Shown here piece after piece: positions 1 to 64,000 of a DNA stretch of 64,000 bases. The stretch is from Falsiroseomonas frigidaquae (GTDB taxonomy: Bacteria > Pseudomonadota > Alphaproteobacteria > Acetobacterales > Acetobacteraceae). Below the pieces are notes generated by a model that saw only the letters and a list, made by a program, of their open reading frames with translations, was not told the DNA's origin and ran no database searches. The stretch is taken from contig NZ_JAAVTX010000002.1 of the NCBI RefSeq assembly GCF_012163145.1, forward strand, positions 894,132 to 958,131. Direction: 5' to 3'. Every line of letters starts with the position of its first letter. The stretch's first letter is position 1. Position numbers and translations under genes: made by a program.

Positions 1-245
1 CCTTCGACCTGGCCTGGGCGGCGCCGCTCGGCGTGGCGGTGCTGGTGCTGTCGGGCTTCGGCTTCGTGCTCGGCGCCATCATCGCCTGGGCCGCCGCCCT
101 GCCGGCCCGCCGCCGCGCCCGCGAGGTGACCCAGGCCGCGAAGCTGCTGGAGGCGGAGCTGGCGGTGCTGAAGGCGCGCGAAGCCCAGGCCCGGCATGAG
201 GGCACGCCGGTGCCGATGCAGATCACCCTGCCGGCGGCGCGCTGA
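1..245 (+). CDS. LapA-type inner-membrane protein, 3' part only
   Basis: The reading frame is open from base 3 to a TGA at 243-245, so this is the C-terminal part of a gene that starts left of the window. It shows one hydrophobic segment (about residues 9-28 of the visible part), an Arg-rich cytoplasmic boundary, then a charged helix likely to form a coiled coil. That plan matches LapA-domain (DUF1049) proteins, thought to take part in lipopolysaccharide assembly at the inner membrane. A LapA gene just before pyrF is common in alphaproteobacteria, and pyrF starts 2 bases after this stop. The family is inferred from layout and context, since half of the protein is missing. Confidence 0.6.
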
Positions 246-247
246 AC

Positions 248-940
248 ATGCGCCGCTGCGGGTTGTGCGTGGCGCTGGATGCGCCGGATCTCGCCACGGC
301 CGAAAGCTGGGCCGGCGCCGTCGCGCCGCATGCCGGGCTGCTGAAGGTGGGGCTGGAATTGTTCTCGGCCGAGGGCGGCGCGGCGGTGCGACGGATCGCG
401 GCGCACCGGCCGGTGTTCCTCGATGTGAAGCTGCACGACATTCCGAACACGGTGGCGGGCGCCATCCGGTCGCTGGCGCCGCTCGGGCCGGCCTGGATCA
501 CGGTGCATGCCGCCGGCGGGGCAGCCATGGTGGAAGCCGCGCGAAAGGCGGCGGAAGCCGGGGGCGGGGTGCGGCCGCGCATCCTGGCGGTGACGGTGCT
601 GACCAGCCTGGATGCGGCGGCGCTGGCCGCGACCGGCGTGGCAGGCGGCCCGGTGCAGCAGGTGCTGCGGCTGGCGCGGCTGGCGATGGCGGCGGGTGCC
701 GATGGCCTGGTCTGCTCGCCGCGGGAAGTGCGACCGATCCGCGATGCGCTGGGCGAATTGCCGGTGCTGGTGGTGCCCGGTGTGCGCCCGGCCGGCAGCG
801 CGGCGGATGACCAGGCCCGGACGGCGACGCCGGAGCAGGTGGCGCGTGACGGCGCCGACTGGATCGTGGTTGGCCGGCCGATCACCCAGGCGGCGGATCC
901 GGGCGCGGCGGCGCGCGCCATCGCGGCGGCGCTGGGCTGA
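248..940 (+). CDS. pyrF: Orotidine 5'-phosphate decarboxylase
   Basis: This cytosolic enzyme makes UMP from OMP, the last step of de novo pyrimidine synthesis. The 230-residue length is normal for the bacterial PyrF family. The catalytic stretch DVKLHDI lies at residues 59-65 (D59, K61, D64), with the upstream Lys at 33 in LLKVGLE. The C-terminal phosphate-binding segment WIVVGRPIT is present. It sits 2 bases after the LapA-like gene and 2 bases before trpF, so the three are probably co-transcribed. The ATG at 248 is the first start after the upstream stop. Confidence 0.95.
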
Positions 941-942
941 CC

Positions 943-1578
943 ATGCTCGTCAAGATCTGCGGCATCAGCGATGTGGCGGGGCTGGAGGCGGTTCGCGCCG
1001 CCGGGGCCGAGATGTGCGGCCTGGTGTTCTTCCCACCCTCGCCGCGGGCGCTGACGCCGGCGCAGGCCGCGGCGCTGTCCGCCGCCATGCCGGGCGGGCC
1101 GCAGCGCGTCGGGCTGTTCGTGGACCCGGCGGACGCGCTGATCGAGACCGTGCTGGCGGCGCTGCACCTCGACATGATCCAGCTGCATGGCGAGGAAACC
1201 CCGGCCCGCTGCGCCGAAATCCGCGAGAAATTCGGACGGCCGGTGATGAAGGCGCTGGGCATCGCCTCGGCCGCGGATCTGGATGCGCTGGCGGCCTATG
1301 CCCCGGCGGTGGACTGCTTCCTGCTGGATGCGAAAGCGCCGCCCGGCGCGCCGCTGCCCGGCGGCAATGCCGCGCCCTTCGACTGGACGCTGACCGCCGG
1401 CCGCAGCATCCCGCGCCCCTGGCTGCTGGCGGGCGGGCTGACGCCGGAGAATGTGGCGCAGGCCATCGCCGCCAGCGGGGCGCCGGGGGTCGATGTCTCC
1501 TCCGGTGTCGAGGCCGCGCGCGGGGTGAAGGACCCGGCGCGCATCGCCGCCTTCGTGGCGGCCGCGAAGGCGGCGTGA
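943..1578 (+). CDS. trpF: Phosphoribosylanthranilate isomerase
   Basis: This enzyme catalyses the Amadori rearrangement of N-(5-phosphoribosyl)anthranilate in tryptophan synthesis. The protein has 211 residues and opens with KICGI (residues 4-8, catalytic Cys6). The C-terminal GVDVSSGVE segment carries the expected general-acid Asp and phosphate-binding residues of this TIM barrel. It is the stand-alone form, not fused to TrpC. It follows pyrF by 2 bases, and its stop overlaps the GTG of the next gene. trpB and trpA lie downstream, interrupted only by that small acetyltransferase gene. Confidence 0.95.
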   Translation: MLVKICGISDVAGLEAVRAAGAEMCGLVFFPPSPRALTPAQAAALSAAMPGGPQRVGLFVDPADALIETVLAALHLDMIQLHGEETPARCAEIREKFGRPVMKALGIASAADLDALAAYAPAVDCFLLDAKAPPGAPLPGGNAAPFDWTLTAGRSIPRPWLLAGGLTPENVAQAIAASGAPGVDVSSGVEAARGVKDPARIAAFVAAAKAA

Positions 1579-2096
1579 TCCGCCGCGCCGAGCGGGCGGA
1601 TGCGGCGGCGATCGGCGACATGCACGCGCAATCCTGGACCGAGACCTATCCCGGCCTGGTGCCGGACGCGCTGCTGGCCGAGATGACCGACCCTGCCCGC
1701 CGCCGCGCCGCCTGGGCGCGCAACCTGGCGGCACCGCTGCTGCCGGGCGGCATCCTGGTGGCGGAGGAAGCGGGCGCGATCCTCGGCCTCGTCTCCGTCT
1801 GCGCGGCGCGGGATCCGGCGCTGGGCGCCTCCGGCGAGATCTCGGGGCTTTATCTGCTGCGTGCGGCGCAGGGGCGCGGGCTGGGGCGGGCGCTGCTGGT
1901 GGCGGGTGCGCGGGTGCTGCTCGCGGCCGGGCATGGCTCGGCGGCGGCCTGGGCGCTGGATGCGAATGCGCGGGCGCGCGGCTTCTACGCCGCAACCGGC
2001 GCCGTGCCGGGCACCAGCCAGATCGGCTGGCATGGCGAGGTCGCCGTGGCCGAGACCGCCTGGGTCTGGTCAGACCTGCATCGCGTGACCAGTTGA
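1575..2096 (+). CDS. GNAT-family N-acetyltransferase
   Basis: This is a 173-residue GNAT-fold protein starting at GTG 1575, which overlaps the trpF stop (GTGA). It begins with the usual GNAT beta strand (IRRAERADAAAIGDMH). The acetyl-CoA pyrophosphate loop is AAQGRGLGRALL, matching Q/R-x-x-G-x-G/A. Its C-terminal part ANARARGFYAATGA matches the N-x-x-A-x-x-F-Y motif. The acceptor substrate cannot be predicted. Its place inside the trpF-trpB interval suggests co-transcription, not necessarily a role in tryptophan synthesis. Confidence 0.85.
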   Translation: MIRRAERADAAAIGDMHAQSWTETYPGLVPDALLAEMTDPARRRAAWARNLAAPLLPGGILVAEEAGAILGLVSVCAARDPALGASGEISGLYLLRAAQGRGLGRALLVAGARVLLAAGHGSAAAWALDANARARGFYAATGAVPGTSQIGWHGEVAVAETAWVWSDLHRVTS

Positions 2097-2115
2097 GCCG
2101 CCTGCGCTAGAGACT

Positions 2116-2135
2116 CCCGGCCCCTCCCTGCCGGG
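2116..2135 (+). promoter_or_regulatory. Small hairpin just upstream of trpB
   Basis: CCCGGC at 2116-2121 pairs with GCCGGG at 2130-2135 around an 8-base loop, ending 8 bases before the trpB ATG. There is no T-run and no obvious Shine-Dalgarno sequence beside it. It could influence trpB translation or be chance in GC-rich DNA. No Trp-rich leader peptide is visible in this 47-base gap. Confidence 0.3.
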
Positions 2136-2143
2136 CCAAGACC

Positions 2144-3409
2144 ATGCCCAATTCCAGGACATCGCCCGTGAACCAGCAGCCGCCCCCCAATTCCTTCCGC
2201 CAGGGCCCCGATGCCCGCGGCCGCTTCGGCAATTTCGGTGGCCGCTTCGTCGCCGAGACGCTGATGCCGCTGATCCTGGAGGTCGAGGCCGCCTATGAGG
2301 CGAGCAAGACCGACCAGGCCTTCCAGGATGAATGGCGCCGGCTGCTGACCCATTACGTGGGCCGCCCCAGCCCGCTTTGGTTCGCCGAACGCCTGACCAC
2401 GCATCTGCGCAAGGACGCCGCGCCGGGCATGGGCGCCAAGGTCTATTTCAAGCGGGATGAGCTGAACCACACCGGCGCGCACAAGATCAACGCGGTGCTC
2501 GGCCAGATCCTGCTGGCCAAGAAGATGGGCAAGACCCGCATCATCGCGGAAACCGGTGCAGGACAGCATGGCGTGGCGACGGCCACCGCCTGCGCGCTGA
2601 TGGACCTGCCCTGCGTGGTCTATATGGGCGCGACCGATGTGGAGCGGCAGCAGCCCAACGTCTTCCGCATGAAGCTGCTCGGCGCCGAAGTCGTGCCGGT
2701 GACCTCCGGCGCCGCGACGCTGAAGGATGCGATGAATGAGGGCCTGCGGGATTGGGTCGCCAATGTCCGCGACACCTACTACTGCATCGGCACGGTTGCC
2801 GGCCCGCACCCCTATCCCGCCATGGTGCGCGACTTCCAGAGCGTGATCGGCATCGAGGCGAAGGCCCAGATGCAGGAGGCCGAGGGCCGCCTGCCGGATG
2901 TGCTGGTGGCGGCCGTCGGGGGTGGCTCCAACGCCATGGGGCTGTTCTACCCGTTCCTCGACGATGCCGATGTGGCGATGGTCGGTGTCGAAGCCGCCGG
3001 CCGCGGTCTGGACTCGGGAGAACATGCCGCGGCGCTGTCGCGCGGCCGCCCCGGCGTGCTGCATGGCAACCGCACCTACCTGCTGCAGGATGGCGACGGC
3101 CAGATCACGGAGGCGCACAGCATCTCCGCCGGGCTGGACTATCCCGGCGTCGGCCCGGAACATTCCTGGCTGCATGAGCTCGGCCGCGTCACCTATTCCG
3201 GCGTGACGGATGACGAGGCGCTGGCGGCGTTCCAGCTCTGCTCGAAGCTGGAAGGCATCATCCCGGCGCTGGAGCCGGCGCATGCGCTGGCCGAGGTGAT
3301 GAAGATGGCGCCGAAGATGCCGGCCGAGAAAATCATCCTGATGAATCTGTGCGGCCGTGGCGACAAGGACATCTTCACCGTCGCGAAGCACCTGGGCGAG
3401 AACATCTGA
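2144..3409 (+). CDS. trpB: Tryptophan synthase beta chain
   Basis: TrpB condenses indole with L-serine and forms the alpha2-beta2 complex with TrpA. The 421-residue protein carries the PLP lysine in GAHKIN (K114 counted from ATG 2144), the [10 protein letters not shown] entry motif, the AETGAGQHG substrate loop and the GGGSNAMG phosphate-binding loop. This is the ordinary TrpB1 type. The first 25 or so residues are an unstructured extension. A GTG at 2168 is an alternative start, and neither start has a strong ribosome site. The trpA ATG comes 2 bases after this stop. Confidence 0.96.
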
Positions 3410-3410
3410 C

Positions 3411-4229
3411 ATGTCGCGCATTGCCACGAAGTTTGCGGCGCTGAAGGCGCAGGGCCGCGGTGCGCTCATCCCGTTCCTGGAGGCGTTCGATCCGGACCGC
3501 GAGACCGCCATGGCGATCCTGCGCGGCATGCCCGCGGCGGGCGCCGACCTGATCGAGATCGGCGTGCCCTTCACCGACCCGATGGCGGATGGCCCGACCG
3601 TGCAGAAGGCCGGGCAGCGCGGGTTGAAGGCCGGCGCCACCATGGCCGGCACGCTCGGCATGGTGCGGGATTTTCGTGAAGGCGATGCGGAAACGCCCGT
3701 CATCCTGATGGGCTACTTCAATCCGATCCTGTCCTATGGCGTGGCGAGGTTCTGCGCCGAGGCCGCCGAGGCCGGGGTCGATGGGCTGATCGTGGTGGAT
3801 GTGCCGCCGGAGGAAGCCGATGAGATCGCGCCGGATGCGACCGCCAACGGGCTCGACCTGATCCGGCTCATCGCCCCCACCACCGGGGAGGACCGGCTGC
3901 CGAAGGTGCTCTCCGCCACCACCGGCTTCGTCTACTACGTCGCGATCACCGGCGTCACCGGCACGCGCAGCGCCAGCACGGATGATCTGGCGGCCGCCAT
4001 CCCGCGCATCCGCAAATACACCGACCTGCCGATCGCCATCGGCTTCGGCGTGCGCACGCCGCAGCAGGCCGGGGAGGCGTCGCGCATCGCCGATGGTGCC
4101 GTGGTCGCCTCCGCGCTGATCGAGGGGCTGGTCGCCAGCCTGGATGCCGAGGGCCGCGCCACCGCGGCGACCGTGCCCGCGGTGCTGGACCGGGTGCGGG
4201 AATTGGCGGAGGCTGTGCGCAAGGGATAG
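3411..4229 (+). CDS. trpA: Tryptophan synthase alpha chain
   Basis: TrpA cleaves indole-3-glycerol phosphate to indole and glyceraldehyde 3-phosphate. From ATG 3411 the protein has 272 residues. Catalytic Glu49 lies in LIEIGVPF and Asp60 in DPMADGPT, the same spacing as in the enterobacterial enzyme. The phosphate-site segment AIGFGVRTPQQA is present. A longer frame from 3357 would overlap trpB by 53 bases and is not needed. In many alphaproteobacteria accD follows trpA directly. Here accD is about 20 kb away on the other strand. Confidence 0.96.
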   Translation: MSRIATKFAALKAQGRGALIPFLEAFDPDRETAMAILRGMPAAGADLIEIGVPFTDPMADGPTVQKAGQRGLKAGATMAGTLGMVRDFREGDAETPVILMGYFNPILSYGVARFCAEAAEAGVDGLIVVDVPPEEADEIAPDATANGLDLIRLIAPTTGEDRLPKVLSATTGFVYYVAITGVTGTRSASTDDLAAAIPRIRKYTDLPIAIGFGVRTPQQAGEASRIADGAVVASALIEGLVASLDAEGRATAATVPAVLDRVRELAEAVRKG

Positions 4230-4246
4230 CACCCGGGGGAAGCGCG

Positions 4247-5299
4247 ATGGACGGGACCAACGACCCGAAGGCCCTGTTGCAGGGCCTCTACGCGGAGATG
4301 GCGCCGCAGCATCTGTTCCCGCTCTGGGAAGTGCTGCATGCGCTGGTCACGCCGACGCCCGCCTCCCCCGTCCAGCCGCATCTCTGGCACTACGACACGG
4401 CGCGGGCGCATCTGCTGCGCGCCGGCGACCTGATCACCGCCGAACAGGCGGAGCGCCGCGTGCTGATCCTGGAGAATCCGGGCCTGCCCGGCACTTCCTC
4501 CGTCACCACCAGCCTCTATGCCGGCCTGCAGCTGATCCTGCCCGGGGAGGTCGCGCCCTGCCACCGCCACACGCAATGCGCGCTGCGCTTCGTGATGGAG
4601 GGCGACGGCGCCTTCACCGCGCTGGATGGCGAGAAGGCGGTGATGCGCCCCTTCGACCTAGTGCTGACGCCGAACTGGCAGTGGCATGACCACGGCAATA
4701 CCAGCGCCGCGCCGATGATCTGGCTGGATGGGCTGGACATTCCCACGGTGCGCCATTTCGCGGCGAGCTTCGCGGAACGCCTGCCGGATGGCGCCATGGC
4801 GCATCCGGAGACCGCCCCGCCGGGCGACACCGCCGCCCGCTACGGCCGCAACCTGCGCCCCTATGGCGGCACGCTGGGCGCGCGGCGGCCGAAGAACCTG
4901 CCGCTGTTCCACTACCCCTACGCCGAATGGCGCGACAGCCTGGCCGCCATGGCGCGCGCCGGGGACCCCGACCCACATCTCGGCCATGCGCTGGAATTCG
5001 TGAACCCGGCCGATGGCGGCCCCGTGATGCCGACCATCGCAGCCCATGTCCGCCTGCTGCCCGCCGGATTCGCCACGCGCCCACGCCATGCGACGGATGC
5101 GATGGTGCTGGTGGTGGTGGAGGGCAGCGGCACCGCCACCGTCGCCGGCACGCCCTTCACGCTCGCCCCGCGCGACCTGCTGGTGGTGCCGTCCTGGGCC
5201 GCGCTGACCCTGGCGGCCGAGAGCGACCTGGTGCTGTTCGGCTATTCGGACGCCGCCGCGCAGCAGAAGCTGGGCCTGTGGCGGGAAGCGCGGCTGTAA
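4247..5299 (+). CDS. Bicupin, gentisate 1,2-dioxygenase-like
   Basis: The 350-residue protein has two cupin domains. The N-terminal one (about residues 80-165) contains PCHRHTQCALRF and later WHDHGN, giving the histidines expected to bind Fe(II) in ring-cleaving dioxygenases of the gentisate, 1-hydroxy-2-naphthoate and salicylate group. The C-terminal cupin (about residues 255-345) lacks the paired histidines and is probably structural. The general architecture fits gentisate 1,2-dioxygenase, which opens gentisate to maleylpyruvate. No maleylpyruvate isomerase or fumarylpyruvate hydrolase gene is nearby, so the true substrate is uncertain. It follows trpA by 17 bases and may be read from the same transcript. 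Confidence 0.75.
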   Translation: MDGTNDPKALLQGLYAEMAPQHLFPLWEVLHALVTPTPASPVQPHLWHYDTARAHLLRAGDLITAEQAERRVLILENPGLPGTSSVTTSLYAGLQLILPGEVAPCHRHTQCALRFVMEGDGAFTALDGEKAVMRPFDLVLTPNWQWHDHGNTSAAPMIWLDGLDIPTVRHFAASFAERLPDGAMAHPETAPPGDTAARYGRNLRPYGGTLGARRPKNLPLFHYPYAEWRDSLAAMARAGDPDPHLGHALEFVNPADGGPVMPTIAAHVRLLPAGFATRPRHATDAMVLVVVEGSGTATVAGTPFTLAPRDLLVVPSWAALTLAAESDLVLFGYSDAAAQQKLGLWREARL

Positions 5300-5377
5300 C
5301 GATCGTGCCGGCGATTCACTTCGCTTTCATTTTTCTCTCGTAAAATGAGGCACTGGCTCACTGTTTCCGGAGGATGC

Positions 5378-7444
5378 GTGTCCATCTCACGAATGACGGT
5401 ACCAGGCGGCCTCCTGTTCGACCTGCCGGCCGAAGACGCGCAACCGGCGGAGCAGGCCCGGACTGTCTGGGCCGCAGCGCCACCACCCCCCGCCGCGGAA
5501 CACCCCCGACCGGACGGTAGCACCACCGGCAACACGGCAGAGCCGGATGCGCCGCTGCCGGCCGAGGCCTCGCCGCCACCGGCGCAGCCCGGCGAGATCC
5601 TGGTGCAGTTCAGCCCGGACCTGTCCCCCGCGCTGGTCGAGCAGGCACTCGCCAGCGTCTCCGGCACCCCGGTGGAGATCATCCATGGCGCGGCCACCGG
5701 CCCGGATGGCCTGCTGCTGCGCGTCACGCTGCCTGAGGGCGCGGAGGAAGCCGAGGCGATCGCCGTGCTCTCCACACAGCCCGGCGTGGATTTCGCGGAG
5801 GAGAACTTCACCGTCTCGGTCGATGCGGTTTCCAATGATGCCAGCTACACCAACGGGTCCCTCTGGGGCATGTATGGCGACGCCACCACCTCGAAGAACG
5901 CCTTCGGCAGCCAGGCCGGGGAAGCCTGGGCGACGGGCGAGACCGGCAGCGCCAAGGTCGTCATCGGCGTGCTGGACACCGGCATCAACTACACCCATGC
6001 CGACCTCTACCTGAATGTCTGGATCAACCAAGGCGAGATCCCGATCAGCTTCCGCAGCAGCCTGGCGGATGTGGACAGCGACGGGCAGATCACCTTCCGC
6101 GACCTGAACCAGGCCGCCAACAAGAGCTTCGTCACGGACATCAACCGCAATGGCCGGATCGATGCGGGCGATCTGCTGAAGGATCAGCGCTGGGCCAACC
6201 GCGACGACCAGGACCGCAACGGCTATCGCGACGACCTGTTCGGCTGGGACTTCGTCAACAACGACAACGACCCCTTCGACGACAACGGCCATGGCACCCA
6301 TGTCAGCGGCACCATCGGCGCGGTCGGCGGCAATGGCGTGGGCGTGGCCGGAATGGCGTGGGAGGTGCAGATCCTGGCGCTGAAGTTCATCGGCGCGAAC
6401 GGGTCCGGCAGCATCTCCAACGCGGTGAAGGCGCTGGACTACTACACCAATGCCGGCAAGGCGGCGGTCGGCCAGGATTTCGTCGCCACCAATAATTCCT
6501 GGGGCGGCGCCGGCCATTCCAGCGCCATGCAGGCGGCGATCGACCGCACCGCCGAGGCCGGCAACCTGTTCATCGCGGCCGCCGGCAACAACAGCCGGGA
6601 CACCGACAGGTCGGCCAATTACCCGTCCAGCTTCAGCACGCTGGACAGCGTCGGGCATGAGGCGGTGATCTCGGTCGCCGCCCTGACCAGCACCGGCAGC
6701 CTCGCCTCCTTCTCCAACTACGGTTCGGCGACGGTGGACCTGGCGGCGCCGGGTGCCAGCATCCTGTCCACCACCGCCAATGGCGGCTACGGCACGATGA
6801 GCGGCACCTCGATGGCCACGCCGCATGTGACCGGCGCCATCGCCCTGTATGCGGCGGCCAATCCGGAGGACAGCGCGGCGGAGATCCGCGCCGCCCTGCT
6901 CGACTCCACCATCGCCACCGCCTCCCTGGCCGGGCGGACCGTGACCGGCGGGCGGCTGGATGCGGAGGCGATGCTGCGTGCCGGCGCGAAGCCGGAGGCG
7001 TCTGCGCCGCCGGCCATGGCGTCACTCCACGGCACCGATGGCCGCGACACCGTCACCGGCACCGCCGATGCCGAGATCCTGAGCGGCGTGCCGGCCTCCG
7101 GCAGTCATCTCGGCAGGGGGACCGTCGATCTGCTGCAGGGCCTTGGGGGCGACGACATCTTCGTCCTCGGCGATGCCCGTGGCGCCTTCTATGATGATGG
7201 CAATGTGCGGAAATCGGGCACCGCCGACTATGGGCGCATCCTGGACTTCCAGCGCGGCGACAAGATCCAGCTCTCGGACGACTACGACACCTACATCATC
7301 CGCAGCGTCAGGATCGAGGGCGTCAGCGGCATGGGCATCTACGGCGATGCCGATGGCGATGGGGTCTATAGCGGCCGGGATGAGCTGATCGGCCATGTGA
7401 AGGGCTTCATTTCCCTGACCAGCGCGGATCTCATCTTCGTCTGA
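5378..7444 (+). CDS. Secreted S8-family (subtilisin-like) peptidase with calcium-binding inserts
   Basis: This is a 688-residue subtilase. The catalytic triad is visible: Asp200 in VLDTGINYTHADL, His305 in NGHGTHVSG and Ser478 in GTSMATPHVTG. Residues about 70-150 look like an inhibitor-type propeptide. Between Asp and His there is an insert with two EF-hand-like loops, DVDSDGQITF (from residue 231) and DINRNGRIDAGD (from 254). The last 140 residues resemble the C-terminal part of RTX proteins (LHGTDGRDTVTGTADAEIL, then DADGDGVYSG) and end in ADLIFV, as in type I secretion substrates. There is no Sec signal. I prefer GTG 5378, which has GGAGG 4 bases upstream. ATG 5345 is an alternative. Confidence 0.88.
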   Translation: MSISRMTVPGGLLFDLPAEDAQPAEQARTVWAAAPPPPAAEHPRPDGSTTGNTAEPDAPLPAEASPPPAQPGEILVQFSPDLSPALVEQALASVSGTPVEIIHGAATGPDGLLLRVTLPEGAEEAEAIAVLSTQPGVDFAEENFTVSVDAVSNDASYTNGSLWGMYGDATTSKNAFGSQAGEAWATGETGSAKVVIGVLDTGINYTHADLYLNVWINQGEIPISFRSSLADVDSDGQITFRDLNQAANKSFVTDINRNGRIDAGDLLKDQRWANRDDQDRNGYRDDLFGWDFVNNDNDPFDDNGHGTHVSGTIGAVGGNGVGVAGMAWEVQILALKFIGANGSGSISNAVKALDYYTNAGKAAVGQDFVATNNSWGGAGHSSAMQAAIDRTAEAGNLFIAAAGNNSRDTDRSANYPSSFSTLDSVGHEAVISVAALTSTGSLASFSNYGSATVDLAAPGASILSTTANGGYGTMSGTSMATPHVTGAIALYAAANPEDSAAEIRAALLDSTIATASLAGRTVTGGRLDAEAMLRAGAKPEASAPPAMASLHGTDGRDTVTGTADAEILSGVPASGSHLGRGTVDLLQGLGGDDIFVLGDARGAFYDDGNVRKSGTADYGRILDFQRGDKIQLSDDYDTYIIRSVRIEGVSGMGIYGDADGDGVYSGRDELIGHVKGFISLTSADLIFV

Positions 7445-7524
7445 GCCTGCGGCGCAGGCGGCCGCGCCGTGCGAACCCGCGCGGTTCGCTGGCGTTACGG
7501 CTTCTCATCGAGGGGAGCCATCTC

Positions 7525-7863
7525 ATGCCGAACCACAGCGACCGCGCTGACCAGAAGCCCGTCAACGACCACGAGCGTGGGGTGATGGACACCTTCCCGG
7601 CCAGCGACCCGGTTTCCGACACCGCGACGCAGGGTCCGCGCGCCGTGCCGGCCGGGGAAGATCACCCGTCGAAGAACGTGCCCGACGCGGTGCCCCTGTC
7701 GCGCCACTTCAAGGACCATGAGGCGGCGAAGCTGGCGCTGGAGGAACTGGTGCGCAGCGTGCCGCTGGACCGCAGCGCGACGGAGCTGTCCGGTGCCGAG
7801 CTGCGCCTCAGCGTGCCGCGCGACGATGCGAAACGGATCGACGCGATGCTGCAGAAGGCCTGA
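7525..7863 (+). CDS. Small hypothetical protein with a TFPASDP motif
   Basis: This is a 112-residue soluble protein with a GGGGAG ribosome site before ATG 7525. The first half is polar and probably disordered. It contains MDTFPASDPVSDT, a short motif I recall from many small uncharacterised proteobacterial and actinobacterial proteins. The last 50 residues could fold as a small alpha/beta unit (AAKLALEELVRSVPLD to AKRIDAMLQKA). It stands alone between the peptidase gene and a convergent MscS gene that begins immediately after its stop. The function is unknown. Confidence 0.6.
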   Translation: MPNHSDRADQKPVNDHERGVMDTFPASDPVSDTATQGPRAVPAGEDHPSKNVPDAVPLSRHFKDHEAAKLALEELVRSVPLDRSATELSGAELRLSVPRDDAKRIDAMLQKA

Positions 7864-8919
7864 TCAGCCCGCGTTGCTACCTGCCCGGTTGGGTGCCGGG
7901 TCGGGAGCCGGGCTTGGCGCCAGGTCCCGCGCCGGGCGGGGCTGGCGCCCGGCCGCGCGCTTCGGCCAGCCCTCGCGCTGTTCGCCGCGCAGCCCGTCGA
8001 GTTCCTCGGTCTGGTCGTGGAACAGCATGACCTGGGTCGGGAAGGGCATGTCGATGCCGTCGCGGTCCAGCGCCTGCTTCGCCGCCTGCAGCACGGCGGA
8101 GCGCGCCAGCACCACGTCGATGCGGCGCGCATGCGTCCACCAGCGGATGCGCAGGTTCACGCTGGACCCGGCCAGGTCCCAGACCAGCACCTCCGGCGCC
8201 GGATCGGCCTCGATCTCCGGCAGGCTGCCGATGGCGGCCAGGATGGCTTGGCGGGCGGCCTCGATATCGTCGCCATAGCCAATGCCCAGGTCGTATTCGT
8301 CGCGCCGCCTTTCATGCGCCGTGTTGACCAGCACCGGGTTCGAATAGACATCGGCGTTCGGGATGATGGCGTCGCGGCCGTCATAGGTGCGGATCACCGT
8401 GGCGCGGGTCTCGATGCGCTGCACCGTGCCCTCGAAGCCGCTGACGATGATCTGGTCGCCAGGGCGGAAGGGCTGCCGCAGCAGCAGCAGCACCCCGGCC
8501 AGCCAGTTCTGCAGGATGTCCTTGAAGGCGAAGCCGATGGCGACGGAGCCGACGCCGAGCCCCGCCACCAGGTCGCCCGGCCGCAGCGATGGCATGACGA
8601 TGGTCAGGCCGATCAGCACGCCGAGGAAGATGACCACCCATTTCAGGAAGGCGCCCAGCACCTCGCCGAGGTTCTCCCGGTCCCGCCGCCGCGCCCAGCG
8701 CCGGAAGCCCTTGGCCACCAGCCAGGCCAGTCCGATGAAGATGGCGACCACCAGCAGGGCGACGACGATGTTGGGCAGCAGGTACTGGAACCCGGCCGAC
8801 CAGGCTCCGACCTTGTCCTGGATGATGGCGGAGCCGACCTCGATGGTGCGGGACGCGGTTTCGCCGGAGGTGAGGGAGGGCCGGTCGCCGGCGATCGTCG
8901 TCTGGGCCGCGGCCTGCAT
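7864..8919 (-). CDS. MscS-family mechanosensitive ion channel
   Basis: The 351-residue membrane protein shows a hydrophobic segment at about residues 45-70 and two more before the pore helix. The TM3-like pore sequence (GLGVGSVAIGFAFKDILQNW) is followed by the MscS beta domain FRPGDQIIVSGFEGTVQRI and RDAIIPNADVYSNPVLVN. This is the small-conductance channel type that releases solutes on hypo-osmotic shock. Its C-terminal tail is Pro/Arg-rich (PAPDPAPNRAG). It converges on the preceding small gene with no gap between the two stop codons. Confidence 0.92.
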   Translation of the reverse strand: MQAAAQTTIAGDRPSLTSGETASRTIEVGSAIIQDKVGAWSAGFQYLLPNIVVALLVVAIFIGLAWLVAKGFRRWARRRDRENLGEVLGAFLKWVVIFLGVLIGLTIVMPSLRPGDLVAGLGVGSVAIGFAFKDILQNWLAGVLLLLRQPFRPGDQIIVSGFEGTVQRIETRATVIRTYDGRDAIIPNADVYSNPVLVNTAHERRRDEYDLGIGYGDDIEAARQAILAAIGSLPEIEADPAPEVLVWDLAGSSVNLRIRWWTHARRIDVVLARSAVLQAAKQALDRDGIDMPFPTQVMLFHDQTEELDGLRGEQREGWPKRAAGRQPRPARDLAPSPAPDPAPNRAGSNAG

Positions 8920-9010
8920 CCACCTGTCCTGATCCGGTCGCGGCCAGCCCGGCCGCCCCAGCCCAACGCGGGCTGGCGGCGCGCGGTTGCGCCGGGCCCG
9001 TCAGGCGCCG

Positions 9011-9064
9011 GTGCTCGTCCCGGAACCGGTACTCATCCCGGAACCGGTGCTCAGCCCGGAACCG
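9011..9064. repeat. Three 18-bp tandem repeats at the 3' end of the ferredoxin reductase gene
   Basis: Three units start at 9011, 9029 and 9047. Each reads gt-g/a-ctc, then two variable bases, then cccggaaccg. The third unit contains the stop codon of the reductase gene (TCA at 9051-9053, read on the minus strand). On that strand each unit encodes a PVPG-like ending, so a change in copy number would alter the C-terminus of the enzyme only slightly. Confidence 0.85.
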
Positions 9065-10088
9065 GCAGGCCCTTGCTGGTGGAGTACTCGAAATGCAGCG
9101 CCTCCCCCGGGAAGATCCGCGGGTGGATGGCATGCGCCGCCATCGCCGCCTCCGAGAAGCCCTGCAGGATCAGCTTCAGCTTGCCGGGATAGGTGGCGAT
9201 GTCGCCAATGGCATGCACGCCGGGGATATTGGTGGCGCAGGTCGCGGGCTCCACGGTGATGTGGCTGCGGTCCAGGCCGAGGCCCCATTCGGCGATCGGG
9301 CCGAGTTCCATGGACAGGCCGAAGAAGGCCAGCAGGTGGTCCGCCGGCACCGTCTTCACCTCGCCCTTCAGCGTGGCCAGCGACACGCCGGTCAGCACGC
9401 CGCCTTCGCCTTCCAGCCCGTGCAGCTGGTAGGGGATCGCCAGCTCGATCTCGCCCCGCTCCGCCGCCTGCTTGAGCTGCGCGGCACTTTCCGGGGCGCA
9501 GCGGAACTTGTCCCGCCGGTGCACCACCGTCACATGGGCGGCCACCTGCTTCAGGCTCAGCGCCCAATCCACCGCGCTGTCGCCGCCGCCGGCGATGACC
9601 ACGCGCTTGCCGCGGAATTCCTCGCGCTTGCTGACCAGGTAGCGCACCCCGCCCGTCGCCTCGAATTCCGGCAGGCGTTCCAGCGGCGGGCGATTCGGGC
9701 CGAAGGCGCCGGCGCCGGCGGCCAGGATCACGGCGCGGCAGGTGATGACATCGCCCTCGCTGGTGGTCAGCACCAGCTTTTCGCCGTCCTGCCGCAGGCC
9801 ATCGACGCGGCGGCCGAGCATCAGCATCGGGTTGAAGGGCGCGCATTGCTTGTGCAGCGCGGCGATCAGGTCGGCGCCGGCGATCTCGGGGTGCGCCGGG
9901 ATGTCGAAGATCGGCTTTTCGGGATACAGCGCACTGCACTGGCCGCCGATCTCGCCCAGCGCGTCCACCACCACCGTCTTCATCCGCAGCATGCCGCATT
10001 CGAACACGGCGAAGAGCCCGACCGGACCCGCGCCGATGATCGCCACATCCGTCTCGACAACCGCCGGCATCTCGCCCTCGCTTCCCAT
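9051..10088 (-). CDS. Ferredoxin/flavodoxin-NADP(+) reductase, thioredoxin-reductase-like type
   Basis: The 345-residue flavoprotein has an FAD site at the N-terminus (IIGAGPVGLFAVFECGM), an NADPH site GGGDSAVDWAL near the middle and the C-terminal FAD contact GDIATYPGK. There is no CxxC redox pair, which separates it from true thioredoxin reductase and matches the YumC-type FNRs. It should pass electrons between NADPH and ferredoxin or flavodoxin. ATG 10088 is chosen. ATG 10070 would remove six residues and is equally possible. The C-terminus lies in an 18-bp tandem repeat. Confidence 0.9.
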   Translation of the reverse strand: MGSEGEMPAVVETDVAIIGAGPVGLFAVFECGMLRMKTVVVDALGEIGGQCSALYPEKPIFDIPAHPEIAGADLIAALHKQCAPFNPMLMLGRRVDGLRQDGEKLVLTTSEGDVITCRAVILAAGAGAFGPNRPPLERLPEFEATGGVRYLVSKREEFRGKRVVIAGGGDSAVDWALSLKQVAAHVTVVHRRDKFRCAPESAAQLKQAAERGEIELAIPYQLHGLEGEGGVLTGVSLATLKGEVKTVPADHLLAFFGLSMELGPIAEWGLGLDRSHITVEPATCATNIPGVHAIGDIATYPGKLKLILQGFSEAAMAAHAIHPRIFPGEALHFEYSTSKGLPVPG

Positions 10089-10200
10089 GCTGCGCGGGTG
10101 CTTGGACCAAGGCGGCCGAGGGATCAAGCCGTGCCTCGGGCCGGCAATCAAGGCCGCGTCTTGTGCGCCGCAGTGGGGCCGGGGCAGATTGCCGCCGCGC

Positions 10201-10683
10201 ATGTCCCCCATCCTGACCCTTGCCCTGGCCGACGAGGCCGCCACCGCGGCGCTGGCCGCGCGCCTGGCCGCCCTTGCGCGGCCGGGCGATGCGCTGCTGC
10301 TGGAAGGCCCGCTGGGCGCCGGCAAATCCGCCTTCGCCCGCGCCTTCCTGCGCGCCGCCAGCGGTGATCCGGCGCTGGAAGTGCCATCCCCCACCTTCAC
10401 GCTGGTGCAATCCTACGACCTGCCCGCCGGCCCCGCCTTCCATTTCGACCTCTGGCGCCTGGACGGGCCGGAAGGGCTGGACGAACTGGGCTGGGACGAA
10501 GCGCGGGAGGGGATCTGCCTGATCGAATGGCCCGACCGGCTCGGCCCCCTGAGGCCGGCGGAGGCGCTGACCATCACGCTCGCACCCGGTGCGACGGAGA
10601 CATCCCGCGTCGCGACGCTGACCGGCTGGGCCGGCCGATTGCCCGGACGATTGCCCAGACGATTGCAAGGACTCGACAAATGA
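10201..10683 (+). CDS. tsaE: tRNA threonylcarbamoyladenosine biosynthesis ATPase TsaE
   Basis: This is a 160-residue P-loop protein with Walker A GPLGAGKSAFAR (about residues 39-50) and the TsaE signature PSPTFTLVQSY. It works with TsaB, TsaC and TsaD to form t6A37 in tRNAs that read ANN codons. The C-terminal 12 residues come from a 12-bp direct repeat (10636-10671) encoding GRLP-GRLP-RRLQ, which is outside the conserved fold. Its stop overlaps the ATG of the next gene. tsaE followed by a kinase gene and a nucleotidyltransferase gene is a standard alphaproteobacterial order. Confidence 0.93.
   Translation: MSPILTLALADEAATAALAARLAALARPGDALLLEGPLGAGKSAFARAFLRAASGDPALEVPSPTFTLVQSYDLPAGPAFHFDLWRLDGPEGLDELGWDEAREGICLIEWPDRLGPLRPAEALTITLAPGATETSRVATLTGWAGRLPGRLPRRLQGLDK
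10636..10671 (+). repeat. 12-bp direct repeat, three copies, in the tsaE 3' end
   Basis: Units start at 10636, 10648 and 10660 (cgattgccc-g/a-ga, with the last unit diverged). The length is a multiple of three, so the tsaE frame is preserved, and the repeat encodes the tail after the conserved ATPase fold. Confidence 0.8.
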
Positions 10684-11675
10684 AGGCGGAGGCAGTCGCC
10701 TTCCTGGCGGAAAACGGCTTCGCGGCGGCGGAGCGCCAGCCCTTGCCGGCGGATGCCTCGTTCCGCCGCTACACGAGGCTGGCCGGTGGGCCGCGCCCGG
10801 CCCTGCTGATGGAGGCGCCGCCGCCGCAGGAGGATCTCGGCCCCTACATCGCCATCGCCGCGCATCTGAAGGCGGCCGGGCTTTCGGCGCCGGAGGTTCT
10901 GGCGGCGGACCCGCGCCAGGGCTTCGCCCTCATCGAGGATTTCGGCGCGCGCACCATGGCGCAGCTTCTGGATGCGGGGGCGGAGCCGGCGCCGCATTAT
11001 CTGGCAGCCACAGCCGCCCTGGCCCGGCTGCACGCCGTGCCGCCGCCGGATGGCCTGCCGGCCTGGGATTCCGTCCGCATGGCCGACACCGCCGCGGCCA
11101 CCTTCCTGGAATGGTGGTGGCCGGCGGCCTTCGGCGATGCGCCATCCGAGGCCATCGGCGCGAAATTCGGCGAGGCGATCCACGCCATGCTGGCGCCCTA
11201 CGCCGCAGCCGGCTTCGTGCACCGGGATTTCTTCCCGGCCAACCTGATGCCGCTGCCGGACCGTGCCCCGCCGGCCGATGTCGGCTTGCTGGATTTCCAG
11301 GACGCGGCGCTGGGCCACCCGGCCTATGACCTCGTCTCGCTGGTCGAGGATGCGCGGCGGGACGTGGACCCGGCGCTGCGCGAGGCCTGCATACGGCGCT
11401 ACCTGGAATTGCGGCCGGAGCTGGATGCGGCGGATTTCCGCGGCGCCATGGCCGCCCATGCGGCGCAGCGCCATCTGCGCGTCGCCTGCCTCTGGGTGCG
11501 GCTGGCGCGGCGGGATGGCAAGCCGCATTACCTGCGCCACGGGCCGCGCTGCTGGGCCCTGCTCGGCCGGGCGCTGCAACACCCGGCGGCTGCACCGCTG
11601 GCGGAATTTCTCGACACGCATGTACCCCCCGCATTGCGCGCCAATCCGGCGGGGCTGGAGACTGAAGCGGCATGA
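10680..11675 (+). CDS. amgK: N-acetylmuramate/N-acetylglucosamine anomeric kinase (AmgK-type)
   Basis: The 331-residue aminoglycoside-phosphotransferase-fold kinase has the catalytic loop VHRDFFPANLM (His181, Asp183) and the metal-binding LLDFQDAALGHPAYDL. In the AmgK-MurU peptidoglycan recycling pathway the enzyme phosphorylates MurNAc or GlcNAc at the anomeric carbon. The next gene is the matching MurU nucleotidyltransferase, with an ATGA overlap. This supports the assignment over the generic 'phosphotransferase'. The pathway lets cells bypass MurA, which is known to reduce fosfomycin sensitivity in Pseudomonas. Confidence 0.88.
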   Translation: MKAEAVAFLAENGFAAAERQPLPADASFRRYTRLAGGPRPALLMEAPPPQEDLGPYIAIAAHLKAAGLSAPEVLAADPRQGFALIEDFGARTMAQLLDAGAEPAPHYLAATAALARLHAVPPPDGLPAWDSVRMADTAAATFLEWWWPAAFGDAPSEAIGAKFGEAIHAMLAPYAAAGFVHRDFFPANLMPLPDRAPPADVGLLDFQDAALGHPAYDLVSLVEDARRDVDPALREACIRRYLELRPELDAADFRGAMAAHAAQRHLRVACLWVRLARRDGKPHYLRHGPRCWALLGRALQHPAAAPLAEFLDTHVPPALRANPAGLETEAA

Positions 11676-12400
11676 TCGCCCTGACCCACGCCATGGTGCT
11701 CGCCGCCGGGCTCGGCACGCGGATGCGGCCGCTGACCGACGACCGGCCCAAGCCGCTGCTGATGCTGGAGGGCCGGTCCCTGCTGCACCATGCGCTGGAC
11801 CGGCTGCGCGATGCCGGCGTGCAGCATCACGTGGTGAACGCCCATTGGTTCGCCGACCAGGTGGCGGAGGCCGTCGCCGCGCATGACGCACCGGACCGCA
11901 CGGTGCTGCGGGAAGACGTGCTGCTGGAGACCGGCGGCGGCGTCGCCAATGCCCTGCCACATCTGGGCGATGGCCCCTTCGCCGTGGTCAATGGCGATGC
12001 CTTCTGGCTCGACGGCCCGACCCCTGCTTTGGCCCGGCTGGCCGCGAATTTCGACCCCGAGAGCATGGACGCGCTGCTGCTGCTGGTCCGTACTGCCCAG
12101 GTGGATGGGGAGGCCGGTCGCGGCGACTTCATGCTGGACCCGATGGGCCGCGCGCGGCGGCTGAAGGAGCGGGAGATCTCCCCCTACCTGTTCGGCGGCG
12201 TGCAGATCCTGTCCCCGGCACTGTTCAAGGACGTGCCGGAGGGGCCGTTCAGCCTGAACCTGCTGTATGACCGCGCCATCGAGAACGGGCGCCTGTACGG
12301 GCTGGTGCATGACGGCGCCTGGTTCCACCTCTCCACCCCGCGGGACCTGGACCGGGCGGAGACGATGCTGCGGGCGGGAATGCTGACGGCGCTGTTCTGA
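11672..12400 (+). CDS. murU: N-acetylmuramate-1-phosphate uridylyltransferase (MurU-type)
   Basis: The 242-residue nucleotidyltransferase has the sugar-nucleotide signature LAAGLGTRMRPLTDDRPKPLL at its N-terminus and the VNGDAFW metal site in the middle. It should convert MurNAc-1-phosphate to UDP-MurNAc, the second dedicated step after AmgK. It overlaps amgK by 4 bases and is followed by addB after 55 bases. A role as an ordinary sugar-phosphate nucleotidyltransferase is the alternative, but the AmgK neighbour makes MurU more likely. Confidence 0.88.
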   Translation: MIALTHAMVLAAGLGTRMRPLTDDRPKPLLMLEGRSLLHHALDRLRDAGVQHHVVNAHWFADQVAEAVAAHDAPDRTVLREDVLLETGGGVANALPHLGDGPFAVVNGDAFWLDGPTPALARLAANFDPESMDALLLLVRTAQVDGEAGRGDFMLDPMGRARRLKEREISPYLFGGVQILSPALFKDVPEGPFSLNLLYDRAIENGRLYGLVHDGAWFHLSTPRDLDRAETMLRAGMLTALF

Positions 12401-12455
12401 TCCCGCTTCGGGCGCTGGACCGAACCCGCGCCAGCCGGTAGCGTTGGAACGGAAC

Positions 12456-15400
12456 ATGAATCTCTTCGACATCCCGGCCGAGCTGCCTTTCCTGGAATGC
12501 CTCGCCGCCGGGGTGCTCGCGGATTTCCGCGACAAGCCGGCGGAGGCGCTGTCCCGCGCCACCATCCTGCTGCCGACGCAGCGTTCCGCGCGCGGGCTGC
12601 GCGATGCCTTCCTCGCCCGGGCGGAAGGGCGCGCGCTGCTGCTGCCGCGGATGCGGGCGCTGGCCGGGCTTTCCACGGAAGACGCCGATGAGCTGGCGCT
12701 GCCGACGCTGCTGGACCTGCCGCCCTCCGTCCCGGCTCTGACCCGGCAGGCGGTGCTGACCAGCCTGGTGATCCGCCTGCCGCCGCGCCATGGCGGCCCC
12801 GGCACGCCCGAACAGGCCTGGTCGCTGGCCGCCGAACTTTCCCGGATCTTCGACGAGATTGCGCTGGAGGAGCCGGATACCGAACTGCTCGCCACCGGCA
12901 GCCCGGCTGATTTCACCGAGACCTGGCTCGGCCGGCTGGAAGACCTGGTGCCGGAATCCCAGGCGACCCATTGGCAGATCACCACCCACTTCCTGCGCGG
13001 CGTCGCCACCGCCTGGGCCGGCTGGCTGGAGAATGAGGGGCTGCTGGATATCGGCCTGCGCCGCGTGCTGGCGCTGCGCGAACAGACCAAGGCGTGGCAG
13101 GAGAGGCCGCCCGAGCACCCCGTGATCGCCGCCGGCATCGGCATCGGCGGCACCATCCCGGCGGCGGTGGAGCTGCTGCGGGTGCTGGCCGGGCTGCCGC
13201 AAGGCGCCGTGGTGCTGCATGGGCTGGACCGCGCGGAGCTGGCCGCGATCTGGGATTCGATCTGCAACTCCCCCACCCACCCCTTCTGCAGCCAGGGCCG
13301 CCTGCTGCACGCCATGGGCGCCGAGCCGCGCCAGGTGCGCCGCTGGCATGGCTGCGCGGAGGCCGCGCCCACCGTCCCCGCCGCCCGCAGCGCCCTGCTG
13401 GAGATGGCGCTGCGCCCACCGGAGGGGATGCAGCCCTGGACGGTCCCCGCGCCCGAGACCTGGGCACCCGGCCTGAATGGCCTGCGCCTGGTCGCGGCGC
13501 CGGAGGCGCAGACGGAAGCCGCCGCCATCGCCCTGCTGCTGCGCGAGGCGCTGGAGACCCGCGGCGCCCGCGCCGCGCTGGTGACGCCCGACCGCGACCT
13601 GGCCCGCCGCGTCTCGGCCGAGCTGGTGCGCCACGGCATCCGCGCCGATGACAGCGCCGGCCAGCCCCTGGCGCAAACGCCCACGGGCGTGTTCCTGCGC
13701 CTGCTGGCCCGCACGGTGGCCGAGGATTTCGCCCCCGTCCCGCTGCTGGCCCTGGCGAAACATCCGCTGTCGGCGGCGGGAATGGACCGCGCCGCCTTCC
13801 TCGATGCCGTGCGGCTGCTGGAACGCCGCGTGCTGCGCGGCCCGCGGCCGCTGGGCGGGCTGGAGGGGCTGGGCCAGGCCATCGCCGCCCTGCCGGAGGA
13901 TGACCGCAAGCCGCCGCTGCTGGCGCTGCATGCCGCACTCGCCGGCGCGCTGGGCGATTTCAGCACCGCCCATGGCGCGGCAAAGCCGCCGGCGGATCTG
14001 CTGGAAGCGCATCTCTCCGCCGCCGAGGCGCTGGCCGCCACGCCCCAGGAACCGGGCGGCCTGCGCCTCTATGCGGCGCAGGAGGGTGAGGTGCTGGCCG
14101 GGCACATGGCCGATCTCGGCCCCGCCATGCGCCATCTGCCGCCGATGGACCCGGCGCTGTGGCCGGCGCTGTTCGAGGCGAGCCTGGAAGGCATCGCCAC
14201 CTACATCGTCCGCCAGCACGGCGCGGCGCATCCGCGCGTGGAAATCCTCGGCCTGCTGGAAGCGCGGCTGCTGTCCTTCGACCGCGTGGTGCTCGGCGCG
14301 CTGGATGAGGGCGTCTGGCCGCTGGCCACCGACCCCGGCCCCTGGATGAGCCGCCCGATGCGCGCGCAGTTCGGCCTGCCGGAGCCGGAGGCACGCATCG
14401 GCCGCGTCTGCATGGACTTTTTTCTGTTTGCCTGCGCGGCGCCGGAGGCGGTGTTTTCACGTGCGGCGCGGCGCGGCGGGTCGCCCACCGTGCCGGCGCG
14501 CTGGCTGACCAGGCTGGAAACCTTCCTGTCCGGCCAAGGGCTGACGCTGCCGGGCAGCGAGGCGGCGCGGATGGCGGCGGCGCTGGACGTGCCGGATCGC
14601 GTCACCCCGGTCTCCCGCCCCGCGCCGCGCCCCACCCTGGCGCAGCGGCCGCGGGAGATTTCGGTGACGGAGGTGGCCGACCTGCTGGCCGACCCCTACG
14701 CCTTCCACGCCAAGCGCATCCTGCGGCTGCGCAAGCTGGATCCGCTGGATGCCGATGTCGGCGCGCTGGATTACGGCATCATCGTCCATGCCGCGCTGTC
14801 CGGCTTCGTCAACGCCATCAGCCGCGCCCCTGGTGGCTGGCCGGGGGAGGAAGCGGCGCTCGAAGCCTGGGGCGAGGCCGCCGCGGCGGCGCTGGTGCTG
14901 CAGGGGCCGCGGCCCTCGCTGGCCGCCTTCTGGCGCCCGCGCCTGGCGCGCATCGGCGCCTTCGTGGTGGGGCTGGAGGCGGAGCGGCGCCAGGGTGGCG
15001 GCATCGCCGGAAGCTGGACGGAGACCGCCGGGCTGCTCGACCTGCAACGGCCGCGCGGCACGGTGCGGCTGAAGGCGCGGGCGGACCGGATCGACCGGCT
15101 GGGCGATGGCAGCCTGGCGATCCTCGACTACAAGACCGGCACCCTGCCGCGCCCCGATGAATTGCAGGATGGCCGCGCCCCGCAATTGCCCCTGGAAGCC
15201 GCCATGGCCGCGGAGGGCGCCTTTGCCGGCGTGCCCGGCGCGCCGGTGCGGGCGCTGACCTACTGGAAGCTCTCGGGCGGTGAGACGGCGGGGGAGGAGA
15301 AGCAGATGTTCTCCGAGCCCGAGGATGTCGCGGAGCTGGCCGGCGCGGCGCTGGAGCGCCTCGGCGCGCTGGTGGACAAGTTCCTGCTCGGCGACGCCGC

Positions 15401-15500
15401 CTTCACCGCCCGGCCGCATCCCGGGCGCAAGACGCGCGGCGGCGACTACGACCATCTGTCCCGCGTCGCGGAATGGGCGGATGCGGAGGGCGAGGAATGA
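12456..15500 (+). CDS. addB: Double-strand break repair protein AddB
   Basis: The 1,014-residue protein is the AddB partner of AddA. The C-terminal nuclease domain shows RADRID and LAILDYKTG (about residues 880-900), the core of the RecB-type PD-(D/E)XK fold. The N-terminal helicase-like half has no usable Walker A, as is typical of alphaproteobacterial AddB. I chose ATG 12456 over the TTG at 12444. The stop overlaps the AddA start (ATGA), so the two subunits are translationally coupled. Confidence 0.93.
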   Translation: MNLFDIPAELPFLECLAAGVLADFRDKPAEALSRATILLPTQRSARGLRDAFLARAEGRALLLPRMRALAGLSTEDADELALPTLLDLPPSVPALTRQAVLTSLVIRLPPRHGGPGTPEQAWSLAAELSRIFDEIALEEPDTELLATGSPADFTETWLGRLEDLVPESQATHWQITTHFLRGVATAWAGWLENEGLLDIGLRRVLALREQTKAWQERPPEHPVIAAGIGIGGTIPAAVELLRVLAGLPQGAVVLHGLDRAELAAIWDSICNSPTHPFCSQGRLLHAMGAEPRQVRRWHGCAEAAPTVPAARSALLEMALRPPEGMQPWTVPAPETWAPGLNGLRLVAAPEAQTEAAAIALLLREALETRGARAALVTPDRDLARRVSAELVRHGIRADDSAGQPLAQTPTGVFLRLLARTVAEDFAPVPLLALAKHPLSAAGMDRAAFLDAVRLLERRVLRGPRPLGGLEGLGQAIAALPEDDRKPPLLALHAALAGALGDFSTAHGAAKPPADLLEAHLSAAEALAATPQEPGGLRLYAAQEGEVLAGHMADLGPAMRHLPPMDPALWPALFEASLEGIATYIVRQHGAAHPRVEILGLLEARLLSFDRVVLGALDEGVWPLATDPGPWMSRPMRAQFGLPEPEARIGRVCMDFFLFACAAPEAVFSRAARRGGSPTVPARWLTRLETFLSGQGLTLPGSEAARMAAALDVPDRVTPVSRPAPRPTLAQRPREISVTEVADLLADPYAFHAKRILRLRKLDPLDADVGALDYGIIVHAALSGFVNAISRAPGGWPGEEAALEAWGEAAAAALVLQGPRPSLAAFWRPRLARIGAFVVGLEAERRQGGGIAGSWTETAGLLDLQRPRGTVRLKARADRIDRLGDGSLAILDYKTGTLPRPDELQDGRAPQLPLEAAMAAEGAFAGVPGAPVRALTYWKLSGGETAGEEKQMFSEPEDVAELAGAALERLGALVDKFLLGDAAFTARPHPGRKTRGGDYDHLSRVAEWADAEGEE

Positions 15501-18500
15501 GCCTGACCCTGACGCCGCGCCAGGAAGCCGAATTCGAACAGGCCCGCGCCTCGGACCCCGCCGCCTCCGCCTGGGTCGGCGCCTCGGCGGGGTCGGGCAA
15601 GACCAAGGTGCTGACCGACCGGGTGCTGCGGCTGCTGCTGGCGCCGGGCACGCGGCCGGGCGCCATTCTCTGCCTCACCTTCACCAAGGCCGCCGCGGCG
15701 GAAATGGCGCATCGCCTGGCGCGCGACCTCGGCCGCTGGGCGGTGGAGCCGGAGGCGAAGCTGGCGGCGCGGCTGGCTTCCCTGCTCGGCCGGGCGCCGG
15801 ACCGGCGGGATTTGGATGCGGCGCGCGGGCTGTTCGCGCGGGTGCTGGACCTGCCGGGCGGCATGCGGATCAGCACCATCCACGCCTTCTGCCAGTCCCT
15901 GCTGCGTGCCTTCCCGCTGGAAGCCGGCCTGGCGCCGCAATTCGGCGTGGTGGAGGAGGCGGATGCCGCAGCCCTGCTGGCCGAGGCGCGGGAAGCGGTG
16001 CTGGTCAGCCCCGCCCAGGCCCCGGCGCTGGAGGCCCTCGCCAGCCTGGTGCCGCCCGATTCCTTCTCCAACCTGGTGCGCGCTTTGGACCGGGACCGGG
16101 AGCGGCTGGGCACCGCGCTGCGGGAGACGGGGTCGCTGGAGGCACTCTGCACCGCCATCGGCTGCCACCTCGACCTGCCGGATGGCGCGGGAGAGGACGC
16201 GCTGGTCGCCGCCGGGGCGCAGGCGGTGGACGAACAGGCGGTGATTGCCGCTCGGCTGCTGCAGGGCAGCCGCAACGAGAATGACCGCAAGCGCGGCGAC
16301 CGGCTGCTGGCCTGGCTGGAACTGCACCCGGCACAGCGCGCCGCGCGCTGGGCGGAATGGACGGAAATCCTGCTGACGCTGGACGGCACGCCGCGCGCCC
16401 GCATGGCCACCAAGGATGTCGGGCCGCGCCAGGCCGAATGCGCCGAAATCCTGCGGCGGGAAGGGGAACGCGTAGCGGCCGTGGAGGGCAGCCGCCGCGC
16501 CAGCCGCCTGCTTGCGGCGACGCGCGCCTTGCTCAGCCTCGGCGCCCCGGTGCTGGAGGGCTACCGCGCCCGGAAGAAGGCGCGCGGGCTGCTGGATTAC
16601 GACGACCTGATCCTCGCCGCGCGGCAGGTGCTGCGCGACCCGGGCAGCGCCTGGGTGCTGTTCAAGCTGGATGGCGGGCTGGACCACCTGCTGCTGGACG
16701 AGGCGCAGGACAGCAACCCGGCGCAATGGGGCATCGCCGCCGCGCTGACCGAGGAGTTCTTCGCGGGCTCCGGCGCCGAAAGGCGCGATGCCACGCGGCG
16801 CACCATCTTCGCGGTGGGTGACGTCAAGCAATCCATCTACGCCTTCCAGGGTGCCGATTCCGCCGGTTTCGCTCGCTGGCAGCGGCATTTCGCCAGCCGC
16901 CTGCAGGCGCTGGGGGAATCGCTGCGCGATGTGCAGCTTCAGGTCTCCTTCCGCTCCACCGCGCCGGTGCTGGCGCTGGCCGATGCGGTGTTTGCCGAGG
17001 GCCCGGCGCGGGACGGCGTGGTGGCGCCGGGCGACACGCTGCGCCACCGCCCGGACCGCATCGGCCAGGCCGGCTGCGTCGAGCTCTGGCCCATGCTGGA
17101 CGGCGCGGAGACCGACCCGCCGCCCCCTTGGGAGGTGCCCGAAACCCCCGCCGCCGCCACCGGCCCGGACGCGCTGCTGGCGGAGGCGCTGGCCGCGCGT
17201 ATCGCCGGCTGGATCGAAACTGGCGAAATGCTGCCCGCCCGCGGCCGGGCCATCCGCGCGGGCGATATCCTGGTGCTGGTCCGCAAACGCTCCGGCGGGC
17301 TGCTGCCGCGGCTGGTCCGCGCGCTGAAGGAGCGCGGGGTGAATGTCGGCGGCACCGACCGCATCCGCCTGGTGGAACAGATCGCGGTCCAGGACCTGCT
17401 GGCGCTGGCCGATGCGCTGCTGCTGCCGGAGGATGACCTGCAACTGGCGGCGGCGCTGAAATCGCCGCTGATCGGGCTGGATGACGACCAGCTTCTGCAC
17501 CTCGCCGCGGGGCGGGAGGGCAGCCTGTGGCGGCAGCTCGCCCTGGCGCGGGGCCAGGCCACACCCGAGGGCGCGGCGGCGGATTTCCTGGCCGGGCTGA
17601 TGTCCCGCGCCGATGTCGTCACCCCGCATGCGCTCTTCGCCGAGATCCTGGGCGAACATCGCGGGCGCCAGAAACTGCTGGCGCGGCTGGGGCCGGATGC
17701 GGCGGATCCGATCGACGAATTCCTGAACGCCGCGCTGGACCATGGCAGCCGCCACCCGCCCAGCCTGCAGGGCTTCGTCGATTGGCTGCGCCGCGGCGGG
17801 GCGGAGGTGAAGCGGGACCAGGAAGCCGCCGGCGATGCCGTGCGCATCATGACCGTGCATGGCGCCAAGGGCTTGCAGGCGCCGGTGGTGATCCTGCCGG
17901 ACACGGTGGGCAGCGGCCGGGACAGCACGGAGGTGCGCTGGGTGATGGAGCAGGGCGCCCCGCCTCTGCCGCTCTGGGCGCCCAACAAGGACCACCACGC
18001 CCCCGCCTTCACGGATCTGCTGGCGCGGGAGAAGGCGGCGCGGGCGGCGGAGGAGCACCGGCTTTTGTATGTCGCGCTGACCCGGGCGGAGGACCGGCTG
18101 CTGGTCTGTGGCTGGCAGCGCAAGCGGCCGAAGGCGCGGGACTTTCCCGAATCCTGCTGGTACGACCTGATCGCGCAAGGATTTTCCCGAATTGGCGCCG
18201 CCGAAGTGCCGCTGGAGGCCCCCGCCGGCTTCGGCTTCGCGGCCACCACGCTGCGCCGGCTGGAAAGCCCGCAGGAGGCGGCGCCGGTGCCGGATGGGCG
18301 GGACAAGCCGCCGGCCGGCCCGGCCGACCTGCCGGATTGGGCCCGCCGCCCGGCCCCGCCGGAGGTGACGGTGGACGCGCTCGCGCCCTCTGCCATCCCT
18401 GGCGAGAACGAGGCCCCCGCCGCCGCCCCGCACGGCGCCTCCGACCCCGGCGGCCAGCGCTTCCGGCGCGGCCGGCTGGTGCATGCGCTGCTGCAGCATC

Positions 18501-18955
18501 TGCCCGAGCGCGCCCCGGCGGAGCGGGAAAAGGCCGCCCAGGCCTTCCTCGCGCGACGCGGCCAGGGGTTGCCCGAGGCGGAGCAGGCGGCGACTCTGGC
18601 GGAGGTGATGGCCCTGCTCACGGCGCCGGCATTCGCCGACGCCTTCGGCCCCGAGAGCCTGGCAGAGGCCCCGATCGCGGGCCAGGTGGGAGACAGGCTG
18701 GTCAGCGGCCAGGTCGACCGGCTGCTGGTGAGCCCCGATCGCGTCCTTGTGCTGGACTACAAGACCAACCGGCCGCCACCGATGGAGGTGTCCGGCGTGC
18801 CAGCGCTGTATCTCCGCCAGATGGCGGCCTACCGCGCCGTGTTGCGCCTGGCCTTCCCGGGGCGGCGCGTGGATTGCGCTTTGGTCTGGACTTTCGGCGC
18901 GCGCCTCATGCCGTTGCCGGAAGGGTTGCTCGACGCGCATGCACCCGGCGCATGA
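15497..18955 (+). CDS. addA: ATP-dependent helicase-nuclease AddA
   Basis: The 1,152-residue UvrD/RecB-type helicase carries a C-terminal nuclease. Visible motifs are Walker A ASAGSGKT (K35), Walker B LLLDEAQDSNP, motif III GDVKQSIYAFQGAD, motif V MTVHGAKGLQAPVV and motif VI YVALTRAEDRLLVCG. The nuclease core is GQVDRLLVSPDRVLVLDYKTN. With AddB it resects double-strand breaks for RecA, as RecBCD does in enterobacteria. A start 24 bases further upstream (15473) is open but would overlap addB more. The ATGA overlap start is preferred. Confidence 0.95.
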   Translation: MSLTLTPRQEAEFEQARASDPAASAWVGASAGSGKTKVLTDRVLRLLLAPGTRPGAILCLTFTKAAAAEMAHRLARDLGRWAVEPEAKLAARLASLLGRAPDRRDLDAARGLFARVLDLPGGMRISTIHAFCQSLLRAFPLEAGLAPQFGVVEEADAAALLAEAREAVLVSPAQAPALEALASLVPPDSFSNLVRALDRDRERLGTALRETGSLEALCTAIGCHLDLPDGAGEDALVAAGAQAVDEQAVIAARLLQGSRNENDRKRGDRLLAWLELHPAQRAARWAEWTEILLTLDGTPRARMATKDVGPRQAECAEILRREGERVAAVEGSRRASRLLAATRALLSLGAPVLEGYRARKKARGLLDYDDLILAARQVLRDPGSAWVLFKLDGGLDHLLLDEAQDSNPAQWGIAAALTEEFFAGSGAERRDATRRTIFAVGDVKQSIYAFQGADSAGFARWQRHFASRLQALGESLRDVQLQVSFRSTAPVLALADAVFAEGPARDGVVAPGDTLRHRPDRIGQAGCVELWPMLDGAETDPPPPWEVPETPAAATGPDALLAEALAARIAGWIETGEMLPARGRAIRAGDILVLVRKRSGGLLPRLVRALKERGVNVGGTDRIRLVEQIAVQDLLALADALLLPEDDLQLAAALKSPLIGLDDDQLLHLAAGREGSLWRQLALARGQATPEGAAADFLAGLMSRADVVTPHALFAEILGEHRGRQKLLARLGPDAADPIDEFLNAALDHGSRHPPSLQGFVDWLRRGGAEVKRDQEAAGDAVRIMTVHGAKGLQAPVVILPDTVGSGRDSTEVRWVMEQGAPPLPLWAPNKDHHAPAFTDLLAREKAARAAEEHRLLYVALTRAEDRLLVCGWQRKRPKARDFPESCWYDLIAQGFSRIGAAEVPLEAPAGFGFAATTLRRLESPQEAAPVPDGRDKPPAGPADLPDWARRPAPPEVTVDALAPSAIPGENEAPAAAPHGASDPGGQRFRRGRLVHALLQHLPERAPAEREKAAQAFLARRGQGLPEAEQAATLAEVMALLTAPAFADAFGPESLAEAPIAGQVGDRLVSGQVDRLLVSPDRVLVLDYKTNRPPPMEVSGVPALYLRQMAAYRAVLRLAFPGRRVDCALVWTFGARLMPLPEGLLDAHAPGA

Positions 18956-18985
18956 CGCCCCGCGCCCGCTGCACTTGGCGCTTGC

Positions 18986-19014
18986 TTGACCCGGGCCGGG
19001 ACCGCCACGATCTT
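18986..19014 (+). promoter_or_regulatory. Candidate sigma-70 promoter for trxA
   Basis: TTGACC at 18986-18991 is followed after 17 bases by GATCTT at 19009-19014, 45 bases before the trxA ATG. The -35 element is good and the -10 element is weak, as is usual in GC-rich alphaproteobacteria. This would give trxA expression independent of addBA. Confidence 0.4.
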
Positions 19015-19058
19015 GCCATCAAAGCGCCAGCCCCCCGCCAGGCGCGCGGAGACTTCCC

Positions 19059-19388
19059 ATGAACGAGTTCACCAAGGCCGTGACCGACGACAGCTTCAAG
19101 CAGGATGTGCTGGAGGCGTCGGGGCCCGTGCTTGTTGATTTCTGGGCCGAATGGTGCGGCCCCTGCCGCATGGTGGCGCCGATCCTGGACGAGATCGCCC
19201 AGGAATATGCCGGCAAGCTGACCATCGCGAAGGTCAATATCGACGACAACCCGATGACGCCGAACGATTACTCGGTGCGCGGCATCCCCACCATGATCCT
19301 GTTCAAGGACGGCAAGCCGGTGGACACCAAAGTCGGCGCCCTGCCGAAGAGCGCGCTGAAGGATTGGGTGGCAGGCAAGCTGGCCTGA
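19059..19388 (+). CDS. trxA: Thioredoxin 1
   Basis: The 109-residue protein has the redox site WCGPC (Cys33, Cys36) and the cis-proline loop RGIPTMILF. It is a general cytosolic dithiol reductant. GGAG lies 7 bases before ATG 19059. trxA after addBA is a conserved order. A hairpin follows the stop codon. Confidence 0.96.
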
Positions 19389-19393
19389 CGCCG

Positions 19394-19412
19394 ACGCCCC
19401 TGATGGGGGCGT
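19394..19412 (+). terminator. Hairpin after trxA
   Basis: ACGCCCC (19394-19400) and GGGGCGT (19406-19412) form a perfect 7-bp stem around TGATG, 5 bases after the trxA stop. No T-run follows, so it is either a weak terminator or an mRNA 3'-end stabiliser. Confidence 0.5.
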
Positions 19413-19461
19413 GAAGACGGGCGGCGCTGGCGCAGGCCGGGCGCCGCCTTACATCCGGGTC

Positions 19462-20631
19462 ATGATCCGTCGCATCCTGGCCCTGGCCATCCTCGCCCTT
19501 CCCCTCTCCGTCGCGGCGCAACCCGCCTCGGCACAGGGGGATTCGGTGGTGCGCTCCGAGCGCGCCACCTTCCGCATCACCACCTTCGCCACCGGGCTGG
19601 AACGGCCCTGGGGCGCGGCGCTGCTGCCCGATGGACGGCTGCTGGTGACGGAGCGGCCGGGCCGGCTGCGGCTGGTCGGCCGCGATGGCGCCGTCTCCCG
19701 CCCCCTGGCCGGCGTGCCGCAGGTGGAGGCGGCGAGCCAGGGCGGGCTGCTGGACGTGGCGCTCAGCCCTGACTTCCAGACCAATCGGGAGATCTTCCTC
19801 TGCGCCGCCACGCTGGTCCAGAGCGGCTCCGCCGCGGGGGCGCAGGGCGGCGCGCTGACGCGGCTCATCCGTGCCCGGCTGTCGGATGACGCCTCGGCGC
19901 TGGAGGCGGTGACACCGCTGCTGGATGCGTCGCCGGCGCAATCCTCCGGCCGCCAGCATTATGGCTGCCGCATCGCCTTCGGCGCCGACGGGCGGCTCTA
20001 CCTGTCCACCGGCGACCGCAACGTGGACCGCATGCGGTCGCAGCGGCTGGATGACCTGGCGGGCAAGGTGCTGCGGGTGGACCGCGAGGGCCGGCCGCAG
20101 CGGGACAATCCCTTCGCCGATCGCCAGGGCGCACGCGGCGAGGTCTTCACATATGGCCACCGCAATCCGCAGAGCCTGGCGCTGAACCCCTGGACCGGCA
20201 GCCTGTGGCAGGCGGAACACGGGCCGCGCGGTGGCGATGAGCTCAACATCCTCCGCCCCGGCGCGAATTACGGCTGGCCGGTGGTGACCCATGGCGTGAA
20301 CTACAGCGGCACGGTGATCAGCGAGCAGAAGACCGGGCCCGGCATCACCGACCCGATCCGGGTCTGGACCCCGGTGATCAGCCCCTCCGGTATCGCCTTC
20401 TATGACGGCCAGGCCTTCCCCGGCTGGCAGCGCAGCCTGTTCATCGCGGCGCTGAACCAGCCCGGCCTGGTGCGGCTGACGACGGAGGGCGACCGGGTGA
20501 CCGGGGAGGAACGCCTGCTGTTCGACCGCCGCATCCGCATGCGGGACGTACTGGTGGCGCAGGATGGCGCCGTGCTGGTGCTGACGGATGAGGCGCAGGG
20601 CCGCATCCTGCGGCTGGCGCCGGCGGAATGA
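19462..20631 (+). CDS. PQQ-dependent aldose sugar dehydrogenase-like protein, exported
   Basis: From ATG 19462 the 389-residue protein begins with a Sec signal peptide (RRILALAILALPLSVAAQPASA). The rest is a six-bladed beta-propeller of the soluble glucose/sorbosone dehydrogenase family, with repeats such as RPWGAALLPDGRLLVTERPGRLRL and GRLYLSTGDRN. Near the middle, GHRNPQSLALNPWTGSLWQAEHGPRGGDELN is the family hallmark around the PQQ site. It probably oxidises sugars in the periplasm. The upstream ATG at 19411 would add 17 residues ahead of the signal and overlaps the trxA hairpin, so it is less likely. Confidence 0.88.
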   Translation: MIRRILALAILALPLSVAAQPASAQGDSVVRSERATFRITTFATGLERPWGAALLPDGRLLVTERPGRLRLVGRDGAVSRPLAGVPQVEAASQGGLLDVALSPDFQTNREIFLCAATLVQSGSAAGAQGGALTRLIRARLSDDASALEAVTPLLDASPAQSSGRQHYGCRIAFGADGRLYLSTGDRNVDRMRSQRLDDLAGKVLRVDREGRPQRDNPFADRQGARGEVFTYGHRNPQSLALNPWTGSLWQAEHGPRGGDELNILRPGANYGWPVVTHGVNYSGTVISEQKTGPGITDPIRVWTPVISPSGIAFYDGQAFPGWQRSLFIAALNQPGLVRLTTEGDRVTGEERLLFDRRIRMRDVLVAQDGAVLVLTDEAQGRILRLAPAE

Positions 20632-20740
20632 GCATGTGCCGGCCGGTCGTCGCCCGGCTGGCAAGGCATAAGCGGCGCCTGCCGCAGGAGAGGGCGCCGG
20701 TGATTGCAGGCGGATCGGCGACGACCCGCGGCATGGACCG

Positions 20741-22450
20741 TCAGTGGTCGTAGTGCAGGCGCAGCTCCTGCCGGCCATCCGGTAGCACCGCCTCCGTCAC
20801 CCGGTCCGCGGCACGGCGCAGCATCAACGTGGCGAGCCGGGCGGCCAGGGCCGCATCCTCCGCCGTCTCCAGGGTCAGCGCCGGGCCATCGGCCGCGAGC
20901 AGCGGCTCGCCGCTCCAGCGCAGCGTGGCGTCCAGATTGTACTCGTCGAAGCGGGCGGAGATTTCCGCCGAGCCGCGCGGGGCCACCAGCGCCGGCAGGG
21001 CCTGGGCCACTTCCTCCAGCGCATCCTCCAGCCGGGCCACAACCTCCGCCCGCGCGCCCCAGGCCGCGCCGGCCTGGCGGGCGAAATCGCGCAGCGGGGC
21101 CTCGCCTTCCTCCGGCCGCCAGACGAACCGGCGTTGGCGGGACGCGCCGATCCGGAACGCCGCCACCAGCAACAGCGCCGCCACCATCGCCAGCACGAGG
21201 GAGGAGGAAACCAGCAGCCGCATCTGGGCCGGCAGGCCAGAGAAGATCTGCGGCACTGCGTCGTAGGACAGGCCGATGACCAGCGCGGCACCCACCACCA
21301 GCGTCCGCCGCGCATCCATCAGCCTTTGCGTGACGATGCCCATGCCGGTCGTGGTGATGAAGGCGGCGGCAAAGAACAGCGCCGCGCCCAGCACGCCGCG
21401 CGGCACCGCCAGCACCACCTCCGCCGAGCCCGGCACCAGCGCCAGTACGATCCAGAGGCCACCCACCGCGAAGCCAACCCGCCGCGCGGTGACGCCGGTG
21501 GCGATCGAAAGCCCGACGCTGGCCGTGTAGCTGTTGACGCCCGGCACGCCGAGCAGCCCGGCCAGGCAGGTGCCCAGTCCATCGGCCAGCGCACCGGCCT
21601 TCATCGGCCCGTAGTCCGGCCGCCGCCAATCCGGGTCGTTGGCGCGCTGGCAGGCCACCACATCGCCGCAGACCCGCACCAGGCAGGCCAGGGCGCCCAT
21701 GGCGAAGCCGGGCAGCAGGGTCCATTCCAGGGTGGGGGTGGCCAGCGGCCAGGTGGGGACCTGCCAGACCACCGGCACCGGTAGCAGCGGAGCGCCCTCC
21801 GCCAGGGTCACCACGACATGGGTGGCGAAGCCCAGCACCAGCCCGGCCAGCACCGCCACCGGCCGCAGCCGCGCGCCGCCCCAGACCGCAATGCCGATGA
21901 TGGTCGCCAGCGCCACCGCCGTGGCCGGCAGGTTATCCGTGCCGCGATCCAGCCCCGGACCGAAGCCCAGCATCAGCCGCAGCGCCAGCAGGCCGAGGCC
22001 GACACCGATCATCAGCACCACCAGCCCGACCAGTTCGGTCGGCAGCCAGGGCCGCAGGCGCTTCACGGCGAAGGACAGCGCCACCTGCGTAACGCCCGCC
22101 GCCAGGGTCATCGCCGCCACCGCGCCAAGCCCGCCCATCTGCGCCGCCACCAGCGTCGGCGGCAGGTAGATGGCGGTGAAGACGGAGGGCAGCAGGAAGC
22201 CGGAGCCGATGGAATGCCCCCCCCAGACCGGCCGCCCCCAGGCCTGCAGCAGCGTGGCCAGCCCGAGCGCCAGCATCGCCAGCGAGAGGTATGAGGACAG
22301 GGTGGCGGCATCCGCCCCGGCGGTGTCCGCCACCAGCAGCGGAAAGACCAGGGTGACGGAGCCGAGGCCGATATGTTGAAGCGCCGCGGGCCAAAGCACC
22401 CCCGGCGGCGGCGCGCTGTGCAGCGGCCAGCCCGTGGTCCTGTCTTCCAT
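20741..22450 (-). CDS. NCS2 (uracil/xanthine) permease with a C-terminal soluble domain
   Basis: The 569-residue protein has 12-14 hydrophobic segments in residues 1-435. It shows the NCS2 features QHIGLGSVTLVFPL at the N-terminus and the conserved GVPGVNSYTASVGLSIATGV region. It should import a purine or pyrimidine base with a cation. The last 134 residues (about 436-569) are an added cytosolic domain with a long amphipathic helix, then FDEYNLDATLRWSGEPLL and RLATLMLRRAADRV. That pattern recalls a degenerate GHKL/anti-sigma-type ATPase fold, but no intact N-box is visible. Start ATG 22450 is preferred over GTG 22468. Confidence 0.82.
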   Translation of the reverse strand: MEDRTTGWPLHSAPPPGVLWPAALQHIGLGSVTLVFPLLVADTAGADAATLSSYLSLAMLALGLATLLQAWGRPVWGGHSIGSGFLLPSVFTAIYLPPTLVAAQMGGLGAVAAMTLAAGVTQVALSFAVKRLRPWLPTELVGLVVLMIGVGLGLLALRLMLGFGPGLDRGTDNLPATAVALATIIGIAVWGGARLRPVAVLAGLVLGFATHVVVTLAEGAPLLPVPVVWQVPTWPLATPTLEWTLLPGFAMGALACLVRVCGDVVACQRANDPDWRRPDYGPMKAGALADGLGTCLAGLLGVPGVNSYTASVGLSIATGVTARRVGFAVGGLWIVLALVPGSAEVVLAVPRGVLGAALFFAAAFITTTGMGIVTQRLMDARRTLVVGAALVIGLSYDAVPQIFSGLPAQMRLLVSSSLVLAMVAALLLVAAFRIGASRQRRFVWRPEEGEAPLRDFARQAGAAWGARAEVVARLEDALEEVAQALPALVAPRGSAEISARFDEYNLDATLRWSGEPLLAADGPALTLETAEDAALAARLATLMLRRAADRVTEAVLPDGRQELRLHYDH

Positions 22451-22547
22451 GCGCCCCCCGCCGCGCACCCCTCACCTTCGGCGTGCAGCTTCCTTCATGC
22501 ACGCTGCGGTTGCCGTACGCCAGCTTGGATGCCCGGGACAGCCGGCC

Positions 22548-23837
22548 TCAACCATCCAGCTTCAGCACCTCGCCCGCCAGGTACAGGCTGCCGCAGACCA
22601 GGACACGGGCCGGCGGACCATCCAGCGGCAGCGCGGCCAGGACCTGCGCCACCGTGCCGCCGGCATGCGCGGCGCCACCGCTGGCGGCGACCACATCGGG
22701 CACCGTCATCGCCAGGTGCTGCCCCGGCTCCGCCACCGCCCAGAGGCTGCTGGCCACCGGGATGATCGGGGCGAGGAATTCCGGCACCTGCTTGCCGGCC
22801 TTCATGCCGACCAGCACATGCACCGGCCGGTCGGCGAAGGCCTCGCGGATATGCTGGCCGAGCACCACGCCGGCGCCGGCATTGTGCCCGCCATCCAGCC
22901 ACAGCTCCCAGCCCTGCGGCAGCAGCGCGGCCAGCCTGCCGGTCAGGCGCTGCATGCGGGCGGGCCAGGTGGCCTGTGCCACGCCCTGGCGGATCGCATC
23001 CTCCGTCAGCCAGTCGGGATTCCAGGCGCGCAGCGCGGCGATGGCGATGCCGGCATTCTCCACCTGGTGCGGTCCGGGCAGGCCCGGCCGCGGCAAGGCG
23101 AGGCGCGTGGTCGCATCGGACCATTCCAGCGTGCCATCCGGCTGCGCCGCCACATTCCAGTGGCGGCCACGCAGATGCAGGGGAGCGCCGCGCTCCGCGG
23201 CCTCGGCCTCGATCACCTGGCGTGCCGCATCGGGCTGGAAGCCGGTGGCGCAGGGCACGCCGGGCTTGATAATGCCGGCCTTCTCCCAGGCAATCCGGGA
23301 AATCTCGTCGCCGAAGAAATCCATGTGGTCGCGGGAGATGCTGGTGATGGCCGTGGCCGCCGGGCGGTCCACCACATTGGTCGCGTCGAAGCGCCCGCCG
23401 AGCCCGACCTCCAGCACCAGCAGATCCGCCGGCACGCTGGCGAACAGGTGCAGGGCGACGGCGGTGGTGACCTCGAACACCGTGATCGGCTGGCCTTCAT
23501 TGACCTGCTCGACATGTTCGAGCGCCGCGGCCAGCGCATCCTCCGTCACCAGTTCGCCGGCAAGCCGGATGCGTTCGTGGAAGGACACCAGATGCGGACT
23601 GGTGAAAACATGCACGCGCAGGCCGGCGGCTTCCGCGATGGCGCGCAGGAAGGCGCAGGTGCTGCCCTTGCCGTTGGTCCCCGCCACATGCACCACCGGC
23701 GGCAGCCGCCGCTCCGGATGGCCCAGCGCCGCCAGGCAGCGCTGCAGCCGCTCCAGGCTCAGATCGATCAGCTTCGGATGCAGGCTGTGCAGCCGGTTGA
23801 TGATCTCCTCGCTGCGCGAGGCGCGCAGGGTGCTCAC
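22548..23837 (-). CDS. folC: Folylpolyglutamate synthase / dihydrofolate synthase
   Basis: The 429-residue Mur-ligase-family enzyme has the ATP loop AGTNGKGSTCAF (about residues 50-61), the omega-loop region TSPHLVSFHERIR and the C-terminal domain starting near GPHQVENAGIAI. It adds glutamate to dihydropteroate or folates. The GTG start overlaps the accD stop (GTGA), which makes accD-folC a coupled pair as in most alphaproteobacteria. Frames reading further upstream run through accD and were not used. Confidence 0.93.
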   Translation of the reverse strand: MSTLRASRSEEIINRLHSLHPKLIDLSLERLQRCLAALGHPERRLPPVVHVAGTNGKGSTCAFLRAIAEAAGLRVHVFTSPHLVSFHERIRLAGELVTEDALAAALEHVEQVNEGQPITVFEVTTAVALHLFASVPADLLVLEVGLGGRFDATNVVDRPAATAITSISRDHMDFFGDEISRIAWEKAGIIKPGVPCATGFQPDAARQVIEAEAAERGAPLHLRGRHWNVAAQPDGTLEWSDATTRLALPRPGLPGPHQVENAGIAIAALRAWNPDWLTEDAIRQGVAQATWPARMQRLTGRLAALLPQGWELWLDGGHNAGAGVVLGQHIREAFADRPVHVLVGMKAGKQVPEFLAPIIPVASSLWAVAEPGQHLAMTVPDVVAASGGAAHAGGTVAQVLAALPLDGPPARVLVCGSLYLAGEVLKLDG

Positions 23838-24766
23838 GCCGGCTTCACGGCCTCGGCCTCGACCGTCTCTGGCGGCGGCAGCGCCGGCAGGTCCTCCGGC
23901 ACCGGCTCGGCCGGCAGCGTCGGCTCCCGCAACAGGGAGATCACCTGGGCCAGGGTGGCGCGCATGTCGTGGCGCTTCACCACCATGTCGAGGATGCCGT
24001 GCTCCAGCAGGTATTCGGCGCGCTGGAAGCCCTCCGGCAGCTTCTCCCGCACCGTCTGCTCGATCACGCGCGCACCAGCGAAGCCGATCAGCGCATTCGG
24101 CTCGGCGATCTGGATATCGCCCAGCATGGCGAAGCTGGCGGTGACGCCACCCGTGGTCGGGTCGCACAGCACCACGATGAAGGGCAGCCCGGCCTCCTTC
24201 ACCATGCGCGTCGCGATCACGGTGCGCGGCATCTGCATCAGGCTGATGGCGCCTTCCTGCATGCGCGCGCCGCCGGAGGCGGTGAAGACGATCAGCGGGC
24301 TGTCCTGCAGCACGGCGAGCTTGGCCGCCGTCACCAGCGCCTCCCCCACGCCGGCACCCATGGACCCGGCCATGAAGCCGAATTCGAAGACCGCCACCAC
24401 GGCCTTGCGGCCGAGGATATTGCCCTGCGCCACCAGCACCGCATCATCCATGCCGGATTTCTGCTGCGCCTCCTTCAGCCGGTCGGCGTATTTGCGCTGG
24501 TCGCGGAAGCGCAGCGGGTCCGCCGGGGCCTTCGGCAGCTCGATGCGCGACCAGCCCTCATCCAGCGTCGCCTTCACGCGGCTCGCGGCCGGCATCCGCA
24601 TGTGGTGGTTGCAGTGGGTGCAGACGAGAAGGTTCCGCTCCAGGTCGCGGTGGAAGATCATCTGCTCGCAGGCGGGGCACTTGTGCCAGAGGTTGTCCGG
24701 CACCTCCCGCGGCTGCCCGAACAGGGCCTTCACCTTCGGCAGCGCCCAGTCGGAAATCCAGTTCAT
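23834..24766 (-). CDS. accD: Acetyl-CoA carboxylase carboxyltransferase subunit beta
   Basis: The 310-residue protein has the N-terminal zinc ribbon CPAC...CTHC (Cys30, 33, 49, 52) and the carboxyltransferase core with GGARMQEG and FAGARVIEQT. With AccA it transfers carboxyl from biotin to acetyl-CoA in fatty acid synthesis. The start codon has GAGGG about 9 bases upstream. It is divergent from oxyR across a 263-bp region rich in inverted repeats. Confidence 0.95.
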   Translation of the reverse strand: MNWISDWALPKVKALFGQPREVPDNLWHKCPACEQMIFHRDLERNLLVCTHCNHHMRMPAASRVKATLDEGWSRIELPKAPADPLRFRDQRKYADRLKEAQQKSGMDDAVLVAQGNILGRKAVVAVFEFGFMAGSMGAGVGEALVTAAKLAVLQDSPLIVFTASGGARMQEGAISLMQMPRTVIATRMVKEAGLPFIVVLCDPTTGGVTASFAMLGDIQIAEPNALIGFAGARVIEQTVREKLPEGFQRAEYLLEHGILDMVVKRHDMRATLAQVISLLREPTLPAEPVPEDLPALPPPETVEAEAVKPA

Positions 24767-24829
24767 CTTTATATGCCCTCAAGCGCCGGGCGCCGGCATC
24801 CGCCGGCTTGGCTCGCCGGACTGCCGGCG

Positions 24830-24867
24830 GGCCCCGTTCGGGGCCTCGTCGCGCGCAAGACGCGCGC
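24830..24867 (-). promoter_or_regulatory. Two hairpins in the accD leader
   Basis: GGCCCC-GTTC-GGGGCC (about 24830-24845) and GCGCGC-AAGAC-GCGCGC (24851-24867) lie in the probable 5' leader of accD. Neither is followed by a T-run on the minus strand. They may affect mRNA stability or be chance in GC-rich sequence. Confidence 0.3.
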
Positions 24868-24942
24868 CGCCATCATCGGGGCGGAGGTAGGGGCAATGGG
24901 GGCCGCCGCGCAAGAGGGGGCGGAAATCGGCCCGGTCAACCC

Positions 24943-25000
24943 TGACGATAGACCACATATATCAGACAACCGCCCCGCCCCCTGATATGTCTTATCGTCA
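24943..25000. promoter_or_regulatory. Long imperfect inverted repeat in the accD-oxyR divergent region
   Basis: The left arm starts TGACGATAGACC at 24943 and ends ATATCAG at 24965. The right arm starts CTGATATG at 24982 and ends TATCGTCA at 25000. The outer 7-8 bases and inner 7 bases of each arm are complementary, with a three- to four-base bulge between. The centre is the GC-rich ACAACCGCCCCGCCCC. It is AT-richer than its surroundings and ends 29 bases before the oxyR ATG. This is a plausible OxyR operator, since LysR regulators usually bind beside their own divergent gene. It could also form an RNA hairpin. Confidence 0.45.
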
Positions 25001-25029
25001 ACGACAAGAAATCAGGGGACGCCACCACC

Positions 25030-25935
25030 ATGAACCTGCGCGATCTGCGCTACGCGCTGGCGGTCGCGGAGCACCGACATTTCGGCCGCGCCGCCGAGCT
25101 GTGCAACATCAGCCAACCCACCCTGTCCACCCAGCTCCGCAAGCTGGAGGAGGAACTCGGTGTGGTGCTGTTCGAACGCACCAACAAATCCGTCGTGCCG
25201 ACCATGGCCGGCGAAGCCCTGCTGGCGCATGCCCGCGCCGCCGTGGAATCCGCCGACGCCATGCTGGCGCTCGCCCAGGCCTCCCGCGACCCGCTGCGCG
25301 GCCGGCTGCGCCTCGGCATCATCCCGACCCTGGCGCCCTACCTGCTGCCCCTGGTCTTCGGCCCGCTGCGCGACGCCCTGCCCGACTTGGTCATCGAACC
25401 CTGGGAGGACGTGACCACCGCACTCCTCGAACGCCTGCGCACCCACGAACTCGACGCCGCCCTGCTGGCCACCGACGCCGAAGGTCCGGACCTCGACACG
25501 CAACCGCTGTTCACCGAACCCTTCCTCGCCGCCCTGCCCCCCGAACACCTCCTCGCCAGCCAGGACCACGTGCGGGAGGAAGACCTGGCACCAGACATCC
25601 TGGTCCTCGCCGATGGCCACTGCCTGCGCGACCAGGCGCTCGCCGCCTGCGGCAACCCCGGCCTCCGCGCGGGCGCGCTGCGCGCCTCCTCCCTCTCCAC
25701 CCTGCTGAACATGGTCGCCGCCGGCTACGGCACGACCCTGATCCCCGGCCTTGCCGCTGGCGTGGCACGCGACGCCGGCATCGCACTCCGCCCGCTGACC
25801 CACATGACCGGCCGCGACATCCAACTCGTCTCCCGCACCACCTTCCCCCGCCGCGCCGCCATCGACGCCATCGCCACCCTCATCCGCACCCGCCTCGCCC
25901 CCTTCGCCGACAGCGCAGCCCACGGCGAGGTCTGA
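25030..25935 (+). CDS. oxyR: Hydrogen-peroxide-sensing LysR-type regulator OxyR
   Basis: The 301-residue protein has an N-terminal winged HTH (FGRAAELCNISQPTLSTQLRKLE, residues 18-40) and a LysR effector domain. The peroxide-sensing pair is present: Cys198 in DGHCLRDQ and Cys207 nine residues later, matching Cys199 and Cys208 of E. coli OxyR. NMVAAGYGTTLIPGLA follows the same layout as the E. coli protein. It should activate catalase and peroxidase genes when oxidised, but none is adjacent. AGGGGA precedes ATG 25030 by 10 bases. Confidence 0.9.
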   Translation: MNLRDLRYALAVAEHRHFGRAAELCNISQPTLSTQLRKLEEELGVVLFERTNKSVVPTMAGEALLAHARAAVESADAMLALAQASRDPLRGRLRLGIIPTLAPYLLPLVFGPLRDALPDLVIEPWEDVTTALLERLRTHELDAALLATDAEGPDLDTQPLFTEPFLAALPPEHLLASQDHVREEDLAPDILVLADGHCLRDQALAACGNPGLRAGALRASSLSTLLNMVAAGYGTTLIPGLAAGVARDAGIALRPLTHMTGRDIQLVSRTTFPRRAAIDAIATLIRTRLAPFADSAAHGEV

Positions 25936-25980
25936 CCAATCGCCCGGGGGGTGGCGTGGCCGAAGGTCGCGCTGCGTGAT

Positions 25981-26200
25981 TGCAGGGGGACGCTGTTCCC
26001 CTGCACCCCCTGCCAGGGGCCTCGGGCCCCTGGACCGCGAGGACTTTAAGCGAAGAAGCGGAGGGGGCCGGATGAACCGCTGAACAAGCGGTCGCCCAGG
26101 CCCCCTCCGCTTCTCCACTTATGATTCATGGGTTCAAAGGGCCAAAGCCCTTTGCGGGGTCACGGCACTGCCGTGACGGAGGGAGGGCAGCGCCCTCCCT
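25981..26200. repeat. Run of six consecutive hairpins in the 364-bp oxyR-hydantoinase gap
   Basis: Six inverted repeats stand one after another. (1) TGCAGGGG 25981-25988 pairs with 25998-26005. (2) CCAGGGGCC-tcg-GGCCCCTGG runs 26013-26033. (3) A 15- to 16-bp stem, agaagcggagggggcc, begins near 26055 and pairs with its complement near 26099-26114, with an inner hairpin ACCGCT-gaaca-AGCGGT. (4) CAAAGGGC-caaa-GCCCTTTG runs 26135-26154. (5) GTCACGGC-act-GCCGTGAC runs 26159-26177. (6) AGGGAGGGC-agc-GCCCTCCCT runs 26180-26200. Positions in hairpin 3 may be off by one. No gene is visible here and there are no T-runs. It resembles a REP-type intergenic cassette. Confidence 0.8.
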
Positions 26201-26299
26201 GCAAATCACGGGCGCAACCCACCCCACCCCAGCCTCCCCGGCGATGGACAACCGCCGCGGGGCTGCGTCAGTCTGGCGGAGCGGGTGCAGGGGGTTCGG

Positions 26300-27784
26300 A
26301 TGGCGGCGTTTGATCTGGTGGTTCGGGGTGGCACGGTGGCCACGGCGGCCGAGGTGTTCGAGGCGGATATCGGTGTTGTCGATGGCAAGGTGGCGGCCAT
26401 CGGTCGCAATCTTGCGGCGGGGCGGGAGGAGGTCTCGGCCAAGGGCATGGTGGTGACGCCGGGCGGCTTGGATCCGCATTGCCATCTGGAGGAGCTGGCG
26501 CAGGACGGCTCGGTGCATGAGGAGAGTTTCGCCAGTGGCTCGGCGGCCGCCTTGGCGGGCGGCACCACGTCGTTCATCTGTTTCCTGCCGCAGTGGAAGG
26601 GGCATTCCCTGGCGGACAGCGCGCCGGGGTATGAGGCGCGGGCGGCGAAGTCGCGTTGCGATTACTCCTTCCACCAGATCATCACCGATCCGACGCCGGA
26701 GGTGCTGGAGCGGGAGATTCCGGCGCTGATCGCGCGCGGCGTGCGCAGCCTGAAGGTGTTCCTCACCTATGATCCGCTGCGGCTGGATGATGCGCAGCTG
26801 ATCCAGGTGCTGGCGATGGCGCGGCGGCACCGGGCTTTCGTCACCATCCATGCGGAGAATTACGATGCGATCGGCTGGCGCATCGACGCGCTGCTGAAGG
26901 CCGGGCTGACGGATCCCTTGCAGCATGCCTGGTCCCGCCCGCCGGTGGTGGAGCGGGAGGCGACGCATCGGGCGATCGCGCTGGCGGAGCTGGTGGACCA
27001 GCCGGTGCAGATCTTCCACGTGAGTTGCGAGGAGGCGGCAGAGGAAATCGCGCGCGCCCGGGCGCGCGGCGTGAAGGTGTGGGGCGAGACCTGCCCGCAA
27101 TACCTGACCCTGTCGCACGACGATCTGCAGGGGCCGGATTTCGCCGGCGCCAAGGCGGTGTGTTCGCCGGCGCTGCGGGCGAAGGGCGAGAACGAGAAGG
27201 TCTGGCGGCGCATCCTGGATGGCACGCTGGATGTGGTCTCCTCCGACCATTGCGGCTTTTCCTTCGCCACGGCGAAGCGCGCGCCGGGCAGTGGCGGCTA
27301 TGGCATGGGCAGTGCCAATCTGCGCGCCGATGGCACGCCCGCCTTCAACGCGATACCCAATGGCGTGCCGGGCATCGAGACGCGGCTGCCGGTGCTGTTC
27401 TCCGAAGGCGTATCGAAGGGCCGCATCGACCTGCCGCATTTCGTTCGCCTGAGTTCTGCCAACGCGGCGAAGCTGTTCGGGCTGGAGGGGCGCAAGGGCA
27501 GCCTGATGCCCGGTGCCGATGCAGACTTGGTGCTGTGGGACCCGGATGCGGAGCGCACCATCCGCAACGCGGACCTGCACCACGCCATCGACTACACGCC
27601 GTGGGAGGGTTTCGCGGTGCGCGGCTTGCCCAGCGTCACCATCGCCGGCGGCCGCGTGGCGGTGCGGGACGGGCAGGTGCTGGCGCAGCCGGGCGATGGC
27701 CGCTTCCTGGCGCGCGGCCCCTATGCGATGGCGCGGCCCAGCGGGCACGTGCCGGATGGTTTCGACGCCGCCGCGGTCGAGTAG
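26300..27784 (+). CDS. D-hydantoinase / dihydropyrimidinase-type cyclic amidohydrolase
   Basis: This is a 494-residue TIM-barrel amidohydrolase. All six binuclear-metal ligands of the hydantoinase family are visible at near-standard positions: His60 and His62 (DPHCHLE), the carboxylated Lys152 (SLKVFLTYD), His184 (TIHAENY), His240 (IFHVSCEEA) and Asp316 (SSDHCGF). The enzyme should open a cyclic diamide ring such as dihydropyrimidine or hydantoin. No carbamoylase or beta-ureidopropionase gene is nearby, so the substrate is open. The NCS2 permease at 20.7 kb is a distant possible partner. ATG 26300 is preferred over GTG 26285. Confidence 0.87.
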   Translation: MAAFDLVVRGGTVATAAEVFEADIGVVDGKVAAIGRNLAAGREEVSAKGMVVTPGGLDPHCHLEELAQDGSVHEESFASGSAAALAGGTTSFICFLPQWKGHSLADSAPGYEARAAKSRCDYSFHQIITDPTPEVLEREIPALIARGVRSLKVFLTYDPLRLDDAQLIQVLAMARRHRAFVTIHAENYDAIGWRIDALLKAGLTDPLQHAWSRPPVVEREATHRAIALAELVDQPVQIFHVSCEEAAEEIARARARGVKVWGETCPQYLTLSHDDLQGPDFAGAKAVCSPALRAKGENEKVWRRILDGTLDVVSSDHCGFSFATAKRAPGSGGYGMGSANLRADGTPAFNAIPNGVPGIETRLPVLFSEGVSKGRIDLPHFVRLSSANAAKLFGLEGRKGSLMPGADADLVLWDPDAERTIRNADLHHAIDYTPWEGFAVRGLPSVTIAGGRVAVRDGQVLAQPGDGRFLARGPYAMARPSGHVPDGFDAAAVE

Positions 27785-27903
27785 CGACCGCGAATCATTC
27801 CGCGCCGCAGCATACGGCGGCGCGGGTTAACAGTTGCACAACCTCTCCGCGGTTAGGCTCAGGCAGGCGCTGGAAACAGCCACCTTCAGGGGCGACAGAA
27901 ACC

Positions 27904-28806
27904 GTGGCGATCGAGCTGAATGCGCGGGCGGAGCCTGCGCCAATCCCGCCTTCCGGCCGCTTCCGCGCGGGTGCCGCTCCGGGCGCGCTGCTCGGCGCGC
28001 GTGATGCGGTAGCGGGACTGCTGCTGGGCGCTTCACTGACCGCCTGCGGGCTGGTGCTGCTATGGCCTTCCGCGCTGAGCTCCGCCGGCTCGTCCTCGCC
28101 GCCCGTGGTGCTGGCGGTGGAGGATCGGGCGGCCGCGCTGGACGCCCTGCTCCGCCAGGCCAATGCCCAGCTTTCCGCGCACGCCGCGCGGGCCGAGGAG
28201 GCGGCACGGCAGGCGGAAGCCGCGGCACAGCGCCTGGCGCTTCTGGAGGCGCGTGGGCCGACCGCGGACCGCTTCCTCGCGGCGGCCTTGCTGTTGCAAT
28301 CCAGCGTCGCGACGCCGCGGCCCTGGCTGCGCGAATACCAAATGATGATGGCCCTCGCCCCGCCCGGCGCCGTGCCGCGCCCGCTGGCCGAGGTGCTGGC
28401 CAGCCATGCCGCGCGCGGCCTGCCGAGCGGGATGGAACTGCGGGACCGCTTCGCGATGCTGGCGCCGCAACTGCTGGACCGTGCGCCGCAGGAGGATTCG
28501 CTGGTGCAGCGCGCCGGGCTTGCCGCGCGCGGCGTGCTGTCCGGCATCGGCCTGGCGGCACCGCCGCAGGCCGGGCTTCAGGCCGCCGCGGTGGCCGGCA
28601 TTGCCGCGCAGCTTCGCCGGGGTGACCTGGCCGGGGCGGTGGCCGATGCCGGCGCGCTGGATCCCACCCTGCAACCGCTGCTGGCCGGCTGGCTGGCGCA
28701 GGCGCGGGCGCGCATGGCGGTGGAGCAGGCGGTGCGGGAAACGCTGCTGCTCGCGCTTGCCCCGCGCCCACGGCCGGAGCTGGCCGCGGCCACGCTGCGG
28801 AATTGA
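27904..28806 (+). CDS. Membrane-anchored coiled-coil protein, mitofilin (Mic60)-like
   Basis: The 300-residue protein starts at GTG 27904. It has one transmembrane segment (about residues 34-57), a strong coiled coil (about 71-115, DRAAALDALLRQANAQL onward) and a helical C-terminal part. In that part the stretch RPWLREYQMMMALAPPG, later MELRDRFAMLAPQLL, and finally RRGDLAGAVADAGAL with WLAQARARMAVEQAV follow the order I know from bacterial mitofilin-family proteins, which shape intracytoplasmic membranes in alphaproteobacteria. It lies alone here rather than beside hemD. It opens the cluster of membrane and periplasmic genes that continues to 36 kb. Confidence 0.6.
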   Translation: MAIELNARAEPAPIPPSGRFRAGAAPGALLGARDAVAGLLLGASLTACGLVLLWPSALSSAGSSSPPVVLAVEDRAAALDALLRQANAQLSAHAARAEEAARQAEAAAQRLALLEARGPTADRFLAAALLLQSSVATPRPWLREYQMMMALAPPGAVPRPLAEVLASHAARGLPSGMELRDRFAMLAPQLLDRAPQEDSLVQRAGLAARGVLSGIGLAAPPQAGLQAAAVAGIAAQLRRGDLAGAVADAGALDPTLQPLLAGWLAQARARMAVEQAVRETLLLALAPRPRPELAAATLRN

Positions 28807-28862
28807 AATCACGCCGCCCCCGCGGTGCCTGCTTCACGCCTGACTGACCCGGGAGTCCCAAC

Positions 28863-29930
28863 ATGGGCCGCCTCCGCAATCTCCTGATGGGCTTAGCCCT
28901 GGCCACCTGCACCGCAGCCACCGCAGCGCCGCCCGCCGCGGCGCAGGGCGTCATGCGCGACCGGCTGGTGATCATTTCCTCCACCTCCGCCGGCACCGTC
29001 GCCCGCATGCTGGCTGCCAGCTTCACCGAGCGCTTCGAGGGGGTGATGGAGCCGACGCGGCGCACCTTGCCGACCTCCGGCGTGCTGGACCTGTTCTGCG
29101 CCGGCGTCGGCCCACAGACCCCCGACATCGCCGTGGTGGTGCGCCGCATGCCGCGCAGCATGGTGGAGACCTGCGACACCAATGGCGTGCGCAACATCGT
29201 CGAGATGCGGATCGGGCTGAGCGCCGTGCTGCTGGCGGTGCGGCGTGGCGAGGGCACCACCAACCTCACCTCCCGCCAGGTGTGGGAAGCGCTGGCGGCG
29301 GAGCGCATCGTGGATGAGGAATTCGTGCCGAACCGCCGCGCGCTGTGGTCCGAGGTCTCCCCGGCGCTGCCGCGCATCGAGATCCGCGTGCTGGCGCCCA
29401 ATCTCGGCACCGGCACCAACGGGCTGTTCGAGGACATGATCCTGGAAGGCGGCTGCCGCGACGTGCGCGCGATCCGCCTGCTGTTCGAGGCCCAGTACCG
29501 CCGCGGCAAATGCGTGACGGTGCGGGAAGATGGCCGGGTGCAGCGGATGGGCGGGCTGGAGGTGCCGGCGGCGCTGCTGGCCAGCCCGCCGGGCACCGTC
29601 GGCGTCATCTCCTACGACCAGCTGCAGGCCAGCGGCGGCAACCTGGTGGCGCTGACGCTGGATGGCGTGCTGCCGACCCAGGGCTCGATCTACGCGCAGG
29701 ACTATGTCGCGACGCGCATCGTCTATGTCTACGCCAAGCGGCAGCACACGCGGCTGCGCGAAGGCGTCGGCGTGGTGCGCGGCATCCGCGAATTCCTGAA
29801 CGAGGCGACCAGCGAGGCGGCGTCCGGCCCTGGTGGCTACCTCTCCGTCACCGGCCTGGTGCCGCTGCCGCCGGCGGATCGCGCCGCGCAGCGCCGCACC
29901 GCCGACCGCATGACCCTGCTGTCCCGATGA
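28863..29930 (+). CDS. Orphan PstS-like periplasmic substrate-binding protein
   Basis: The 355-residue protein has a Sec signal peptide ending near AAPPAAAQG. The mature part follows the phosphate-binding PstS family: LVIISSTSAGTVARMLA, LDLFCAGVGPQTPDIAVVVRRM, and ALWSEVSPALPRIEIRVLAPN. Where phosphate binders carry a Ser-Gly-Thr-Arg loop, this protein reads LGTGTNGLFEDM, so the anion-contacting Arg appears to be missing. No pstC, pstA or pstB gene is in the window. It may bind another anion or work as a sensor. Its stop overlaps the next ATG. Confidence 0.75.
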   Translation: MGRLRNLLMGLALATCTAATAAPPAAAQGVMRDRLVIISSTSAGTVARMLAASFTERFEGVMEPTRRTLPTSGVLDLFCAGVGPQTPDIAVVVRRMPRSMVETCDTNGVRNIVEMRIGLSAVLLAVRRGEGTTNLTSRQVWEALAAERIVDEEFVPNRRALWSEVSPALPRIEIRVLAPNLGTGTNGLFEDMILEGGCRDVRAIRLLFEAQYRRGKCVTVREDGRVQRMGGLEVPAALLASPPGTVGVISYDQLQASGGNLVALTLDGVLPTQGSIYAQDYVATRIVYVYAKRQHTRLREGVGVVRGIREFLNEATSEAASGPGGYLSVTGLVPLPPADRAAQRRTADRMTLLSR

Positions 29931-30709
29931 ACCCGGCGCCGGAGACCCAACCCATGCCGCGCATCCAGCCCACCCGCCGTGCCGTCCGCCTCGCCAACTG
30001 GCTGCTTGCGGGAAGCCTGGCGCTGCCGCTGCTGGCCGGGGATGTGGCGCTGGCGCAGCCGGTGCCGCCATCGCCGCAGTCCTCGCCGCGCACCATGGTG
30101 ACGGTGCCCCTGCAGGATCTGTCGGAGGACGGCCTGGTGGACCGGGCGGGGGAGCTGTGGGGCAACGTGCTCGACATCTTCGGCTTCAGCACCGGCGCCA
30201 GCCACTTCATGCGCCGCCACGGCGCGCTGCGCCGCAACCGCGCACAGAATGACGACTTCACCTGGCTGATGGACATCGCCGGCTACAAGCTGAAGGAGAT
30301 CGAAAGCTCCATCGGCCTGATCCCGAGCTTCGGCCTCGCCTTCGGCCAGGCGCGGGAGCTGACGGAGGCGGATCGCGACTATGTCGAGCGGATGCTGGAC
30401 CGCCACGCGCAGCGCAACCCGGGCCCGATGGCGGTGATCCAGCGCACGATCGTGCGCGGCATCCTGGACGCGACGGAAATCGGCGGCTTCACGGTGGACA
30501 AGGTGGATGTGGATCTGTTCCCGCTGCCGCGCGTGAAGTTCGTGCTGACGCCGACGGATGCGCCGCTGGGCATCGAGGCGAGCCGCATCCTTCGGGCGAT
30601 CGACCGGCTGAATGCGCGGGTGCAGGGCATGGCGACGCGGCCGCAGGGCATGGACCTGCCGCTGGAGCCGACGGCGCCCTCGCTGCGTCCGGCGACACTG
30701 GCACATTGA
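29927..30709 (+). CDS. Exported protein of unknown function
   Basis: The 260-residue protein starts at ATG 29927, overlapping the upstream stop. ATG 29954, with GGAG 9 bases before it, is a good alternative. A signal peptide (LANWLLAGSLALPLLAGDVALA) is followed by a periplasmic domain. A well-defined central part reads NDDFTWLMDIAGYKLKEIES, then GLIPSFGLAFGQARELTEAD, and ends with a beta-rich stretch (TVDKVDVDLFPLPRVKFVLTP). I do not recognise the family. Its tight spacing with the PstS-like gene suggests that the two products act together. Confidence 0.65.
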   Translation: MNPAPETQPMPRIQPTRRAVRLANWLLAGSLALPLLAGDVALAQPVPPSPQSSPRTMVTVPLQDLSEDGLVDRAGELWGNVLDIFGFSTGASHFMRRHGALRRNRAQNDDFTWLMDIAGYKLKEIESSIGLIPSFGLAFGQARELTEADRDYVERMLDRHAQRNPGPMAVIQRTIVRGILDATEIGGFTVDKVDVDLFPLPRVKFVLTPTDAPLGIEASRILRAIDRLNARVQGMATRPQGMDLPLEPTAPSLRPATLAH

Positions 30710-30731
30710 ACGGCTGCGCAGGGGAATGGCG

Positions 30732-31166
30732 ATGAACGCTGGCGACCAGGATGGCCGCAGCCGCTTCGGCGAGTTGGTGAAGCTGCAGATGCAGGGCCGC
30801 CGCTTCCTCGACAGCAATGAGGAACGGCGCCTGCTGGAGGAAGGGCTGACGCGCTACGGGCTGCGGCTGGAAGATGCCAGCGGCATGCTGCGCGCGGCGG
30901 CGGAGCAGGATGAGATCGCGCTGGAAGGCGAGGTCGGCCGGTCCTCCGGCATGCTGCTGCGGACCATGGCGGACCGGCGCGGCCGGGTCGCGCGGCAGGA
31001 TTTCAACAAGGCCGTCGCCTTCTATCGCGCCCGCACGGGCGCCGGGCTTTCGGAAGCGGAAGCCGCGCGCCGCGTGAAGCGGCGGATGGAGGAGCTGGAG
31101 CTGGCGCCGAAGCCGCATGGCAGGCTGATCCGCACCCGGCGCTGGTGGCGCGCCATCGATGGTTGA
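30732..31166 (+). CDS. Helical cytosolic protein sharing a domain with the carbonic-anhydrase-like gene at 35.1 kb
   Basis: The 144-residue protein has AGGGGA 7 bases before ATG 30732. ATG 30726 is an alternative. It has no signal peptide or membrane segment and is highly charged. Its body (about residues 20-142) is clearly homologous to residues about 179-297 of the protein encoded at 35085-35993. Shared blocks are LLEEGLTRYGL / LLAEGLTRYGL, GRVARQDFNKAVAFYR / SRVARTDVARGVALYR, and LAPKPHGRLIRTRRWW / MAPRPDGLLRSTRWF. The same domain therefore occurs alone here and as a C-terminal fusion there. The function is unknown. Confidence 0.7.
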   Translation: MNAGDQDGRSRFGELVKLQMQGRRFLDSNEERRLLEEGLTRYGLRLEDASGMLRAAAEQDEIALEGEVGRSSGMLLRTMADRRGRVARQDFNKAVAFYRARTGAGLSEAEAARRVKRRMEELELAPKPHGRLIRTRRWWRAIDG

Positions 31167-31194
31167 TTCTCAATTCCTGCTGAAGGGTACTCGC

Positions 31195-31497
31195 ATGAAG
31201 ACGATCCTGGCGTTCCTGCTTCTGGCCGGCCTGGCGCTGTCGCCGCAGCATGCTGCGGCGCAGGCGACCATCACCACGCCTGCCATTCCTGCCGTCACGC
31301 TGCCTTCCGTGAACATTCCGGCAGTGCCGGCGCAGCGCATCACCGCGGGCCATGCCATGGCGCTCGGCGTCGGACTGTTCGCCGGCGCGGTTGCCGGGTC
31401 CGTGCTGATCCATGGCGGCGCGCTGGCCGCGGCCATCGGCGGCGCGGCCGGGCTGGCGGTGGGGCATTGGGCCTGGACGGAAGCCGAATACGACTGA
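31195..31497 (+). CDS. Small exported glycine-rich membrane protein
   Basis: The 100-residue protein starts at ATG 31195 with GAAGGG upstream. A signal peptide (KTILAFLLLAGLALSPQHAAA) is followed by a Thr/Pro/Val-rich linker. Then comes a 40-residue hydrophobic, glycine-rich segment with small residues spaced every three to four positions (GVGLFAGAVAGSVLIHGGALAAAIGGAAGLAVG), as in glycine-zipper proteins that insert or oligomerise in membranes. The end is acidic (AWTEAEYD). The function is unknown. It is the fifth gene of the co-directional run starting at 27.9 kb. Confidence 0.6.
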   Translation: MKTILAFLLLAGLALSPQHAAAQATITTPAIPAVTLPSVNIPAVPAQRITAGHAMALGVGLFAGAVAGSVLIHGGALAAAIGGAAGLAVGHWAWTEAEYD

Positions 31498-31512
31498 CCA
31501 CGCCAGCGCTGC

Positions 31513-32349
31513 GTGACGTTGCCCCGAGGGGTGGCCCAGGAGGGGCAATTGGAATTCTCGCTGCCACATCACATCGCGGCCATGCCCGGCTGGCTTGCAA
31601 TCATGCTGACGGCGGGCGTGCCGGTGCTGCTGGCGCTCGCCCTCGGCCACGCCATGCACCAGATCTTCACGCCGCAGGAATTCGCCGCCAACGCGCAGAT
31701 CGGCGCGGTGAAATACGGCTTCGTGGTGGAGATCTACGCGGTGGTCGCGGCGCTGGCGCTGGTCGGATCCTGGGACATCTACCAGACCGCGCGCGATACG
31801 GTGCAGCAGGAGACGTCCAACCTCTACATGTTGGCATTGGCGGTGGACAGTTTCGGCGGCGCGGACCTAGCCCCGGCGCGCGACGAGATGCGCACCGCCA
31901 TCCGGCTTTATGCCGGTGCCGTGGTGGCGAATGACTGGCCGGTCATGCAGGCGGGCCAGCCCGGCACCGGGTCCGAGGCCGCCTTCCAGCGCCTGGCGCG
32001 CGCCTTCCTCGATGTCGAGGGACGCAGCGATGGTCAGCACGCGCTGAAGCAGAATGTCGGTGACTGGCTGGCGGCGGTGGCGAAGGCGCGGATCGAGCGG
32101 CTTTCGGTGATGTCCCGCACCCTGTCAGGACTGATCTGGGCGCTGGTGCTGACCGTCTCCGTCGCCACCATCAGCTTCCAATGGTTCTTCGGCGGCGGCC
32201 ATGTGGCGCTGCACTACACCATGGGCGCCATCATCGCGCTGATCGTCGGCGCGGTGCTGCTGGTGTCGCTGAAGCTGGCCTTCCCCTTCGTCGGCGACCC
32301 TGCGCTGCTGACGCCGCGGCCGTATCTGTCGCTGATGGAGGTGACGTGA
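31513..32349 (+). CDS. DUF4239 (bestrophin-like) integral membrane protein
   Basis: The protein has up to 278 residues with four transmembrane segments, two near the N-terminus and two near the C-terminus, on either side of a soluble helical part. The stretches GFVVEIYAVVAALALVGSWD, RDTVQQETSNLYMLAL, AIRLYAGAVVANDWPVM and the terminal LKLAFPFVGDPALLTPRPY follow the DUF4239 pattern. Databases describe that family as bestrophin-like. Bestrophins are anion channels. In algae, bestrophin-like proteins are linked to bicarbonate delivery to the thylakoid lumen. The start is uncertain: GTG 31513, TTG 31549 (AGGAGGGG just upstream) and ATG 31582 are all in frame. Confidence 0.72.
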   Translation: MTLPRGVAQEGQLEFSLPHHIAAMPGWLAIMLTAGVPVLLALALGHAMHQIFTPQEFAANAQIGAVKYGFVVEIYAVVAALALVGSWDIYQTARDTVQQETSNLYMLALAVDSFGGADLAPARDEMRTAIRLYAGAVVANDWPVMQAGQPGTGSEAAFQRLARAFLDVEGRSDGQHALKQNVGDWLAAVAKARIERLSVMSRTLSGLIWALVLTVSVATISFQWFFGGGHVALHYTMGAIIALIVGAVLLVSLKLAFPFVGDPALLTPRPYLSLMEVT

Positions 32350-32357
32350 CGGTGCGA

Positions 32358-32960
32358 TCAATGCCCCCCGCCGCGCGGCGCGTGGCGCCAGCGCTGGAAG
32401 ACGAACAGCACCAGCGCGAACAGCCAGAAATTCAGCAGCGCCAGCATCCAGGCCAGCAGGTGGATGGCGTAGTGCAGCACCAGCGCCGTGCTGGCGGCCA
32501 GCAGCAGGAAGGCGCCGAGCGCGCGCAGCCGAGCCCAGCCGCGCCACCAGCGCAGCGCGGCCAGCGGGCCGGTCGCCAGCAGCAGCAGCGCCAGCCCGCC
32601 GGGCAGTGCGCCGAGGCCACCCTGGCGCAGCAGGTCGCGCGCATTCTGCAGCGTCGCCGTGCCGGGCAGGCCGTGCTGCAGCAGGAAGCCTGGCAGATCC
32701 AGGCTCCACGGTCCCTGCACGACGAAGATGCTGGACAGGCGGAAGCTCTCGCCATGCGGTACGGCCAGCAGCAGCGTGACGCCGCTGGCGATGCCGGCGC
32801 ACAGCGCCAGCACGTGCAGCAGTGGCACAGCCTCGGCATCCGCGGGCGCCAATGCGGCGTAGGCGACGCTCGCGGCGCGCAGCAGCGCCAGCACCAGCAG
32901 GATGGCGAGCGCAGCTTCCGCCCCGCCCCACAGGATCATCCCGATGCCACCATGTTCCAT
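32358..32960 (-). CDS. Multi-pass membrane protein of unknown function, opposite strand
   Basis: The 200-residue protein has about five hydrophobic segments (for example AALAILLVLALLRAASVAYAAL and LGAFLLLAASTALVLHYAIHLLAWMLALL) and an Arg/Gly/His-rich C-terminus. It lies on the minus strand inside an otherwise plus-strand cluster. It begins head-on to the next gene, with an overlap of 9 bases between the two start regions. I do not recognise a family. The clear membrane topology makes it a real gene rather than a shadow frame. Confidence 0.6.
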   Translation of the reverse strand: MEHGGIGMILWGGAEAALAILLVLALLRAASVAYAALAPADAEAVPLLHVLALCAGIASGVTLLLAVPHGESFRLSSIFVVQGPWSLDLPGFLLQHGLPGTATLQNARDLLRQGGLGALPGGLALLLLATGPLAALRWWRGWARLRALGAFLLLAASTALVLHYAIHLLAWMLALLNFWLFALVLFVFQRWRHAPRGGGH

Positions 32961-34019
32961 GCGCGGAAGCTAGGGCGCGCGGCCGGGGCAAGTAAGGGGT
33001 TTCGTGCCGCGGTTGCGCTGGCCCTGCTAATTTTCGCGCAGCCAGCCCTGGCGGCACCGATGGCAGTGCGCAACCCGGATGGAAGCTGCGGCCTGCGCGA
33101 CGTGCCGGAGGCGGCCTTGCAGGCCTGGGATTCGCATCTGGCGGCGGAGGCGGCGCGGCTGGAAGGTATGGCGCATCGCCTGCTGGCGGATGCCGCCGCC
33201 ATGCGCCTGGCCCCGGCGCGGGAGGCGGTGCCCGGCTTCGGCGACTGGGCCTATGGCTGGGTGCAGAGCTACATGACCGCTTATCGGGTGCTCGGCCTGG
33301 CGGCGCGCAACCTGGCGGAAGGCGTGGCGGAGGCGGATGCTTCCAGCCTGCCGGACCGCATCGCGCAGGGCATGGCCACCCCGGTGCGGGAGGCCTTCCG
33401 CACCCGCGTGCTGGAACCCGCCATCCCGCCCGCGGCGCTGGCGCTGGACCGCGCGCATGTGCGGGACGTGATCGTTGCGGAATGGCAGCTGGCGGTGACG
33501 GAGGTGGCGCGGCAGGCGCAGGCGCTGCCGCGCGTTTCGCTGATCGCCCCCGGCGCCGTCGCGGTGCCGCGGGTCGACCTGCTGGCCGCCGCGCGACCCC
33601 TGGCGGATTGGCAGGCGGTGGAGGCCGACCCAATGGCGCTGGTCGTGGAGGAAGGTGCCGAGACCAGCACGGTGTTCCTGCGTTCCATGCGGCCGATGGC
33701 GGCGCGGCTCGGCGCCGTGGCGCTGCGGGTCAGCGAGGCCGGGTCGATCGTCGCCACCAGCGGCGCCTTCGGCTACGCGCTGGGCGGCACGCCGGGCGTG
33801 GCGCTGGGTGTGGCGGGCGGCGTCGGCCTGTCCTGGGGCCTGGACTACGTGCTGAACCGCGTCGATTCCGCGCTGAACCGGGAGGCCTTCGAGGCGCAGG
33901 CGCTGGAAGCCATCGAACGTGCCGAACAGCGCCTGCCGGCGCAGGGGCGCCTGGCCGTGGCGGCGGCACTGGCAGCAAGACGCGGCGAATTGCGCGCCGA
34001 AAATCCGGGATGCGGCTGA
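32952..34019 (+). CDS. Exported protein of unknown function with a hydrophobic glycine-rich segment
   Basis: From ATG 32952 the protein has 355 residues with a signal peptide (AAVALALLIFAQPALA). The body is helical and alanine-rich, with an aromatic block GFGDWAYGWVQSYMTAYRVLG. A glycine-rich hydrophobic stretch near residue 280 (GAFGYALGGTPGVALGVAGGVGLSWGLDYVL) could insert in a membrane. The C-terminus is a charged helix. I do not recognise the family. The start lies inside the head of the divergent 32358-32960 gene. No other in-frame start precedes the signal peptide core. Confidence 0.6.
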   Translation: MFHARKLGRAAGASKGFRAAVALALLIFAQPALAAPMAVRNPDGSCGLRDVPEAALQAWDSHLAAEAARLEGMAHRLLADAAAMRLAPAREAVPGFGDWAYGWVQSYMTAYRVLGLAARNLAEGVAEADASSLPDRIAQGMATPVREAFRTRVLEPAIPPAALALDRAHVRDVIVAEWQLAVTEVARQAQALPRVSLIAPGAVAVPRVDLLAAARPLADWQAVEADPMALVVEEGAETSTVFLRSMRPMAARLGAVALRVSEAGSIVATSGAFGYALGGTPGVALGVAGGVGLSWGLDYVLNRVDSALNREAFEAQALEAIERAEQRLPAQGRLAVAAALAARRGELRAENPGCG

Positions 34020-34675
34020 TGCGATACCTGATTCCACTGCTGCTGCTGCTGCTGGCCACGCCGCTGCAGGCGCAGCCCGCCCTGCTGGCGCTGGCGGGGG
34101 CGGAACTGCTGCTGCCGCATCTGGCGCGGTCCGCGCCCTTTCCGCGTGCCTTGGCGGTGACGCAGGCGCTGACCGCAGGTGAGGCTGATTGGCAGGCCTT
34201 GCTGGCGCCGCTCGATGCCGTGGCGGAACAGGGTGCGCCGCTGCCGCGCCAGCTGGCGGCCAGCTTCCCCGTCGCCGCGCGCGCCGCGGTGCTGGCCGAG
34301 ATGGGCCACCCGGCGGAGGCTGGGCGGCTGTGGCACTGGATGGCCGGCGCCATGCGGCTCGGCGCCCGTTTCGGCGGCGGCGAAAGCCCGGCATTGGCCG
34401 CCACCGAGGCGGCGGAGGTGCTGCTGGGCCGCGGAGAGCTGCGCGCCGCGGACCAGGCGCTGGCGACGCTCGTCGGCCCGGCGGCGGCGGCGCTGCTGAC
34501 CTGGCGGCAGGGTTTGGCCCGCCGGCTGCTGATGGAGGATGCTGCCACTGCGCTTGCCGCGCTGGCCACGGCGCGCGCGGCGCCGGGGCACACCGCCGCC
34601 CGCACGGCCCCCGCGCGCACGGTCCCCGCACCCACGGTCCCCGCACCCACGGCCCGGGCGGCCAGGGCGCCATGA
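34019..34675 (+). CDS. Exported helical-repeat protein, weakly mitofilin-like
   Basis: The 218-residue protein starts at ATG 34019, overlapping the upstream stop. ATG 34010 adds three residues. A signal peptide (YLIPLLLLLLATPLQA) is followed by alpha-helical repeats. The order SAPFPRALAVTQALTAGE, LPRQLAASFPVAARAAVLAEM and LLGRGELRAADQALATL resembles the C-terminal part of mitofilin-family proteins, as does the first gene of this cluster. The last 25 residues come from four 15-bp repeats giving (A-R/P-T-x-P)n. The function is unknown, and the likeness to mitofilin is from memory of the family, not from a search. Confidence 0.55.
   Translation: MRYLIPLLLLLLATPLQAQPALLALAGAELLLPHLARSAPFPRALAVTQALTAGEADWQALLAPLDAVAEQGAPLPRQLAASFPVAARAAVLAEMGHPAEAGRLWHWMAGAMRLGARFGGGESPALAATEAAEVLLGRGELRAADQALATLVGPAAAALLTWRQGLARRLLMEDAATALAALATARAAPGHTAARTAPARTVPAPTVPAPTARAARAP
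34602..34661 (+). repeat. Four 15-bp tandem repeats in the 3' end of the preceding exported protein gene
   Basis: Units begin at 34602, 34617, 34632 and 34647 (consensus about gcacggtccccgcac). Each encodes five residues rich in Ala, Pro and Thr. The length is a multiple of three, so copy-number change would keep the frame. Confidence 0.8.
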
Positions 34676-35088
34676 GCGCGGCGCGCTTCAACTGGCAGGG
34701 CGTGGTGGCGCGCGGGTTGTTCAGCCTGTTCGTGGTCTTCGCGATCTACAACCCTTCCGGCTATTCCTACCTGCACTGGGTGCTGCAGGGCTTCGCGTGG
34801 TTCTGGGCCAAGCTCGCCATCGGCGCCTTGCTCGCGATGATCGTTCTGATGCTGTGGCGCACCACGCGCGGCGTGCTGAAGCCGCGCGGCATGGTGCTGG
34901 TGGCGCTGTTCTGCCTCGGCGGCGGCGTGACACTGGCGAGGCTGACCGACACCTCCATCCTGCATCCCGGCTCGCTGCTGATCGGCGCGCTGCTGACCCT
35001 GGCGGCGCTGTTCACCGCCGGCCTGTCCTATTCCCATGTCGATCATCGCCTGGGCGGCATCAGCCATACGGAGGAAGTGGCCAAGTGA
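34672..35088 (+). CDS. Four-helix membrane protein, DUF6524-like
   Basis: The 138-residue protein overlaps the upstream gene by ATGA. It has four transmembrane segments and the opening FNWQGVVARGLFSLFVVFAIYNPSGYSYLHW. The NPSGYSY motif is the hallmark of a small membrane family I recall as DUF6524. The soluble tail ends SYSHVDHRLGGISHTEE. The function is unknown. It is followed, with a GTGA overlap, by the carbonic-anhydrase-like gene, so the two are translationally coupled. Confidence 0.65.
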   Translation: MSAARFNWQGVVARGLFSLFVVFAIYNPSGYSYLHWVLQGFAWFWAKLAIGALLAMIVLMLWRTTRGVLKPRGMVLVALFCLGGGVTLARLTDTSILHPGSLLIGALLTLAALFTAGLSYSHVDHRLGGISHTEEVAK

Positions 35089-35993
35089 CCCCGGTACCGA
35101 GCAAGGCGGATGCCTTCGTGGTGAGCTGCATCGACCCGCGGCTGGTCGATGACGTGACCTGGCTGATGGATTCCGTGGGCCGCACCGACCGCTATTCCGA
35201 ATTCCGCATCGCCGGCGCCGCGCTCGCCGTGGTGGACCCGGCGCGGCCTGCCTGGGGCCAGGCGCTGTGGGAGAATCTGGCAGCCTCCCGCCAACTGCAC
35301 GGCGTGCGCAAGGTGGTGTTCGTGAACCACCGCGATTGCGGCGCCATGGACCTGTTCGCCGGCCGCCGCCTGTCGCTGGATCGCGCCGATGAGCTGGCCC
35401 AGCACCAGGCGGTGCTGGACCGGGCCGCCGCCGGCGTGCTGTCCCGCCACCCGGACATGCAGGTGGAGCTGCGGCTGATGGAGCTGGATGGCCGCTCCAC
35501 CCTGCTGCCCTGCGCCGCCTGCGCGGCCGGTGCCCCGCAGGCGGGCGCCCTGCGGGCGGAGGCGGTGACCCCGCCCGGCTTCGCCGACCTCGTCCGGCTG
35601 CGCCTGCGCGACGGCCCGCTGGCGCCGGAGACGGAACGCGCCCTGCTGGCGGAGGGCCTGACCCGCTACGGCCTGACCGCGCGGGAAGCCCGCGCCGCGC
35701 TGGCCGCCGCCGCCGCCGCGCGTGGCGAGCCGACCGGCACCGCCGCGACGCGGGAGGTGCTGGCCTATCTCCGCAGCCGGGCCGATGCCGGCAGCCGCGT
35801 CGCCCGCACCGATGTGGCGCGCGGCGTTGCGCTGTACCGGCGACTATCCCCCGGCCTGCCCCCGGCCGAGGCCGAGCGCCGCACCGCCGTGCTGATGGAG
35901 GGCGCCGGGATGGCGCCGCGGCCGGATGGGCTGCTGCGCTCCACGCGCTGGTTCAATCGGATGGCCGCTCCCCCCGCGCCGCGCCCGGCGTAA
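35085..35993 (+). CDS. Beta-carbonic-anhydrase-like protein fused to a helical domain
   Basis: The 302-residue cytosolic protein starts at GTG 35085. The N-terminal part shows the zinc set of beta-type carbonic anhydrases: Cys15, Asp17 and Arg19 in CIDPR, then His82 and Cys85 in NHRDCG, with FRIAGAA in the place of the usual RNAGN loop. The catalytic Asp-Arg pair is thus retained. A second PCAAC motif follows at about residue 144. Residues about 179-297 are a separate domain homologous to the stand-alone protein at 30732-31166. I know of no described protein with this fusion. CO2/bicarbonate chemistry is plausible but not shown. The last 41 bases overlap the convergent AraC gene. Confidence 0.72.
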   Translation: MTPVPSKADAFVVSCIDPRLVDDVTWLMDSVGRTDRYSEFRIAGAALAVVDPARPAWGQALWENLAASRQLHGVRKVVFVNHRDCGAMDLFAGRRLSLDRADELAQHQAVLDRAAAGVLSRHPDMQVELRLMELDGRSTLLPCAACAAGAPQAGALRAEAVTPPGFADLVRLRLRDGPLAPETERALLAEGLTRYGLTAREARAALAAAAAARGEPTGTAATREVLAYLRSRADAGSRVARTDVARGVALYRRLSPGLPPAEAERRTAVLMEGAGMAPRPDGLLRSTRWFNRMAAPPAPRPA

Positions 35994-36804
35994 TTCCGAA
36001 GGCGCTGCGGAAGGCGGCGCCGAAGGCCGGCGCGCTGGCATAGCCGACGGCGGCGGCGGCGCGCGCCGGGGTCTCGCCGCCCGCCAGCCGGGCGGCGGCC
36101 TCGGCCAGCCGCAGGGTCTGCCGCCAGCGGGCGAAGGAAAGGCCGGTCTCAAGCCGGAAGCGGCGTTCCAGCGTACGCGGGCTGGCGCCGGCCAGGCTCG
36201 CCCAATCCTCCAGCGTGCGGGTGCTGGCCGGCGCGGCGCGCAGGGCGGAGGCGAGGCGCCTCAGGCGGGGGTCGCGCGGTTCCGGCACGCGGAAGGGCAG
36301 CGACGGGGCGCGGGCGATCTCGTCCAGGATCAGCGCGGCGAGGTGCCCGCCGCGGCCCTGCGGGTCCCATTCCAGCGGCTCCGCGCAGGCGGCCAGGATC
36401 AGCTCCCGCAGCAAAGCGGAGACCGCCAGCACCGTGGTGGCGCCGGGGCCGGCGGCGGCGGCATCGGCGCGCAGGAACAGCGCGCGCATGGCGACGCCCC
36501 CCTCCGTCACCACGGCATGCGGCGCGCCGGCGGGCATCCACAGCGCATGCATGGGCGGCACGACGAAGCCGGCATCGTCCGTGGTGATCCGCATGACACC
36601 CTGCGTCGCATACAGAAGCTGGGCGCGGTCGTGGCTGTGGCGCGGCACCTCCTCCCCGGCCGGATAGTCGCGGGCGAAGGCCGCGAGCGGACGGTCCACC
36701 GCTTCCTGCGGCAGGCCGCGACCCGGTGCGAGGTTGGGCACGGGGTTGGGCGCGGGATTGGGGGCCTCAATCTGGCGGATTGGCGACATGGTCTGTCGAG
36801 CCAT
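35953..36804 (-). CDS. AraC-family regulator with an N-terminal cupin
   Basis: The 283-residue protein has an N-terminal cupin sensor (RHSHDRAQLLYATQGVMRI) and a C-terminal pair of HTH motifs (LEDWASLAGASPRTLERRFRLETGLSFARWRQ and PARAAAAVGYASAPAFGAAFRSAFG). It probably controls the divergent MFS gene 39 bases away, as AraC regulators of this type often repress an adjacent exporter. The first 30 residues include an NPAP-NPVP-NLAP stretch from a 12-bp repeat. ATG 36789 is an alternative start. Its 3' end overlaps the carbonic-anhydrase-like gene by 41 bp. Confidence 0.88.
   Translation of the reverse strand: MARQTMSPIRQIEAPNPAPNPVPNLAPGRGLPQEAVDRPLAAFARDYPAGEEVPRHSHDRAQLLYATQGVMRITTDDAGFVVPPMHALWMPAGAPHAVVTEGGVAMRALFLRADAAAAGPGATTVLAVSALLRELILAACAEPLEWDPQGRGGHLAALILDEIARAPSLPFRVPEPRDPRLRRLASALRAAPASTRTLEDWASLAGASPRTLERRFRLETGLSFARWRQTLRLAEAAARLAGGETPARAAAAVGYASAPAFGAAFRSAFGITPGAARGERPSD
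36728..36763 (-). repeat. 12-bp direct repeat, three copies, at the 5' end of the AraC gene
   Basis: Units start at 36728, 36740 and 36752 (g/a-cg-a/g-gg-t/a-tggg-c/g). They encode Asn-Pro/Leu-x-Pro in frame, ahead of the conserved cupin. Confidence 0.75.
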
Positions 36805-36843
36805 CTGTGATCCGCCAGGCTAGCATGCCCGCAATCGAGGGAA

Positions 36844-38088
36844 ATGGTCATGGACGCGGCTCATCGGCAGATCTGGTTCGTCAACGCGGCGCATATCTTC
36901 ACCCATTACGGGCTGCTGATCCTGGCGACGGGCGTGCTCGCCATCGTGTTGCAGGAACCGGCGATGTTCGGCACCGATTACGGGCCGATCCTGGCGCTGG
37001 GGACCGGCATGTTCGTGCTGTACGGGCTGGGCAGCCTGCCGATGGGCTGGCTGGCGGAACGCTTCGGGCGGCCGGCGCTGCTGGCGGCCTTCTTCCTCGG
37101 CAGCGGCGCCGCGCTGGTGCTGGCCGCCTTCGCCCCGGGGCCGTACTGGCTGGCCGGCGCGCTGGCGCTGATGGGGGCGTTCAGCGCCATCTACCACCCG
37201 ATCGGCACGGCGATGCTGGTGGATGCGGCCGGTGCGCGTGTCGGCGCGGCCATGGGCATCAACGGCGTCTTCGGCAATCTCGGCGTGGCGCTGGCGCCGG
37301 TGGTGACGGCCTTCGTCGCCGCCTGGCTCGGCTGGCGCTGGGCCTTTGCCGTGCCCGGCGTGCTCTGCGTTCTGGTGGGCTTGCTGTATCTGCGGGAGGG
37401 GCCGGAGGACGTCGCCAAGAACAAGGCCGCGGGAAAACCCTTCCCGGAGATCCCGGCCGCGGTGGTGCGGCGCGCGGTGGTGGTGCTGCTGAGCCTCGCC
37501 ACCGTCTCCGGCTTCATCTTCAACGCCTTCACCCTGCTGCTGCCGAAGCTGATGGCGGAGCGGCTGGCGAACAGCCCGGATCTGCTGCCGGTGGTGGGGC
37601 TGCTGGCCTTCCTGGTGACGATCTGCGGCGGGCTGACGCAATTCACCGTCGGCCGGCTGATCGACCGCAACACGCTGCGGCGCGTCTTCCTGCCGCTGGC
37701 CTGCATCCAGATGCCCGGCTTTCTCCTGCTGTCGCAATTGCAGGGCTGGATGGTGCTGCCGGTGGCGGGGCTGATCGCGGCGGCGATCTTCGGCCAGGTG
37801 ACGGTGAATGAGACGATGACGGCGCGCTACGTGGCGCCGGCGTTGCGGGCGAAGCTGTATTCCATCCGCTTCTTCGTTGGCTTCCTCGGTGCGGCGGCGG
37901 CCAGCCCCTTCATCGCCTGGCTGCACGCCACGGCGGGCGGGCTGGGCAGCGTGCTGCTGGTGCTGGCCTTCTTTGCGGCGGTGACCTTCCTGTGCGCGCT
38001 GGCCTTCCCGGATCGGAAGGAAGAACTGGCGCCGGAGCTTTGGGCCAGCGCGCCGCCACCGCGCGGCGCGGTCGCGGCGGCGGAGTAG
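36844..38088 (+). CDS. MFS transporter
   Basis: The 414-residue protein has 12 hydrophobic segments. The loop between helices 2 and 3 reads GWLAERFGRPALLAA, a variant of the MFS G-x-L-a-D-R-x-G-r motif, and helix 4 reads GAFSAIYHPIGTAMLVDAAG. The sequence NAAHIFTHYGLLILATGV at the N-terminus recalls the fosmidomycin-resistance (Fsr) and related groups. The substrate cannot be given. It is divergent from the AraC gene, which probably regulates it. Confidence 0.87.
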   Translation: MVMDAAHRQIWFVNAAHIFTHYGLLILATGVLAIVLQEPAMFGTDYGPILALGTGMFVLYGLGSLPMGWLAERFGRPALLAAFFLGSGAALVLAAFAPGPYWLAGALALMGAFSAIYHPIGTAMLVDAAGARVGAAMGINGVFGNLGVALAPVVTAFVAAWLGWRWAFAVPGVLCVLVGLLYLREGPEDVAKNKAAGKPFPEIPAAVVRRAVVVLLSLATVSGFIFNAFTLLLPKLMAERLANSPDLLPVVGLLAFLVTICGGLTQFTVGRLIDRNTLRRVFLPLACIQMPGFLLLSQLQGWMVLPVAGLIAAAIFGQVTVNETMTARYVAPALRAKLYSIRFFVGFLGAAAASPFIAWLHATAGGLGSVLLVLAFFAAVTFLCALAFPDRKEELAPELWASAPPPRGAVAAAE

Positions 38089-38091
38089 GGC

Positions 38092-39267
38092 TCAGCCCTC
38101 CGCCAGCAGCCCCAGCCGGCGCAGCTTGCGGCAGAAATCCAGGCTGTCCTCGCCCAGCTCCGCCGGCGTCGCGCCATCCGCCAGGCGCTCCACCCAGGCG
38201 GCTTCCTGGTTGGTCAGCGCCAGTGGTGCCCCGGCCCAGCGCAGCGAGGCGCCCTCGCCGGAGGGTTCCGGCACCAGCGCATGCAGCACGCCGGGGGCCA
38301 GGCGCAGCCGCGTATCGGCCTGCGGGACTTTCGGGAACAGGCCGCGGGCGAGCAAAGCGGGCTGGTCCGCCGCCAGCCGGTCCAGCAGCGCCAGCGCGGT
38401 GCGGTCCAGCGCCGCCGCCTCCGCCAGCTTCGCCGCCAGCGGCTGCGCCAGCGCGGCCAGCGCGCCGGGGCCCTCGGCCAGGCGCCAGGTGGGGAAGGCG
38501 GCGCGCAAGGCGGGTTCGGATTCCTCCAGCAGATCCACCGCCAGGCGCAGCACCTCGGCGAAGGAGGGCTCCATGAAGCCGATGGTGACGTGCAGCGAGG
38601 GCTCGCCATCCTGCGTCGCCGCGTCATGCAGCACGCCGCGCGGCACATACAGCGCATCGCCGGGGCGCAGCGTGATGTTCACCGCCTCCGCCAGCGGCTC
38701 GATCCCACCAGGCCAGGGGGTGCGACGGGTCGGGTTGGGGAAGGGCTGGCCGGGCCAGATGCGCCAGGCCTTCTCACCCTCCACCTGCAGCACCAGCACG
38801 TCATGCGTGTCGTAGTGCCTGCGGAAGCCCTGGGCGCCGGGCGGGGTCAGGTAGATATTGGCCTGCACGGCGTGCAGGTAGACCTGCTCCAGCCCACGGC
38901 AGAAGCGCGCGAGGGGCGCGTGCATCTGGTTGAACTGGGAGATCACCAGCGTCGCACCGGCATCGAAGGTGGCGAACAGGCCGGGCAGGTCCAGGCCGCC
39001 ATCCTCGAAGGCATAGGCCTCCTCCGGCACTGCGGCGCTGCCCTTGCGGTTGCCATCCGCCATCGAGATGCGCGGCCGGGCGGCGGCGTCGGTCGCCAGG
39101 AAGGCATCGATATCGGCGATCGAGACCAGGTGCCGGTAGCGCGCGGGGTCATTCCCCGGGAAATGCCGCCAGTCGGGGCTCTCGCGCAGCGCCAGCCCGT
39201 CCTCCATCGGCAGGCTGCCGAAGGCCAGGCGCCAGGCCTCCTCGGCCAGTGTGGTGGAGCCGCTCAT
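38092..39267 (-). CDS. JmjC/cupin-8-type Fe(II)/2-oxoglutarate oxygenase
   Basis: The 391-residue protein has the double-stranded beta-helix core of the ribosomal-oxygenase-like group. The Fe(II) motif is in GFRRHYDTHDVLVLQVEGEKAWRIW (His-x-Asp) and a distal His lies in SLHVTIGF. GDALYVPRGVLHDA precedes it. The C-terminal part is helical with a winged-helix-like end, as in RoxA/YcfD proteins that hydroxylate ribosomal proteins. Its likely paralogue is the gene at 40442-41686. The target is unknown. It converges on the MFS gene with 3 bases between the stops. Confidence 0.8.
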   Translation of the reverse strand: MSGSTTLAEEAWRLAFGSLPMEDGLALRESPDWRHFPGNDPARYRHLVSIADIDAFLATDAAARPRISMADGNRKGSAAVPEEAYAFEDGGLDLPGLFATFDAGATLVISQFNQMHAPLARFCRGLEQVYLHAVQANIYLTPPGAQGFRRHYDTHDVLVLQVEGEKAWRIWPGQPFPNPTRRTPWPGGIEPLAEAVNITLRPGDALYVPRGVLHDAATQDGEPSLHVTIGFMEPSFAEVLRLAVDLLEESEPALRAAFPTWRLAEGPGALAALAQPLAAKLAEAAALDRTALALLDRLAADQPALLARGLFPKVPQADTRLRLAPGVLHALVPEPSGEGASLRWAGAPLALTNQEAAWVERLADGATPAELGEDSLDFCRKLRRLGLLAEG

Positions 39268-39361
39268 GCGCGCAATGGCCGGGGGGTCATACAGACGAAC
39301 CTTGCTGCGGCCGGCCCCGCACCGGCGGGGAGGGCAGGCCAGGGAGGGACGCTACCGCGCT

Positions 39362-39862
39362 TCAGTAGCCGCGGCGGCCGCGGCCGGGGCCATCGGAGGG
39401 GTCGCTGTCGGTCAGCCCGCTGTTGCGGCGGTACACGCGGGACCAGCCACGGCCGCGGCCGGGACCATCGGAAGGGTCGCTATCCGTGATGCCGGTGCCG
39501 CGATTGACGGGCGCGCGGTAGGAGGTGCCGCGGCCGCGACCGGGCGCATCATTCGGGTCGCTGTCGGAGACGCCGGTGTTCCGGCGATAGCCGCCACGGC
39601 CGAAGCCGGGGGAATCGTTCGGATCGCTGTCGGTGACGCCGCTGCCGCGATGGCCACCGCGGCCGTTGCCGGGCGCATCGGACGGGTCGCTGTCGCTGAT
39701 CCCGGTGCCACGGCGAACCTGCACCGGCGGCGGGGCGTAGTAGACGGGGCCCTGCTGCGGCACGCAGGCCGCGGCGGGAAGCACGCCGACCATGGCGGCC
39801 AGGCGCAGCACGAAAAGCCGGCGGCGTGTCTGCGGCGGCTTACCCTCCGGTTCGTCGGTCAC
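39362..39862 (-). CDS. Lipoprotein-like protein with five DSDPxDxPGxGRG repeats
   Basis: The 166-residue protein opens with an RRRLFVLRLAAMVGVLPAAAC segment that could be a Tat- or Sec-type lipoprotein signal with the lipid Cys near residue 33. The rest is five near-identical units of about 22-27 residues with the core G-x-T/S-D-S-D-P-x-D-x-P-G-x-G-R-G, separated by short basic linkers. The Asp-Ser-Asp-Pro-x-Asp cores look suited to Ca2+ binding. I recall similar TDSDP units at the ends of other alphaproteobacterial exported proteins, but no function. Confidence 0.7.
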   Translation of the reverse strand: MTDEPEGKPPQTRRRLFVLRLAAMVGVLPAAACVPQQGPVYYAPPPVQVRRGTGISDSDPSDAPGNGRGGHRGSGVTDSDPNDSPGFGRGGYRRNTGVSDSDPNDAPGRGRGTSYRAPVNRGTGITDSDPSDGPGRGRGWSRVYRRNSGLTDSDPSDGPGRGRRGY

Positions 39863-39949
39863 CGCGGCGCACTCCCATCCCGTTCAGCCTCGCGCCTCGA
39901 CGGGCGCTGCGCGGCGATACTGCCGCAGTTCGGGATGATGTTACAGACC

Positions 39950-39998
39950 GAAGCGGTAATAATTTCCGATGATTTCGCCGAATAGGCGAAACCGCTTC
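39950..39998. terminator. Nested hairpin in the AT-rich 160-bp gap before the repeat lipoprotein gene
   Basis: The outer stem is GAAGCGGT (39950-39957) with ACCGCTTC (39991-39998). The inner stem is TTTCGCC-gaata-GGCGAAA (39973-39991). The spacer is unusually AT-rich for this window. The hairpin lies 3' of the minus-strand OmpA-like gene, so it may end that transcript. The same stretch also serves as the upstream region of the repeat lipoprotein gene. Confidence 0.5.
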
Positions 39999-40022
39999 TT
40001 TAATTGCGAATGCTTCTTATCT

Positions 40023-40445
40023 TCAGCGCAACGGCAGCAGCACTATGGTCACCGCCCGCGCGCCCGGCTCATCCACCCGGCCGCTGAAGGCGCCGACCCG
40101 CGCCTCCGCCCGCACCCGGTCCCGTTCCACACCCTGCTGCGCCAGCGCCACGGATACCGCACGTGCCCGGCGGGCCGCGATCCGGGTGCTGGCCTCGGCG
40201 CCCACACTGCGGTCGGCATGGCCCAGCACGCAGATCACCCGCTCCGGCTCCGCCTTCGCCTGCGCCGCCGCGGTGGCGATGGCGCTGCGCCCGGCGGGGC
40301 CGAGCGTCATGCTGTTGCGGGCGAAGGGCACCGCGATCACGTCATCCTCCAGCTGCTCCGCGCCGACGCAGTTGAAGGGTCGCGGCTGTGCCTCCGCCGG
40401 CACGGCCAGCAGCATCCAGGCGAGGCCGCCCCAAAGCGCCCTCAT
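40023..40445 (-). CDS. Small OmpA-domain periplasmic protein
   Basis: The 140-residue protein starts at ATG 40445, overlapping the stop of the upstream JmjC gene. A signal peptide (GGLAWMLLAVPAEA) is followed by one OmpA-like peptidoglycan-binding domain with VICVLGHADRSVGAEASTRIAARRARAV in the place of the usual GHTD...N..LSxxRA motif. The single Cys in FNCVGAE is near the mature N-terminus. It probably sits in the periplasm on the cell wall. Its coupling to an oxygenase gene is unexplained. Confidence 0.72.
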   Translation of the reverse strand: MRALWGGLAWMLLAVPAEAQPRPFNCVGAEQLEDDVIAVPFARNSMTLGPAGRSAIATAAAQAKAEPERVICVLGHADRSVGAEASTRIAARRARAVSVALAQQGVERDRVRAEARVGAFSGRVDEPGARAVTIVLLPLR

Positions 40446-41686
40446 GCCGCCGGCACCAGCAGGCCGGCGGTCGAGAGACGGGCGAGCAGTCCGGAGGCAT
40501 CCACCGACGGCGCGGCGGCGGCGAGTTCCGGCAGCGTCACATCCGGCCGGGCCAGCAGCCAGGCGGCGGCCTCGGCTTCCGGCGGGGTGACCACCACGGC
40601 GCCCTGCGGTCCCTTCACCACCCATTCGGCGCCACGCCGCACCGGCTTGGCGCCGGCGGCAAGGATGCGGAAGACCGGGGCCTCCGCTGATGCCTTCCCT
40701 GGGGCCTCCGTACCGGCAGGGGCCGAGGCCGGGGCCATGCCGCGCGCCGCCAGCATGTCGAAGCCACCGCGGCTGTAGCGGTAGTTGCCGACGAACTGCG
40801 CCAGCACCTCCATCACCTTGGGGTCGCGGCACAGCTCCGACAGCCGCTGGCCGAGCAGCCCGGCGCGCTGCGTCAGTGCGAATTTCGCCGGGTTCGATCC
40901 ATCCTGCCGCGGCAGTGGCTTGCGGAATTCCGGGTCGTAGAGGATGCGCTCGGACAGGATATTCATCAGGTCCATCCCCAGCGGCGCGTGCACGCCATAG
41001 GCGACATGGACGCTGGCCGGCGCCTCCGCCAGCGCGTCGTGGTACCAGCCGCGCGGCAGGTACAGCAGGTCCCCGGGCTGCATGTGCACGGTGCCGCGCA
41101 GCTTGCCGCGCGCCTGGTCGTGATGCGCCTGCGGCTGGCCGCGGAAGGCGGGGTGCGGAATCGGGTAATCCGCGCGGCCTTCCCAGATGTTCCAGACCTT
41201 CTCGCCCTCCACCTGCACCGCCCAGACATCATGCGTGTCGTAGTGGGTGTGGAAGGCCTTGTGGCTCTGCCAGCTGATGTAGACATTGGCCTGCGCCTTG
41301 CCGAGCCCGGCGCCTTCCAGCGCGTTGGACACGCTGGCGAGGCCGGGGCTGAGGCTGTCCACGTCGTTCATCACGACGCTGGCACCCTTGGCGATCCAGC
41401 CCTGCACCAGCTTCGCGTCCGGCTGCAGCACCGGGGCGCCGTCGCGGCTGGTGGCGCGGGTGCAGAACTGCTCCGCCGGCACCGCCGTGCCGTCCAGCAC
41501 CAGCTTCAGGCTGGTGGCGGTCCAGATATGCGTCATGTCCAGCAGCCGGTTGATCTGCCGCCAGGACAGCACCTCCGCGAACTTGGCCGGCGTGCCGCGG
41601 ATGTGCAGCGGCTGGCGGTCCAGATGCTCGGCGAGGAAGCGTTCCGGCGTGACGGGGGCAAGCAGGGCGGCGAGGCTGTCGATCAT
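40442..41686 (-). CDS. JmjC/cupin-8-type Fe(II)/2-oxoglutarate oxygenase, second copy
   Basis: The 414-residue protein has the same core as the gene at 38092-39267: HTHYDTHDVWAVQVEGEKVWNIW carries the His-x-Asp iron motif, followed by GDLLYLPRGWYHDAL and a distal His in SVHVAYGVHAP. The C-terminal winged-helix-like part is Ala/Pro-rich. Cupin-8 enzymes of this type hydroxylate protein side chains (RoxA/YcfD-like) or other small targets. Two copies within 4 kb suggest a local duplication with divergence. The OmpA-like gene follows with an ATGA overlap. Confidence 0.8.
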   Translation of the reverse strand: MIDSLAALLAPVTPERFLAEHLDRQPLHIRGTPAKFAEVLSWRQINRLLDMTHIWTATSLKLVLDGTAVPAEQFCTRATSRDGAPVLQPDAKLVQGWIAKGASVVMNDVDSLSPGLASVSNALEGAGLGKAQANVYISWQSHKAFHTHYDTHDVWAVQVEGEKVWNIWEGRADYPIPHPAFRGQPQAHHDQARGKLRGTVHMQPGDLLYLPRGWYHDALAEAPASVHVAYGVHAPLGMDLMNILSERILYDPEFRKPLPRQDGSNPAKFALTQRAGLLGQRLSELCRDPKVMEVLAQFVGNYRYSRGGFDMLAARGMAPASAPAGTEAPGKASAEAPVFRILAAGAKPVRRGAEWVVKGPQGAVVVTPPEAEAAAWLLARPDVTLPELAAAAPSVDASGLLARLSTAGLLVPAA

Positions 41687-41809
41687 TCCGACAGAATAGC
41701 CCGGATGCGGGCGAAGTTGCACCAGGGTTTGCCGGAGCAAGGCTTTGCGGCCACCGGGTTGCGGCAAACAGGCCGAAGGGCCAGCTTCGGGGGCAGGAGG
41801 ATCCCGCCC

Positions 41810-44800
41810 ATGACCGATCTGGCAACCGCCCCGCAGCCGCATCACGGGGCGGAGGATGGCGTCCGGCCACAGGTGCTGGCGGCCGCCAATGCCGCATTGG
41901 CCCGCCTGGCCCCTGCCCTGCCCCCGGCGGCGGCCGAGTTGCTGCGCCGGCTGCATGCGGCCGTGCCCACCGCCGAGCTCGCCGCCACCCCGCCCGAGGC
42001 GCTGGCCGAGGCCGCCGCCAGCCTGTTCTCCTTCGCCGCCCAGCGCCGCAAGCGGGAGACCCGGCTGCGCGTGCTGCCGCCCGGCCCCGGCCGCGGCGCC
42101 GTCGCGGTGGCGGAGATCGTGACGGACGACATGCCCTTCCTGGTGGACAGCGCGATGGCGGCGCTGACCGTCTCCGGCCGCGTCGTGCGCCAGCTGCTGC
42201 ACCCGATCGTGCCCGTGCGGCGCGACGCCGAGGGCCGGCTGCTGGAGATCGGCGAGGGTGAGCCTGGCGCCCCTGGGCCCGCGCGCGTGGACGGCGTGAC
42301 AACGCGCGAGAGCATGATGCGCATCTCGCTGGCCGCCGGCGCCACCCTGACGCTGGCCGGCACCGGCCCCGCCGACTGGCCGGCGGTGGAGGCGGCACTG
42401 CGCCGTGCGATGACGGATGTGCGCCTCGCGGTCGGTGATTTCTCCGCCATGCTGGCGCGGCTGACGGCGGCGGAGCGGGAGGTGCAGGCCGAGGGCGGCG
42501 CCGCCGCCGATTTCCTGCGCTGGATGGGCGAGGATAACTTCGTCCTGCTCGGCCATCGCCGCCTGGTGGTGGCGGAGGACGGCACCCTGCAGGTCGCGGC
42601 GGAGGAAAACCTCGGCATGCTGCGTGACGATGCGGTGCCGGTGTTCGACGCGCTGCGGGACCTCGCCGCCGTGCCGGGCGCGGTGCGCGCCACCTTCGCC
42701 CGGATGGAGGCGGTGGTGGTCGCCAAGGCCAATATGCGCGCCACGGTGCATCGCCCGCAGCACGCCGACGTGGTGATGACGCGCATCCGCGACGAGGCCG
42801 GGCGCATCACCGGGCTGCGCCTGTTCCTCGGCCTGTTCGCGGCGGACGCCTACAACCGCAACCCGCGCGCCATCCCGCTGCTGCGGGAGAAGGTTCTGCG
42901 GGTTCTCGCCATGGCCGGACTCGATCCGGAGAGCCATGACGGGCGCGCGCTGCGCAACATCCTGGACACCTGGCCGCGCGACGAGCTGTTCCAGGCGCCG
43001 GAGGATGCGATCCTGGCCGGGGCAAAGCGCGCGCTGGACCTCGCCATCCGCCCGCGCGCCGCGCTGGTGCTGCGCCGCGATCCGTTCGAGCGCTTCGTCG
43101 CCGCCATCGCCTGGCTGCCGCGCGACACCTTCGACACCACGCTGCGCCAGCGCGTCGGACATCTGCTGGCGGAGACCTTCGAGGGCCGGCTTTCCGCCTG
43201 GTACACGCTGATGGGCGATGCGCCGCTGGCACGCGTGCACTACGTCATCGGCACCCGCCCCGGCACCCTGCCGGCGGTGGATGACGTGGCCCTGGAAGCC
43301 GCGGTGGCGCAGGTGGCGCGCGGCTTCTCCGAACGGCTGGAGGAGGCGCTGGCCGAGGAACTCGGCGCCGCCGCGGCGGGCAGCCTCGGCCGCTGGCGGG
43401 ATGCCTTTCCGCGCGCCTACCAGGATCTGGAGACGGCGTCGCAGGCCGTCGCGGATCTGGACCTGGCGGAGCTTGCGCTGGAACAGGGCCGCCCGCGCGC
43501 GACGCTGACGCGCATGCCGGGCTGCGGGCCGCGCCGGCTGACGCTGCGGCTGGCCAGCCCCGGCCGGCCGCTCGCGCTGGCCGATGCGCTGCCGCTGTTC
43601 GAAAGCCTCGACCTGCGCGCCATCGAGGAACAGCCCTATCGCCTGGTGCCGCATGGCGCGCCGGAGGTGGTGCTGCATGTGTTCCAGCTGGAGGCCGGGG
43701 CGGATGTGGCGGAGGCGCATTTCCCCGGCATCCTCGGCGCGCTGTCGGCGCTGCTGGATGGCACGGCGGAGGCGGATGGCTTCAACCGGCTGGTCCTGCG
43801 CGCCGGGCTGTCCTGGAAGCACTGCTGGCTGCTGCGGGCAATGTATCGCTGGCTGAAGCAGGTCGGCTTCCCCTTCGCGCAGGCCAGCGTGGAGGATGCG
43901 CTGACGGCGAACCCGGAAGCCGCGAAGCTGCTGGTCGAGCTGTTCGAGACGCGCTTCGACCCCGCGCGCACGGATCGGGAGGAAGCGCCGCTGCTGGCGC
44001 GCTGGACCACCTTGCTGGACGCCATCGCCAGCCCGGACCAGGACCGCATCCTGTCCCGCATGCGGCTGCTGCTGGATGCGGTGCTGCGGACCAATTTCTA
44101 CCAGCCGAAGCCCTATCTGGCCTTCAAGGTGGATTCGGCGCGCGCCGGCGACATGCCATTGCCGCGGCCGTGGCGCGAGATCTTCGTGCATTCGCCGCGC
44201 ATGGAGGGTTGCCACCTGCGTGCCGGCCCGGTGGCGCGCGGCGGCATCCGCTGGTCCGACCGGCGCGAGGACTTTCGGACGGAAGTGCTAGGACTGATGA
44301 AGGCGCAGCGTTTGAAAAACGTCGTCATCGTGCCGACCGGCGCCAAGGGTGGCTTCGTGCTGAAGCATCCGCCGCCGTCTTCGGATCGTGAGGCGTTCCA
44401 GGCGGAAGGTATCGCCGCCTACAAGACCCTGGTGCGCGGCATGCTCGACCTGACCGACAATTTCTCCGAGTCCGGCAGCGTGGTCACGGCCGAAGGGATC
44501 GTGCGGCGGGATGGCGACGATGCCTATATCGTCGCCGCCGCGGACAAGGGCACCGCCACCTTCAGCGACATCGCCAATGGGCTGTCCGCCGAATACGGCT
44601 TCTGGCTGGGCGATGCCTTCGCGAGTGGCGGTTCGGCCGGCTACGACCACAAGGGCATGGGCATCACGGCGCGCGGCGCCTGGGTGATGATCGACCGGCA
44701 CTTTGCCGAGTTGCGCGGCCAGGGCGTGCAGGAAGCCGAATTCACCTGCGCCGGCGTCGGCGACATGTCGGGCGACGTGTTCGGCAATGGGCTGCTGATC

Positions 44801-46546
44801 TCGAAGCGCACGAAGCTGGTCGCGGCCTTCGACCACCGGCACATCTTCCTCGACCCCAGCCCCGATCCGGAAGTGGCCTTCGCCGAACGCGCGCGGCTGT
44901 TCGCGCTGCCGCGTTCGAGCTGGGCGGATTACGATGTGCGGCTGCTCTCGCCCGGCGGCGCCGTGCTGCCGCGCAATGCCAAGACGCTGCCGCTGTCACC
45001 CGAGGCACAGGCGCTGCTCGACATCATGGCGGATCGCGCAGAGCCGGCCGAGATCATGCGCGCCATCCTGAAGCTGGATGTCGACCTGCTGTATTTCGGC
45101 GGCATCGGCACCTATGTGAAAGCCAGCACGGAGACGCAGGCCGAAGCCGGCGACCGCGCCAATGACGCGATCCGGGTCGATGGCGCGGCGCTGCGCTGCA
45201 AGGTGCTGGGAGAGGGCGCCAATCTCGGCATCACCCAGGCGGGACGCATCGAGGCCGCACAACACGGCGTGCGGCTGAACACCGATGCGCTGGACAATTC
45301 GGCCGGTGTCAGCACCTCGGACCACGAGGTGAACATCAAGATCCTGCTGGCCGAGGCCGAACGCGAGGGCGCGCTGACACGGCGCCAGCGCGACGTGCTG
45401 CTGGGCGAGATGACGGAGGAGGTGGGCCGCCTGGTGCTGGCCGACAACCACGCGCAATCCATCGCCATCAGCCTGGAGGCACGCAGCGCGACGGAGGATC
45501 TGGCCGCTCACGCCGCGCTGATGACGCGGCTGGAGGCGGAGGGCGTGCTGGACCGCACGGTGGCGGGGCTGCCGGATGAGGCGGTGCTGCGCGCGCGTGC
45601 CGCGGCGGGCCAGGGGCTGACGCGACCGGAACTCGCCTCGCTGCTGCCGCCGGCCAAGCTGTGGCTGACCGATGCGATCGAGGCGAGCGGCCTGCCGGAC
45701 GAACCGGCCCTCGCGCCGCTGCTGCGCGGCTACTTCCCGCAGGCGCTGCAGGACCGCTTCGGTGACCTGATCCCGCGCCACCGGCTGAAGCGCGAATTGG
45801 TGGCGACCGCCCTGGCGAATCTGGTGGCGAACCACCTCGGCACCGCAGCCCTCGGTCGCTTGGCGGGCGGCGAGACGCCGGGCGCTACGGTGGCGCGCGC
45901 CGCCTGGCTGGCCAGCGCCCTGTTCGGGTTGGAGAATGCGGCCGCGGCGGCGGATGCCGCGCCGGTGCCGGCGGCGCTGCGGCTGGATGTGCTGGGGGCG
46001 CTGCGCCGGCTGCTGGAAGCGGCGACGCGCAAGCTGGTGCTGGAACACGGTACGGCGCCGCTGGATGCGACGCTGGCCGCCCTGTCCCCGGGCGTCGCGG
46101 CGCTGATCGCCGCGGAGAAAGCCGCGCCTGGGGCGGAGGCCGCGCGGCTGCTGGAGGCGGGGCTGCCGGCCGGGCTCGCCGCATTGGCCGGCGGTGCCGC
46201 CAGGCTGGCCGATGCGCCTTCCGTGGTGCGGCTGGCGCAGGAAACTGGCGCCGACCCCGCGGGGGCCGCGCAGGCCTGGCGCGCGGTGGGCGAGGCCTTC
46301 TGCCTGGATGCGCTGCGCGAAGCCACGGAGGGGGCGCGCGTGACCAGCGCCTTCGCCGCCCGTGCGCAGGCGGAGGCACTGGCCGACCTCGCCGCCGTGC
46401 AGGCGCGGCTGGCACAGGCGCGGCTGGCAGGGGATGGCGACCCGGCCCGGGCGGCGGAGGCGACTCAGCTGGCGCGGGAGGCGGCGCGGGCAGGCGACCT
46501 GGTGGCGATCGGCGTGGCGACGCGCGCGCTCTCCGCCCTCGCGTGA
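41810..46546 (+). CDS. gdhB: NAD-specific glutamate dehydrogenase, large (about 180-kDa type)
   Basis: The 1,578-residue protein belongs to the large NAD-GDH family of alphaproteobacteria and Pseudomonas. It has N-terminal ACT-like regions (VTDDMPFLVDSAMAAL), a central catalytic core (ARGGIRWSDRREDFRTEVLGLMKAQRLKNV and VPTGAKGGFV with the catalytic Lys) and a Rossmann part (GVGDMSGDVFGNG). It deaminates glutamate to 2-oxoglutarate and serves glutamate catabolism. GGAGGA precedes ATG 41810 by about 8 bases. The DNA glycosylase gene overlaps its stop (GTGA). Confidence 0.95.
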   Translation: MTDLATAPQPHHGAEDGVRPQVLAAANAALARLAPALPPAAAELLRRLHAAVPTAELAATPPEALAEAAASLFSFAAQRRKRETRLRVLPPGPGRGAVAVAEIVTDDMPFLVDSAMAALTVSGRVVRQLLHPIVPVRRDAEGRLLEIGEGEPGAPGPARVDGVTTRESMMRISLAAGATLTLAGTGPADWPAVEAALRRAMTDVRLAVGDFSAMLARLTAAEREVQAEGGAAADFLRWMGEDNFVLLGHRRLVVAEDGTLQVAAEENLGMLRDDAVPVFDALRDLAAVPGAVRATFARMEAVVVAKANMRATVHRPQHADVVMTRIRDEAGRITGLRLFLGLFAADAYNRNPRAIPLLREKVLRVLAMAGLDPESHDGRALRNILDTWPRDELFQAPEDAILAGAKRALDLAIRPRAALVLRRDPFERFVAAIAWLPRDTFDTTLRQRVGHLLAETFEGRLSAWYTLMGDAPLARVHYVIGTRPGTLPAVDDVALEAAVAQVARGFSERLEEALAEELGAAAAGSLGRWRDAFPRAYQDLETASQAVADLDLAELALEQGRPRATLTRMPGCGPRRLTLRLASPGRPLALADALPLFESLDLRAIEEQPYRLVPHGAPEVVLHVFQLEAGADVAEAHFPGILGALSALLDGTAEADGFNRLVLRAGLSWKHCWLLRAMYRWLKQVGFPFAQASVEDALTANPEAAKLLVELFETRFDPARTDREEAPLLARWTTLLDAIASPDQDRILSRMRLLLDAVLRTNFYQPKPYLAFKVDSARAGDMPLPRPWREIFVHSPRMEGCHLRAGPVARGGIRWSDRREDFRTEVLGLMKAQRLKNVVIVPTGAKGGFVLKHPPPSSDREAFQAEGIAAYKTLVRGMLDLTDNFSESGSVVTAEGIVRRDGDDAYIVAAADKGTATFSDIANGLSAEYGFWLGDAFASGGSAGYDHKGMGITARGAWVMIDRHFAELRGQGVQEAEFTCAGVGDMSGDVFGNGLLISKRTKLVAAFDHRHIFLDPSPDPEVAFAERARLFALPRSSWADYDVRLLSPGGAVLPRNAKTLPLSPEAQALLDIMADRAEPAEIMRAILKLDVDLLYFGGIGTYVKASTETQAEAGDRANDAIRVDGAALRCKVLGEGANLGITQAGRIEAAQHGVRLNTDALDNSAGVSTSDHEVNIKILLAEAEREGALTRRQRDVLLGEMTEEVGRLVLADNHAQSIAISLEARSATEDLAAHAALMTRLEAEGVLDRTVAGLPDEAVLRARAAAGQGLTRPELASLLPPAKLWLTDAIEASGLPDEPALAPLLRGYFPQALQDRFGDLIPRHRLKRELVATALANLVANHLGTAALGRLAGGETPGATVARAAWLASALFGLENAAAAADAAPVPAALRLDVLGALRRLLEAATRKLVLEHGTAPLDATLAALSPGVAALIAAEKAAPGAEAARLLEAGLPAGLAALAGGAARLADAPSVVRLAQETGADPAGAAQAWRAVGEAFCLDALREATEGARVTSAFAARAQAEALADLAAVQARLAQARLAGDGDPARAAEATQLAREAARAGDLVAIGVATRALSALA

Positions 46547-47070
46547 GCGGCGACATCCTGCCGGATGTGCTGCCGGCGGGATTGCGCCTGGTGTTCTGCG
46601 GCATGGCGGCGGGGCCGGAATCGGCCCGGCGCGGCGCCTATTACGCCGCGCCGGGCAACCGCTTCTGGCGCGTGCTGCACCAGGCCGGCTTCACGCCGCG
46701 CCGCCTGCTGCCGGAGGATTTTCCCGAGTTGCCGGGCCTCGGCATCGGGCTGACGGATCTGGCGAAGACGCAATCCGGCGTCGACCGGCTGGTGCGGGTG
46801 ACGCAGGCGGACCGGGACCGGCTGCTGGCCGCCATCCGCGCCGCCCGGCCGCAGGCGCTGGCCTTCACCAGCGGGCGCACCGCGGCGCTGGCGCTGGGCG
46901 CGAAGGCGCTGCCCTTCGGGCGGCTGGATGATGCGCTGCGGCCGCCCGGCTTCCCGCCGGTCTTCGTACTGCCGAGCACATCTGGTTCCAACAACGGGAA
47001 CTGGGATAGGAACGGCTACCACTTGCATTGGATGCACACGGCCATGGCCCTCGGCTTTCGCAAGGCATGA
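46543..47070 (+). CDS. Mismatch-specific (MUG/TDG-type) DNA glycosylase
   Basis: The 175-residue protein starts at GTG 46543. It has the uracil-DNA-glycosylase fold with RRGAYYAAPGNRFWRVLHQAGF and the C-terminal LPSTSGSNNGNWDR loop typical of the MUG branch. Motif 1 reads CGMAAGPES where E. coli MUG has GINPG, so the catalytic Asn position is Ala here. I recall the same change in other alphaproteobacterial members. It would remove uracil or thymine from mismatches. The stop overlaps the next ATG. Confidence 0.82.
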   Translation: MSGDILPDVLPAGLRLVFCGMAAGPESARRGAYYAAPGNRFWRVLHQAGFTPRRLLPEDFPELPGLGIGLTDLAKTQSGVDRLVRVTQADRDRLLAAIRAARPQALAFTSGRTAALALGAKALPFGRLDDALRPPGFPPVFVLPSTSGSNNGNWDRNGYHLHWMHTAMALGFRKA

Positions 47071-48311
47071 CACGCAAGGCATGGGCCTGGGCGCTGTATG
47101 ACTGGGCCAACAGCAGTTTTCCCACTGTTGTCTCCACCTTCGTCATCGCGGCCTATTTCGCCAGTGGCATCGCCGCGGACCAGGTGACGGGGCAGGCGCA
47201 ATGGGGGTGGATGCAATCCGCCGCGGGCCTCGCCGTCGCGCTGCTGTCGCCGGTGCTCGGCGCGGTGGCGGATGCGGGCGGCAGGCGGCGGCTGATGCTC
47301 GGCATCTTCACGCTGCTGACGGCGACCGCCACCGGGATGATCTGGTTCGCCCAGCCCAGCCCGGATTGGGCGCTCTATGCGCTGGTCTGCGTCGGGCTGG
47401 CGACGGTGGCCTTCGAGATCGGCACGGTGTTCTACAACTCCATGCTGCCGGGCGTCGCACCGCCGGGGCGACTGGGGCGCGTCTCCGGCCTCGGCTGGGG
47501 TCTCGGCTATGCCGGCGGGCTGGCCTGCCTGGCCGTCAGCCTGGTGCTGCTGATTCAGCCGGACCCGGCGCTGTTCGGGCTGGACCGTAGCGCGGCGGAG
47601 CATGTGCGCGCCACGGCGCTGCTGGTGGCCTTCTGGCTGCTGGCCTTCGGCTGGCCCGTGCTGGTGGCGCTGCCCGATCCCGCCGGGCCACGGCCAAGCT
47701 GGGCGGAAGCGGCCTCACGCGGGCTGGGCGAGATCGCGGCGTTGATCCGCACGCTGCCGCGCAACCCGGACCTCGCGCGCTTCCTGCTGGCGCGGCTGTT
47801 CTACACGGATGGGTTGAACACGCTGTTCGCCTTCGGCGCGATCTATGCCGCGGGCGTCTTCGGCATGGGCCTGGATCGCATCCTGCTGTTCGGCATTGCC
47901 ATGAACGTCACGGCCGGGCTGGGCGCCGCCGGCTTCGCCATGATCGAGGATCGCGTGGGATCGCGCCGCATGGTGCTGGGCGCGCTGGCGGCGATGGTGG
48001 TGCTCGGCACCGGGCTGCTGCTGGCACAGACGGAAATGTGGTTCTGGATCCTGGCGCTGTCGCTCGGCCTGTTCTTCGGCCCGGCGCAGGCGGCCAGCCG
48101 CAGCTTCATGGCCCGCCTGGCGCCGCCGGATGAAATCTCGGCGCATTTCGGGCTGTTCGCGCTGTCCGGCCGCATCACCGGCTTCCTCGGCCCGGCGGCG
48201 CTGGCGGCGGTGACGACGGTCACCGGCAGCCAGCGCATGGGCATGGCGACGGTGCTGGTCTTCCTGATGATCGGCGCCGCCATCCTGGCCACCGTCCGGG
48301 AACGCCGATGA
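47067..48311 (+). CDS. UMF1-family MFS transporter
   Basis: The 414-residue protein has 11-12 hydrophobic segments. Its start KAWAWALYDWANSSFPTVVSTFVIAAYF is the hallmark of the UMF1 (YxiO/Atg22-like) branch of MFS. Atg22 in yeast exports amino acids from the vacuole. The bacterial substrates are unknown. It overlaps the glycosylase gene (ATGA) and is itself overlapped by the MBL-fold gene, making a four-gene run with gdhB. Confidence 0.87.
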   Translation: MTRKAWAWALYDWANSSFPTVVSTFVIAAYFASGIAADQVTGQAQWGWMQSAAGLAVALLSPVLGAVADAGGRRRLMLGIFTLLTATATGMIWFAQPSPDWALYALVCVGLATVAFEIGTVFYNSMLPGVAPPGRLGRVSGLGWGLGYAGGLACLAVSLVLLIQPDPALFGLDRSAAEHVRATALLVAFWLLAFGWPVLVALPDPAGPRPSWAEAASRGLGEIAALIRTLPRNPDLARFLLARLFYTDGLNTLFAFGAIYAAGVFGMGLDRILLFGIAMNVTAGLGAAGFAMIEDRVGSRRMVLGALAAMVVLGTGLLLAQTEMWFWILALSLGLFFGPAQAASRSFMARLAPPDEISAHFGLFALSGRITGFLGPAALAAVTTVTGSQRMGMATVLVFLMIGAAILATVRERR

Positions 48312-49270
48312 GCGACTTCGCCTCCCGCCGCCTCGGCGGGCGTTTCGTCAATCTGCACAGCGATGTGGACCACGGCCTGCGCGATGTGTGGCGCTGGTCC
48401 CGCTCCCGCCAGGTGGCGCCCTGGCCGGCCTGGATCATCGATCCGCCGCAGCCGCCGCCACCGCGCATCGGCGCGGGCCGGATCGCCGCGACCTTCATCG
48501 GCCATGCGAGCTGGCTGCTGCAGATCGGTGGCGTCGCGGTGCTGATCGATCCGGTCTGGTCGCCGCGCGCCAGCCCGTTGCGCTTCGCCGGGCCGAAGCG
48601 CGTGCGTGCCCCGGGCCAGGCGCTGGAGGCATTGCCCAAGGTCGATCTGCTGCTGGTCAGCCACAACCACTACGACCATTGCGACCTGGCGACGCTGCAA
48701 CGCGTGCAGGCGCGCTGGGCGCCACCTGCGGTGACATCGCTGGGCACCGGGCGGCTGCTCGCGAAGGCCGGGCTGCGCGCGCTGCGCGAGATGGATTGGT
48801 GGGACAGCGTCGAGGTCGCGGGCCTGCGCGTCACCTACGTACCGTCGCAGCACTTTTCCGCCCGCACGCTCTTCGATCGCAACCGCGCGTTGTGGGGCGG
48901 CTTCATCATCCAGGCGCCGGATGGCGCCACCGTGTACTTCGCAGGTGATTCTGGCTGGTGTCCGCATTTCTCGGAGATTGGCCGGCGGTTCGGTATGATC
49001 GATCTCGCGCTGATCCCGATCGGCGCCTATGCGCCGCGCTGGTTCATGCGCACGCAGCACATGGATCCCGATGAAGCCGTGCAGGCGCATCTGGCCTGCG
49101 GCGCGCGCGCCAGCCTGGCGATGCATTTCGGCACCTTCTTCGGCCTGACCGATGAGCCCATCGACGAACCGGCCGCGCTGCTGGAAGCGGCGAAGGCCCG
49201 GCACGGCGTGGCGCAGGACGCCTTCCGCGTGCCGGGCTTCGGCGAGACCCGCTACTACCCCGCGGCGTAG
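48308..49270 (+). CDS. MBL-fold metal-dependent hydrolase
   Basis: The 320-residue protein has the motif VSHNHYDHCD (H-x-H-x-D-H) plus later metal ligands in YFAGDSGWCPHF and LAMHFGTFFGL. The opening WIIDPPQPPPPRIG and FIGHASWLLQIGGVAVLIDPVWSPRASP fit the NAPE-PLD/UlaG-like branch. The substrate is unknown, though a phospholipid-type substrate is possible. It is the last gene of the gdhB run. Its 3' end overlaps the convergent CBS gene by 16 bp. Confidence 0.86.
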   Translation: MSDFASRRLGGRFVNLHSDVDHGLRDVWRWSRSRQVAPWPAWIIDPPQPPPPRIGAGRIAATFIGHASWLLQIGGVAVLIDPVWSPRASPLRFAGPKRVRAPGQALEALPKVDLLLVSHNHYDHCDLATLQRVQARWAPPAVTSLGTGRLLAKAGLRALREMDWWDSVEVAGLRVTYVPSQHFSARTLFDRNRALWGGFIIQAPDGATVYFAGDSGWCPHFSEIGRRFGMIDLALIPIGAYAPRWFMRTQHMDPDEAVQAHLACGARASLAMHFGTFFGLTDEPIDEPAALLEAAKARHGVAQDAFRVPGFGETRYYPAA

Positions 49271-49953
49271 AGGTAGGCGGGCATCGGCGTGGTGCGGTCC
49301 TCCACCGATTTCACGCCCGGCACGTTCTGCGCCAGCACGCGCAGCGCGCGTTGCACCTCGGCGCTGCGGCTGAAGCCGTTGATCTCGACCACGCCATCCT
49401 TCACGTCGATCAGCGTGTAGAAGGTATCGGCCCAGGGCTGCTTGCGGATCGCCGCCAGCACGGCGGCGCGGATGCGGTCATCGGACAGGTCCATCGCCTC
49501 ATGCCTCGGCGCCACCAGCGCGCGCAGCAGATCGGCGCGGGAGACGATGCCGAGCAGCTTGCCGTCCTGCACCACCAGCACGCGACGGATGCTGCGGTCC
49601 TCCATCAGATGCGCAACCTCCGCCGCCGGCGTGGCGGGGCCGACGCTGGCGATGTCGGTGCTCATCACATCCGCCGCGGTGGCGCCATGCGCACGCGCAT
49701 AGCGCGCGGCATCCCGCTCCGCATTCGCGAACAGGTTGCCGAGCCAGGAGGTCGGGTGGTCCACCTCGCCCGCGAGGCGCCGGATCAGATCGGCTTCGGT
49801 GACGATTCCGAGAAGCTTGCCGGTGCCTTCCAGCACCGGCACGGCGGAGATTCCGCGTTCCGCCAGCAGGCGGGCGATGGAAAGGACGGGCGTTGCGGGC
49901 GGCACCGTCACCACCTCGCTGGTCATCAGGTCACGGGCGGACAGGCGTGTCAT
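49255..49953 (-). CDS. Two-CBS-domain protein with a C-terminal BON domain
   Basis: The 232-residue protein has two CBS domains, residues about 8-60 (MTSEVVTVPPATPVLSIARLLAERGISAVPV) and about 98-150 (MSTDIASVGPATPAAEVAHLMEDRSIRRVLVV). The BON domain follows at about 155-225 (IRAAVLAAIRKQPWADTFYTLIDVKDGVVEING). CBS pairs bind adenine nucleotides, and BON domains bind membranes or stabilise them. Such genes are often under anaerobic or microaerobic control. An FNR/FixK-like site lies about 100 bases upstream of its ATG at 49953. Confidence 0.87.
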   Translation of the reverse strand: MTRLSARDLMTSEVVTVPPATPVLSIARLLAERGISAVPVLEGTGKLLGIVTEADLIRRLAGEVDHPTSWLGNLFANAERDAARYARAHGATAADVMSTDIASVGPATPAAEVAHLMEDRSIRRVLVVQDGKLLGIVSRADLLRALVAPRHEAMDLSDDRIRAAVLAAIRKQPWADTFYTLIDVKDGVVEINGFSRSAEVQRALRVLAQNVPGVKSVEDRTTPMPAYLYAAG

Positions 49954-50055
49954 GGCGTGGCTCCTGTGCTTGCATCGGCGGTCGCCGGCGCCGTTCATCA
50001 GCGGCTTTTGGCGTGTCGATGGGCAGAAGGTTAAGCTGGCCCGGCTGCTGCTGCC

Positions 50056-50069
50056 TTGATGCAGGTCAA
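50056..50069. promoter_or_regulatory. FNR/FixK-type operator between the CBS-BON and TAXI genes
   Basis: TTGATGCAGGTCAA matches the FNR/Anr/FixK consensus TTGAT-N4-ATCAA at 9 of 10 defined positions. It lies 102 bases upstream of the CBS-BON ATG (minus strand) and 72 bases upstream of the TAXI ATG (plus strand). Either or both genes could respond to low oxygen or nitric oxide through a CRP/FNR-family regulator. Confidence 0.6.
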
Positions 50070-50141
50070 ATATGCGCTCTTTCCCATTGGGCGAGCCGCC
50101 TGTATTCCTGACGGCACAAGAAACTGAGGGAGACTGAAAAG

Positions 50142-51131
50142 ATGACATTCAACATCGGCCGTCGTGGCTTCGCGGGTGGCATTGCCGCAGGCGCCGCATC
50201 TCTTGCCCTGCCGGGTCTGGCCCGCGCGCAATCCGCCACGCAGATGGCCATCGCGACCGGCACGACGGGCGGCGTCTATTATCCGTTGGGCGGTGCGCTG
50301 GCGAACTATCTGTCGCGCGGCATCCCTGGCATGTCTGCAACCGTGGAAGTCACGGGCGGTTCCGTCGCCAACCTGCAGCTTCTCGGCGCCAATCGCGTCG
50401 GCATGGTGATTTCGCAGGTCGATGCAGCGGTGGATGCGGTGCGCGGCAATGACCGCTTCCGCGGCCGCCCGGTCCCGGCGCGCGCCATCGCGGTGCTCTA
50501 CACCAACCGCATGCAGGTCGTGACCGTGGCCTCCACCGGCATCACCAAGATGTCGGACCTGAAGGGCAAGCGCATCTCCACCGGCGCGCCCGGCTCGGCC
50601 ACCGAAGTGATGGCGCTGCGCCTGATCGAGGCCGCCGGCCTGCACCGCGACAACGACTTCCGCGCGCGGGAGCGTCTGTCCCCGGCCGAGAGCACCAACG
50701 CCATCAAGGACGGCAAGCTGGACGCGTATTTCTTCGTCTCCGGCTACCCGACCAGCGCGATCACCGATCTCGGCGCCTCGCCGGGCGTGCAGCTGGTGCT
50801 GATCGACCATCATGAGTTCATCCCGGCGATCGTCGAGAAGTACGGTCCGGTGTACTTCCCCGAGGAGATCCCGGCCGGCGCCTATCCGGGCCAGACGACC
50901 GCCAACAAGCAGATGTCGGTGGCCAATATCGTCGGCGTCCGCGAGGACATGCCAGGCGACATGGTGGGCAAGATCCTCGATGTGATGTGGGGCAACCGGC
51001 AGGATTGGGCGCAGGTCCATTCCGCGGCGCGCGACTTCAAGCTGGAAGGCCAGAAGACCGCCGCGGCGGGCATCCCCTGGCATCCGGCCGCCGAGACCTT
51101 CTGGAAGGGCAAGGGCGCGACCCTCGCCTGA
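50142..51131 (+). CDS. TAXI-family TRAP transporter substrate-binding protein
   Basis: The 329-residue protein has an RRGF twin-arginine-like signal peptide ending at ARAQS. The mature part follows the TAXI pattern: MAIATGTTGGVYYPLGGALANYLSR, VEVTGGSVANLQLL, and the signature segment GKRISTGAPGSATEVMA. It delivers a small organic acid, often glutamate, 2-oxoglutarate or similar, to the TRAP permease encoded next. GAGGGAGAC lies before ATG 50142. The gap to the permease contains a strong terminator. Confidence 0.93.
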   Translation: MTFNIGRRGFAGGIAAGAASLALPGLARAQSATQMAIATGTTGGVYYPLGGALANYLSRGIPGMSATVEVTGGSVANLQLLGANRVGMVISQVDAAVDAVRGNDRFRGRPVPARAIAVLYTNRMQVVTVASTGITKMSDLKGKRISTGAPGSATEVMALRLIEAAGLHRDNDFRARERLSPAESTNAIKDGKLDAYFFVSGYPTSAITDLGASPGVQLVLIDHHEFIPAIVEKYGPVYFPEEIPAGAYPGQTTANKQMSVANIVGVREDMPGDMVGKILDVMWGNRQDWAQVHSAARDFKLEGQKTAAAGIPWHPAAETFWKGKGATLA

Positions 51132-51166
51132 GGGCGCGGCTTCCGCCTTTCTGGCAGTTTGAGGAC

Positions 51167-51200
51167 GGGGGCGGCCACAGCGCGCCGCCCCCGGTTTTTT
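51167..51200 (+). terminator. Rho-independent terminator between binding protein and permease
   Basis: GGGGGCGGC (51167-51175) pairs with GCCGCCCCC (51184-51192) around an 8-base loop and is followed by GG and six T (51195-51200). This is the clearest intrinsic terminator in the window. It should make the binding protein more abundant than the permease by partial read-through, or separate the two genes altogether. Confidence 0.85.
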
Positions 51201-51257
51201 CGTGGCCCGAACCTTTAGGCGCCAGCCCTCCACGGCCGGGCCGCCGGAGCTGATATC

Positions 51258-53270
51258 GTGAGCACCCATTCGCCCCTGCCGCCGGAGCTCGCGCCCGGCG
51301 CCCTCGACGAGGCCACCGCCTCCCGCCTCGAAACCCTGATCGAGGAGGAGGAGGGCGCACAGAACCGCTTCACCGGCTTCCTCGGCCTCGGCGCCGTTGC
51401 CATCGCGCTGGCGATGAGCCTGTTCCACCTTTGGGCGGCGTGGGACATCGTGCCGACGACGACGCTGCGCTTCGTCCATGTCGGCTTCGCGCTCGCCATC
51501 GGCTTCACCCTGTTCCCCATCTCGCGCCGTTTCCGGCACCGGCTGATGCCGTGGGACTGGGCGCTGGCGGCGGCCGGCATCTATGTGATCTGGTACCTGA
51601 TCAGCGGCGGCGACGACCTGCAGGACCGCGCCATCTTCCCCGAGCCGATGGACATCGTGGTCGGCTGGATGCTGGTCGCGATGGTGCTGGAAGTGGCGCG
51701 CCGCGCCACCGGGCCGGTGATGCCCTTCGTCGCCATCTGCTTCCTGCTCTACGGCTTCTTCGGCAACTGGCTGCCGGCGCCGTGGCAGCACCAGGGTTAC
51801 GACTCCGAGCGGATGATCCCGCATCTGGCGATCGGCCTCGATGGCATCTTCGGCACGGCGGTCGATGTCTCGGCCACGCTGATCGTGCTGTTCACCATCT
51901 ACGGTGCCATCCTGCAGGCCAGCGGCGCGGGCAAGTTCTTCGTCGATTTCTCCTTCGCCGCAACCGGCGGCAAGGCGGCCAGCGCCGGGCGCACCGTGGT
52001 GCTGTCATCGTTCCTGCTGGGCGGTCCTTCGGGATCGGGCGTCGCCACCACCGTCACGCTCGGCACCGTCGCCTGGCCGATGATGAAGAAGGTTGGCTAC
52101 CGGCCGGATGATGCGGGCGGGCTGCTGGCCGCCGGCGGCCTGGGCGCCATCATCTCGCCGCCCGTGCTGGGCGCCGCGGCGTTCCTGATCGCCGAGTATC
52201 TCAACATCGGCTACCTCGACGTCATCAAGATGGCGGTGATCCCGACCATCCTCTACTACGCGTCCCTGCTGTTCATGGTGGAGCTGGACCAGCGCCGCCT
52301 GGCCGCCAGCGGCAATGCGGTGCCGGATGATGCGCTGCAGGTCGAGCCGATTCCGGTGATGCTGCGGAAGTACGGTTTCCACTTCTCCTCGCTCATCGCG
52401 ATCATCGTCTTCATGATCATGGGCTACTCGCCGACCATGTCGGTGCTCTACGCCATGGTGGTGGCGGTGGTGCTGTCCTTCGTGCGGCCGGAACAGGCGC
52501 TGTGGCCGCGCAAGCTGATCGGCGCGCTGGCGGCCGGTGCCGTGCAGTCCGTCGGCATCGCGGCGACCTGCGCCAGCGCGGGCATCATCGTCGGTGTCAT
52601 CACGCTGACCGGGCTCGGGCTGAAATTCTCCGACATCGCGATCCAGGCGGCCGGCGGGTCGCTGGTGATCACGGCGATCTATACGGCGCTGATCGTCTGG
52701 GTGGTCGGCCTCGCGGTGCCGGTGACGGCCAGCTACATCATCTGCGCCGTGGTCGCGGCGCCGGCGCTGATCAAGCTGGGCGTGCCGGACTACGCGGCGC
52801 ATATGTTCGTCTTCTACTACGCGGTGCTCAGCGAGGTTTCCCCGCCCACCGCGCTGTCGCCCTTCGCGGCGGCGGCGATCACCGGCGCGGGTCCGTACCG
52901 CACCACCTTCCAGGCCTGGAAATACACCCTGCCCGCCTTCGTCATGCCCTTCGTCTTCGTGACGGACCCGCAGGGCGTCGGGCTGCTGCTGCAATTCTCC
53001 GGCGACATGGGCTGGAGCGACGTGGCCTGGCAGTTCCTGCTGGCGGTGGTCGGCCTCGGCACGCTGGCGGTGGCCTGCCAGGGCTTCCTGCGCCGCGCGC
53101 TCGCGGCGTGGGAGCGTTGGACGCTGGCGGTGGCCGGCGTGCTGATGATGTTCCCGGCACTGCTGGAGACGATCGCCCCGGGCCTGCTGCCTTACCCCCA
53201 CCTGATCGGCATGGTGCTGGCGGTGGGGCTGCTGTCCCTGCAGTGGCGGCCGGCGCCGCGCACCGCATGA
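51258..53270 (+). CDS. TRAP transporter fused DctQ-DctM-type permease
   Basis: The 670-residue protein starts at GTG 51258 and has many transmembrane helices. The first quarter is the small-subunit-like part. The rest is the large subunit, with FLLGGPSGSGVATTVTLGT and GAIISPPVLGAAAFLIAEYL typical of 4TM/12TM TRAP fusions that go with TAXI binding proteins. It imports the substrate with Na+ or H+. It is followed by a YjbF-like lipoprotein gene with an ATGA overlap. Confidence 0.92.
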   Translation: MSTHSPLPPELAPGALDEATASRLETLIEEEEGAQNRFTGFLGLGAVAIALAMSLFHLWAAWDIVPTTTLRFVHVGFALAIGFTLFPISRRFRHRLMPWDWALAAAGIYVIWYLISGGDDLQDRAIFPEPMDIVVGWMLVAMVLEVARRATGPVMPFVAICFLLYGFFGNWLPAPWQHQGYDSERMIPHLAIGLDGIFGTAVDVSATLIVLFTIYGAILQASGAGKFFVDFSFAATGGKAASAGRTVVLSSFLLGGPSGSGVATTVTLGTVAWPMMKKVGYRPDDAGGLLAAGGLGAIISPPVLGAAAFLIAEYLNIGYLDVIKMAVIPTILYYASLLFMVELDQRRLAASGNAVPDDALQVEPIPVMLRKYGFHFSSLIAIIVFMIMGYSPTMSVLYAMVVAVVLSFVRPEQALWPRKLIGALAAGAVQSVGIAATCASAGIIVGVITLTGLGLKFSDIAIQAAGGSLVITAIYTALIVWVVGLAVPVTASYIICAVVAAPALIKLGVPDYAAHMFVFYYAVLSEVSPPTALSPFAAAAITGAGPYRTTFQAWKYTLPAFVMPFVFVTDPQGVGLLLQFSGDMGWSDVAWQFLLAVVGLGTLAVACQGFLRRALAAWERWTLAVAGVLMMFPALLETIAPGLLPYPHLIGMVLAVGLLSLQWRPAPRTA

Positions 53271-53860
53271 AGGCGGGGCGGGCCCTGCTGCCGGTGCTGG
53301 CCCTGCTGGGCCTTCCCGGCTGTGGGGACACGCCGATCGCGGCGGCGCTGCTCGGCGCGCCGCCGCGGGTCCAGGCCGGCGAGATGGCCCCGGCCGGGCC
53401 GGTGCTGCGCGTCAGCGGCGCAGGACGACCCTTCCTGTTCACGCTGGTCCAGGAAAGCGGCGAGCGCCGGCTGTGGCGCGCCGAGGGTGGCGCGGCGCTC
53501 GCCACCGAAGGACCACGCATCACCGCCATCGCCGGCTTGGGCCCCGGCGTCTCGGCGACGCGGCTGGAGCAGCCGGACCCCTTGGCCGACCCGCGCGCGC
53601 TGCTCGGGCGGGAGACCGCGACGCGCCGCAGCATCGACCTGCGCGAGGCGGATGGCGAGGCGGCCGGGCTGCGCTTCGGCGTGGCGCTGTCCTGCCGCCT
53701 GGCCGCGGTGGAGGAGGGCGCCTGGCTGGTGGTGACGGAGACCTGCACCGGCCCGGAGATCGACTTCGAGAATCGCTTCGAGGCCGAGCCCGCGACCGGC
53801 AGGGTGCGGCGCAGCCGGCAATGGGTGGGCGATGCGGTGCTGGTGGTGGAGGGACCATGA
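53267..53860 (+). CDS. YjbF-family lipoprotein
   Basis: The 197-residue protein has a lipobox LLGLPGC (Cys near residue 19). The mature part shows RRLWRAEGGAALATEGPRITAIAGLG, then VTETCTGPEIDFENRFEAEPATGRVRRSRQWVG. This matches the YjbF/GfcB outer-membrane lipoprotein family, connected with capsule or exopolysaccharide in enterobacteria. The usual partners (YjbG and YjbH homologues) are not seen. It overlaps the TRAP permease gene and is overlapped by the next small gene, so it is translated from the same message. Confidence 0.75.
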   Translation: MKAGRALLPVLALLGLPGCGDTPIAAALLGAPPRVQAGEMAPAGPVLRVSGAGRPFLFTLVQESGERRLWRAEGGAALATEGPRITAIAGLGPGVSATRLEQPDPLADPRALLGRETATRRSIDLREADGEAAGLRFGVALSCRLAAVEEGAWLVVTETCTGPEIDFENRFEAEPATGRVRRSRQWVGDAVLVVEGP

Positions 53861-54177
53861 AGCTGATCCTGACCCTGCTGCTGCTGGCCCTGGCCATGCC
53901 CGCAGCGGCACAGGCCCCGAACAGCCGGGACTGGAACGCCGAGAAATGCGCCCGCTACACCGCGGACTGGCCGCGCGCCCTGTCCATGTTCGGGCGGCAA
54001 GGGCTCAGCGCCGAATTCCTCGACCGGCACGCCACCTTCCTCGCCTCCGGCTGCCGGTCCCGCGTCGAGGTCTGCCCGCGCTCGCCGCAGGAGCTGGCGC
54101 TGGCGGATGCGATGACGATCGCGGCGATGAACGCCGGCACGGCCAGCAGCTTCGTGCCGTTCCGGTGCGGCGGCTGA
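53857..54177 (+). CDS. Small cysteine-containing exported protein
   Basis: The 106-residue protein starts at ATG 53857, overlapping the YjbF-like gene. The signal peptide (LILTLLLLALAMPAAA) is followed by an 85-residue periplasmic part with four cysteines (KCARY, GCRSR, VCPRS, RCGG), suggesting two disulfides. SPQELALADAMTIAAMNAGTASSFVPFRC is the best-conserved-looking part. I do not recognise the family. The function is unknown. Confidence 0.6.
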   Translation: MKLILTLLLLALAMPAAAQAPNSRDWNAEKCARYTADWPRALSMFGRQGLSAEFLDRHATFLASGCRSRVEVCPRSPQELALADAMTIAAMNAGTASSFVPFRCGG

Positions 54178-54217
54178 AGAGGGTATCGGTACACCGGCTT
54201 CGGTTACACTCTGAAAC

Positions 54218-54278
54218 TTGAATCCGACCCTATCTAGATATATCTCGCAATTAGTAATATCGAAATAGGGTCTAGATA
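54218..54278 (+). promoter_or_regulatory. AT-rich operator and promoter region of the PadR gene
   Basis: This is one of the most AT-rich stretches in the window. ACCCTAT (54227-54233) is inversely repeated as ATAGGGT (54265-54271). CTAGATA follows both arms (54234-54240 and 54272-54278), and the first forms the palindrome TATCTAGATA. The second copy ends one base before the ATG. TTGAAT at 54218 could be a -35 element. The layout fits self-repression by the encoded PadR protein. Confidence 0.6.
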
Positions 54279-54279
54279 C

Positions 54280-54855
54280 ATGCATCATCATCATCGGCAC
54301 CACGGCTGCGAACGCCGCTTCGCCCGGGGTCCCATGCGCGGCGAATTCGGACATGACCGCCCGCATGGCCACGGAGGCCGCCATGGCAGCCGTGGCGGCG
54401 GCCGGATGTTCGACCATGGCGAGCTGCGCCTGGTCGTCCTGGCCCTGATCGCGGAACAGCCGCGCCACGGCTACGAGATCATCAAGGAAATCGAGGATCG
54501 CGCCGGCGGCAGCTACAGCCCCAGCCCCGGCGTGATCTACCCGACCCTCACCCTGCTGGAGGAGCTGGGCCACGCAAGCACGGAGGAGCGGGACGGCAAG
54601 AAGCTGTTCGCGCTGACGGAGGCGGGCCGCAGCTGGATGCAGGCCAACCAGCCGGCCGTGGATGTGGCTCTGGCCCGGATGCAGGCGGCGAAGCTGGCGA
54701 GCGCCGGCGGCCAGCATCCCGGCATCATCCGCGCCACGGAAAACCTCCGCATGGCGATGCGGCTGCGCATGGGCCGCGGGCCGTTGAGCGAGACGGAACT
54801 GCGCGCCATCGCCGATGCGCTGGACGCGGCGGCCCGCGCCATCGAGGAGAGCTGA
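54280..54855 (+). CDS. PadR-family regulator with a His-rich N-terminus (YqjI-like)
   Basis: The 191-residue protein begins HHHHRHHGCERR and has more His/Gly in the first 45 residues. Then comes a PadR winged helix: FDHGELRLVVLALIAEQPRHGYEIIKEIE and YSPSPGVIYPTLTLLEELG. This is the same arrangement as E. coli YqjI, a nickel-responsive repressor whose His-rich N-terminus binds metal. The C-terminal helix (RAIADALDAAARAI) is for dimerisation. Its probable operator lies directly upstream. The LysE-type exporter gene 1 base downstream may be a target. Confidence 0.88.
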   Translation: MHHHHRHHGCERRFARGPMRGEFGHDRPHGHGGRHGSRGGGRMFDHGELRLVVLALIAEQPRHGYEIIKEIEDRAGGSYSPSPGVIYPTLTLLEELGHASTEERDGKKLFALTEAGRSWMQANQPAVDVALARMQAAKLASAGGQHPGIIRATENLRMAMRLRMGRGPLSETELRAIADALDAAARAIEES

Positions 54856-54856
54856 G

Positions 54857-55552
54857 ATGGAGCCCGCCGCACTGTTCCTGTTTGCCGCCAGCTACCTGGC
54901 GGTGCTCATCGTCCCCGGGCCGGGCGTGACCGCCCTGGTGGCGCGGGTGCTGGCGCAGGGCATCGGCTGCGCGCCGGCCTTCACCGCGGGCGTCATCCTC
55001 GGCGCGTTGATCTGGTTCACCCTGGCGGCCACCGGCCTGTCGCTGCTGGCAGCGCGCTTCGCCATGGTGTTCGAGGTGGTGCGCTACCTGGGCGCCGCTT
55101 GGCTGCTGTACCTCGCCTGGCAGCTTTGGCGGGCGCCTGCCCGGACCGCAGCCGGGGCCACGCCAGCCGGGGCCACGCCAGCCGGGGCCACGCCAGCCGG
55201 GGCCACGCCAGCCGGGGCCACCCCAGCCGGGGCCGCGCCAGCCCCGGTGGCGGCGCGGGAGGATGGGCGGCAATTCCTGGCAGGGCTGGCCATCAACCTC
55301 GGCAATCCGAAGGCGATGGCCTTCTTCCTGGCGCTGCTGCCGGCGGTGGTGGATCTCGGCACCCTGACGGTCGTGGGATTTCTGGAGCTGGCGCTGGCCA
55401 TCATCCTGGTCGCCGGGTCCGTGCTGATGGGCTACGCGATGGCGGCGGCACGGGCGCGGCGGCTGTTCACCTCGGCCCTGGCGCTGCGGCGGATGCGGCG
55501 CGGCAGCAGCGTGGCCATGGCGGGCGCCGCGGCGGGGCTGCTGGCGCGCTGA
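54857..55552 (+). CDS. LysE/RhtB-family exporter with a repeat-built loop
   Basis: The 231-residue protein has six hydrophobic segments and the LysE motif VPGPGVTALVARVLAQGIGCAPAFTAGVILG near the N-terminus. NLGNPKAMAFFLALLP opens the second half. Between helices 3 and 4 there is an insertion of about 35 residues, made of six AGATP-type units from 15-bp tandem repeats. Family members normally have a short charged loop there. It exports an amino acid or similar compound. It follows the PadR gene by one base and is probably controlled by it. Confidence 0.87.
   Translation: MEPAALFLFAASYLAVLIVPGPGVTALVARVLAQGIGCAPAFTAGVILGALIWFTLAATGLSLLAARFAMVFEVVRYLGAAWLLYLAWQLWRAPARTAAGATPAGATPAGATPAGATPAGATPAGAAPAPVAAREDGRQFLAGLAINLGNPKAMAFFLALLPAVVDLGTLTVVGFLELALAIILVAGSVLMGYAMAAARARRLFTSALALRRMRRGSSVAMAGAAAGLLAR
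55151..55240 (+). repeat. Six 15-bp tandem repeats in the LysE gene
   Basis: Units start at 55151, 55166, 55181, 55196, 55211 and 55226. The first four are identical (gccggggccacgcca) and the last two differ by one base each. Each unit encodes five residues (Ala-Gly-Ala-Thr-Pro), so copy number can change without losing the frame. Confidence 0.95.
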
Positions 55553-55555
55553 GCC

Positions 55556-56608
55556 TCAGCGCCAGCCGAGGCCGGCGCGCCGCATCCGCCGCAGGACGTA
55601 GCCAAGCCACAGAAGCTGCACGGCCAGCGCCGGCAGCACCACCAGCGGCTTGGTAGAGGGCGTCATGTCCAGGAAAGCCAGCGCCAGCGCCCCGTGGAAG
55701 GCGGCGAAGCCCCAATGCGTGGCGGCCACCGCCCGCACGGGCATGCCGCTGCGCTGGGCGAGCTGGTACAGGTGGGTGCGGTGGCCCTCGGCCAGCCTCT
55801 CCCGCATCAGGGCGCGGCGGGCCAGGGTGAAGGCGGCGTCGAACAGCAGGCCGAAGATCAGCAGCGGCACGATCAGGAAGGACACCTGCTGGCCATCGAA
55901 ACGCGCCGCGGCCACGGCGAGGACGGCGAAGATGAAGCCGGCGAACTGGCTGCCGACATCACCCATGAAGATGCGCGCCGGGTGCAGGTTGAAGGGCAGG
56001 AAGCCGGCGAAGCCCGCCGCCACGAACAGTGCCGCCGCATAGACGAACCAGCCGCCCTGCAAGGCCGCCACCAGCGCCAGCGCCAGCGCGGCCAGCAGCA
56101 GCGTGCCGCCGACCAGGCCATCCAGCCCGTCCATGAAGTTCACCGCATTGGTGCAGCCGACGATCCAGACCAGCGTCAGCACCACGCCGACCAGGCCGAG
56201 GTCGGTCACGCCGATCCAGGGCAAGGCGAGGCGCGACACAACCAGCCCGCTGCCCACCGCCACCAGCGCCGCGCCGCATTGCGCCGCCAGCCGCAGCCGC
56301 GCGGACAGGTTCCGCACATCATCCAGCAGCGCGACCGCCGCGATGGCGACCGCGGCCAGGATGACGCCGAGGAACTGCATCTCGGCGATGCGGGCGAAGC
56401 GTGCGGTCAGGAACAGCACCAGCATGCCGATGACGAAGGCCACCACCACGCCCAGCCCACCGCCGCGCGGCGTCGGGTTGCTATGGGCGCTGCGGCCATT
56501 CGGGTGGTCGAGGATCGGGAAGGCGATCATCAGCCGCACCACGGCGGCGGAGAGCGTGGCGAGCACGGTGGCGAAGGCCAGATGCTCGATCAGGGCGTGG
56601 AATTGCAT
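55556..56608 (-). CDS. WecA/MraY-family sugar-phosphate transferase
   Basis: The 350-residue protein has about ten transmembrane segments. The family motifs are present: LLDDVRNLSARLRL (Asp-Asp), NFMDGLDGLVGG, FMGDVGSQFAGF and the HIHH-like EGHRTHLYQLA. Such enzymes move a sugar-1-phosphate from UDP-sugar to undecaprenyl phosphate, which starts O-antigen or exopolysaccharide units. RGGGLGVVVAFVIG near residue 50 is also typical. It is convergent with the LysE gene (4 bases between stops) and lies 3 bases after the FkbM gene. Confidence 0.9.
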   Translation of the reverse strand: MQFHALIEHLAFATVLATLSAAVVRLMIAFPILDHPNGRSAHSNPTPRGGGLGVVVAFVIGMLVLFLTARFARIAEMQFLGVILAAVAIAAVALLDDVRNLSARLRLAAQCGAALVAVGSGLVVSRLALPWIGVTDLGLVGVVLTLVWIVGCTNAVNFMDGLDGLVGGTLLLAALALALVAALQGGWFVYAAALFVAAGFAGFLPFNLHPARIFMGDVGSQFAGFIFAVLAVAAARFDGQQVSFLIVPLLIFGLLFDAAFTLARRALMRERLAEGHRTHLYQLAQRSGMPVRAVAATHWGFAAFHGALALAFLDMTPSTKPLVVLPALAVQLLWLGYVLRRMRRAGLGWR

Positions 56609-56611
56609 CGG

Positions 56612-57361
56612 TCAGGGTGTCAGCCGCGCGGGCTCCAGGCTGGCATAGACATCGCCGGAATTGGCGGCGTGGGGCAGGGCGGCGATCCAGCCGGCCATGG
56701 CTTCGGCGGGGATCGGGGCGGAATGGGCGAAGGCCATGCCCTCGCCGAGGCAGGCATTGAAGTGCCGGTAGCCGAGCGCGGCGAGCTTCGCCAGGCAGCG
56801 GGCTGCCACGTCGCGCTGGATGGTGGTGAATTCGAAGGACAGGCTGCGGGGCGCGCGGGACAGGCCGGAAAGGGCCACCGCCTCATACCCCTCGACGTCG
56901 ATCTTCAGGAAATCAGGCACGCCGTGCTGGGCGGCGAGCGCATCCAGCGTGGTCACCGGCAGGGTCAGCTCCGTGTCCCAGACCTGGCCCTCCCAGCCCT
57001 CCGCCGCCGAGGCGGCGGCGATGAAATCCGGCGAGGCGCTGGCGACGGTGGGGTTCTTCGAGTTCACCCGCAGGGTGGCGGTGCCCGCTTCCGCGCCGAC
57101 CAGGGCGGAAACCAGGGTGAAGCCGGGCGTGCGGCCATGCAGCAGGCGGATCAGCCGGGCGAGGCGCGGCTGCGGCTCCACCGCCAGGGCGCGGGCGCCG
57201 AGGCGCAGGTAGCTGGCGCTGCGGTCGCCGACATGGGCGCCGATATCGAAGCCGAGCTCGCCGGCTGCCAGGAAGCGGGCATGGAATGCATCCAGCGCCG
57301 CCGCGCGCCCGGGGCCGTAATAGGTGCGGAGCGATTGGCGGATGGCGGCGGCGGTGGTCAC
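56612..57361 (-). CDS. FkbM-family methyltransferase
   Basis: The 249-residue protein starts at GTG 57361, overlapping the upstream stop. SAM-binding FDIGAHVGDRSASYLRLG is at about residues 37-54. The FkbM signature LKIDVEGYEAVALSGL follows at about 165. Methyltransferases of this family act on sugars or glycolipids, which fits the adjacent WecA-type gene. It probably modifies a surface polysaccharide. Confidence 0.86.
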   Translation of the reverse strand: MTTAAAIRQSLRTYYGPGRAAALDAFHARFLAAGELGFDIGAHVGDRSASYLRLGARALAVEPQPRLARLIRLLHGRTPGFTLVSALVGAEAGTATLRVNSKNPTVASASPDFIAAASAAEGWEGQVWDTELTLPVTTLDALAAQHGVPDFLKIDVEGYEAVALSGLSRAPRSLSFEFTTIQRDVAARCLAKLAALGYRHFNACLGEGMAFAHSAPIPAEAMAGWIAALPHAANSGDVYASLEPARLTP

Positions 57362-58242
57362 GCGAAGACGACCGCAGCGCCACCGGCATGCCCGGGCGGC
57401 ACCATGATGCCATCCGGCGCCTGCACCACCGGCAGCCCTTCCAGCACGGCCCGCGCCGCCTGGCCCTGGTCATTGGTGCGGATCACCAGGCCGGCGATGA
57501 AGGGCAGCGTGGGCGCGGAGACGCCGGGCAGCACCTGGCCCAGCACGGCCTCCGGCAGGATACGGAGATGCGTCGGCAGGGCGGGCGAGAACGGCCCCGC
57601 CCCGCCCAGCGCGCCCGGCAGGGTCAGCACGAAGCCGGCCAGCGGGTCCGGCCTCGCCGGCTGGCCGGTGAGCTGCGACAGCCGCGCGGTGGTCTGCGCC
57701 GGGTCCGCCACGGCGAGGATTGCGGCTTCCAGCGACACCGCCCCGTTGCGATGCGCCATCCAGCGCCGGTCCCAGACCAGCTCCGGCGTCAGATGCTGGA
57801 TGAGCTGCATGCGGCCCTCCGGCGCGTCCGGGAAGGGCAGCCGGGCGAAGCGGGCGATCGGGCCGCCTTCCTCCACCGGGCGCTGCAGCCAGGACACGCC
57901 GGGAATCGGCAGGCCGCCACGGCGCAGCCGTTCCAGATTGCCCTCCGCATCCTGGATGCCGAAGGCCAGGATATGCGCGCCGGTGTAGCGGGCCAGGAAG
58001 CCGTCCAGCCCGTTGGAAAACAGGCCGGGATCGACCAGGCCGAGCAGCTCGATATAGCCGTGTTCGAGGAAGGCGCAGCGATTGCCGGTGCCATAGGCCT
58101 CCACCGCGCCATCCGGCGTCCGCTTGCCGGATTGCCGGGCGAAGGGGGACAGGGCGAAGCCCATCCGTTCCCAGGCCGCGACCAGCGCCGGCAGGTCCGC
58201 GGTGCAGATGCCGGCATGGTCAAGCGTTGTGGCGACGCTCAT
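57358..58242 (-). CDS. VOC/glyoxalase-superfamily protein
   Basis: The 294-residue protein has two VOC modules. The first opens TTLDHAGICTADLPALVAAWERMGF and has HGYIELLGLVDP and AHILAFGIQDAEGNLERL. The second is shorter (LEAAILAVADPAQTTARLSQLTG). The layout resembles the Glyoxalase_3-like single-chain group. Histidine and glutamate ligands are suggested (His9, E in YIELLG). The substrate is unknown. Its stop overlaps the FkbM start. Confidence 0.78.
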   Translation of the reverse strand: MSVATTLDHAGICTADLPALVAAWERMGFALSPFARQSGKRTPDGAVEAYGTGNRCAFLEHGYIELLGLVDPGLFSNGLDGFLARYTGAHILAFGIQDAEGNLERLRRGGLPIPGVSWLQRPVEEGGPIARFARLPFPDAPEGRMQLIQHLTPELVWDRRWMAHRNGAVSLEAAILAVADPAQTTARLSQLTGQPARPDPLAGFVLTLPGALGGAGPFSPALPTHLRILPEAVLGQVLPGVSAPTLPFIAGLVIRTNDQGQAARAVLEGLPVVQAPDGIMVPPGHAGGAAVVFA

Positions 58243-58252
58243 AGGGCCGGGC

Positions 58253-58912
58253 TCACAGGGCCGGGCTTTCGTATTTCGGCAACAGCCACTCCGCAGGCTC
58301 CGCCGCCGCTTCCCGGTACCAGCGGTCAACCAGCGGATGGGCGCGGACGGCGTCGCAATAGGCCTGGCTAGCCGACGTGATCTCCGGCTTCCAGGTGATG
58401 AAGCGGGCGACGACGGGGGCGTACATGGCGTCCACCAGGCCGAAATCGGCGCCCATCAGGAAGGAGCCGCCATACTGGCCGAGCGCCTCGGCCCAGATCG
58501 CCTCGATCCGGGCGATGTCGGCCAGGCTGTCCGGATTGCGGCCATGGCCGGCGAAGTCGCGCCCGAGATTCATCGGCATCGCCATCCGCAGCCCGCGGAA
58601 GCCGGCATGCATCTCGGAGGCGATGGAGCGGGCATGGGCGCGGGCGCTGCGGTTGCGCGGCCAGAGGTCCGCCTTGAACTCGGCGCAGTACTCCGCGATC
58701 GACAGGCTTTCCCACACGCGGGCGCCGCGATGCTCGAGGTAGGGCACCAGGGCGTTGGGGGAGATCGCCTTGATCGCCTGGGTGTTGCCGCCGCCGGCGA
58801 GGGGCACGACCACTTCCTCCACGTCGAGCTGCGCCAGATGCACCATCAGCCAGCCGCGCAGGCTCCAGGAGGAGTAGCGCTTGGTCCCGATCACCAGCCT
58901 GCCTTCGGCCAT
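58253..58912 (-). CDS. Glutathione S-transferase
   Basis: The 219-residue protein has an N-terminal thioredoxin-fold domain starting LVIGTKRYSSWSLRGWLM (a Ser in the place of the catalytic Tyr/Ser) and LVPYLEHRGARVWESLSIAEYCAEF with the glutathione-binding E-S pair. The C-terminal helical domain includes GADFGLVDAMYAPVVARF. ATG 58912 is chosen over an in-frame start at 58951. It may act with the VOC gene 10 bases downstream in detoxification. That link is inferred only from adjacency. Confidence 0.87.
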   Translation of the reverse strand: MAEGRLVIGTKRYSSWSLRGWLMVHLAQLDVEEVVVPLAGGGNTQAIKAISPNALVPYLEHRGARVWESLSIAEYCAEFKADLWPRNRSARAHARSIASEMHAGFRGLRMAMPMNLGRDFAGHGRNPDSLADIARIEAIWAEALGQYGGSFLMGADFGLVDAMYAPVVARFITWKPEITSASQAYCDAVRAHPLVDRWYREAAAEPAEWLLPKYESPAL

Positions 58913-59021
58913 ATCCCATCCCACCCTTCTGCCGTGGCCGGAAATTGGCACGAACGCGGGGCGGCGTCGAACGCCACCGCGCCGCCTTCCGGGGAACCCC
59001 CCGCAGGGCTATTGAGGCATC

Positions 59022-60959
59022 ATGGCTGCATCGGCGCGGGATCGAATTCTCCTCAATCTGGGGCTGGACGCGCTGGTGGCGGCGCTCGCCCTGCCGGCCG
59101 CCGTCTGGCTGGCGGTGCCCGGAAGCTGGCCACCAGGGCTGTGGTGGCTCGGCGCGGTGCCGGGAGCGGTGGCGGCGCTGCTACTGGCCGGGCTACCGCT
59201 GCGGCTGCCGCAGCAATATTGGCGCTTCGCCTCATTGCCCGAATTGCTCGCAAGCTCCGGCGCCGCGACCGGCGGGGCGGTGCTGTTCTGGATGGGGCTG
59301 TACCTGATCGACGCCTGGCACCCGCGTAACATCGGCTTTCCGGTAATCCATGCGCTGGTGCTGGCGGCGCTGCTGGCGGCACCGCGCATCGCCGCCCGGC
59401 TGCAGCATGCCGGCCGCGCCGGGCCGCTCAGCGAGACGCCGGCGCAGCCCGCGCTGCTGGTCGGCGCCGGGGAAGGGGCCGACCTGTTCATCCGCGCGCT
59501 GGCCCAGGAACGCAGCCCCGCCTACCGGGTGGTGGGCATCCTGTCGCAGCGGGCGCGGCAGCTTGGCCGGCGCATCCATGGCCTGCCGATCCTCGGCACG
59601 GCGGAGGATACGGCCAGCGTGCTGGATGCGATGCGGGAGGATGGGCGCCTGCCGGCGCAGATCATCCTGGCAACGCCCAACCTGCAGGGCGCGGCGCTGC
59701 AACGGCTGCTGGATGCGGCGGACCGCCATGGCGTGCCGGTGAAGCGCGCGCCGCGACTGACCGCGCTCGGCCCCGCCAGCCGCCGGCCGGGCGAACGCGC
59801 GGAGCCGGAACAGCGGGTGCGGCTGCGGCCGGTGGAGATCGAGGATCTGCTCGACCGCCCGCAGGTGCCGCTGGACCGGGAGGGGATGGCGCGCCTGGTG
59901 CAGGGCAAGCGCGTGCTGGTGACGGGCGCCGGCGGGACCATCGGCGGGGAGCTGGCGCGGCAGGTGGCAGCGCTCGGCCCGGCCAGCCTGACGCTGCTCG
60001 ATCACGGCGAATACGTGCTGTACGAAATCGACCTGGAGTTGCGGGAGCGGCACCCGGCGGTGCCTCGGCGCGCCGTGCTGGCCGATGTGCGCGATGCGGA
60101 GCGGATCGGGCGGCTGTTCGCCGAGATCCGGCCGGAGCTGGTGTTCCATGCGGCGGCGCTGAAGCATGTGCCGATGGTCGAGAACGACCCGATGGAAGGC
60201 CTTCTGACCAACGCCGCCGGCACCCGCGTTGTGGCGGATGCGGCGCGGGCGGCGGGGTGTTCGCTGATGGTTTTCATCTCGACCGACAAGGCGGTGAACC
60301 CGACCAGCGTGATGGGGGCATCCAAGCGGCTTGCTGAGATGTACTGCCAGGCGCTGGACCGCATGGCGCGGGCGAGCGGGGCGGGGATGCGGCTGGTGAC
60401 GGTGCGCTTCGGCAATGTGCTGGGCTCCACCGGATCCGTGGTGCCGCTGTTCCGCCGCCAGCTGGAGCGCGGCGGGCCGCTGACCGTGACCCACCCGGAT
60501 ATGCGCCGCTACTTCATGACGGTGCGCGAGGCGGTGGGGCTGGTGCTGCAGGCGAGCGTGGTGGGCGCCACCGACCGCGCCGACCAGCCGAAGGAACTGC
60601 GGGAGGGCGGCATCTTCGTGCTCGACATGGGTGAGCCGGTGAAGATCGTGGACCTGGCGCGGCGCATGATCCGCCTGGCGGGGCTGCGGCCGGAGGAGGA
60701 TGTGGAGATCCGCTTCACGGGGCTGCGGCCGGGCGAGAAGCTGTTCGAGGAACTGTTCCACGGGCAGGAGCCGCCACAGCCGACGAATTTCGCCGGGCTG
60801 CTGGTGGCGGTGCCGCGGACGACGGATGCCGGGGAGATGGGGCGAGCGATCGATGAGATCGCGGCGCTGGCAGGGCGGGGCGATGGCGCGGCGGCACTGG
60901 CGCGGCTTTCGGCGCTGGTGCCGGAGTTTGCGCATGAGGATGGGACGGGCGGGGGTTAA
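59022..60959 (+). CDS. Membrane-bound nucleoside-diphosphate-sugar dehydratase (FlaA1/CapD/WbpM-type)
   Basis: The 645-residue protein has four transmembrane segments in the first 130 residues, then a CoA-binding-like Rossmann part (VGAGEGADLFIRAL) and the extended SDR domain. The NAD motif is VTGAGGTIGGELARQV at about residue 305. STDKAVNPTSVMGASKRLAEMY carries the Met-x-x-x-Lys that replaces Tyr-x-x-x-Lys in 4,6-dehydratases of this type. It makes a 4-keto-6-deoxy sugar for surface polysaccharide and fits with the WecA-type transferase at 55.6 kb. Confidence 0.92.
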   Translation: MAASARDRILLNLGLDALVAALALPAAVWLAVPGSWPPGLWWLGAVPGAVAALLLAGLPLRLPQQYWRFASLPELLASSGAATGGAVLFWMGLYLIDAWHPRNIGFPVIHALVLAALLAAPRIAARLQHAGRAGPLSETPAQPALLVGAGEGADLFIRALAQERSPAYRVVGILSQRARQLGRRIHGLPILGTAEDTASVLDAMREDGRLPAQIILATPNLQGAALQRLLDAADRHGVPVKRAPRLTALGPASRRPGERAEPEQRVRLRPVEIEDLLDRPQVPLDREGMARLVQGKRVLVTGAGGTIGGELARQVAALGPASLTLLDHGEYVLYEIDLELRERHPAVPRRAVLADVRDAERIGRLFAEIRPELVFHAAALKHVPMVENDPMEGLLTNAAGTRVVADAARAAGCSLMVFISTDKAVNPTSVMGASKRLAEMYCQALDRMARASGAGMRLVTVRFGNVLGSTGSVVPLFRRQLERGGPLTVTHPDMRRYFMTVREAVGLVLQASVVGATDRADQPKELREGGIFVLDMGEPVKIVDLARRMIRLAGLRPEEDVEIRFTGLRPGEKLFEELFHGQEPPQPTNFAGLLVAVPRTTDAGEMGRAIDEIAALAGRGDGAAALARLSALVPEFAHEDGTGGG

Positions 60960-60973
60960 TACCCCCGCGCGGT

Positions 60974-61174
60974 TCAGAAGTGGGCGGGGCGGGGCGTCCG
61001 GCCCGCGGCCTTGGCGCGCTGCTCGATGCGGCGCAGGAGTTCGCGCTTTTCGGCGGTTCGGCTGGCGCCCTTGTTGCGCAGCGCCTCGATGGTCTCGGGC
61101 GTATCGGTCATGCCGAGTTCGGCCTTGCGGGCCTCAATCCTCGCCTGCAATTCGGCCAGCGTGAGCTTGACCAT
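60974..61174 (-). CDS. Small charged helical protein, partner of a nucleotidyltransferase-fold gene
   Basis: The 66-residue protein is almost wholly helical and rich in Arg, Glu, Leu and Ala (LAELQARIEARKAELG, then RTAEKRELLRRIEQRAKAAG). It starts inside the 3' end of the 61134-61736 gene (41-bp overlap), so the two are co-transcribed. It could be a binding partner of the upstream protein, for instance the smaller half of a toxin-antitoxin-like pair. I recognise no family. Confidence 0.5.
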   Translation of the reverse strand: MVKLTLAELQARIEARKAELGMTDTPETIEALRNKGASRTAEKRELLRRIEQRAKAAGRTPRPAHF

Positions 61175-61736
61175 GGGGTGGCTCCTCGTCGGGTGTCAGA
61201 AGCGCGAAATCGCCGCCTTCCTCCGCCACGCGCCTTTGGAGATAGGCGAGGTCGAGGCTTGGTGCGAGTCGAAACAGCGCGCGGGCCTGCAGCAAGCGGG
61301 ACGGATCTGTCGGTGGGGCCAGGGCGGCCTGCGCCAGCCGGTCGGCGATCATGTCCTCGAAGGCCGGCAGTGCGATGGCGGCGCCATCCGAGGTGATCGC
61401 CAGCAGCAGGATGCGGCCAGGGTCGCTGGCGCCATCGAACAGCCGGCCCGAGACCTGCTGGAATCCGTATTCGGGATGCTCGGGATGATAGTAGCCGACC
61501 AGCAGATAGCCCTGACGGTCCTCACGACGAAAGCCGTAGGCGCGCAGGGCGGCATCCAGCGCCGCATCGTCGGCGGCAACCAGATCGAAGTCGCCCGACA
61601 TGAAGGCACCCGCCGTGTAGATGGCGGTCGCGGCGCCGCCAACCAGGATGGGGACGTAACCCGTCGCCCGGCGGTAGGCCTCGCAGGCCTTGGCCAGTGT
61701 TGCCAGCGCCTCGATGAAGGATGTCGGCAGCGGCAC
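61134..61736 (-). CDS. Nucleotidyltransferase-fold protein
   Basis: The 200-residue protein has a nucleotidyltransferase-like start: VPILVGGAATAIYTAGAFMSGDFDLVAADDAAL gives the G-G followed by D-x-D pattern (GDFD). The middle part is beta-rich, and LPAFEDMIADRLAQAALAPP is a helix often seen in AbiEii- and DUF6036-type proteins. It could be the enzymatic half of a toxin-antitoxin-like pair with the overlapping small gene. A housekeeping role is not excluded, since no second candidate motif is visible. Confidence 0.6.
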   Translation of the reverse strand: MPLPTSFIEALATLAKACEAYRRATGYVPILVGGAATAIYTAGAFMSGDFDLVAADDAALDAALRAYGFRREDRQGYLLVGYYHPEHPEYGFQQVSGRLFDGASDPGRILLLAITSDGAAIALPAFEDMIADRLAQAALAPPTDPSRLLQARALFRLAPSLDLAYLQRRVAEEGGDFALLTPDEEPPHGQAHAGRIAGED

Positions 61737-61786
61737 CGGTCGTTTCCCCTGTCTGGTGCCAGCCTAGCTTCCGCTTCTGCGTACCG

Positions 61787-61846
61787 TCCGCCCCATCTGG
61801 CGGACTCCCGAAAAAAGGAGGGGGCGCGGGGGAGTTCACTCCCCCG
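61787..61846. promoter_or_regulatory. Two hairpins upstream of rph
   Basis: TCCGCC-ccatct-GGCGGA lies at 61787-61804. CGGGGGAG-ttca-CTCCCCCG lies at 61827-61846, 29 bases before the rph ATG. They are separated by a short A-run and a GGAGGGGG stretch. They may end transcripts from either side or protect the rph message. Confidence 0.45.
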
Positions 61847-61875
61847 TCTTCGCTCTCCGTGTTACGCGCTAGCCC

Positions 61876-62628
61876 ATGATCGATTTCCCTGCCGGCTTCA
61901 AAGCCCCCTTCGTCCGTCCTTCCGGTCGTGTCGCCGATGCGATGCGGGAGGTCACGCTCACCCCCGGGGCCTCGCGCCATGCGGAGGGGTCCTGCCTCAT
62001 CCGGTTCGGGCTGACGGAGGTGCTGTGCACCGCCAGCATCGAGAGCCGCGTGCCGCCCTTCCTGCGCAATACCGGCCAGGGCTGGGTCACCGCCGAATAC
62101 GGCATGCTGCCGCGCGCCACGCATACGCGCAGTGACCGGGAGGCGGCGAAGGGCAAGCAATCCGGCCGCACGCAGGAAATCCAGCGGCTGATCGGGCGGT
62201 CCTTGCGCGCGGTGACGGATCTCAAGGCGATGGGGGAGATGTCTATCACCCTCGATTGCGACGTGCTGACGGCGGATGGCGGCACGCGCTGTGCAGCGAT
62301 CACCGGCGCCTGGGTGGCGCTGCATCTCGCCTTCCAGCATTGCATCAAGTCCAACATCCTGAAGGCCAACCCGCTGCGCGACCATGTGGCCGCGATTTCC
62401 TGCGGTGTCTGGCAGGGCACGCCGGTGCTGGATCTCGACTATGCCGAGGACAGCAAGGCGGAGACGGACGGCAATTTCGTCATGACCGGCTCGGGCGGCG
62501 TGGTGGAGGTGCAGGCCACCGCGGAAGGCGCGCCGTTCAGTGAGGAGGAGCTGCTGAAGCTGATGGCGCTGGCCCGCGCCGGCACCGGCAAGCTGTTCGA
62601 GATGCAGAAGGTGGCGATCCGCGGATGA
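61876..62628 (+). CDS. rph: Ribonuclease PH
   Basis: The 250-residue phosphorolytic exoribonuclease trims tRNA 3' ends. It begins [18 protein letters not shown], with the typical [18 protein letters not shown] (Arg-rich phosphate site) and [19 protein letters not shown]. The C-terminal [21 protein letters not shown] is standard. rph and rdgB overlap by ATGA, an order common in alphaproteobacteria. The hrcA-grpE genes usually found upstream of rph are not present here. Confidence 0.95.
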
Positions 62629-63239
62629 GCCACCGGCGGCTGGCGGAAACCCGCATCGTCATGGCCTCGCACAATGCGGGGAAGGTGCGGGAGAATGCGG
62701 CGCTGCTGGCGCCGCATGGGATTGCCATCGTCAGCGCCAAGGAGCTCGGCCTGCCGGAGCCGGAGGAGACCGAGGACAGTTTCCTCGGCAATGCCCGCAT
62801 CAAGGCGCTGGCGGCGGCGCGGGCCTCCGGGCTGGTTGCGCTGGCGGATGACAGCGGGTTTTCGGTGGCCGCGCTGGATGGCGCGCCGGGCGTCCGGACC
62901 GCGGATTGGGCGGAGACGCCCGCCGGGCGCGACTACCAAATGGCCATGGCGAAGGTCGAAAAGCTGGCGCGGCATGCGCCGGATCGGCGCGCCTGGTTCT
63001 CCTGCGCCCTGGTGCTCGCCTGGCCGGATGGGCACGTGGAAGGCTTCCTGGGGGAGACGCATGGCCAATGGGTCTGGCCGCCGCGCGGAGCCAACGGCTT
63101 CGGCTACGACCCGATGTTCGTCCCCGAGGGCGGCAGCGAGACATTCGGGGAAATGACGGCCGAGGCGAAGCATGCCATCAGCCACCGTGCCGCGGCCTTC
63201 CGGCTGCTGGCCGAGGCCTGCCTGCCGCCGCCGGCATGA
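62625..63239 (+). CDS. rdgB: RdgB/HAM1-type non-canonical purine NTP pyrophosphatase
   Basis: The 204-residue protein hydrolyses ITP, dITP and XTP, keeping these bases out of nucleic acids. Signature parts are [16 protein letters not shown] near the N-terminus, [35 protein letters not shown] and the C-terminal [12 protein letters not shown] and [10 protein letters not shown]. It overlaps rph (ATGA) and the following hydrolase gene (ATGA). Confidence 0.95.
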
Positions 63240-64000
63240 TCCGCGCGGCCCTGCTGCTTCTCCTGCTGGCCTGGCCGGCGATGGCGGAGCAGGCCGGGCC
63301 ATTGCGGACGGCGCCGGGCGTGGTGGCGCGGGATGGCGCGGCCACCGGCGCGCTGGTCTGGCTGCATCCGCACTATACCGAGGGCCCGCCGCCCGAGGCC
63401 CCGGCCTGGACGGCGCGGCTGGCGGCGGCCGGCTGGGATTTGTGGCGCTACGACCGCACGGGCGGGCGGGACCCGCTGGAGGCCGGCGCGGCTGGGCTGG
63501 CCGCGGGCAGTGCCGCGCTGCGGGCGCGGGGGTATCGGCGCGTGGCGTTGGTGGGCGAAAGCCGCGGCGCCTTCATCGCCCTGGTCGCGCTGCGATATGC
63601 GGGCCTGGCGGAGGCCGTGGTGCTCGCCGCGCCCGCCGCGCATGGCAGGCGGGTGGAGCGGCGGCCTCAGGCCCTGGCCGATTTCAACGCCGCACTGGCC
63701 GCCGCCGCCCCGACACCTGGCCAGCGCATGGCGCTGCTGCTGTTTCGCGACGATGGCTGGGACCCGGATCCGGAGGCCCGCGCGGCCGCCTTCCGCGCCG
63801 CCACGGCGCGGCTGGGTGCATCCGGCCTGCTGCTGGACCGCCCGGCGGCACCGACCGGGCATGGCGGGGTGCAGGAGGAGGTTTTCGACAGCCTGTTCGT
63901 ACTACTGTGTCATATAATAGTGGCGCTGGGTGAGGCGGTGGCAGCAAGGACATCGCGGCATACTGCGGGCGAGTTCGCGGGCGATGCGAAGGCGCATGGT
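63236..64000 (+). CDS. Exported alpha/beta-hydrolase-like protein, runs off the window
   Basis: From ATG 63236 the frame is open to the right edge (255 codons). A signal peptide ([15 protein letters not shown]) is followed by an alpha/beta hydrolase core with the nucleophile elbow [15 protein letters not shown] and a likely acid-His pair in APTGHGG. The normal fold should end near [14 protein letters not shown] (about 63895). Beyond it the frame continues through 105 bases with codons rare in this DNA (CTA, ATA, ATA, AGG, ACA). The true end of the gene may have been lost there. Confidence 0.65.
63902..64000 (-). other. Possible C-terminal end of a minus-strand gene entering from the right
   Basis: On the minus strand an open frame runs in from the right edge to a TAG at 63902-63904. 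Its last 32 residues read [11 protein letters not shown], then CPCC, then [10 protein letters not shown]. The clustered cysteines could bind zinc. Codon choice is more ordinary than in the plus-strand frame over the same bases. It is too short to identify. Confidence 0.25.

Follow-up and report, generated by a model that had tools for sequence, protein, structure and literature searches.

Several described systems come closest to the locus analysed here. Bacterial DAB (DabA-DabB) combines a membrane partner with a carbonic anhydrase (CA)-type protein. Mic60/mitofilin is known from alphaproteobacteria, bestrophin channels include KpBest, plant VCCN1 and animal BEST1/2, and the Mla pathway comprises MlaA and MlaFE. 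A SAR11-type PstS phosphate-binding protein, 9jwy, has been described together with its seven phosphate ligands (PMC12421899), and algal BST1-3 work with the carbonic anhydrase CAH3 (PMC6708349). For the combination of genes reported below, literature searches turned up no described system, in agreement with the initial annotation.

The cluster occupies positions 27904-35993 of the window, the whole 64 kb stretch of DNA that was analysed, and consists of eleven open frames, ten on the + strand and one on the - strand (Table 1). The close packing noted in the initial annotation was recovered, with ATGA overlaps at g2/g3 and g9/g10, a GTGA overlap at g10/g11, an overlap of 8 bp between g4 and g5 and a head-to-head overlap of 9 bp between g7 and g8. 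Membrane and signal-like segments were called by hydropathy. One N-terminal hydrophobic segment was found in g1, signal-like N-termini in g3, g5, g8 and g9 (that of g2 was seen by eye only and lies below the threshold), and no hydrophobic segment in g4 or g11. Several segments each were present in g5, g6, g7 and g10, matching the earlier count of at least four multi-pass or glycine-rich membrane proteins. The Pfam scan covered ten of the eleven products (all but g5), of which g2 (PF12849), g6 (PF14023) and g10 (PF20134) were above cut-off. Against three relatives, dN/dS was 0.12-0.49 for each gene (0.25-0.36 for g1).

Table 1. Open frames of the cluster, with positions in the window.
Gene	Position	Strand	Product
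g1	27904..28806	+	membrane-anchored coiled-coil protein, distant mitofilin (Mic60) C-terminal relative
g2	28863..29930	+	PstS-like periplasmic binding protein
g3	29927..30709	+	orphan secreted protein, directly after g2
g4	30726..31166	+	orphan soluble helical domain, system core
g5	31159..31497	+	small Gly/Ala-rich membrane protein, optional; start may be 31195
g6	31513..32349	+	DUF4239 protein, predicted bestrophin fold, probable anion pore
g7	32358..32960	-	orphan, five hydrophobic segments
g8	32952..34019	+	orphan, signal-like N-terminus and Gly-rich C-terminal stretch, core
g9	34010..34675	+	second mitofilin-like secreted protein, optional; start may be 34019
g10	34672..35088	+	DUF6524 small membrane protein, core
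g11	35085..35993	+	predicted beta-carbonic-anhydrase-fold domain fused to second g4 domain

The core genes, their order and their strands were identical in 14/14 matched loci from 12 genomes, loci that were picked because they matched, were initially located by searches with just the window proteins and also supplied the profiles for the presence counts. The genes thus stay linked, as the initial annotation had supposed, and the cluster is one inherited module, beyond what chance would give. Among the matched loci, g5 and g9 were each present in 12 of 14 and g7 in 13, on the opposite strand in all 13; g7 also occurred in the deep loci L119 and L121-L126, on either strand. Counts were taken from six-frame profile searches, and a home-made gene caller, which gave wrong strands in GC-rich loci, served only to choose deep-locus proteins for family scans. 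The 34 named loci overlap in species, and because the genomes are not independent the Fisher values (8.7e-14 and 1.9e-11) are indicative only. The distribution is patchy, with g3 in 18/299 genomes of the family; some genomes carry two copies of the cluster, others a single one (for example that of the environmental type strain Falsiroseomonas tokyonensis K-20), the flanks differ, and in Stella the g1-g3 genes are separate from the remaining cluster genes.

Stretches from seven deep-branching genomes, some ended by contig ends, contained the CA domain in one (G409) and the bestrophin-like protein in three, so neither looks like part of the core. The core is made up of the g1/g9-type, g2, g3, g4, g7, g8 and g10 proteins and a soluble protein, u161, while in Acetobacteraceae g6 and g11, the fusion of CA and g4, regularly belong to the module. 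The g4 protein is homologous to the C-terminal half of g11 (42% identity, E 7e-17), a duplication overlooked in the initial annotation, and the domain is fused to CA here (g11) and, in L123, to a SnoaL-like domain. With up to 10 candidates scored per genome, the g4 domain was found in 9/385 genomes of the class and u161 in 6/385, all six within those nine; among 398 genomes drawn across the phylum, G000 alone had the g4 domain.

The u161 gene, also absent from the initial annotation, is an unlinked twelfth gene here, with no relative in the 64 kb window at E 1e-5, and is linked in many relatives. It was present in 12/14 relatives with the cluster against 0/86 others; the cluster of G094 is a reduced version, and u161 was missing in G008, where the cluster is ended by a contig end, and in G048. 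As profile A8 was built from near-cluster loci, the informative results are the absence elsewhere and the unlinked presence in G000-G003. Ten columns of g8 were invariant across 26 rows, and no PDB sequence relative was found for it at E 1 or better. The g10 product matched PF20134 with 93.3 bits and g3 matched no Pfam or NCBIfam family above cut-off. Profiles of g3, g4, g6, g8, g10 and u161 gave no useful sequence match to solved structures. The placing of g7, g8 and g10 in one complex with g2/g3 is a matter of association only.

The PstS-like nature of g2, proposed in the initial annotation, was confirmed by a direct profile match to 9jwy that spans almost the full chain (E 1.3e-59), and by PF12849, the PBP_like_2 domain (62.6 bits). 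The window g2 has Ser/Thr or Gly at 6/7 of the published phosphate ligands of SAR11 PstS, and shares the SAR11-type Pro in place of a ligand Arg. At the individual positions, Ser/Thr (or Gly at 174) is found in 15 to 23 of 26 rows. Unlike the SAR11-type protein, g2 has four Cys that are invariant (26/26 rows), and Val at the Ser83 ligand position in the window and two close relatives; several rows are without other ligands too. Based on these losses, phosphate may not be the ligand of g2. The NCBIfam PstS model gave 41.1 bits, below its cut-off of 206.6, and no PstCAB or ABC family was found by Pfam among the ten products scanned. The g3 gene adjoins g2 in 34/34 named loci (loci that were found via g3), and the order g2-g3-Na/Pi cotransporter is common to G376 (L124) and Stella vacuolata (L106).

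For g1 and g9, the mitofilin assignment stood as a kinship through relatives, while neither protein itself matched mitofilin (PF09731) in the Pfam scan. The g1 profile matches L119:11538-12506 and the g9 profile L124:12732-14375, both of which are themselves above the PF09731 cut-off of 27.4 bits, the scores of the relatives being 33.3 and 31.1 bits. The match of g9 to g1 was weak (hhalign probability 31%, E 5e-4). The usual gene context of mic60 differs from that of g1 and g9.

The recurrent partners of the module are of phosphate and lipid type, namely PstS, the Na/Pi cotransporter, MlaA and ABC-MlaE. Within the module or adjoining it, a fused ABC-MlaE was recognised by Pfam in G094 and G438 and, through homology, in G376 and G409; G109 carries ABC-MlaE on a separate contig, alongside mitofilin-like and u370 genes. 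The ATPase-permease fusion and the u370 partner depart from the textbook Mla operon. MlaA lies near the module in 8/34 named loci against about 0.25 expected, a rough uniform-placement estimate, with the eight loci amounting to about five arrangements and three of them (L085, L092, L098) run against Pfam. A fused CA-g4-MlaA protein, considered for L067/L089/L090/L092, was rejected, as in L090 and L092, the two that were translated, the MlaA gene uses a different frame, with a start of its own and a signal-like N-terminus. MlaA and the fused ABC-MlaE, together with the mitofilin-type proteins, could point to an Mla-related lipid-trafficking machine, in which a mitofilin scaffold would bring inner and outer membrane into contact to move phospholipid, and g2 would sense head groups or phosphate. 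We consider this rather unlikely. Its Mla components accompany the module in relatives only: 26/34 named loci are without an MlaA relative in the examined stretch, and the 64 kb window has no MlaA or Na/Pi relative at E 1e-5, the two MlaA relatives of this genome lying outside it. No full-length ABC-MlaE was found in the genome, where the best match spans the ATP-binding part only, and no MlaE or MCE-domain family was recognised by Pfam among the products scanned. Such a machine would also leave the bestrophin and the CA unexplained.

The predicted structure of g6 bore out its bestrophin-like assignment, matching solved bestrophins at 8% sequence identity, with the qualification that the model is all-helical and that the tool warns that a high Z can be unspecific. 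The family match was strong (PF14023, 115.8 bits against a cut-off of 32), and no bestrophin was found with a sequence profile from g6. DUF4239 is its own Pfam family, apart from the bestrophin channels; on its modelled fold, g6 is a probable anion pore. The predicted structure of the N-terminal part of g11 has a beta-CA fold, to which COS hydrolase is equally close; the fold list was filled by the CA half, so the result covers that half only. The zinc set seen in the initial annotation was substantiated, with the Cys, His and Cys ligands in 25, 24 and 25 of 25 covering rows, the remaining row having Tyr for His, and the Asp and Arg of the dyad in 25/25 each. Unlike beta-carbonic anhydrases and their COS/CS2-hydrolase cousins, g11 scored below both Pfam cut-offs (PF00484, 12.2 against 25.7 bits; PF20393, 22.3 against 30) and is fused to a g4 domain. 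With the single g11 sequence as query, solved beta-CA structures were matched weakly (best E 0.01), and the g11 profile matched no solved structure at 0.1.

The initial annotation had suggested a membrane site for moving or sensing an inorganic anion, possibly bicarbonate. As a model of a bicarbonate/CO2 site, HCO3- would pass through the bestrophin-like pore and the adjacent CA domain would interconvert CO2 and HCO3-. Both predicted folds, with the conserved zinc set, do occur in one cluster, and together in 25/34 named loci, and the algal pair offers a precedent for a channel with a CA-type protein. Nevertheless, this reading is not well supported and appears distinctly unlikely. Without a hydrophobic N-terminus and fused to g4, g11 does not look like a lumenal CAH3-type partner; by sequence, its CA domain is probably cytoplasmic and so would not face the pore from across the membrane. 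Neither CA nor pore was found in the stretches of several deep versions in which the other parts are retained, the zinc His is replaced in one row, the binding protein is PstS-type and the partners are those of phosphate and lipid. Unlike DAB, no DabB-like family was present among the ten products scanned. A phototrophy link was likewise rejected: PF00124 reaction-centre genes were found in 15/16 genomes of the genus, including the five without the cluster, and the cluster-bearing G010, G020 and G048 have none.

A further candidate is a sensing or signalling complex of the envelope, which would respond to phosphate or a different anion and act via g4-docked enzymes and a ParA-like ATPase. Such a complex would suit the finding that no permease for the binding protein was among the products scanned, the fusion of a soluble docking domain to CA-like or SnoaL-like partners, and the ParA-like gene of three deep loci (L123, L124, L149). 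It is nonetheless improbable, as kinase, cyclase and regulator domains were absent from the ten products scanned and an anion-channel fold is an odd part for a sensor. A mobile defence or stress island lying near transporters by chance would account for the patchy spread, double copies and differing flanks but is hardly credible, given a long, ordered cluster under purifying selection with no PADLOC match and no nuclease or toxin-like family in 10/11 products, and no plasmid match for g8.

The reading preferred here, put forward tentatively from sequence and models, is a scaffolded envelope complex that handles a phosphate-type anion, with g4 as docking domain and g6 as pore. The complex would span the envelope on a scaffold of the mitofilin-like proteins g1 and g9, which would be anchored in the inner membrane or exported through it. 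In the periplasm, g2 and its partner g3 would capture the anion, which may be phosphate itself, some organophosphate or the head group of a phospholipid. The inner-membrane part would be formed by g7, g8 and g10, and its inner face by the cytoplasmic g4 and u161, the g4 domain acting as a plug that docks enzymes. In the present lineage anions would pass passively through the bestrophin-like g6, and at the inner mouth of this pore the docked beta-CA domain, from g11, may adjust HCO3-/H+ or some similar small substrate. In lineages other than this one, transport would fall to an ABC-MlaE transporter, MlaA or the Na/Pi cotransporter. This reading draws on the conserved order and purifying selection, the co-occurrence of u161 with the cluster, the kinship of g2 with SAR11 PstS, the Na/Pi cotransporter, MlaA and ABC-MlaE neighbours in relatives, the two predicted folds and the fusions of the g4 domain. 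Against it stand the missing full-length ABC-MlaE in this genome, the lack of MlaA, Na/Pi and u161 relatives in the window at E 1e-5, the altered ligand positions of g2, the failure of g1 and g9 to match the mitofilin model, the purely associative link of g7, g8 and g10 with g2/g3, the separate g1-g3 genes of Stella and the absence of u161 from G008 and G048. A further reading is a bacterial contact-site complex, in which mitofilin scaffolds, related to the protein that organises the cristae of mitochondria, join the phosphate-type binding protein, the anion channel, the docking domain and the lipid transport of sister lineages. It is unlikely; if true, an envelope system not seen before, whose transport and enzyme modules can be exchanged, would have come to light.

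Six families without assignable function (g3, g4, g7, g8, g10/DUF6524 and u161) gain a common context and a testable partnership, and for the DUF4239 protein there is now a predicted structure in agreement with solved bestrophins. The whole putative complex could be isolated by way of the g4 domain, a simple handle. Non-mitochondrial mitofilin-type proteins gain candidate partners, which bears on the origin of the mitochondrial contact-site machinery.

All eleven open reading frames that the initial annotation had grouped together were confirmed: two mitofilin-like genes (g1 and g9), a PstS-like gene (g2), an orphan secreted protein (g3), an orphan soluble domain (g4), a small membrane protein (g5), a DUF4239 protein (g6), two further orphans (g7 and g8), a DUF6524 protein (g10) and g11, in which a beta-CA-fold domain precedes a second g4 domain. 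Head-to-head, g7 and g8 share nine bases at their starts, an arrangement common to the close relatives L053-L055 and replaced by a gap in L056. Pfam was searched with ten of the eleven products (all except g5). Scores over the cut-off were obtained for g2 (PF12849, 62.6 bits), g6 (PF14023, bestrophin-like, 115.8 bits) and g10 (DUF6524, 93.3 bits); g11 matched PF20393 at 22.3 bits, below the cut-off of 30, and the remaining scanned products gave no family above cut-off. The sole NCBIfam match was a sub-threshold one to PstS, PADLOC returned no matches among the scanned products, and the best PHROGs match, in a search including g5 and leaving out g6, had an E-value of 0.012.

Coordinates of the cluster and of features observed within the window, its contig and related loci
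Location	Strand	Feature
window:27904-35993	+ (ten genes), - (g7)	cluster g1-g11
window:32952-32960		g7/g8 start overlap
window:39362-39862	-	166-aa lipoprotein-like frame, with roughly five G(I/V)(T/S)DSDPxDxPGxGRG-type repeats
C12:858733-859089		127-aa u161 relative, ~63 kb from g1
L062:11865-12701		extra g6 (DUF4239) profile match just past cluster
L056:10885-11718		as L062
L064:4900-5922		as L062
L065:13892-14773	-	further stand-alone CA-like frame upstream of g1
L081:7175-8452	-	as L065
L093:7174-7599		as L065 (same genome as L065)
L126:9351-11785		divergent second cluster of G010 (contig C8), g4 and g1 separated by two membrane proteins with DUF2061 tails
L122:10650-13500		Type II secretion-like genes (T2SSF, secretin) adjoining the G109 g4/g7 locus; possibly mere neighbours

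One hundred genomes, including that of the window, were searched with DUF6524 and g11, and 20 regions from 17 genomes were fetched. The cluster was present at 14 of these loci, in 12 genomes, and the expectation that the genes stay together held: g1, g2, g3, g4, g6, g8, g10 and g11 kept the same order and orientation in all 14, and g11 always retained its second g4 domain. Absences were confined to g7 (one locus), g5 (two) and g9 (two). The other six regions comprised a divergent cluster (L060), a reduced cluster (L069) and single relatives (L068, L070-L072). DUF6524 occurred at L068, L071 and L072 with no other cluster gene detected, so g10 has a life outside the system.

The g3 profile, run against named genomes, matched at 34 loci, which belong to Falsiroseomonas, Roseomonas, Neoroseomonas, Humitalea, Stella and various metagenome-assembled genomes. 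The core was complete and ordered in 25; six were interrupted by a contig end, with genes missing accordingly, and three Stella loci held g1-g3 or g2-g3 only. Where g9 is missing its profile lands on g1, and the automatic order flag then scores a misorder. Family-wide, the system is patchy, as g3 was found in only 18 of 299 genomes; G004 and G014 each carry two cluster copies. In a midpoint-rooted FastTree of g2 and g3, with groupings read without regard to support values, the Stella copies L097 and L103 fell among Acetobacteraceae and the second Stella copy (L106) with G376, a split that suggests transfer. Against three relatives, dN/dS was 0.12-0.49 for all eleven genes. We are highly confident that the cluster genes form one functional module.

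The second g4 domain, the C-terminal half of g11, was 42% identical to g4 (E 7e-17), with a profile-profile probability of 99.8%. At L123 a SnoaL-like domain comes after a g4 domain; its score of 26.2 bits narrowly misses the cut-off of 27. In every complete locus the small, soluble g4 domain occurs as a separate protein, and it also occurs fused to differing small domains; it is best read as a putative docking module.

A twelfth gene, u161, lies beyond the window; it encodes a 161-residue protein first seen at L125, with relatives directly after g11 in several loci. Among the 100 relatives, 13 carry the cluster and G094 the reduced version; the u161 profile (A8) detected the gene in 12 of these 14 genomes and in none of the remaining 86. 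The two without it were G048 and G008; the G008 contig stops inside the cluster. Of 385 genomes drawn evenly from the class, six had it, all among the nine with the g4 domain. The gene also lies far from the cluster in G001-G003, and its neighbours in the window genome looked unrelated by eye. Contig C12 (958,131 bases) ends at the window's last base. Pfam was silent on 17 u161 members apart from DUF4429 in one (E 0.04).

Deep-branching relatives (G094, G109, G125, G240, G376, G409, G438 and the second G010 locus) kept varying subsets of g1/g9, g2, g3, g4, g7, g8 and g10. Within the fetched stretches of these genomes, some cut by contig ends and G332, a fragment only, being set aside, a bestrophin was seen in G125, G409 and G438, and a CA domain in G409; neither gene was found in the L126 stretch. 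Pfam placed an ABC ATPase-MlaE permease fusion inside the module in G094 and G438. Homologues of the fusion lay close to the module in G376 and adjacent to g3 in G409; the G109 homologue was on another contig, together with mitofilin-like genes and the partner gene u370. MlaA relatives were near the module at eight of the 34 named loci (L085, L089, L090, L092, L098, L099, L101, L102) and at five deep ones (L122, L124, L126, L148, L149), with Pfam confirmation in every locus scanned (L085, L092, L098 and the five deep loci); twenty-five genomes carried 1-4 MlaA copies each, mostly one or two. L124 and Stella vacuolata (L106) share the gene order g2-g3-Na/Pi cotransporter, and in L104 and L099 such a cotransporter lay close to the cluster (by homology only in L099, by Pfam in the other three). 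A ParA-like ATPase was present in L123, L124 and L149.

Individually, the parts belong to known families or are cousins of them; the whole is a member of no known system that could be tested. No paper on this gene combination was found in searches of the open-access literature, subscription papers being mostly outside coverage. For the bestrophin-like pore and beta-CA pair, the bicarbonate reading is possible, but it leaves the core unexplained. From topology and partners we tentatively favour an envelope complex with an inner-membrane core, for which the mitofilin-type proteins would be scaffolds. A periplasmic protein would capture a phosphate-type anion, and g4 and u161 would form the cytoplasmic face, a docking surface for enzymes. 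Exchange in this lineage may run through the bestrophin-like pore, with the beta-CA at its inner mouth.
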